From a virus: 26,620 nt of DNA. The position numbers and the translations under genes were made by a program. The stretch is taken from positions 1 through 26,620 of the IMG/VR virus record IMGVR_UViG_3300046011_008182, one strand, 5' to 3'. The notes under the pieces were generated by a model. That model did no database searches and had not been told where the DNA came from. It saw only the letters and a program-made list of their open reading frames with translations. This document shows, piece after piece, positions 1 to 26,620 of the stretch; within the stretch, counting starts at the first letter, position 1; the number at the start of each line of letters is the position of its first letter.

Positions 1-538
1 TTATAAGTTGAATAAAATCTTTATCATTAGATACTATGAAAACCTGAGAATTATACTTATTAGACATTATATTGCTTAAATAGGCGATAACATCATCGGC
101 TTCTACCTTATCTAGACTTATAGTTTTAACAGGTAAACATTTTAAATAATGTATTAATCTTACTATTTGGTCTATTTTAGCATCGTGTTCTTCTTCTAGC
201 GATTCAAATGAATCCCAATTTGTAATTCTAACTAAATTACGTCCTGATTTGTATTCAGGTAATAAGTTCTTCCGATTTACGGAAGAACCTACCCCATCAA
301 ATACAACGTACACAGACGTTGGTTTAATTGTACCAATTAAGGAATTCAATGAACGAATAAAACCACCCAAACCACCAACATGAACACCTGCTTGGTTAGT
401 AAAATTCATCATTGCAAAATTTCTAAAAAATAGATTTAAACCATCTATTAATAATACTCTTTCATAAGGATTAGTTTCTACTGATTGTTCAGGTTCAGGA
501 GTGTCGTTTAGTAATTTTAATAACTCGTTCTTATTCAT
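1..538 (-). CDS. 5'-3' exonuclease / RNase H (T4 Rnh-like), 3' end missing
   Basis: This is the N-terminal 179 codons of a FEN/PIN-type nuclease that would remove RNA primers and 5' flaps during lagging-strand synthesis. The translation shows the expected acidic-residue blocks in order: LLIDGLNLFFRNF (Asp32), VVFDGVGSS followed by R-K-N and PEYKSGR (Asp81), VEADDVIAYLS (Glu146, Asp148, Asp149) and VSNDKDFIQL (Asp172, Asp174). These metal-binding acids and their spacing are characteristic of the T4 RNase H and polymerase I 5'-nuclease family. The start at 538 lies one base after the uvsX stop codon, so the two are probably translationally coupled. The frame is open to the window edge; T4 RNase H is about 305 residues, so roughly 40% is missing. 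The gene supplies the activity that the short polymerase at 3504-4784 lacks. The family call is firm; whether it is closer to Rnh or to a pol I-type nuclease is not resolved. Confidence 0.88.
   Translation of the reverse strand, partial: MNKNELLKLLNDTPEPEQSVETNPYERVLLIDGLNLFFRNFAMMNFTNQAGVHVGGLGGFIRSLNSLIGTIKPTSVYVVFDGVGSSVNRKNLLPEYKSGRNLVRITNWDSFESLEEEHDAKIDQIVRLIHYLKCLPVKTISLDKVEADDVIAYLSNIMSNKYNSQVFIVSNDKDFIQLI
266..288 (-). other. Perfect 9-bp intragenic hairpin in the exonuclease gene
   Basis: GTTCTTCCG at 266-274 is exactly complementary to CGGAAGAAC at 280-288, with a 5-nt loop. It lies inside the exonuclease coding sequence, over the codons for the S-S-V-N-R-K-N stretch. There is no U-run after it on the transcribed strand, so it is not an intrinsic terminator. 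A role is unknown; it may be chance or an mRNA structure. Confidence 0.5.
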
Positions 539-539
539 A

Positions 540-1637
540 TTATTCGGCTTCTAGGTTTTCTAATAATTCAGTGATATCGGCTTTTTCTTCCCATTCACTA
601 TTATCTTCAGTAATCCCATATTCGCCTTCACCAAGTATACTAATCCACTCATTAGCGTGTTCTTTTTTATACTTATTAATAATATTAGTATCATCTTTGA
701 TAAAACCATGAACTGTACTTACAATAGTACCTGTTGTTGTAATACCATTAATGTGGTTTTTATCACAAGCAATTTTAGTACGTAAAGCAAATTCAACTTT
801 TTTCTTATCTTTAGTAGCATTTAATTTAGATGTACCAGCGTTTGTGATATTACCAAATGTTAATACTAATGAAGCATCATAATAGAACGTGTCACCACCT
901 TTGTTAGTCATTTTTGGACGAGCCATAGGACCTTCTGCTGGTGCAACACCTGTTTTGTTTACAATGAACAATGAATTTGTGTATTGGTAGGTTTCTTTTC
1001 TAGACATTACAATTTGTTGGTTAATAAAATTACCAAATTGTGTTGCTATTGCACCTGCGTTCCACATTGGATTGTTTTTACCTTGATCTAAACTCATTTG
1101 GCAAGGAATTGATCCTACTGAATCCCAAATAAATAATAAATCGTAAGGTAAATTACCTTTCTTTTGTTCGTTGATTAGATCAATAATAAAAGCAGCAATA
1201 TCTTCAATTGAATTCAATGTACTTCTATCACGATAAATAAAGAAACCGTTGTGATCTACAATCTCTCCGGTTGATTCGTCAACAACGTCTTCCATCTCGA
1301 ATCCCATTGTTTTCCAATGCTTCCAATCATGCTTCATCTCAGTAATAATAAGCACCGGTAAAACGCCCATTTTCTGGGCGTTTACCGCTACTTCGATTGC
1401 TGTTGTTGATTTACCAGTATTACTTTTACCTCTAACCATTGAAATATGGCCTAAGGGAATACCGGGAATTGATAAAGCTTCTTGTAAGGCAGTGGAAAAA
1501 GGAACCCATCGTTGTTCTTTAAACTTAACGTTGCCGTTAAGCATTTTTTTCTCCTTGAATGAATCAAGATTGAAATTGGCTTTAATCTCTTGGGAGACGG
1601 CGGCCGTTAGCGATTCGCTTCTTTTTACTTTTGCCAT
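540..1637 (-). CDS. uvsX: UvsX-like RecA-family recombinase
   Basis: A 365-residue ATP-dependent strand-exchange protein of the RecA/UvsX family; T4 UvsX is 391 residues. The Walker A loop GKSNTGKST is at about residues 70-78, following PGIPLGHISMVRG, and a Walker B-type strand LLFIWDSVGSIP is visible in the middle of the protein. It would form filaments on ssDNA coated with the gp32-like protein encoded just upstream (1655-2506) and drive recombination-dependent replication and repair. It starts 17 bases after the gp32 stop and ends one base before the exonuclease start, so the three form a replication/recombination operon. The leader before the ATG is A-rich with no clear Shine-Dalgarno sequence. 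A strong hairpin lies inside the gene near codons 84-94. No UvsY loader could be recognised in the window. Confidence 0.93.
   Translation of the reverse strand: MAKVKRSESLTAAVSQEIKANFNLDSFKEKKMLNGNVKFKEQRWVPFSTALQEALSIPGIPLGHISMVRGKSNTGKSTTAIEVAVNAQKMGVLPVLIITEMKHDWKHWKTMGFEMEDVVDESTGEIVDHNGFFIYRDRSTLNSIEDIAAFIIDLINEQKKGNLPYDLLFIWDSVGSIPCQMSLDQGKNNPMWNAGAIATQFGNFINQQIVMSRKETYQYTNSLFIVNKTGVAPAEGPMARPKMTNKGGDTFYYDASLVLTFGNITNAGTSKLNATKDKKKVEFALRTKIACDKNHINGITTTGTIVSTVHGFIKDDTNIINKYKKEHANEWISILGEGEYGITEDNSEWEEKADITELLENLEAE
1356..1387 (-). other. Strong intragenic hairpin in uvsX
   Basis: GGTAAAACGCCCA (1357-1369) pairs with TGGGCGTTTACC (1375-1386) with one bulged A and a 5-nt loop; an outer C-G pair extends it to 1356 and 1387. 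It is G+C-rich in an A+T-rich genome and sits within uvsX codons just after the Walker A loop. No T-run follows, so a terminator is unlikely. Confidence 0.5.
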
Positions 1638-1654
1638 AACTTTTTTAATTTTAA

Positions 1655-2506
1655 TTAGAATGGAAGATCGTCTGAACTATCTTCATCATCGAATAATGAA
1701 TCAAATTTTTCTGCTTTTGATGTTGCTTTAGAAGCTACTGGTTGTTTTGTAGCATAATTTTTAGCTGGTGCTACTGGTGCAGTTTCTACTTCTTCTACTT
1801 CTTCTTCAGCGATAATTTCTTCTTCATTTTCTTCTGGTGTTAACCATGTTTGTAAGGTGTTTTTCAAAGTCTCATAATCCATTTTACGTTGAATCTCTAA
1901 AATAGAAGGTTGTTCAGTTAAAAATGTTTGAATTTGAGCTGCATCTTTACTTACAGGAGATGTTTTAGGTTTAATTCTAATTGATGATTTTAGACCTTGA
2001 CGTCCACCTACATCACCTTTAACTACATCGACTGTAAAGTCTCTGCCTTCGTTGATGTCTGTGTAATCACCATAATCTTCATCTTCAGCAATTCCTAATA
2101 ACTGCATGTAGATTTCTTTTCCGAATTCCCAAAGTCTAACGCCTTGTTCTTCTTCACCACGCACAACTACTGGTGCGAAAATTCTCATTTTAGGGTCTAG
2201 TTTTTTAGCTAATACCCAATTTTCTTTGTCATTTGTAGTGCGCAATTTTGTTGCGAATTCTACGATTGGGTCTTTTTCACCCCAGTTGGTTAGAGCGTAA
2301 ATCGGAAATTTAGAGATTCCATAGTGAACAAAAACCTCTTGAAAAGGGTTTGTTGGGCTGTTCTTTGAAGGAACAATACGAATTTGGTACTTTCCTTCTT
2401 GTTTTGGTTTCCAGTAAACTTTTGTGTAATCGATTTTTTCTTTCTTGCTTGTGTTCTGATTAGACTGTAAAGCATTCAGTCGTTGTTTAATTGCATCTAT
2501 ATTCAT
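1655..2506 (-). CDS. 32: gp32-like single-stranded DNA-binding protein
   Basis: A 283-residue protein matching the T4 gp32 plan (301 residues). A basic N-terminal segment rich in N, Q and K is followed by a core that begins W-K-P-K-Q-E-G-K-Y-Q-I-R-I-V-P-S-K-N, comparable to the AVIRFLPSKND strand of T4 gp32. A hinge loaded with Glu lies near residues 222-240, and the acidic C-terminal tail ends DDEDSSDDLPF, the part that recruits partner replication proteins. The protein contains no cysteine at all, so the zinc site of T4 gp32 is absent; the corresponding region instead reads FPIYALTNWGEKDP. It would coat ssDNA and support the neighbouring polymerase and UvsX. The 90-base leader may hold an autoregulatory RNA pseudoknot. 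The call rests on core similarity, acidic tail and context. Confidence 0.87.
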   Translation of the reverse strand: MNIDAIKQRLNALQSNQNTSKKEKIDYTKVYWKPKQEGKYQIRIVPSKNSPTNPFQEVFVHYGISKFPIYALTNWGEKDPIVEFATKLRTTNDKENWVLAKKLDPKMRIFAPVVVRGEEEQGVRLWEFGKEIYMQLLGIAEDEDYGDYTDINEGRDFTVDVVKGDVGGRQGLKSSIRIKPKTSPVSKDAAQIQTFLTEQPSILEIQRKMDYETLKNTLQTWLTPEENEEEIIAEEEVEEVETAPVAPAKNYATKQPVASKATSKAEKFDSLFDDEDSSDDLPF

Positions 2507-2545
2507 AAATCTATATTTGTTTAATGTGGGAAATATAAGAACTTA

Positions 2546-2570
2546 AGTTTGAGACACCAAACTATAGTGT
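2546..2570 (-). promoter_or_regulatory. Possible H-type mRNA pseudoknot upstream of gp32
   Basis: On the transcribed strand ACAC (2570-2567), TAT, AGTTTG (2563-2558), GTGT (2557-2554), CT, CAAACT (2551-2546) can fold as a pseudoknot. AGTTTG pairs with CAAACT (6 bp) and the loop GTGT pairs with the upstream ACAC (4 bp). The 3' edge is 39 nt before the gp32 ATG, and the stretch between is A/U-rich and apparently unstructured. T4 gp32 represses its own translation through a pseudoknot at a similar distance; that this element works the same way is inference. The 2-nt loop crossing the 4-bp stem is tight. Confidence 0.45.
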
Positions 2571-2596
2571 AATTTTTATAAGGAATTAATAACCTT

Positions 2597-3058
2597 TTAT
2601 TTTACTAAAGCATCAAAATATTTATTGATACTTTCAATATCTTCATTAGACAATACATCCATTCTTTGACCAACATTATTAAAAGGATCAATTTCATTAG
2701 GAGCATTATTCCATAAATCATAATCTCCTATATTTTTAACAAACATAGTAAATTCTTCTGGTGACATTTTTCTAATTTTAGCTGATACAAAATCTGTTTT
2801 TATATCATCCACTTGTTCTGAATCATCTTGGTTTAATACTTCAAGATCATTTTTTACAAATTCAGCAAATGATTTGTATTGTTTAGCTTTTTTAGCTAAA
2901 TCTTCATATTCACCTGCTAAATCTTCACCTCCAATATCCATAAGAATATCATAATACATTTTTAAATCACCTTCGTTTATGTTTTCTTTTAATAAACGAC
3001 CTTCGGTAATAAATTGTCTTAGGTCAAAGTTATCTGCTGGCTTCATGTGATTATACAT
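2597..3058 (-). CDS. Small acidic protein with putative prohead-protease motifs
   Basis: A 153-residue acidic protein of no recognised family. The N-terminus contains NFDLRQFITEG and then LLKENINEG (residues 10-30). Both have the (L/I)-x-E form cut by the T4 gp21 prohead protease, and the 'xxFxxFIxE' arrangement near the N-terminus resembles capsid-targeting sequences of T4 internal proteins, as remembered. The rest is helical and rich in D and E, with no Cys or membrane segment. A second Met at residue 5 (start 3046) is an alternative start. The gene follows the 158-aa gene by only a few bases and is separated from gp32 by the 90-base leader holding the possible pseudoknot. It could be an internal or core protein or a small replication accessory; neither is shown. 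Confidence 0.72.
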   Translation of the reverse strand: MYNHMKPADNFDLRQFITEGRLLKENINEGDLKMYYDILMDIGGEDLAGEYEDLAKKAKQYKSFAEFVKNDLEVLNQDDSEQVDDIKTDFVSAKIRKMSPEEFTMFVKNIGDYDLWNNAPNEIDPFNNVGQRMDVLSNEDIESINKYFDALVK

Positions 3059-3061
3059 ATG

Positions 3062-3538
3062 TTAAAGATCAATAATCTTATAAACTTTTGTATTAAGTTG
3101 TTTTAACTCGTTATGATTTGTTAATAAAATACAATTTTTATAATGCTGCCAATTTACTCTAAAACTAGGATCAACAACCCCACCATTTAATTTTTTAATT
3201 AAATCATTTAAAGCATTTATTGTATATAAAGTATTGGATTCTTTTTTACGATGAACTAAAATAGTATTTTGAGGAATACCATCAGTATTAGTTTGCTCAA
3301 TATTATATGTTACAACATATTCGTCAGTACTTTTAACATAAAGTACAAACATTTTATTATACATAATTGTATACGTCGAAGACAAACTAACAATTAGTTT
3401 ATCTAATTCATTAGGTCCAGTAAAGGTCGCAAACAATTTATTATTTAACATGTTGGAATCTATATAAGTATCAAAGTCATATCGACTATCTACGTTATAC
3501 ATATCATCTGGTCTGCTCAAAGTCATAATCTGTCCCAT
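3062..3538 (-). CDS. Hypothetical protein downstream of the polymerase
   Basis: A 158-residue protein that I do not recognise. It is a mixed alpha/beta soluble protein rich in Asn, Thr and Leu, with hydrophobic strands such as MFVLYVKSTDEYVVTYNI and NCILLTNHNELKQLN, and no membrane segment or metal motif. Its first 35 bases overlap the 3' end of the polymerase gene, suggesting translational coupling; Met5 (3526) would still overlap, while Met13 (3502) would just avoid it. It lies between polymerase and gp32, where T4-like phages keep replication factors and the translational repressor RegA, but no similarity to RegA, UvsY or clamp proteins is visible. A replication accessory role is a guess from context only. 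Confidence 0.75.
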   Translation of the reverse strand: MGQIMTLSRPDDMYNVDSRYDFDTYIDSNMLNNKLFATFTGPNELDKLIVSLSSTYTIMYNKMFVLYVKSTDEYVVTYNIEQTNTDGIPQNTILVHRKKESNTLYTINALNDLIKKLNGGVVDPSFRVNWQHYKNCILLTNHNELKQLNTKVYKIIDL

Positions 3539-4784
3539 ATTTGGTTTTTATTTGTAATTTATATTTTTTAAATATTTCTCTCAATTCATCTTCAATCCCC
3601 TCATCTCCTATATCAAATAAAAACGAATCATAAGTATATAGTACTATTTTAGTTTGTTTACCTCTTAACAATTTATGAATATCCATTAGAATATAAGTGT
3701 TAACCGCTGATTCTACATTCTGTAAAATATAGTTAAACAATTTCTGCGGATTCATGTTTTCTAACCTCTCCGTTTCAAATATATAACCTGAAATCGGTAC
3801 TTTATATTTACCATTTGTTTCAAATTCGTTCCACGCTTTGTTAATAAACGCTTTCACCATTTGAAAATACTCTAAATGCTCGTATTGTTTGTAAATACCG
3901 CCATATAGTTGTCTAAACGTAATTTGCTTGGATTCCTCATAACTTACCCCGTACATTTCAGCAAATGCACTATGTACGTCTAAACCTTGAAAATCATAAC
4001 CAATTAACCTAGCCGCTAGATGTGGGTGGTAAGCAGAAATATCAATTTCCACAAACTTATTGTTTGGAATGAATGAGGATCTTACTCCGCTATCTTTATT
4101 TAATGCGGCAAAATTAATACCATTAAAGGAATTACTTGGTCTACGAGTAGTGGTAGATAAGTTGTATTGCGTGTAAATTCTATTGTCGTATATAGAATAA
4201 AAATCTTTAGTCGGGTGATAACTTTCATTGAATTTGTCTTTGTTTATTTGTATTCCGTTTCTCTCAATTCCAAAAAACGCTAGTATTACTTTTTCGTTAT
4301 AAAATGAATAATATTCGGGTAACGGTTGAGATAAAACTTTTTTTACTTGCTCATAAATATGTTCACATTTTTCATAATGCTTAGAAACAGGTATTATTCT
4401 ATTAAGTTTTGGGTAATCCGTATTTTGAAAATGTATGTGTGCTTGTGTGTCGCTTTGTATATACGTAGGATTAAGTGGGGACAGGCAGCATATGTTTTTA
4501 AATGGAAAATAGTATAGTGCCGACTTTTTATCACGTACCCATACTTTATCTATTTTGTGTATAAACGCGTATATAGTTGTCTTATTAATGCTAAATGTTT
4601 CACTATGGTCAACGCATAACATATAAGCTTTAGTGTTATTAAACGGTTTTATATATACTAAAGATATGTCGTTAATGGCAGGGTGGATATTATCGTTAAA
4701 AGGAATTATTTCAACAAATGCTTCTTTTATAGGATTTTGAATAAAATATCCTAATTGCTCTTCATTTTCTAATAACCAAAACAT
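3504..4784 (-). CDS. Short family A-type DNA polymerase (polymerase domain)
   Basis: A 426-residue polymerase-like protein. The C-terminal half carries the family A palm/fingers motifs in order. A pre-motif stretch NGINFAALNKDSGVRSSFIP resembles the 'NLQNIP..R..F.P' region. Motif A is KFVEIDISAYHPHLAARL (Asp248), motif B is ESKQITFRQLYGG (Lys286, YGG 294-296), a helix NVESAVNTYILMDIHKLL follows, and motif C is VLYTYDSFLFDI (Asp386), where family A normally has H-D-E. The N-terminal 180 residues are unrecognised and may be a degenerate or missing 3'-5' exonuclease; no DEDD acids are convincing. It has no 5'-nuclease domain, which is encoded separately at 1-538. T4 itself uses a family B polymerase, so this is a replaced replication module. 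At 426 residues it is much shorter than Pol I or T7 polymerase. Only about 20 bases separate its ATG from the upstream terminator. Confidence 0.8.
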   Translation of the reverse strand: MFWLLENEEQLGYFIQNPIKEAFVEIIPFNDNIHPAINDISLVYIKPFNNTKAYMLCVDHSETFSINKTTIYAFIHKIDKVWVRDKKSALYYFPFKNICCLSPLNPTYIQSDTQAHIHFQNTDYPKLNRIIPVSKHYEKCEHIYEQVKKVLSQPLPEYYSFYNEKVILAFFGIERNGIQINKDKFNESYHPTKDFYSIYDNRIYTQYNLSTTTRRPSNSFNGINFAALNKDSGVRSSFIPNNKFVEIDISAYHPHLAARLIGYDFQGLDVHSAFAEMYGVSYEESKQITFRQLYGGIYKQYEHLEYFQMVKAFINKAWNEFETNGKYKVPISGYIFETERLENMNPQKLFNYILQNVESAVNTYILMDIHKLLRGKQTKIVLYTYDSFLFDIGDEGIEDELREIFKKYKLQIKTKYGTDYDFEQTR

Positions 4785-4802
4785 AACCTTTTGATATAAA
4801 CA

Positions 4803-4833
4803 TACAAAAAAAGGCTTGGTTTCCCAAGCCTTA
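4803..4833 (-). terminator. Strong intrinsic terminator after the structural operon
   Basis: On the transcribed strand AAGGCTTGG (4832-4824) and CCAAGCCTT (4819-4811) form a 9-bp stem with a 4-nt loop, followed directly by a run of T. It lies 22 bases after the stop of the 772-aa gene and just before the polymerase gene, separating tail genes from replication genes. Confidence 0.88.
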
Positions 4834-4854
4834 ATATATTAAATTTTATAAATT

Positions 4855-7173
4855 TTAGTAATCATCTAAATCACCTTGTGAAAAAGGTGTATTATTAACA
4901 TCTTCTAAATTGCCATTTTTATCTATACGAGGCATATCCATTCTTTCTATAGCAGGTAATTCATCACGCATAGCATTATATAATCTAGGTTGATATGTGT
5001 TTCCAGGATCTTCATTAGCATATTCTATAGCCTTAGCTTTAGCTTCGTCCTCAGTGAAAGGACCAAAATCATATGGTGAATAATTTTTTTCAATACCATA
5101 GATTTTTTTACTAACAGGATTACTTATTACAGGCATCTCTGTAATAATACCTGCTAATTGTTGTAAACGGCGAAATTCTTCGCTTACATTATTTGATGAT
5201 TTTATTTTTAAATCACTTATATTATATATACGTTTAAATGAGTCCATATTCATATAACCATTATTAAAATCAAGTGGTTCACCATCTAATACGCTATCAT
5301 TACCACTAATATTATCTTTAACTACATTACCTTTAATATCTGCTAATACCCAATTTCCATTTGTATCTGATGTTTTAGGTAACAAGACATATGAATTTGT
5401 TTTATCTTGTATAACATAAGGTAAAGCGTATAATAAGGTTAAGTATTGTTCTTTACCATTAATTTGTTTTGCTACTTTTATAATATTTGATCTATCATTA
5501 TCCGGCATTCCTTTCCATTCTTTTTCAGTTATGGGTTTTGGAGTTATTTTTTGTTCAGGTGCAGTTTTTAAATTTTCTAGTTGTTCATCACTTATATTTG
5601 TGTCACTATCTAATTCCCACTTTGAAAATAATTTAGAATATGCTTCTAATAATTGGCGTTTTTTAGGATCGTTTACGTATTTGATTGCTGATGGTGGTAA
5701 ATACTCTAATTTTTCTAATTGATTATTTACATATTTTTCTGTTACTTTTGGTCCAAAATATTTTTCAATATATTCATATGTTAAATATGCATCAAATGTT
5801 TCTAAATATTTTTCTTTTGCTGGTTCATCTAAATATTTAATAAAAGGAAGTGGAATTGGAGTATTACCATAATTAGTATGTCTAAATCTGAAGATAGCAT
5901 ATCGTTTTGCTAAGGCTTCATTATCTTTTAGTTGTGAATATTTGTATTTTTGTCCACTATCAATAGCTAGATTTGCTAATGTTTTTGTTATACCACCATA
6001 ATTGATTTTATAATTTGGTAATATATTTAAGATATCATCTGTAAGTTTGTCTTCAGATCCTTTACCTTGTACATATAATTCTTTTTCATCTTGGGATAAT
6101 TCTTTAAATTCATCTACATTTAAATTCTTACCAGTATTTAGTTTTCTTCCTCTTTCTTCTGGGGATAATTTTATTGGTTTAAAATAGTCTTTTAATCCTT
6201 TAATTTTATCCCATGTATCTGCTGGGACTATATTAGATATATCTTCCCATGTTTTAGCAAATTTATCTCCATCATTATTAGCATTTGTTACAATATATCC
6301 TTGTTCATTAATTAGTACTTGAATTACCAAAACATGCCATTTATCATCAAACCTAGGTTTAATTCCTGTTGATGGTTTATTACGATCAAATAAAAAATAA
6401 AAAGTAGGTGTTATATCTTTGAATCTATAATTATCGTACATGTTGCTCCCTATTGGTTGCGCTACACAATGAGAATATTTTTTTAATTTAGTTTTAGGAT
6501 CTGAAGGATTGTAAGATATACATTTATGTTTATCATCACCCTTGTATATTTCAATTCCATCTTTATCATATATTTTATCAGCATCTGTTGTTGCTGTGTT
6601 TTCTTCTCCTGTTGATTGTCTTTCTGATGGGAATAAGGCATCCATAATCTGTTCAAAATCATCCCACCTCCAATTGTTAGGATCAAAATATAAATTATTA
6701 TCTAATAAACGTTTAGGGATAAAATTAATAACTTCTTCTTTTGAAAATAATTTATTTCCCTCATTATCTTCAATACCATTAGTTATACCTTGTTTTAATT
6801 TTCCTCTTTTATTCATAAAACGAGCAGTATAACTTTGAGCTGTTTCTTTATCAATGTTTTCTTTTGATACAAACTTTGCTACTGCTGCTTTTTTAATTTG
6901 CTCTGGGTTTTCTGGTATAGATTTAAGTAATCTAACTATATCAGCATATGAATATTGAGTAATATCTAAGTATTTCTTACTTTGCTTTAATTCATCAGGT
7001 AATACAAGTATTGGTAATCTACTAGATAGTGAGTCCTTTTTTTGGTCAAAAGTATTAATTAACTTTAATGCTAAATCAGGAGTAACATTAGAATCTTCAC
7101 CTATCCAACGGTCCGTAACTTTTTTTATTATTGCATCACTATATTCTTTTAATATTGTTGTAAATCTAATCAT
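4855..7173 (-). CDS. Large unknown protein, last gene of the tail operon; possible internal/injected protein
   Basis: A 772-residue protein without a clear family. It starts MIRFTTILKEYSD, giving an early (L/I)-x-E site. Residues 207-302 hold a compact conserved-looking block: Y-K-G-D-D-K-H-K-C-I-S (Cys218), YSHCVAQP (His235, Cys236), SNMYDNYR (243-250), TFYFLFDR (257-264), KWHVLVIQV, then TNANNDG. It recalls a recurring phage-protein pattern of the type '..KWC.....NMF.YY....FYF...' whose function I do not know. Near the C-terminus EEFRRLQQLAGIITE (665-679) is another candidate prohead-protease site that would release the last 93 residues. The gene follows the hub and the 213-aa gene and is closed by a strong terminator, so it is expressed with virion genes. 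An injected internal protein, functionally like T4 Alt, is a hypothesis; a baseplate component is the alternative. Confidence 0.8.
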   Translation of the reverse strand: MIRFTTILKEYSDAIIKKVTDRWIGEDSNVTPDLALKLINTFDQKKDSLSSRLPILVLPDELKQSKKYLDITQYSYADIVRLLKSIPENPEQIKKAAVAKFVSKENIDKETAQSYTARFMNKRGKLKQGITNGIEDNEGNKLFSKEEVINFIPKRLLDNNLYFDPNNWRWDDFEQIMDALFPSERQSTGEENTATTDADKIYDKDGIEIYKGDDKHKCISYNPSDPKTKLKKYSHCVAQPIGSNMYDNYRFKDITPTFYFLFDRNKPSTGIKPRFDDKWHVLVIQVLINEQGYIVTNANNDGDKFAKTWEDISNIVPADTWDKIKGLKDYFKPIKLSPEERGRKLNTGKNLNVDEFKELSQDEKELYVQGKGSEDKLTDDILNILPNYKINYGGITKTLANLAIDSGQKYKYSQLKDNEALAKRYAIFRFRHTNYGNTPIPLPFIKYLDEPAKEKYLETFDAYLTYEYIEKYFGPKVTEKYVNNQLEKLEYLPPSAIKYVNDPKKRQLLEAYSKLFSKWELDSDTNISDEQLENLKTAPEQKITPKPITEKEWKGMPDNDRSNIIKVAKQINGKEQYLTLLYALPYVIQDKTNSYVLLPKTSDTNGNWVLADIKGNVVKDNISGNDSVLDGEPLDFNNGYMNMDSFKRIYNISDLKIKSSNNVSEEFRRLQQLAGIITEMPVISNPVSKKIYGIEKNYSPYDFGPFTEDEAKAKAIEYANEDPGNTYQPRLYNAMRDELPAIERMDMPRIDKNGNLEDVNNTPFSQGDLDDY

Positions 7174-7180
7174 AATATGG

Positions 7181-7191
7181 TTATAAATATT
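7181..7191 (-). promoter_or_regulatory. Junction motif AATATTTATAA (copy 1)
   Basis: Exact copy on the transcribed strand, 6 bases after the stop of the 213-aa gene and 7 bases before the ATG of the 772-aa gene. One of a set of near-identical elements at structural-gene junctions. Confidence 0.5.
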
Positions 7192-7197
7192 ATAAGA

Positions 7198-7839
7198 TTA
7201 TTGATAATACTTAGTGTAATCTTCTTTTATGTAAAGATTGAATTTAGGTAGTTTTAGGTTTTTTATAGCTAATTCTACCATATTTTTATTTACTCTAGCT
7301 ACTTGTTGTTCATCTCCAGTTAATTGCCATGTTATATTAAATGGTAAATATAATTGCCACAATATTTGAGGATCTTTTGCTATTAATTTATCGTATTGAT
7401 CTTTATTTATTTCAATATATAATATTTCGTTTGTTTTTTTACAAAAAAATCTTCTAAACTCTCCGTTTTGATAATCTTGTTGTGTTGGTTGTTGTGGATT
7501 ATAATAAGGAGTGTAAGTTATTTGTTGTTGTGGTTTTAGATTATTATAAATAGAATTACTTTTAGGGTCTTGGTTTTCATTATTGTAAACTAATCCATCA
7601 TAGTTGTCAGCTAATTGAATAAATGATTTTCCTGTTAATTCTGTTTCAGCTGTAGCTTCCCAAAAATCTTGGGTAATTGGAAAAAGTTCTAAATTAGGAA
7701 GATCATTAGGGGTTTTACCTGTAAAGTATTTTCCTTTACTTGTTTTAAAATAATATCCAGTATAACTTTCTCCATTAATGAAAAATTCATTTCCATTTGT
7801 ATATAAATTAGGGGTGATTTGTGATAATGGATAATACAT
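7198..7839 (-). CDS. Putative baseplate-associated protein, function unknown
   Basis: A 213-residue soluble protein. The N-terminal part reads like a small beta domain: LYTNGNEFFINGESYTGYYF, then SKGKYFTGKTPNDLP, a 'Y.G.Y....G.Y.TG..P' pattern I associate with structural proteins of environmental tailed phages. A Gln/Pro/Tyr-rich linker (about residues 93-120) leads to a second domain, GEFRRFFCKKTNEILYIEIN through LYLPFNITWQLTGDEQQVARVNKNMVELA. It is packed two bases after the hub gene stop and is followed by the 772-aa gene, so it belongs to the tail/baseplate operon. There is no signal peptide or membrane segment. A baseplate or tail accessory role comes from position only. Confidence 0.75.
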   Translation of the reverse strand: MYYPLSQITPNLYTNGNEFFINGESYTGYYFKTSKGKYFTGKTPNDLPNLELFPITQDFWEATAETELTGKSFIQLADNYDGLVYNNENQDPKSNSIYNNLKPQQQITYTPYYNPQQPTQQDYQNGEFRRFFCKKTNEILYIEINKDQYDKLIAKDPQILWQLYLPFNITWQLTGDEQQVARVNKNMVELAIKNLKLPKFNLYIKEDYTKYYQ

Positions 7840-7841
7840 AA

Positions 7842-10800
7842 TTACATTCCTTTAAATAAATCTTGGTATCTTACATCAGTAGCTAAGGCTTTTATTTTAG
7901 CATCATTAATACTTTTAGGTAAAGCTGTTGAACTTACATTAAATCCATTTCTGATTTCTATTTTGAATCCTTTATCCTCATATAGTGTGCTTACTAATTT
8001 ATTTAAAGCCTCAGTAGATTCATTTTTTGCAGGGTTTAAATAATTTGTACCTATTCCATCAGGATTACCTTGAGCATTTTTATTTTTAAAATTAAATTGA
8101 GGGCCAGGACCTATACATCCTGCTAACCACCCTGGTGCTTTAGGAGCAGTATGTATTAATACCCAAGTTCTATCTGTTGGATTTGATCCTGGAATTCGTT
8201 TCCATTGTCCTGATTCACTTCCTACTAACCAAAAATGTTTACCATATTTAGATGTTTGTCTACTGTTTACTAAATAATTACCTGTTGGAATACAACTACT
8301 TCCGTTTTGATTATTTTTCCAAGGTAATTCTACTGTAGCCAATCTATATATAATATTAACATGATTCACATCATATATTTCTAAAATTCCTAAAGTTTGT
8401 GTGCCATCATCTAAAATACGTGTTAATGTAGCTCTATTTTTAGCTTGTTCCGGTGGTAAATTAGATTGGTAATAAAATGTTGGAGATGTTGTACTATATT
8501 CTTGTGGTTCTCCTCTATTTGCACTTCTTTCTGCTTCACTAGATCCAGTAATAGCAAATGGATTTTTAGGAATAGCCATTGATTCAATACTAGTAGTCCA
8601 TTCATTGTTATCAATAACATGATTTATACCTTTAATTAAAAATTCTAAAGTACCAGGATAATTTGTTGGTAAGAAATTAGTATCAATAGTAAATTTTTGG
8701 TATACTTTCATTCCTGATAGTCCATCCATTTTTAAAGATAAATCAAATGGTAAAAATCCACTATTTGCTGATGATATAGTTGGATCGAATTTTACATTTT
8801 TTTCTATTTCAGCGTATTGATAATATTCTAATAGTTGCGTTTGAAGATTTTTATAATCTTGTATTGAATCTAAAACATAGTTTGGGAGTTTTTTATTAAC
8901 ATTAGTTCCTAAATCTATAATAAAATTATCAAAAGAAGTAAGAGCTGCTTTATATTGAACCTCTAATGGTTTTGGCGTTTCTATTGTTTCTTCTGTTTCA
9001 TCAGCATTTGTTATTTTTTCTTTAAATCTATCTGTTAAACCATTATTCATTCTAGATAAAGAAGTAGCATCTGCTCCTTTTATATATCCCTGTTTTGTTG
9101 ATCCAATAGTAATCATTGTAGCTAATTCTGGTGATACAGTTGTAGTAAAACTTAAATCTTTAATAAAACCAGCATGTGGTACTTTATTACCATAAATACT
9201 TTCTAATGTTCCAGCATAATACCCATATGTATCAAATATTACTTCTTCTGTTGATATATCCTTATAAACATCTGTAATGTATTTTGATTTTAATATAGCA
9301 TCTTTATCTGGAAGTGCTACATCATCTACAATTCTAATAGTATTTGTTTCTGTGTCAATTATTGGTTCTAATTTGTTGAAATTTCCTGTTGATTCATTGT
9401 ATCCTTTACATAAAGCATCCAATAAACCATACAAAGATATTTTACCTTTATTATCTTTAATTTCATCTATTTTATTAAGAATCCATTCCATATTAAAATA
9501 AATATTCATTATATTTCCATATTTACCTTTAATATTAGTATCACCATTAAAATCTATTATAAAATCATCAGCACCCGGTATAAAATCATATTTTTGACCT
9601 TTAGATGTAACATAAATTGATTTTTTTACATAACATACTTTAGGATCTGCACTAATTGTATATGGTTGGGTGTAAATAATATTACCTATTCTATTAAAAT
9701 CTACGTCTATTAACTTAATATTTGGATCATTATTTATATTAGGAATTACTTTTGCTTTTAAAAAGGATAAAAAAGCACCAAATCTTATGTAATATCCTTG
9801 CGATCCACCTTCAAATGTTTGTGAAAAATATTCTATATGTGAATATAATTCATTTTTATCTGGATCAGTATAACTTACTTTGTATGGTGTTAAACCATAT
9901 ACATCTGGGGAGTTTTCATTTAAAAGATCATATATTAATTTAAATTCTTTTCCAATTTCATGGGCTTGTTCAAATGATTCTATTGGACTTGTTGGGTTAA
10001 AAAATTCACCAATAGCTGATATTCCTCGTTCTAGTAAATTAGAGTTTCTCTTTTCTTGAATTTCTGTAGTTTGAGTTTGAGTTCCACCTAGTAAAGTATT
10101 TGCTTTTAAAGATTCAATAACATCTCCTAAACTTATTAATTTTATTGTGATATCATATTTTCCATCATTAGTAACAGTCCAAGTAAAATTAACTACTTTA
10201 GCAAATATAGCATCATAATTTCCAAACGATGCTAATCTATATCTATCTATTAATGGTAATATTGAATTATATGTTAATGGAATTTGTTTACTACTATCAT
10301 TAGGATCAGGACAATTTCCTTTAAACCAATAACCCATTAAAGAATATGGATTATCTTTTATATAATTACCTTTATCGTCAAAATAAGAGCTTTGCCCCCA
10401 CTCTAATAAAACACTATATCCTAAACGCATATATAATAAATCAATTATATCAAATTGTTGTCTATTATTTGCTTGGATTTTTACTGTTGCTGTTTTTATT
10501 GAGCCTCTTGTTTCCGTTCTAATTTCAGCTGAAAGTATACCAGGCATTGGTCTTAAACCGAATTCTGTACCTCCTAAACCATAAGCTCCTGTATTAAAAA
10601 TACTGCCATCAAATGCTATTCCTTGATTATTTTTAAATGAGTTATTATCAGGATTATAAGATACAATACCATTAAATAATACATTATTTTTTGCAAGTTG
10701 GGTTCCAGCAGGAATATTTAAATTTCTAATAGGTGTTGTTTGGTCAATACTTACACTAGACATTAATTTACACCATCCACTTCTAGTATTTAAATATGTT

Positions 10801-10898
10801 AATTCTGTATTGTTTCTATTTATAGAACCATATACTTTTTGACGCTGTGCAATTTGATTTGCTATTTTTTCATTAATACCTTCACCTACTATATTCAT
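7842..10898 (-). CDS. Baseplate hub protein with DUF5675-type C-terminal domain
   Basis: A 1018-residue protein. The N-terminal part contains GTEFGLRPMPGILSAEIRT and QFDIIDLLYMRLGYSVLLEWG, stretches typical of the central hub proteins of T4-related environmental phages. The middle region is large and beta-rich. Residues about 821-985 form a separate domain, with ATLTRI near its start, IPTGNYLVNSR, WVLIHTAPKAPGWLAGCIGPG (His916, Cys928) and FKIEIRNGF near its end, matching the DUF5675 family as I remember it. The His and Cys resemble the H...GC arrangement of L,D-transpeptidase-like folds, so a peptidoglycan-directed activity at the tail tip is plausible but unproven. In T4 the equivalent role is filled by the gp5 lysozyme domain. 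The gene lies between the LysM-like protein and the 213-aa gene with gaps of only 2-3 bases. Confidence 0.8.
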   Translation of the reverse strand: MNIVGEGINEKIANQIAQRQKVYGSINRNNTELTYLNTRSGWCKLMSSVSIDQTTPIRNLNIPAGTQLAKNNVLFNGIVSYNPDNNSFKNNQGIAFDGSIFNTGAYGLGGTEFGLRPMPGILSAEIRTETRGSIKTATVKIQANNRQQFDIIDLLYMRLGYSVLLEWGQSSYFDDKGNYIKDNPYSLMGYWFKGNCPDPNDSSKQIPLTYNSILPLIDRYRLASFGNYDAIFAKVVNFTWTVTNDGKYDITIKLISLGDVIESLKANTLLGGTQTQTTEIQEKRNSNLLERGISAIGEFFNPTSPIESFEQAHEIGKEFKLIYDLLNENSPDVYGLTPYKVSYTDPDKNELYSHIEYFSQTFEGGSQGYYIRFGAFLSFLKAKVIPNINNDPNIKLIDVDFNRIGNIIYTQPYTISADPKVCYVKKSIYVTSKGQKYDFIPGADDFIIDFNGDTNIKGKYGNIMNIYFNMEWILNKIDEIKDNKGKISLYGLLDALCKGYNESTGNFNKLEPIIDTETNTIRIVDDVALPDKDAILKSKYITDVYKDISTEEVIFDTYGYYAGTLESIYGNKVPHAGFIKDLSFTTTVSPELATMITIGSTKQGYIKGADATSLSRMNNGLTDRFKEKITNADETEETIETPKPLEVQYKAALTSFDNFIIDLGTNVNKKLPNYVLDSIQDYKNLQTQLLEYYQYAEIEKNVKFDPTISSANSGFLPFDLSLKMDGLSGMKVYQKFTIDTNFLPTNYPGTLEFLIKGINHVIDNNEWTTSIESMAIPKNPFAITGSSEAERSANRGEPQEYSTTSPTFYYQSNLPPEQAKNRATLTRILDDGTQTLGILEIYDVNHVNIIYRLATVELPWKNNQNGSSCIPTGNYLVNSRQTSKYGKHFWLVGSESGQWKRIPGSNPTDRTWVLIHTAPKAPGWLAGCIGPGPQFNFKNKNAQGNPDGIGTNYLNPAKNESTEALNKLVSTLYEDKGFKIEIRNGFNVSSTALPKSINDAKIKALATDVRYQDLFKGM

Positions 10899-10901
10899 AC
10901 A

Positions 10902-11225
10902 TTAACCATTTATTGAATTAAAATCATTTATCACATTTTGATAGTTTGCAGGAATTCTAATTTGTATTCCTTCTGGCGCTACTAATGAGTTTTGTGGTAA
11001 ATCTGATGGTAAATCGGTTCCTGCTACTGCTGTATTTGCTATAGAAATTACCCACCATAAAGAACTATCATTGTAAAACTGTTGAGCTAAAGTATCAAAT
11101 CTATCTCCTTGTGTTGTATATACATAAATATCATTAGAGGATAAAGGAACCTCAGGATAACGTGAAGTTACATAAACTACATTTCCATCTATTTTTGTTT
11201 TTGGTATGTTTTGATATCTATTCAT
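10902..11225 (-). CDS. LysM-like baseplate protein (gp53 / tail protein X type)
   Basis: A 107-residue protein with the small-tail-protein pattern DIYVYTTQGDRFDTLAQQFYNDSSLWWVISIAN followed by SLVAPEGIQIRIPA. This reproduces the layout of LysM-like tail proteins (P2 gpX, the LysM part of T4 gp53): a 'Y....GDR.D.LA..FY.D..LWW.I..AN' helix-turn-helix followed by a 'G..I.IP' strand. Such proteins sit at the baseplate between hub and wedge. It lies between the 910-aa baseplate gene (10 bases away) and the hub gene (3 bases away). The size is close to the LysM module alone; T4 gp53 is larger. Confidence 0.8.
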   Translation of the reverse strand: MNRYQNIPKTKIDGNVVYVTSRYPEVPLSSNDIYVYTTQGDRFDTLAQQFYNDSSLWWVISIANTAVAGTDLPSDLPQNSLVAPEGIQIRIPANYQNVINDFNSING

Positions 11226-11235
11226 TATATTTTAA

Positions 11236-13968
11236 TTACCAACTTCCTCCTGCACCGCCTCCGCCGAAGCCTCCGCCGCCAAATCCGTTCCTTGGTTTTT
11301 GTGGGATAAATAATTCAGGATTTGAATATTTGTCATCAGGAATACTATAACGTGGGGGTACTGATGTTTGAGGTGGAGGAGGAATATATTTTGGATTTTC
11401 AATTTTAGGATTTATTAATCTTTTTTCATCTGTATTCGTTTCGTTTGCTTCAGGTGTTACATCTGTCGGTGTAACATCAGGAGCAGTACTACCATATTCA
11501 TTTCCTGTAGGATCTTCTAATGATATATAATGTTTATAATCATTATCAAAATATTGTACTTCAGGTCTGAATTTTTGTATAGGTGTAAAATTACATGTTA
11601 CTTTAAGAATATGGGGTAATTGTTTAATTTTTGTGTCTCTTTCTCCATCAACATCTATTCCTATTTCCCATGTTGTATCTTCACTAATATCATACGTTAA
11701 ACTAGTAATTATACCTGGTTGTTCATATATATAACCTCCAATAGTAAATTGAACCATATTACCTCTCATATAACCATTAGGACTATACTCAGGAGTTAAA
11801 GATGATGCTAAATAATTTAATCTTTTATACATTGGAATTAACTCTTGTTTAGATTGAGCTGCTACTGTCCAAGATAATGACATTTGTCGAGTAAACCCAT
11901 TATAATTATAAAAACTTTCACCTCTTCCTAGATATTTTGTTGGATTCCATTCTGCAGTATATGCATCTGATATTGAATTTAAAAATGCTCTAAAATGTAA
12001 AAATGTTTTTAAAGTAGGAGTATTATTGTCTATAATTGCTATTCTAAAATTACATAAATCTGATATTGTATCGTCTGCTTCTGTATCTTTATAGCTAAGT
12101 AGTGCATTTATATCATCTAGTGGGCCTGTTCTTCCTCCTGAGTATACTACACCATTAGTATAATTAGCATAGCTTTTACCTGCTCGTGCTCCAGGGCCAT
12201 CACCATTTAAACCACCTATTTTAACTCTTTTTTCTATACTTTTATCTATATAATTTGGAGCTTCTGTTAATTGACCAGCATCTATAGCTTTTTGTTTAGA
12301 ACCTGCTGACACTTTTTCTAATTTATCTCTTAGAACTGCTCTAAAATCTCGAATTGCAGGTGAAAAAGATAATTTACCAGGATTATTTTTTTCATCTATT
12401 AAATCTGTTTGAGAATAAGTATAAGTATTATTATTCCTAATTAATTGATTATTTTTTAAAGAACCAGAATTATATACATTATTATAACTTCCACTGTTGT
12501 TAATTTTAGACCCAGAAGCTAGTGTTTGATATGTGTTACTAACTCTATTTGTTAAACTAGAAGTATTTTTAGTTGCAATATCATATTGTGGATTCCATGA
12601 TTTTTCACCAGTTATTTGTAAAATAGTTCCTTGATTTTGAGAAACTTTTACATTAAATTTAGGTAAATCTTGTTTTCCAAAACTACCTGATTTTATTTGA
12701 TAAGAATCATAAGTCCATGATTGACTAACATTAAATATTAAACCACTTTCTTGTATAGCGTCTATATTTAAAGTATTAGGTTCTGTTTTTATGTTTTTTT
12801 GTATAAAACTTCCACCAACTCCTATTATTCTTTGATTTTCAGGAACTATTTCGTCAACTAATTTATTATTTTTTATATAAGGGGATTGTTCACGTTCAAT
12901 CTCTAAAGATTTATTATTTTCAATATTACGTGAATTTTGAATTGTAACATAATTTAAATAATTACTAGAAAATTTTTTCTTTTTACCCCATATAAAATCA
13001 GAACCTTTAGTGTATTGAGGTATATCAGTATTATTTTGAAGAATTGTTCCTGCTTCTTGTGGTGTGTTTACATCAAATAAAGGTAAAACAGATGATGTAT
13101 AATTTATATATTTTGATTTTGAAACATCATAAATTTTATATTTACCTGTAGTTGTCCATGATTGGCTAGGATCAATAAGTATACCACCTTGTGATATTTG
13201 ATTATTATTTAATGTATCAATAGATCTTGAAGATCCCTTGTAAAAATATATTGGATTAGTTTTGGCTAATGAATTATTTACACCTGTTCTTTGATCTGCA
13301 AATCTTATATTAGTTTTTCCTACTCCTAAAGTAGATCCTGGTCCTCCTGAGTATGAAAGTAATAATGGATTTAAACTAATTGGGTCAGTTGCGAATCCTT
13401 TAATTCCTGGAAGAGAGCCTCTTTTATTTATTATTTTTTCATCGTATAAACTATATAACCTATTATCTTCAGGCTGTTGATTATTAGTTACTGTTTCTGA
13501 ATATGGTATTATTAATGATTGTTTATTTAAATGAATTCCAAATGCTACTACACCAGCTTGTGCTATAGTAGTTAATGGATTATAAATACCTTCATTTAAT
13601 CCTTTACCACTTGCTTGAGTACGAACAGCTGTGCGTGATAATATCTGTTGTTTAGAAGCAAATAGTAAACCACTAGGTGATTTTAGATCACCAAACATTT
13701 TTGTTAATCTTAAAGCATCAGTAGCAGAATTTGAAACTGCTAAAGTTCCTCCTCTTAAAATAAAATCTTTATTAACAGCTCCTAAATTACTTATGTCATC
13801 AGGAATTGGAATTTGAATATAGGGTTGGCCACTACTTCCTCCATCAATTCTATCTTTACCATAAGGGATATTAGTCAAACCAGGCTGATTTCCGTTGCCG
13901 GTATAACCTTGTCCGCCATTATAAAACTTAAAGTTTTTTGGATCTGTAAGTAGGTTTATTAACCCCAT
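11236..13968 (-). CDS. Large baseplate / tube-initiator-like protein
   Basis: A 910-residue protein. Near the N-terminus (about 60-120) NKDFILRGGT, ALRLTKMFGD, SGLLFASKQQ and LSRTAVRTQ form a conserved-looking helical block. The middle is Ser/Asn/Thr-rich with two related segments at about 262-312 and 409-453, each 'Q-S-W-T ... L-P-x-F-x-V ... G-T-I-L-Q'. The C-terminal globular part (about 640-810) contains WNPTKYLGRGESFYNYNGFT, ELIPMYKRLNYLASS, MVQFTIGGYIYEQPGIITSL and LPHILKVTCNFTPIQKF, which looks like a tail-tube-related fold as in T4 gp48/gp54-type tube initiators. It ends in a glycine-rich tail, GFGGGGFGGGGAGGSW. Position between tape measure and LysM-like protein supports a baseplate/tube-initiation role. 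The exact T4 counterpart is not settled. Confidence 0.7.
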   Translation of the reverse strand: MGLINLLTDPKNFKFYNGGQGYTGNGNQPGLTNIPYGKDRIDGGSSGQPYIQIPIPDDISNLGAVNKDFILRGGTLAVSNSATDALRLTKMFGDLKSPSGLLFASKQQILSRTAVRTQASGKGLNEGIYNPLTTIAQAGVVAFGIHLNKQSLIIPYSETVTNNQQPEDNRLYSLYDEKIINKRGSLPGIKGFATDPISLNPLLLSYSGGPGSTLGVGKTNIRFADQRTGVNNSLAKTNPIYFYKGSSRSIDTLNNNQISQGGILIDPSQSWTTTGKYKIYDVSKSKYINYTSSVLPLFDVNTPQEAGTILQNNTDIPQYTKGSDFIWGKKKKFSSNYLNYVTIQNSRNIENNKSLEIEREQSPYIKNNKLVDEIVPENQRIIGVGGSFIQKNIKTEPNTLNIDAIQESGLIFNVSQSWTYDSYQIKSGSFGKQDLPKFNVKVSQNQGTILQITGEKSWNPQYDIATKNTSSLTNRVSNTYQTLASGSKINNSGSYNNVYNSGSLKNNQLIRNNNTYTYSQTDLIDEKNNPGKLSFSPAIRDFRAVLRDKLEKVSAGSKQKAIDAGQLTEAPNYIDKSIEKRVKIGGLNGDGPGARAGKSYANYTNGVVYSGGRTGPLDDINALLSYKDTEADDTISDLCNFRIAIIDNNTPTLKTFLHFRAFLNSISDAYTAEWNPTKYLGRGESFYNYNGFTRQMSLSWTVAAQSKQELIPMYKRLNYLASSLTPEYSPNGYMRGNMVQFTIGGYIYEQPGIITSLTYDISEDTTWEIGIDVDGERDTKIKQLPHILKVTCNFTPIQKFRPEVQYFDNDYKHYISLEDPTGNEYGSTAPDVTPTDVTPEANETNTDEKRLINPKIENPKYIPPPPQTSVPPRYSIPDDKYSNPELFIPQKPRNGFGGGGFGGGGAGGSW

Positions 13969-13972
13969 TTAA

Positions 13973-14260
13973 TTATTTAGGTAAGTTATCTAAATAAGGT
14001 AATTTACCAGCTACTTTTGGTATTGTTCCATTTAGATCTAACTGTGATGGTTGTGGTAGTATATTTGGTACACCATCTCTATATTCATTATATGCTGCAT
14101 TTACATCTATAAAATTACTCCCATTTAATGAATATGAAGGTTGTCCTCCATTAGCATGTAATTTTGATTGTTTTGTTGCACCTGGATTAATAGGTGGTGT
14201 TGCTCCATTGTCTACACTGAATGGTGTTCCTTGAGTTTTTAATTTATCTAATAGTCCCAT
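13973..14260 (-). CDS. Small hypothetical protein between tape measure and baseplate genes
   Basis: A 95-residue protein rich in Asn, Pro, Gly and Leu, beginning MGLLDKLKTQGTPFSVDNG and ending KLPYLDNLPK. It has no recognisable domain, no Cys and no membrane segment, and much of it is probably extended or disordered. The start MGLL resembles the MGLINLL start of the next gene, whose ATG is four bases after this stop. It follows the tape measure gene across a 31-base junction that contains the AATATTTATAA element. A small baseplate or tail-completion role is inferred from location alone. Confidence 0.68.
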   Translation of the reverse strand: MGLLDKLKTQGTPFSVDNGATPPINPGATKQSKLHANGGQPSYSLNGSNFIDVNAAYNEYRDGVPNILPQPSQLDLNGTIPKVAGKLPYLDNLPK

Positions 14261-14275
14261 GATATTTGTTTTTGA

Positions 14276-14286
14276 TTATAAATATT
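14276..14286 (-). promoter_or_regulatory. Junction motif AATATTTATAA (copy 2)
   Basis: Exact copy, 5 bases after the tape measure stop and 15 bases before the ATG of the 95-aa gene. Confidence 0.5.
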
Positions 14287-14291
14287 ATAAA

Positions 14292-17033
14292 TTATTGAAC
14301 TTGAAAAGTATTTGTGCTCATAGAATTACTAAATTTAGTTGAGTTATTACCTACACCTTTAGCTACTTTTTCACCATCCATTTCTACTGAAACTTGAACT
14401 GGTCTGTTATTTATTTCTTTAGCTATTGATATTGCTACGGCTGCTGCCATTTTATTATAATCAATAGTTAGTGGTGGTGGATTTATTGGTTTGTTTATTT
14501 TATTATTATTAATTGGTTGTGATAATGGAGAAGATGATTTATTGCCTCCTAAATCAGTACCAGCTATTATTGTATCTTTATCGTTTAACGCTATTGCACC
14601 TTCTGGTGCTAATAATGTGCGTTTACCATATCCTTCAGGTGATGATATTAAATCATCTGCTGCTACAGCTTTCATAACAGCATATCCAGCTAATGCTGCT
14701 GCTACTGCTACTGCTGCCCCTACCCCAAAAGTTAAAGCAGCACTTGAAGTTAAAGTAGCTAATGCTATTTGATTTTTTATAATTAATTCTAAAGTAGCTC
14801 TTCCTATATTTTTTAATATAGCAGCTCCTTGAGCTATTATACTACCTAATATTGTTTGAGATAAAAAGGCTGAAATTGCTGATAATTTATTATCTTCTCT
14901 TTTCATAATTAAATTATATGCTAATACTGCTCTTTGAAAACCTAAGTTAGCTAAAATACTACCTCCTAATCCTAGTTGAGTTGTTTGGGATTTGGTTATA
15001 AATGCTTGTATTGCTGAAATTGATGTTAAGACAAGTTGTGTACTTTTTAATATAGCATAACCAGCAGCAAGGGGGCCTAATATTTTTCCAAAAGCACCTG
15101 CAATATTTCCTACTATACCACCAATAACTGATAATATTGGGGCTAATATATCTACTATAGGAGATATCACTTTTAATATAGGGCCTGCTAAACTAACAAA
15201 TATTTCTTTTAATTTTTCAATCGAAGCATTAAAACGTTCTTGAATAGATTGAGAAGCTAACTGTTGACCATATTTTTCATCACCTAATTTTTGAATAGCT
15301 TTTTCATAACCATATTGTTTAACTAAATCATCAAATTTTTCTTTAGCGGCTGCAGCATCTTTTAATCCAATTTTAGCTAAAGCTTCTCTTTCAATTAATG
15401 AAGCTGCTAAATCTTCTCTAGTCATACCAACAGATTTAGCTAATGCTTCTTGTGCTATAACATTTGTATTAGTAAAATCAGCAGCTGTACCTATTTGTCC
15501 TGCTATTTCTCTTGCTACTCCAGCTATATCATTATTTAAAGCATACATACGAGCACGCTCTAGATTTAAATCTTTACCTGTTATTAACTCAGCTTCTAAT
15601 TCTGAGGATATAGATGATTCAAAATTAAGTAAAGATTGAGATATTGCTTCTACTTTTTCTAAATTTGCTCCTAATGCTTTTGCTTGAGCCACGGCTTGAG
15701 CTAATTTACCTGAATGCATTCCTAAAGATAAAGTTGTTGCTTTAGATGCTTTAGCTACATCTTCAACAATTTCTTTTTCATTTAAAGCTAATTTATTAGT
15801 TATATTAAATGCTTTAGCTTGACCTAATATTTTAGCTGTATTATCTGATAAATCTGTTCCTGTTGCTACTGATATTTTAGAAAGACGAGCTGCAGTTTCA
15901 TTTGTGTAACCAGCTACTTCTGTTAATTGAGTAAAATCTTTTAATAATTCTCCACTAAGCATTGTTGCTGTTCCAAATTCTTTATTAACAGCTATTAATG
16001 ATTTTTGTAATGCTAAAGTTGTAATATTAATATCTCCACTTGAATTAGCTATATTATTAAGTTCATTTCTTAAATTATTTGCTTCATTATATGAAGTACC
16101 AAATGCTTTTGCTAATTCTCCTGTTGCCTTATCTGATTTTATAAGAGCATCAATTATTTGTTGTATAACAAATAAAGTTATGTTTGCTGGATTTGTAAGT
16201 GATGATTTAAGTTGATTACCTAATGATTTTAATCCTGCTCCTAATCCTTGAACGCCACTTTTTGTTGCTTTAGTAGTATTTTCAGCTTCTTCACGAATTT
16301 CTTTAAAATCAATACCTAAATTTTTTAATACTGGGATTCTTTCTAATCCTTTTAACGCACCTCCAAAAATACCTAATTGTTTTTGTATTTCTTTTCTTTT
16401 TTCTTCTTCTTTTTTTAATTCAACATTTATTTTTTCTAATTCTTCTCGTTGTTTTTTAGTAATATAAAACTGTTTAGAAGAAAGACTCATATTTTTAAAA
16501 TTACTTTCTATTAGTTTTTCATTGGTATATATTTTATTTCTAAGTTCTTTTATTTCATCTTTACGAAGATCTCTTTCATCTTTAGATAAAGATAATATAT
16601 TACTTAATTCTTTATATTGTTTAACAACAGCTTTATTAAAATTTTCAATATTGTTTATTCTGTTAGCATCTTTTTCTGCTTTTTGTTTACCAAGAGCATT
16701 TAATTGACTTTCTAAACTGGTTTCAAATAATTTAGCTTTATTAATTGTGATAATATTTCTAGAAATTTGTTTTTGAATATCTTCTATTTCTTCAAATTCT
16801 AATCTTTGATCACGTATAGCTCTATTTATTTTTTTATTAATATCTAATATGCCAGATTCAAAAACACTTCTTCTAGATTCAATACCTAAAATATCTTTTA
16901 AGTCTTCTACTAGTGTTGAAGATAAATCATAACTTTCAGATTGAAGCTTTAATCTATCTCTAAGAATTTCGTTTTCTTTAACTAAAAGATCATTTAATTC
17001 TTTTTGTTTTTTTATTTCTTCAGGAGTAGGCAT
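14292..17033 (-). CDS. Tail tape measure protein
   Basis: A 913-residue protein with the expected tape-measure architecture. A long Glu/Lys-rich coiled coil occupies roughly residues 1-225 (for example VELKKEEEKRKEIQKQLG). An Ala/Leu-rich helical middle follows, then hydrophobic potentially membrane-inserting stretches at about 617-662 (GPILKVISPIVDILAPILSV) and 758-791 (TFGVGAAVAVAAALAGYAV). The C-terminus is a short beta region, RPVQVSVEMDGEKVAKGVG, of a type common at the ends of tape measure proteins. It sets tail length and is probably ejected during DNA delivery. It follows the chaperone pair, as in most tailed phages. T4 gp29 is shorter (590 residues), so a longer tail is possible. No lysozyme or peptidase motif was seen. 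Confidence 0.88.
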   Translation of the reverse strand: MPTPEEIKKQKELNDLLVKENEILRDRLKLQSESYDLSSTLVEDLKDILGIESRRSVFESGILDINKKINRAIRDQRLEFEEIEDIQKQISRNIITINKAKLFETSLESQLNALGKQKAEKDANRINNIENFNKAVVKQYKELSNILSLSKDERDLRKDEIKELRNKIYTNEKLIESNFKNMSLSSKQFYITKKQREELEKINVELKKEEEKRKEIQKQLGIFGGALKGLERIPVLKNLGIDFKEIREEAENTTKATKSGVQGLGAGLKSLGNQLKSSLTNPANITLFVIQQIIDALIKSDKATGELAKAFGTSYNEANNLRNELNNIANSSGDINITTLALQKSLIAVNKEFGTATMLSGELLKDFTQLTEVAGYTNETAARLSKISVATGTDLSDNTAKILGQAKAFNITNKLALNEKEIVEDVAKASKATTLSLGMHSGKLAQAVAQAKALGANLEKVEAISQSLLNFESSISSELEAELITGKDLNLERARMYALNNDIAGVAREIAGQIGTAADFTNTNVIAQEALAKSVGMTREDLAASLIEREALAKIGLKDAAAAKEKFDDLVKQYGYEKAIQKLGDEKYGQQLASQSIQERFNASIEKLKEIFVSLAGPILKVISPIVDILAPILSVIGGIVGNIAGAFGKILGPLAAGYAILKSTQLVLTSISAIQAFITKSQTTQLGLGGSILANLGFQRAVLAYNLIMKREDNKLSAISAFLSQTILGSIIAQGAAILKNIGRATLELIIKNQIALATLTSSAALTFGVGAAVAVAAALAGYAVMKAVAADDLISSPEGYGKRTLLAPEGAIALNDKDTIIAGTDLGGNKSSSPLSQPINNNKINKPINPPPLTIDYNKMAAAVAISIAKEINNRPVQVSVEMDGEKVAKGVGNNSTKFSNSMSTNTFQVQ

Positions 17034-17051
17034 CTGTCTATTTATTATTTA

Positions 17052-17062
17052 TTATAAATATT
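17052..17062 (-). promoter_or_regulatory. Junction motif AATATTTATAA (copy 3)
   Basis: Exact copy 18 bases before the tape measure ATG, directly after the hairpin that overlaps the end of the 91-aa gene. Confidence 0.5.
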
Positions 17063-17066
17063 GAAA

Positions 17067-17085
17067 GCCTCTATTTTTTAGAGGC
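17067..17085 (-). terminator. Hairpin at the end of the gp51-like gene; weak terminator or processing site
   Basis: GCCTCTA and TAGAGGC form a 7-bp stem with a 5-nt A loop on the transcribed strand. It overlaps the TAG stop of the 91-aa gene. Only three T residues follow immediately, then AATATTTATAA, so termination would be partial at best. It could limit tape measure expression relative to the genes before it. Confidence 0.5.
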
Positions 17086-17346
17086 CTTCGTAATGTATGT
17101 TGGTGGTGTAATAGGTTTAGCAGTTTTATTAAATTCGGATTTATTAACTTTACCTGATGAATCCATTAATACTGTTTTACTTCCGTTTTGTGCTTTTTCA
17201 TATTCTGATGCTTCATCTTCATAATGTTTTTGAATTTGTAAAAATGTATATTTACGTAACCATATTGGCATATTGTAAATTGTATTCCAATCAAAACCAC
17301 CATTACCATGAAATACTATTTCGTGAATTTGTTTAAACAAACTCAT
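17071..17346 (-). CDS. gp51-like tail assembly chaperone / hub assembly protein
   Basis: A 91-residue protein whose N-terminal half (MSLFKQIHEIVFHGNGGFDW, then NTIYNMPIWLRKYTFLQIQKHYE) is a pattern I associate with T4-type proteins annotated as gp51 or baseplate hub assembly factors: a 'GGF.....YNMPIWLR.FTF..I...YE' block. The C-terminal half is charged and low in complexity. It stands immediately before the tape measure gene, the place of the second chaperone (the 'T' part) in other tailed phages. Its frame is open upstream past its ATG for 15 more codons and overlaps the end of the gp26-like gene, so it may be made mainly as a frameshift fusion rather than from its own start. No ribosome binding site is evident at the ATG. 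Confidence 0.65.
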   Translation of the reverse strand: MSLFKQIHEIVFHGNGGFDWNTIYNMPIWLRKYTFLQIQKHYEDEASEYEKAQNGSKTVLMDSSGKVNKSEFNKTAKPITPPTYITKASKK

Positions 17347-17362
17347 ACGAAATAAAGGAGCA

Positions 17363-18100
17363 TTATCCAGCGTCAGGCCAAAAAAAGTTAATCCCTATTG
17401 GGATAGCGACCTCCACTCCGCTATCAGTTATGAAAGTTAAATTAACATCAGGTTGTGTTTTTTTAATGTATTCTCTTAAAGCACGTGAATCTTTAGCTAA
17501 TAAAAAATTATCAACAAATTCTCTTATAGATTTATTATCTCTATCACCTTCAACTGAAGTTATCATATATTTTAAACGAGTAGATAATTCTGGCGAGAAA
17601 TCTTTGTTAATTTTCTTTAATCCTTCAATTTCCTTATCAATATTTGTTTCATCATTTCCTGTTAATATTTTATAGGTAATTTTATTATTAGAATGAGGTA
17701 AAGTATAAGAAAATTCATTTATTCCTTTAGTGAATTGAGATTCATCAAAAGATTTATTTTCTACTTTTGATAAATCAACTGTTATTTCTCCTCCAGCATA
17801 ATTAAATGAATAATCTTTACCGTATCCTAAAACACGAGCTGCAACGAATAATGCATTTTTATCTCCAACAATTAAATCTTTAACATTTACTCCTTTTGTT
17901 ACAATTAAGGATTCAAGTAATTTATCAAGTACTGTCCCTTTTTGAATATAGGATTGATTTGTTAATATATCTTCTTCTCTAGCTGTCATGTATTTCATTT
18001 CAACTGTTCCAGATGATAAAGGAGATGTTTCAGGGTAAATTAAACCTTTTGAAGGTAAATCTACAATTTCTGTTGGGAAACTAAATTTGTTTTCTTCCAT
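17363..18100 (-). CDS. gp26-like tail assembly chaperone / baseplate hub subunit
   Basis: A 245-residue protein with the N-terminal signature FPTEIVDLPSKGLIYPETSP, then GTVEMKYMTAREEDILTNQS, which is the recognisable start of the T4 gp26-type family (Pfam T4_baseplate, as I recall). T4 gp26 is 208 residues. The C-terminus ends VAIPIGINFFWPDAG. It follows the tube gene across a strong terminator and precedes the gp51-like gene, in the place where tailed phages encode the tape measure chaperones. A TTTTTTT run over F239-F240-W241 could let ribosomes shift into the downstream frame, giving a fusion of about 342 residues. Since the upstream terminator isolates it, it probably needs its own promoter in 18101-18143. 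Confidence 0.68.
   Translation of the reverse strand: MEENKFSFPTEIVDLPSKGLIYPETSPLSSGTVEMKYMTAREEDILTNQSYIQKGTVLDKLLESLIVTKGVNVKDLIVGDKNALFVAARVLGYGKDYSFNYAGGEITVDLSKVENKSFDESQFTKGINEFSYTLPHSNNKITYKILTGNDETNIDKEIEGLKKINKDFSPELSTRLKYMITSVEGDRDNKSIREFVDNFLLAKDSRALREYIKKTQPDVNLTFITDSGVEVAIPIGINFFWPDAG
17380..17386 (-). other. Candidate programmed frameshift site (T7 run)
   Basis: The transcribed strand reads AAC TTT TTT TGG CCT in the gp26-like frame. After a +1 (or -2) slip on the T7 run, the next codon is GGC and the frame runs through 11 codons into the ATG of the gp51-like gene without a stop. The downstream frame is closed by TAG just before this site, so the usable overlap is only about a dozen codons and includes the run. 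Confidence 0.5.
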
Positions 18101-18130
18101 AATTTTTATTTATTATAACTTTTTGTCCTA

Positions 18131-18140
18131 TATAAATATA
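18131..18140 (-). promoter_or_regulatory. Variant junction motif before the gp26-like gene
   Basis: TATATTTATA on the transcribed strand, 30 bases before the ATG and just after the terminator's T-run. Placement between terminator and gene fits a promoter, but no start site can be shown. Confidence 0.35.
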
Positions 18141-18143
18141 TAA

Positions 18144-18174
18144 GAAAAAAAGAAGCTCGCAAAAATTGCGAGCT
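18144..18174 (-). terminator. Strong intrinsic terminator after the tail tube gene
   Basis: AGCTCGCAA (18174-18166) and TTGCGAGCT (18162-18154) pair perfectly on the transcribed strand over 9 bp with a 3-nt loop, followed by TTCTTTTTTTCTT. It lies 24 bases after the tube stop codon and separates abundant sheath and tube mRNA from the low-copy assembly genes. Confidence 0.9.
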
Positions 18175-18197
18175 ATCTTTAAAATTATTTTTATTAA

Positions 18198-18686
18198 TTA
18201 GAAGTTTAATACACAATAATCTGGTTGTACTGTAATTTGGATATTTTGTGCTGTTGATTCATTATCCCAGCTATAATCACCAAAGTTAGCATTTGTAATT
18301 AATGCACCTTTAATAATCCATTCTGATACAATATCACCTACTGGACCTAAAACATCTATTGTTAAATCTTTCTTATAGAAGTCAGAATAACCATCTCTAC
18401 CTGTTACAGATTCGTGATGTAAACGTACCCATTCCATTACTGCCTGAGCACCCGAAGGTGTAATTGGATCAAATAATGTTAATTGGATTTCACCCCATTT
18501 AGATTTACCTTTAACGAAACGTTGTACGTTTATATGGTTAAGAGGAATACTATCTTGGGTTAGCGTCACAGCGTTTACTCCCTTAATTATATACGAAGGT
18601 ATACCGTCAACATACATAATAAATCTATTTTGTTGTTTTGGTTCAAATGCTGTGAAAAATATTTCGTTTGGATCTAATACTGCCAT
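18198..18686 (-). CDS. 19: Tail tube protein (gp19-like)
   Basis: A 162-residue protein, essentially the same length as T4 gp19 (163). It begins MAVLDPNEIFFTAFEPKQQN, followed by RFIMYVDGIPSYIIKGVNAV, and has the tube-family features SKWGEIQLTLFDPI, VMEWVRLHHESVTGRDGYSD, DLTIDVLGPVGDIVSEWIIKGA and the C-terminal strand NIQITVQPDYCVLNF. Hexameric rings of this protein form the inner tube through which DNA passes, and the sheath encoded just upstream contracts around it. It is followed by a strong terminator, as expected for a gene that must be expressed in large amounts. Confidence 0.92.
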   Translation of the reverse strand: MAVLDPNEIFFTAFEPKQQNRFIMYVDGIPSYIIKGVNAVTLTQDSIPLNHINVQRFVKGKSKWGEIQLTLFDPITPSGAQAVMEWVRLHHESVTGRDGYSDFYKKDLTIDVLGPVGDIVSEWIIKGALITNANFGDYSWDNESTAQNIQITVQPDYCVLNF

Positions 18687-18708
18687 GTTTTTATTTTATT
18701 TAATTTTG

Positions 18709-18719
18709 TTATAAATATT
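18709..18719 (-). promoter_or_regulatory. Junction motif AATATTTATAA (copy 4)
   Basis: Exact copy 22 bases before the tail tube ATG and 14 bases after the sheath stop. Confidence 0.5.
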
Positions 18720-18733
18720 ATGTTTTTAAAAAA

Positions 18734-20458
18734 TTATTCGAAACTTACTCCTGTAGGTAAAATGTTGAAGTTTAAGTAAATAAATTCAGCAGTTTTAGTT
18801 GGTTGTAAATAGATTTGACCTACTAATTGATTTCTATCAATTACATCTGGCGTATTGTTTGAATCATCCATTACTACTTTAAATGCAAATAATCCTTGTC
18901 TTTGTTGAACTGATGTTAAGTATGGATTTACTTGTGCTAAGAAAGCATTACGAGTAGCTATACTATTTTGTTCAAATACTAAGTTATTAGCAACTTGAGA
19001 AATATATGATTTTAATGAAATTAATAATCTACGAACATTTACTCTATCTAATGAAGATGCTTTTGTTTGTAATGTTTTTTGTCCATATACTACAACTCCA
19101 GTACCTGGGAATGTTGCAATTGGATTTACTTTATTATTATATAAAGTATCTCTTTGAGTTTGTGATAATTTTTGAGCTGCTCTAATAACAGTAGATAATC
19201 CACCTCTATTAATACCTGCAGGTGCAAACCAAGGCTCACTTACGCTATCATTAAATGCATACACACCTGCTACCATTGTTGAAGCTGGTACCCAAACACG
19301 TTGTCCTGAATCTGGGTCAATTGTTTGAAGCCAAGGCCAATATGAAGCAGCATATGAAGTATTTCTTGAAGTTGATTGTGCTGTTACTGATGCTATTGTA
19401 TTTACATTATAAGGAACTAAATCAAGTACAAAAATATTATCACCTCTGTTTTGAGTGTTATTAATTACACTTGTAACTTGAGAAGTTTGTAATGAATTGA
19501 ATAAACCAGGAGCTATTAATACGTTAAATCTATAATCATCTTGATTAGATAACAAACTAATCATGTTGTTGTAACTTGCACTTGGAAGACCTTGTGAATT
19601 GTTACCACTTGTTATAGTTTCATAATAAGCAGCGCCAGCACCAAATAAATTACCAGTAGCATTACCGAATGAACCACTTTTATTTACTGGAATAGAACCT
19701 GTAAATTGTGATTTTGCAACACCGTTGTTATCAAAATAGAATGGAGTTGGAGTTAATACTGATTTTACTCTTACGTATCTTGAGAAATTAGGAGTTGAAC
19801 CTGAAACTTCTATTTGATTTGTAGTAGAATTGTAGTTTGATTTAGAATCACCTATTACTTTAGTTACAAAATTTGGAGCGGTAGGGTCCATTGATAAGTT
19901 AGTCCAAGTTTCTAATATACTAGGATCGTTTACAGTATCATCACCTTGTCTAATTAATAATGAGAAAGTACCTGAAGCAGTATCGTTGTTTGTAATTTGC
20001 CATCTGATATTATCTGCTGATCCACTAGCTAAAGCACCACTAGCATCTTCACTACCTGTACTATTCATAATAGTACCTTCAGATAAAGTAGCTAATACTA
20101 AAGAAGCTGATGTGTTAGCATTTGTGATACCATTTAAACCAGTTGCGCCTACTTCAGTAGTTGCTTCACTGAAAGTACCACTTACAACACGAGAAACTAA
20201 CAATGTTTGACCACCGTTGTTAAAATAGTTGTAAGCAGCTATTGATGTAAAATAGCTATAAACTTGACTACCACTAATAAAAGTAGTACCAAATTTGTTT
20301 TGATAATCACTGTAAGAAGTAACAATTGTTGGAACTTCTACAGGACCTTTAACTGTTGGACCAATAATAGCCGCACCTACGGTTACTGGTTGTTGGGTTA
20401 TGAATGATTGATCGTTTTCAATCGCTAAAACACCAGGAGATATTAATGTTTCTACCAT
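18734..20458 (-). CDS. 18: Contractile tail sheath protein (gp18-like)
   Basis: A 574-residue sheath protein. The N-terminus MVETLISPGVLAIENDQSFI with VGAAIIGPTVKGPVEVPTIV and YQNKFG is the standard sheath start ('SPGV...E....... G..A.IG...GP...P..V.....F...FG'). The C-terminal conserved region includes SSLDRVNVRRLLISLKSYIS, FEQNSIATRNAFLAQVNPYL and AEFIYLNFNILPTGVSFE, which in contractile tails form the core domain and the arms that mesh neighbouring subunits. Length is near that of T4 gp18 (659), with a smaller variable middle domain. It lies directly upstream of the tube gene, the normal order. The first Met is supported by alignment of the SPG block near the N-terminus. Confidence 0.95.
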   Translation of the reverse strand: MVETLISPGVLAIENDQSFITQQPVTVGAAIIGPTVKGPVEVPTIVTSYSDYQNKFGTTFISGSQVYSYFTSIAAYNYFNNGGQTLLVSRVVSGTFSEATTEVGATGLNGITNANTSASLVLATLSEGTIMNSTGSEDASGALASGSADNIRWQITNNDTASGTFSLLIRQGDDTVNDPSILETWTNLSMDPTAPNFVTKVIGDSKSNYNSTTNQIEVSGSTPNFSRYVRVKSVLTPTPFYFDNNGVAKSQFTGSIPVNKSGSFGNATGNLFGAGAAYYETITSGNNSQGLPSASYNNMISLLSNQDDYRFNVLIAPGLFNSLQTSQVTSVINNTQNRGDNIFVLDLVPYNVNTIASVTAQSTSRNTSYAASYWPWLQTIDPDSGQRVWVPASTMVAGVYAFNDSVSEPWFAPAGINRGGLSTVIRAAQKLSQTQRDTLYNNKVNPIATFPGTGVVVYGQKTLQTKASSLDRVNVRRLLISLKSYISQVANNLVFEQNSIATRNAFLAQVNPYLTSVQQRQGLFAFKVVMDDSNNTPDVIDRNQLVGQIYLQPTKTAEFIYLNFNILPTGVSFE

Positions 20459-20490
20459 GTTATTTATTTATTATTTTATTTATTGTTCTG

Positions 20491-20501
20491 TAATAAATAT
20501 G
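20491..20501 (-). promoter_or_regulatory. Degenerate junction motif before the sheath gene
   Basis: CATATTTATTA on the transcribed strand, 32 bases before the sheath ATG, a degenerate relative of AATATTTATAA. The rest of the leader is A/T-rich AATAAATAA-type sequence. Confidence 0.3.
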
Positions 20502-20518
20502 GTAGATGTTTTTAAAAA

Positions 20519-20770
20519 TTAATTTAAACTAATGAATTCTCCACTGTTTAAATCAATATTTCCTTCTCCATATTTTTCTTGCAATTGTTGGCTAACTTTA
20601 TTTTCTTCGATTTTTAAATCTGAAAGTACTTTTATTATCATTTCTTTTTGTGATTTTAATTCTTGAATTTGAAATTCAATTACACCAAAATCATTAATGA
20701 TTTGACTTCTTGTTGTTTGAAAACCTTTTAATGATTGTAACTCTTCTGTTGTTAAAACTGTTTTTTCCAT
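20519..20770 (-). CDS. Small coiled-coil protein upstream of the sheath
   Basis: An 84-residue protein from the ATG at 20770, MEKTVLTTEELQSLKGFQTT. Residues about 22-70 are a heptad-like coiled coil (IEFQIQELKSQKEMIIKVLSD), followed by EKYGEGNIDLNSGEFI at the C-terminus. Small proteins with this pattern ('IxxxGxIExxxxxLxxxKxxL ... KYGxGxIDxxxGxF') are common and uncharacterised in environmental tailed phages. A longer frame extends to 20854 but would overlap the preceding gene, whereas 20770 follows that gene's stop and the AATATTTATAA element, so I chose it. The function is unknown. Confidence 0.75.
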   Translation of the reverse strand: MEKTVLTTEELQSLKGFQTTRSQIINDFGVIEFQIQELKSQKEMIIKVLSDLKIEENKVSQQLQEKYGEGNIDLNSGEFISLN

Positions 20771-20774
20771 ATGT

Positions 20775-20785
20775 TTATAAATATT
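20775..20785 (-). promoter_or_regulatory. Junction motif AATATTTATAA (copy 5)
   Basis: Exact copy with one base between it and the preceding stop codon and four bases before the next ATG, too close to that ATG for an ordinary promoter of that gene. Confidence 0.5.
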
Positions 20786-20786
20786 A

Positions 20787-21584
20787 TTATTGTCCGTAAG
20801 ATATATAATACCATCCTGGGACTGGTGTTGTTTTGTACATAAATTGAAACCCATTGCGATTATCTGTTGCTGGATTTAACGTTAAATCATCTAATGTATC
20901 ACTTCCTCCTAAAGGAATATTTAAATTGTTATATCCAAAAATAGCTACACCTGAAGCAGTAATACTAATTTGTGAATAATCTAATGAAGTTGATTGTACA
21001 TTACTTACAGCAAAATTAATTATTTGTCCATCTTGTGATGATGGTAAAAATAACAATCCTACAGATCCAGTTCCTATTTGATTTAAAAATATAAATGATT
21101 TATTTCCTCCAACCACATTATAAGGATTAATTGGTGGATTTGTACCACTACTAATATCAACATATGAAGGAGCAAATTGGAATGGAAAACCACTTAAAAA
21201 AGATGCTGTTTGTGCTAAAGATGAAGTAGCACAAAATGAAGCAGTACCTTGAAAATTTGTTACTGTTAATGTTTCTGTAACCGGATTAAAAGAAGGACCT
21301 GTTCCACTCCATTTTAACGGTGTAGGAGTTGAAGATGTTGAGTTAAAAAAAGCTATATTATATTCTCTATCAGTTAATGGAATCGTTGTGTTTGGTTCTA
21401 CTTGTAATGTTTGAATTGAACGGTTAAAAGTTCCACTACCTGTTGTTCCTACTAAAGTAAAAGAACCTGAGATGGTGATATCATATGCTTCCGTTCCTGT
21501 TAAAGCGTCTATACTTTGAGTTATTTGAGCTGCATTTATTATCTGCCCGTCTACTATACCTGTTGTTGAAAGATTTAAAGCCAT
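20787..21584 (-). CDS. Putative virion-surface / fibre-associated protein
   Basis: A 265-residue protein rich in Ser, Thr, Gly and Asn, with beta-strand-like alternation and no recognised domain. Segments such as YDITISGSFTLVGTTGSGTF near the N-terminus and QFMYKTTPVPGWYYISYGQ at the C-terminus look like those of extracellular beta-rich virion proteins. There is no signal peptide, as expected for a phage structural protein. It belongs to the accessory/fibre block ahead of the sheath. Its start is 3 bases after a variant of the junction motif. A fibre, whisker or decoration role is inferred from composition and position only. Confidence 0.68.
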   Translation of the reverse strand: MALNLSTTGIVDGQIINAAQITQSIDALTGTEAYDITISGSFTLVGTTGSGTFNRSIQTLQVEPNTTIPLTDREYNIAFFNSTSSTPTPLKWSGTGPSFNPVTETLTVTNFQGTASFCATSSLAQTASFLSGFPFQFAPSYVDISSGTNPPINPYNVVGGNKSFIFLNQIGTGSVGLLFLPSSQDGQIINFAVSNVQSTSLDYSQISITASGVAIFGYNNLNIPLGGSDTLDDLTLNPATDNRNGFQFMYKTTPVPGWYYISYGQ

Positions 21585-21587
21585 TTA

Positions 21588-21598
21588 TTATAAATATA
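21588..21598 (-). promoter_or_regulatory. Junction motif, one mismatch (copy 6)
   Basis: TATATTTATAA on the transcribed strand, 3 bases before the ATG of the 265-aa gene. Confidence 0.4.
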
Positions 21599-21640
21599 TA
21601 AAAAATATTGATTTTTTAAAACTTAATGTATTATTTTTTA

Positions 21641-21883
21641 TTATTCAATGTCTTTAGCCAACATATCAGTTGTTGTTAAATCCATTGATATAATACCTAC
21701 AGTTAAAATATCATCTTGAATTTCAAACTGGTTAGTTCTAATTAATTTTGTTCCTGATAGGATAGATGATGTATCTATTTTTAATCCATAAAGTGTTTCC
21801 TCTATTACTAGGTTTATGATTAAATTATTTACAGTTTCTACTGCTGTTAATGTTTTTCCATTTAAAAATTCTTTAGCTTTCAT
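21641..21883 (-). CDS. Small hypothetical protein
   Basis: An 80-residue acidic protein, MKAKEFLNGKTLTAVETVNN onward, with alternating hydrophobic strands (LIINLVIEETLYGLKIDTSS, then LTVGIISMDLTTTDMLAKDI). I recognise no family. It is flanked by an 80-base A/T-rich gap upstream, in which no promoter is clear, and a 56-base gap downstream. Base composition matches the A+T-rich genome rather than the G+C-richer cassette that starts just upstream of it. Coding status is supported by a well-placed ATG, a plausible soluble composition and its position in a uniform strand run. Confidence 0.62.
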   Translation of the reverse strand: MKAKEFLNGKTLTAVETVNNLIINLVIEETLYGLKIDTSSILSGTKLIRTNQFEIQDDILTVGIISMDLTTTDMLAKDIE

Positions 21884-21963
21884 TTTTTATTTAATTAATA
21901 ATTTAACTGTTAAGTAACGTATTATAAGTGTTTATTCTATTTCTGATATATCATTTTCAGTTT

Positions 21964-22155
21964 TTACCTCCAAACTCCTGATATTTTAATTTTTGGATTT
22001 GCAGTTTTCCATACCCCAGCTACTTTTATCCATGTTATAGCATCTTTCCACACACCTGCTATTTTAATCCACATTATGTTTCCAGATACTGGTAGCTCAA
22101 TAGGTACTTGTCCTATTTCAATCTGCGCCCCATCAAATAATCTTCTTGTTGCCAT
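21964..22155 (-). CDS. Small protein with three GVW repeats
   Basis: A 63-residue protein. After MATRRLFDGAQIEIGQVPIE it carries three short tandem units ending in the same triad: IMWIKIAGVWKDA, ITWIKVAGVWKTA and PKIKISGVWR. Such 'W.K..GVWK' repeats occur in small phage virion proteins, but no function is known to me. It begins one base before the stop of the 269-aa gene and shares its higher G+C content, so it is probably part of the same transferred cassette (21964-24008). Confidence 0.7.
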   Translation of the reverse strand: MATRRLFDGAQIEIGQVPIELPVSGNIMWIKIAGVWKDAITWIKVAGVWKTANPKIKISGVWR

Positions 22156-22156
22156 T

Positions 22157-22966
22157 TTATGCTTCTGTTAAAATTATAGCACCTGTTAGTGATGTTGATA
22201 CTGCAGAAAATACACTAATTGCAAGGCAAGCATCAGGGTCTATTTCTGCCAAAGAACCGATAATGCAACCTGTACTAACTGAATCTAATGGCATTGCACC
22301 TGTTGCACTTTCCAATGAAATCATTGCTAAAGGCTTGAACATACACACCCCAAAATTGCCTGCCGTTCCTGTGGTGGCAGTAACGGTTACTGATTCAATA
22401 CTTTCCACACCTGTATCACCTGCTTGTAATGGTATTGGAATTAACAATCCTACTTCTCTATAAAAACCTGCACCAATTGTTGTGGCAGTAGATGTTCTAC
22501 CACTCACACCCGCTGAATTTGTGTAGCTTATTGTTACCGTTGTAACTGTGTTTCCTACTTGTGTATAAACTACTATCCCTGCCATAACTCCCTCACCCGA
22601 TGTATATCTTGTTAATGGTGCGGTTGGTAAGTTGGTTGTTTGAGCTGTTGTTAAAGTAGCATTCAGTCCTCCGCTAACATTTAACAAATCAACTAAAAGC
22701 ATACCGCCTGCGCCAAATGTTGAAGTATTAAATCTACCGCCCAAAAATGTAAGTCGCCCTGTTGATATGTCAGGGATAGGTCCCATTGATTGTGCAGAAT
22801 CCTTATTAAGAGCAACGCTTGTAGTAGGTACGGCAGGTGCAGGATTAAAAGATTGCCAACTTGCGTTCAATCGCAAAGTTCTAGCGATTGATGTGGATAG
22901 CTGAAAATCTGCAACACGATTTTCTTTTAGCTTTTCTACATATTCATCAAAGTCTGTTAGTGCCAT
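22157..22966 (-). CDS. Putative virion decoration/fibre protein, paralog A
   Basis: A 269-residue protein related to its upstream neighbour (22966-23814). Both have 'GGLNATLT(T/S)AQT' (here about residues 99-110), 'LTR.T.G.G', 'YTN.AG', 'RTST', 'G(F).REV', 'IPL.AGD.G(V/I)..IE' and 'ATTGTAGNFG' in the same order. The first about 90 residues differ: here a helical N-terminus, MALTDFDEYVEKLKENRVAD, with an RTLRLNASWQSF segment. Its ATG overlaps the neighbour's stop by one base (TAATG), so the two are translationally coupled. G+C content is clearly above the window average. A shared beta-rich domain repeated in two proteins suggests a surface lattice or fibre component. The function is unknown. 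Confidence 0.72.
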   Translation of the reverse strand: MALTDFDEYVEKLKENRVADFQLSTSIARTLRLNASWQSFNPAPAVPTTSVALNKDSAQSMGPIPDISTGRLTFLGGRFNTSTFGAGGMLLVDLLNVSGGLNATLTTAQTTNLPTAPLTRYTSGEGVMAGIVVYTQVGNTVTTVTISYTNSAGVSGRTSTATTIGAGFYREVGLLIPIPLQAGDTGVESIESVTVTATTGTAGNFGVCMFKPLAMISLESATGAMPLDSVSTGCIIGSLAEIDPDACLAISVFSAVSTSLTGAIILTEA

Positions 22967-23814
22967 TATTTTTCAATTGTTGCTAATGAACCAAATAATT
23001 CAGGTGCAGTTGCAGCACTTGGAATAAACATTAGTGCTAAACAAGCATTAGGGTCAATAACGGGTATGCCGGGCAATCCTGTTGTGTAATCTCTCCACCC
23101 CATTGTACCACCTGCCCCAACAGGTATCCAAGCCAAAGGTTGAGCAATGGTTATACCGAAGTTACCTGCAGTTCCCGTAGTAGCAGTTAATTGTATTTGC
23201 TCTATTGCTTGTATTCCACTATCACCCGCTGCTAAAGGTATTCTTTGCATTCTTGTAACCTCACGGAAACCCGTTGCACCTATGTTAATAGTTGATGTTC
23301 TACTTCCCGTACCTGCTTGGTTTGTGTAGGTCATTGTGAGAGTTGTAGATGTTGTTCCTATAATAGTGTAAATTTCATAAAACGCTATGTTCCCTGCACC
23401 TCCCGTATTCCTTGTTAATGCAGGAGTTGGAGTTGACCCTTGAATTGTTTGTGCAGATGTTAAAGTTGCATTTAACCCACCCTCGTGAAATAACCTATCG
23501 TACAATAAATACACGCCTGCGGTTAATGGTGTAATAGATGCCCCAATTAAGTGTTTATCTCTACCACCACCTGCGGCAGTAAAAGGTATTGCACCCTGAG
23601 TTGTACGGTCAGGTATTGAACCTATTGTTGGGACTGCACCTTTTGCAGGCATACCATCATACTCCCAAAGAGAACATCCCCTACCTGATATTGGTGAAGT
23701 TGCAGTAACACCTGCAACACGAGGTACTTTGTGAAAAAAGATATTTTCAGGAGTACCACTATTGCCGCCTGATTGTCTGTTAATTAAATCAGATAAGTCT
23801 GTTATTGCTGCCAT
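22966..23814 (-). CDS. Putative virion decoration/fibre protein, paralog B
   Basis: A 282-residue protein, paralog of the 269-aa protein downstream of it. The shared domain covers about residues 105-230 (EGGLNATLTSAQT at 111-123, YTNQAG, SRTST, REVTRM, IPLAAGDSG, ATTGTAGNFG at 211-220). Its N-terminus is different: INRQSGGNSG, FFHKVPRVAGVTATS, SLWEYDGMPAKG, PDRTTQGAIPFTAAGGGRDK. No signal peptide or membrane segment was seen. The start at 23814 overlaps the 68-aa gene by 13 bases. It shares the higher G+C of the cassette. The family is one I have seen only as hypothetical phage proteins, and a structural role is inferred. Confidence 0.72.
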   Translation of the reverse strand: MAAITDLSDLINRQSGGNSGTPENIFFHKVPRVAGVTATSPISGRGCSLWEYDGMPAKGAVPTIGSIPDRTTQGAIPFTAAGGGRDKHLIGASITPLTAGVYLLYDRLFHEGGLNATLTSAQTIQGSTPTPALTRNTGGAGNIAFYEIYTIIGTTSTTLTMTYTNQAGTGSRTSTINIGATGFREVTRMQRIPLAAGDSGIQAIEQIQLTATTGTAGNFGITIAQPLAWIPVGAGGTMGWRDYTTGLPGIPVIDPNACLALMFIPSAATAPELFGSLATIEK

Positions 23815-24008
23815 ATTATTTCATTTTGTATTGCGTGTTCTTTTGCCTCTATGATTAGGTTAGCTAAATTGTCAAGATTAACTCCCGATTGATATACCAA
23901 ACCACCTGCTTGTGGTAGTATCTCAAAACTTTCGTTACCAACTTGTAATGCCCAATCTCCACCATCTGATAGATATAGAAATGACTCCGTCTTACTAATT
24001 ACTTTCAT
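23802..24008 (-). CDS. Small hypothetical protein at the head of the cassette
   Basis: A 68-residue protein, MKVISKTESFLYLSDGGDWA onward, with a short beta-rich first half (LQVGNESFEILPQAGGLVYQ) and a helical second half (LDNLANLIIEAKEHAIQ). No family was recognised. It overlaps the downstream 282-aa gene by 13 bases, which suggests coupled translation, and shares that gene's higher G+C content. A 54-base A/T-rich leader separates it from the fibre gene and contains a degenerate junction motif. Confidence 0.66.
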   Translation of the reverse strand: MKVISKTESFLYLSDGGDWALQVGNESFEILPQAGGLVYQSGVNLDNLANLIIEAKEHAIQNEIIWQQ

Positions 24009-24051
24009 ATTTTATTTAATTGTATTGTTTTTTAGATTATAGATTATGCAT

Positions 24052-24062
24052 ATATAAATATG
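24052..24062 (-). promoter_or_regulatory. Degenerate junction motif before the 68-aa gene
   Basis: CATATTTATAT on the transcribed strand, two mismatches from AATATTTATAA, abutting the fibre stop codon and 43 bases before the ATG. Confidence 0.3.
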
Positions 24063-25682
24063 TTAAACATATTGTAAATAAATATCTCCATCAGAACCGC
24101 CTGAAGGTGCTGCTGTTCCGCTTGTGATTGCTTTTTGTTTGTCATTAAATGTAGTCCAATCTGATGGACTTAATGCTCCCCTATTTGTAGCATCTGCAGT
24201 AGGTATGTTAAGAGTAATAACAGGTGTTGTAGTTGGATTCACTACTGAACTACTTACATCAGTACCTGTTGTACTAATTGTCAAAGCAGCAACAGAAGTT
24301 ACTGTTCCAGAACCACCACCTAAAACATAAGATGCTGTTGATGCAAATGAAGAACTTAAAGCTTGTTCTGCAAATAAAGCATAAGATGCTGTTGCTATAG
24401 ATCCTGATTGAGATACTGTTACAGGGAATGTTGTTCCGTCTCCTTTTGTAAATGTTATTGTTGTATTTAATGCTGATGCAGTTATTATGCCTTGTAAAGG
24501 TAAAGAAGAAGTTGAAGCGAATGATGAACTTATTGCATTTCCTGATAAGAATGATGCTGTTAATGCATATGAGGCACTAACTACACTTCCTAATAAAAAA
24601 GATGCTGTAGATGCAAATGAAGAACTTAGAGCATTTGTAGCAAAAGATGATGTTCCTAACAAACTTCCAGTAAATGAACCTGTGAATGATCCACTTCTAT
24701 AAGAACTAGTAAAACTATTAAATGTGGTTAAAGTTGTATAAGCAGGAGCAAATGATGCTGTAGATGCAAATGATGAACTTGTCGCTATAGAGGCTGTAGA
24801 AGCAAATGATGAACTAACAGCTCTTGATGAGCTTATTGCAAACGAAGATGATAAGGCTTGAGTTGCATAAGATGCAGTACCTAATAAAGATCCTGTTATT
24901 CCACTAGTTACTCTTAAACTACCAGTTATACTAGCACCGGTAGTTGTAACAGATAATACATCAACTGAAGCTGAAGTAACTGTTAATAATTCTGATGTTG
25001 CGTTTTCTGATACTTGAAATATACTTCCTTGTGAACCTGAAATGTTAAATATATTCGATCCACTTCCTATTATTCCTACAGTATTACTTGAACCTGATAC
25101 TATTAAACTTCCTGTTATTACAGCAGCTCCTACAAACGGAAACGCAGGCCCACCTCCACCACCATTTAAAGCAAATGATGCTGTTAATGAGTAAGAAGAA
25201 CTTAAGGCATACGATGCACTTTGAATACTTCCTAATAATAATGATGCTGTCGCCGCATATGAAGAGCTTGTTGCAATAGAAGCAGTAGATGCATATGAAG
25301 CACTTACTACACTTCCTAATAATAATGAAGCGGTTGCTGCAAATGATGAACTTAAGGCTTGAGTAGCATAACTTGATGTTCCTAAAACACTTCCTGTAAA
25401 CGATCCTGTAAACGAACCTGTTCTAAATGATCCAGTGAAACTATTAAAAGAAGTTAGGGTTGTATATGCTGGAGCAAATGAAGCAGTAGATGCAAATGAT
25501 GAACTTGTCGCTATAGACGATGTTAAAGCAAATGATGAACTTAAAGCATTTGTAGCGTATGATGAAGTACCACTTAACGAACCAGAGATAGTTCCGTTAA
25601 CTACAAGTGAACCTGAAATTCTTATACTTCCTGTTACACTTAAATTATCTATACTCGCTGAGTCTGTAAAAAATATTGGCAT
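24063..25682 (-). CDS. Ser/Ala-repeat tail fibre protein
   Basis: A 539-residue protein dominated by short repeats of the type 'SSSFASTAS', 'SASYALTAS' and 'GSFTGSFTGS', each about 7-9 residues. Such repeats are frequent in fibre proteins of environmental phages and fit a trimeric fibrous shaft. It starts MPIFFTDSASIDNLSVTGSI, has a Gly-rich break at 173-180, a beta-rich middle (181-262) and a C-terminal module with IPTADATNRGALSPSDWTTF and GGSDGDIYLQYV, a type common in Bacteroidota and their phages. Residues 36-131 are repeated as 266-371, an internal duplication visible in the protein. No enzymatic or intramolecular chaperone domain was seen. A host-contact role is likely; the receptor-binding part cannot be pinpointed. 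Confidence 0.82.
   Translation of the reverse strand: MPIFFTDSASIDNLSVTGSIRISGSLVVNGTISGSLSGTSSYATNALSSSFALTSSIATSSSFASTASFAPAYTTLTSFNSFTGSFRTGSFTGSFTGSVLGTSSYATQALSSSFAATASLLLGSVVSASYASTASIATSSSYAATASLLLGSIQSASYALSSSYSLTASFALNGGGGGPAFPFVGAAVITGSLIVSGSSNTVGIIGSGSNIFNISGSQGSIFQVSENATSELLTVTSASVDVLSVTTTGASITGSLRVTSGITGSLLGTASYATQALSSSFAISSSRAVSSSFASTASIATSSSFASTASFAPAYTTLTTFNSFTSSYRSGSFTGSFTGSLLGTSSFATNALSSSFASTASFLLGSVVSASYALTASFLSGNAISSSFASTSSLPLQGIITASALNTTITFTKGDGTTFPVTVSQSGSIATASYALFAEQALSSSFASTASYVLGGGSGTVTSVAALTISTTGTDVSSSVVNPTTTPVITLNIPTADATNRGALSPSDWTTFNDKQKAITSGTAAPSGGSDGDIYLQYV
24570..24887 (-). repeat. Internal duplication in the fibre gene, copy 2
   Basis: Encodes residues 266-371, with the block FAPAYTTLTTFNSFT, SYRSGSFTGSFTGSLLGTSS and LLGSVVSASYALTA, matching the order in residues 36-131. 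Confidence 0.65.
25290..25577 (-). repeat. Internal duplication in the fibre gene, copy 1
   Basis: Encodes residues 36-131, with FAPAYTTLTSFNSFT, SFRTGSFTGSFTGSVLGTSS and LLGSVVSASYA, the partner of 24570-24887. Confidence 0.65.
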
Positions 25683-25688
25683 TGTTTA

Positions 25689-25699
25689 TTATAAATATT
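25689..25699 (-). promoter_or_regulatory. Junction motif AATATTTATAA (copy 7)
   Basis: Exact copy, 2 bases after the delta-60 protein stop codon and 6 bases before the fibre ATG. Confidence 0.5.
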
Positions 25700-25701
25700 A
25701 G

Positions 25702-26620
25702 TTAATTAATTCTTCTAGTTTGACCACCCGTAGTTCCATCAGGATTAATAAGAACCATACGCTCAGCAACAGAACCAGAGTATGTTGTGAAATTTCCTCC
25801 AATTAAAAACTTGCCATTAGATTGTTGGATTATTGGAATAACAATGTCATTAAAACCTGTTCCTATATTAAAAGTTGCATCCTTAGTTCCATCAGAATTT
25901 AGTCTAACTATTCTGTTATTAGCTGAACCAGAGTATGTTGTGAAATTTCCTCCAACTAATAATTTTCCGTCTGGTTGTTGGATTATTGGAATAATAGAAG
26001 CATCAAAACCTGTTCCCATATTAAAAGTTGTATCCTTAGTTCCATCAGTATTTATTCGAACTATTCTGTTATTAGCAGAACCAGAATATGTTGTGAAATC
26101 TCCTCCAACTAATAACTTGCCATCAGATTGTTGAATTACTGTTCGAACAAAACCATTAAAACCTGTTCCTATATTAAAAGTTGTATCCTTAGTTCCATCA
26201 GAATTTATTCTAACAATGTAGTTATTAGCAAAACCAGAGTATGTTATGAAATCTCCTCCAACTACTAATTTTCCGTCTGATTGTTGGATTATTGATAAAA
26301 CTAAAACATCAAAACCTGTTCCCATATTAAAAGTTGCATCCTTAGTTCCATCAGTATTTAGTCTAACTATTCTGTTATTAGTAAAACCAGAGTATGTTGT
26401 GAAATTTCCTACAACTACTAACTTGTCAACAGATTGTTGGATTATTGTTCGAACAATACCATTAAAACCTGTTCCCATATTAAAAGTTGCATCCTTAGTT
26501 CCATCAGTATTTATTCGAACTATTCTGTTATTAGCAGAACCAGAATATGTTGTGAAATCTCCTCCAACTAATAACTTGCCATCAGATTGTTGAATTATTG
26601 ATAAAACAAAGTTATTAAAA
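25702..26620 (-). CDS. Delta-60 repeat (DUF5122 beta-propeller) protein, 5' end missing
   Basis: The C-terminal 306 codons of a repeat protein. The frame is open to the window edge, so the visible ATG at 26478 is an internal Met of a repeat and not the start. The repeat unit is exactly 51 residues, for example IIQQSDGKLLVGGDFTTYSG followed by NNRIVRINTDGTKDTTFN and GTGF. This is the delta-60/DUF5122 pattern ('QPDGK...GG.F....G.....I.RL..DG..D.TFN'), thought to build beta-propellers in secreted and surface proteins. The C-terminus is short, ending GGQTRRIN. It lies upstream of the fibre gene, so a fibre or adhesin role is likely. Neighbouring units are almost identical in DNA, implying recent expansion. 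Confidence 0.83.
   Translation of the reverse strand, partial: FNNFVLSIIQQSDGKLLVGGDFTTYSGSANNRIVRINTDGTKDATFNMGTGFNGIVRTIIQQSVDKLVVVGNFTTYSGFTNNRIVRLNTDGTKDATFNMGTGFDVLVLSIIQQSDGKLVVGGDFITYSGFANNYIVRINSDGTKDTTFNIGTGFNGFVRTVIQQSDGKLLVGGDFTTYSGSANNRIVRINTDGTKDTTFNMGTGFDASIIPIIQQPDGKLLVGGNFTTYSGSANNRIVRLNSDGTKDATFNIGTGFNDIVIPIIQQSNGKFLIGGNFTTYSGSVAERMVLINPDGTTGGQTRRIN
25855..26620 (-). repeat. 153-bp tandem repeats inside the delta-60 gene
   Basis: The anchor acctgttcc on the plus strand recurs at 25855, 26008, 26161, 26314 and 26467, spaced exactly 153 bp, and a further unit is cut by the window edge. Each unit encodes 51 residues. Units differ mainly by scattered substitutions, with variation concentrated in the few codons after GTGF. 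Confidence 0.92.

Follow-up and report, generated by a model that had tools for sequence, protein, structure and literature searches.

Organization of the locus

The window, by which we mean the whole 26,620-nucleotide stretch analysed here (IMG/VR virus record IMGVR_UViG_3300046011_008182, positions 1 to 26,620), encodes a tail gene cluster in the order sheath, tube, G, T and tape measure slot (Table 1), and Flavobacterium phage immuto is annotated in the same order (tail tube, chaperone, tape measure). The product of the gp26-like open reading frame (ORF), the G protein, matched phrog_150 ('baseplate hub') in profile searches with an E-value of 8.2e-8, and the ORF in the tape measure slot returned no informative family match of its own in such searches. 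Two overlapping ORFs lie between the tail tube and tape measure genes, as in loci of the G/GT type. On the minus strand the gp26-like ORF ends with the codons ATT AAC TTT TTT TGG CCT GAC GCT GGA TAA, and the +1 frame reads GGC CTG ACG CTG GAT AAT GCT CCT TTA TTT CGT before its ATG, which is followed by AGT. Since the +1 frame is closed upstream by a TAG, any shift into it must fall between that TAG and position 17363, and a +1 slip at the T run gives a computed product of 240 + 102 = 342 residues.

Table 1. Features of the tail chaperone locus and its neighbours in the window
Feature	Position	Strand	Basis or remark
Tail tape measure gene	14292..17033	-	Assigned by position: Flavobacterium phage immuto has its annotated tape measure gene in this slot
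T domain in the +1 frame, 102 codons from GGC 17379, stop 17073-17071	17071..17379	-	C-terminus of the putative long form (TAC-NC / GT)
ATG within the +1 frame	17344..17346	-	Possible independent start in the window phage; absent in most relatives
gp26-like ORF, short tail assembly chaperone (G / TAC-N; phrog_150), 245 aa	17363..18100	-	C-terminus NFFWPDAG
Stop TAA of the gp26-like ORF	17363..17365	-	16 bases before the ATG at 17346-17344
Near-invariant 14-mer TTTTTTTGGCCTGA	17373..17386	-	Exact in 108/112 distinct junctions (best-80 sets)
Candidate slip site AAC TTT TTT TGG, +1 at UUU_U(GG), with TTTTTTT run	17380..17386	-	Sequence
TAG closing the +1 frame on the upstream side	17395..17397	-	Sequence
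Shine-Dalgarno-like GGAGG, 23 nt upstream of the T run	17410..17414	-	Present in 36/72 non-redundant relatives
Tail tube gene	18198..18686	-	phrog_4542 tail tube protein, E 3.3e-24
Tail sheath gene	18734..20458	-	phrog_23 tail sheath, E 5.6e-76; PF04984, E 9.9e-17

The original prediction held that a programmed frameshift at the T run joins the gp26-like frame to a gp51-like gene, and its coordinates for the run, its TAG upstream of the run, its 16-base gap, its 11 codons and its fusion of about 342 residues were all exact on recheck. The term gp51-like gene has to be narrowed: a small ORF does precede the tape measure gene, but this 91-aa ORF is not a whole gp51 homologue and would match no more than the last ~45 residues of T4 gp51, by an indirect link.

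Several other proteins of the window were recorded, all on the minus strand. A large protein (7842-10898) lies downstream of baseplate-type genes and contains DUF5675 at residues 824-941 (E 7.8e-11). Two proteins that are repetitive by eye (24063-25682 and 25702-26478) are perhaps of a tail-fibre or surface type, one having recurring SSFASTASIATSS-like stretches and the other GDFTTYSG-like repeat units.

Predicted structure of the two parts

The AlphaFold2 model of the window G protein had a mean pLDDT of 93.6. In a structural second look at the PDB the best row was 3klu (YqbN; Z 5.3, 87 aligned residues, rmsd 4.8), which we take to be a prophage tail chaperone relative, followed by the HK97 tail assembly chaperone 2ob9 (Z 4.9, 84 aligned, rmsd 5.4). 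Both alignments are confined to the N-terminal part of G (residues 1-95 and 1-97, respectively), and these Z-scores are modest, in a range that may mean just a common arrangement. Foldseek of G against the PDB gave no match at E ≤0.001 (2ob9 had E 2.2), and profile sequence searches of solved structures with G and T returned nothing relevant. Near the top of the matches to G in the viral model library were the SP-15 'Baseplate hub subunit' and a 'Baseplate hub assembly protein, bacteriophage T4-like'. The T domain modelled alone with AlphaFold was mainly helical (mean pLDDT 71.8, pTM 0.44).

Conservation of the slip site and of the frame relation

A single run of seven T is unremarkable in this AT-rich window, and the argument therefore has to rest on relatives. 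The coding strands of the 25 window ORFs hold three such runs, two of them in frame 0, where synonymous shuffling expects a mean of 5.5 (1.36 in frame 0); rarity of the run was accordingly rejected as evidence. The second in-frame run is at 7443-7449 (minus strand), inside the ORF at 7198-7839. Judged from the alignments described here, it is conservation, and not the run itself, that raises the junction above chance.

Scans of IMG/VR with the two window proteins gave at least 599 confirmed stretches for one and 566 for the other, and the best 80 loci of each were kept, so that 160 viral loci and the window make up 161 rows, some contigs being present in both sets. Both parts of the chaperone were found in 159 of these rows, every one of which has its downstream frame at +1 to G; a T domain in the -1 frame, the mark of the X_XXY_YYZ class of shift sites, was found in none of them. 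After removal of near-copies, 112 distinct junctions were left in the best-80 sets. The 14-mer deviates in only four, three of which read TTT CTT TAC CCT GA (L036, L039 and L070) and one TTT TTT TTC CCT GA (L071). Codon choice at the junction is correspondingly skewed: F239 is TTT in 112/112 and F240 in 109/112 distinct junctions (gene-body usage 0.83), P242 is CCT in 112/112 (usage 0.44), and D243 is GAC in 102 of 104 Asp codons (usage 0.17). Part of the base conservation past the run follows from dual coding, because FFWPD in frame 0 and FGLT in the +1 frame jointly fix most bases.

The same association emerged when no protein was used as the query. Viral contigs were searched for the 16-mer CTTTTTTTGGCCTGAC, which spans the 14-mer, and at least 120 loci were obtained. 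Among the 120 matches listed, the G profile lies upstream in frame 0 in every one and the T profile downstream in the +1 frame in 119, the exception (L473) being a sequence that ends five codons past the 16-mer; 108 of these 120 junctions are absent from the locus sets built with window-type, Mel-JY01 and LR756508 proteins as queries. It had been proposed that the frameshift be checked by asking whether related phages keep the run and the open overlap. They do, and the conserved run, the open overlap and the +1 relation in relatives together support a programmed frameshift joining the two frames. Homopolymers are prone to sequencing and assembly error, and the overlap might be thought functionless and decaying, but the same frame relation recurs in many separate contigs and in deposited phage genomes, including that of immuto, which refutes both and makes their probability practically negligible.

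Start codons and selection on the T domain

In the current annotation the two frames are independent genes, and the T ORF would be initiated at its own ATG by re-initiation or coupling. The position of the window's ATG shortly past the gp26-like stop fits such a reading, as do the separate annotation of gp51 in cyanophages and two relatives (L303 and L308, below) that appear to have taken the separate-gene route. Most relatives, however, lack the required start. From the slip to T codon 24 there is no ATG in 99 of the 112 distinct junctions of the best-80 sets and none of ATG, GTG or TTG in 85, and the slip site is conserved where the start is absent. When the interval is extended upstream to the opening of the frame, the corresponding counts are 80/112 and 22/112. 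Of 121 distinct +1 ORFs, 84 have no ATG until 25 codons into the homology, and 10 have their first ATG at the position of the window's (17346).

The part of T that precedes these internal ATG codons evolves as coding sequence under purifying selection in the start-less relatives, to judge from its substitution pattern. Differences at codon positions 1, 2 and 3 of T codons 1-24 were 0.200, 0.138 and 0.455 among 79 of the 80 sequences without ATG, the remaining one being too short, and 0.201, 0.137 and 0.434 among the 22 sequences without ATG, GTG or TTG. Since starts are missing and T codons 1-24 are selected, ribosomes that initiate separately at an ordinary start codon could not make the complete conserved domain in most relatives, and we regard two independent genes as a very unlikely explanation of the arrangement. 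The window itself keeps its ATG, so that dual use, with separate initiation besides the frameshift, is possible in the window phage. The linker between the gp26 stop and the T homology was dropped as evidence, codon periodicity being weak there (0.40/0.36/0.50).

Wider distribution, named phages and exceptions

Wider scans with the proteins of Microcystis phage Mel-JY01 and the 484-kb phage LR756508, together with genome contigs, gave 103 loci, of which six were incomplete and 97 were left. The script called +1 in 94 and -1 in three; corrected by eye, 95/97 are +1. One of the -1 calls (L372) arose because its -1 frame is also open, the T domain being in the +1 frame by eye. The 178 distinct junction segments of both sets comprise TTT TTT TGG CC (155), TTC TTT TGG CC (8), CTT TTT TGG CC (3), TTT CTT TGG CC (1), TTT CTT TAC CC (3), TTT TTT TAC CC (3), TTT TTT TTC CC (3) and two with none of these.

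Start codons are commoner in the wider set than among the 112 window-type junctions: in 79 distinct sequences, the interval from frame opening to the YNMP-like motif lacks ATG in 41 and all of ATG, GTG and TTG in 17. The original prediction had named homologs without the run as the case that would count against it, and only two of the 97 wider loci (L303 and L308) are of this kind. Both have lost the slip site and depart from the arrangement; the T ORF here opens with an ATG of its own a few bases past the stop of G, lies in another frame and carries an N-terminal extension. What was a frameshift product appears in these two loci to have been converted naturally into a separate gene, loss of the site accompanying gain of a start.

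In ten named phages the T-like frame, identified by eye, is open across the G stop in all ten. It is in the +1 frame in immuto (TTT CTT TGG CCT), Mel-JY01 (TTT TTT TGG CCT), LR756508 (TTT CTA TTC CCT), SP-15 (TTT TTT CAC), LIS04 (TTT TTT AGT), RM378 (TTT TTT TGG) and GXN1 (TTC TTT CGT), and in the -1 frame, reached via T_TTT_TTC, in LR756511, Atu_ph07 and PA5oct. In the deposited genomes of immuto and Bacillus phage SP-15 (L162 and L165) the annotation of T is limited to short internal pieces, entered as hypothetical proteins. For immuto, four records of three isolates were matched and one junction was examined. The nearest relatives of the window include this phage and contigs titled Flavobacteriales, Winogradskyella and Sphingobacteriales, and their hosts are probably Bacteroidota.

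Direction and level of the shift

The original prediction left the direction as +1 or -2, and the site variants now favour +1 as the most likely, with pairing assessed by hand. At every +1 site listed, the P-site tRNA can re-pair one base forward, on UUU_U, UUU_C or CUU_U. A -2 slippage, as known from phage Mu (PMC5009743), would make the same fusion with one additional Phe (NFFF-GLT rather than NFF-GLT), and at the window's own TTT TTT T the P-site tRNA may indeed re-pair two bases back and land in the same frame. Such re-pairing does not extend to all homologues, as a Mu-type shift would demand: the tRNA meets a non-matching codon at TTC TTT TGG (8 distinct junctions) and at TTT CTT TRN (TTT CTT TGG or TAC, 4 junctions), and likewise in immuto, LR756508 (TTT CTA TTC) and GXN1 (TTC TTT CGT), all of which re-pair in the +1 direction. 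We therefore consider -2 slippage improbable.

The variants bear in a similar way on slippage of RNA polymerase, by which one U would be lost or two gained and standard translation of the edited mRNA would yield the fusion. A seven-T homopolymer in an AT-rich phage invites that explanation; seven T is, at the same time, a short run for polymerase slippage. In TTT CTT TAC, TTT CTT TGG and TTC TTT TGG, as in immuto, LR756508 and GXN1, the run is interrupted and the +1 relation is nevertheless kept, which argues against polymerase slippage and leaves it highly improbable. We conclude that a programmed +1 ribosomal frameshift very probably yields the short (G) and long (GT) tail assembly chaperones from one gene, a conclusion drawn from comparative sequence analysis.

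Sequences flanking the slip site

The GGAGG upstream of the run is spaced from it by 23 nt in 45 of the 54 relatives where this was measured, a distance that exceeds the one usual for Shine-Dalgarno stimulators of frameshifting. Glu is encoded by GAG in 56 of 57 cases at codon 230 and in 52 of 57 at codon 229, against a usage of 13%, and just upstream of the site GTC is used for 54 of 85 Val and GGG for 59 of 85 Gly (usage 4% each). Third-position GC was seen to rise sharply near the GGAGG, which is spelled from rare codons.

No conserved RNA structure was detected by RNAalifold in four windows across 72 non-redundant junctions (energy 0.00), a test with little power, since every column shuffle also gave 0.00. 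Two pairings noticed by eye were tried. A 5' hairpin of the form CCC-AATN-GGG was unsupported, its key pair being formed in 38/53 (permutation p 0.08), and a pairing of upstream GAGGTC with downstream GACNTC was dropped, many rows being unpaired and the ribosome being expected to cover both arms.

Relation to T4 and cyanophage-type phages

T4 gp26 and gp51 match PF12322 (8.8e-64 and 3.9e-52) and phrog_150 (6.7e-71 and 2.6e-84), and gp51 is a paralogue of gp26 with ~45 extra C-terminal residues; their genes lie on opposite strands. PF12322 was not reached by the window or immuto G protein in profile searches, and was reached by the G relatives of SP-15 (1.5e-28), GXN1 (4.3e-25) and RM378 (2.4e-9). 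The T domain gave no phrog_634 match in a profile search.

Two frames share the phrog_150 match in P-SSM2, S-PM2, HTVC008M, Cr30 and phiM12, the tail falling in the -1 frame; junctions were displayed for four of these five. Both parts were found in 82 of 84 cyanophage-type loci and the relation is -1 in all 82; the 42 distinct junctions listed carry T_TTT_TTC, or T_TTT_TTT in Cr30 and phiM12. S-TIM5 (W06, NC_019516) was the sole phage among nine records without a phrog_150 match.

The cyanophage T set, 49 of the 84 loci found by regular expression (23 distinct), aligned by hhalign with the C-terminus of T4 gp51 (Prob 96.6, E 5.8e-10), and window-type T aligned with the cyanophage -1 T domain (Prob 91.1, E 1e-6); controls gave Prob 0.1-0.3 with one side reversed and 0.1 and 0.5 with mid-protein segments. 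A direct profile match of window-type T to T4 gp51 was not significant and was set aside (Prob 0.3 in a comparison that included L178, a truncated T4-type row with a mid-protein 'C-terminus', and 0.5 in a repeat that left it out). Given these T-domain matches, and gp51 being a gp26 paralogue with a tail, T4 gp26 looks like the short form (G) and gp51 like the long form (G+T), two paralogous genes standing in place of a frameshift. The suggestion that the T4 pair be tied to the general G/GT scheme thus agrees with the paralogy and the T-like tail of gp51, but it is not new and is credited to Vladimirov et al. 2022 (Virology 566:9-15). Citing that work, PRFect describes some T4-like phages as carrying one short and one fused long gene (PMC10885494), and the paper on phage Adele describes poly-T -1 sites as known in TAC-N genes of T4-like phages (PMC12846349).

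A tree of the G domain (46 rows, rooted by choice on the T4-type rows) sets a -1 clade of cyanophage-type phages, HTVC008M, Cr30 and phiM12 apart from a mostly +1 clade that includes LR756511 and the pair Atu_ph07/PA5oct, which are -1. Four changes among the states +1, -1, duplicated and separate ORF are needed on this tree, where the branches of LR756508, RM378, Atu_ph07/PA5oct and LR756511 are open or long.

Proposed mechanism

The proposal builds on what was observed, namely two frames in a +1 relation, a conserved site, absent starts and selection on T codons, and from these we infer the slippage itself. Most ribosomes would read AAC TTT TTT TGG CCT GAC GCT GGA TAA and release the 245-aa short chaperone. 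When tRNA-Phe sits on UUU in the P site and the A-site codon UGG (Trp) is, as we presume, decoded slowly, some ribosomes would slip forward by one base, UUU_U allowing perfect re-pairing, and would then read GGC CTG ACG and onward for 102 further codons. The result would be the 342-aa long chaperone; in most relatives its T domain lacks a separate start codon. UUU_Ynn is reported to be a sequence on which bacterial ribosomes shift to +1 with particular ease (PMC5009743). If the two products work as lambda G and GT do, the tape measure protein would be coated by the short form, and tail tube subunits would be brought in by the long form.

A more far-reaching joint reading is offered tentatively and is, as a whole, rather unlikely. 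YUU_UGG_CC could be a distinct and widespread +1 recoding class that depends on neither a stop codon nor a conserved RNA structure, with the GT:G ratio set by slow decoding of a single Trp codon, such that GT supply and tail initiation would track the charged tRNA-Trp of the host. One ancestral Phe-Phe site might then have served -1 shifts (U_UUU_UUY) as well as +1 shifts (UUU_Y) while the T domain passed from one frame to the other, and might have been lost in T4 by gene duplication and in L303 and L308 by gain of an own start codon.

Comparison with known systems

Frameshift-expressed tail chaperones are a known kind of system, and a 2016 review named T4 as an exception to the conserved G-T frameshift (PMC5009743). 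A +1 version in the T4-type chaperone family was not found in the titles and abstract openings of the literature searched, although Vladimirov et al. 2022 may contain it; within that literature, what appears to be new is a +1 form with a near-invariant signature and a wide distribution, and a direction that switches inside a single family. A very large T4-related group would thereby come inside the G-T frameshift rule, with +1 replacing the usual -1, and one family would use three routes to the same protein pair, a -1 shift, a +1 shift and separate genes. The near-invariant signature of 12-14 bases could be used to find and correct T annotations that are missed or shortened, as in immuto and SP-15, and its naturally occurring variants provide +1 sites on which to study why a bacterial ribosome slips forward when no stop codon is present.

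The lambda G/GT system is alike in that a short and a long chaperone are made from one start, with T in another frame and beside the tape measure gene. To our knowledge the lambda and window chaperone sequences are not recognisably related. The -2 frameshift of phage Mu is likewise located in a tail chaperone gene, and it reaches the same +1 frame. The direction of the shift distinguishes both from the window type, being -1 in lambda and -2 in Mu (PMC5009743), whereas the window-type variants fit +1 only. In the Vandenendeviridae tail chaperone of phage Adele the shift is also -1, at GTTTTT (PMC12846349), in contrast to the window.

The +1 shift of RF2 (prfB), at CUU_U or UUU_U, uses a P-site tetranucleotide of the same kind as the window site; among RF2 genes, UUU_U is the version of a small minority (PMC5009743). 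RF2 has UGA at the shift site where the window has the Trp codon UGG, and the window site is without a close Shine-Dalgarno sequence. The purpose also differs, RF2 serving autoregulation and the window type, as we picture it, a constitutive structural use.

Closest is the T4 gp26/gp51 family itself (PF12322, phrog_150/phrog_634), which resembles the window in its phrog_150 type of G and in a similar place in the tail operon. T4 has two genes, the cyanophages, HTVC008M, Cr30 and phiM12 place T in the -1 frame, and the window type places it in the +1 frame.
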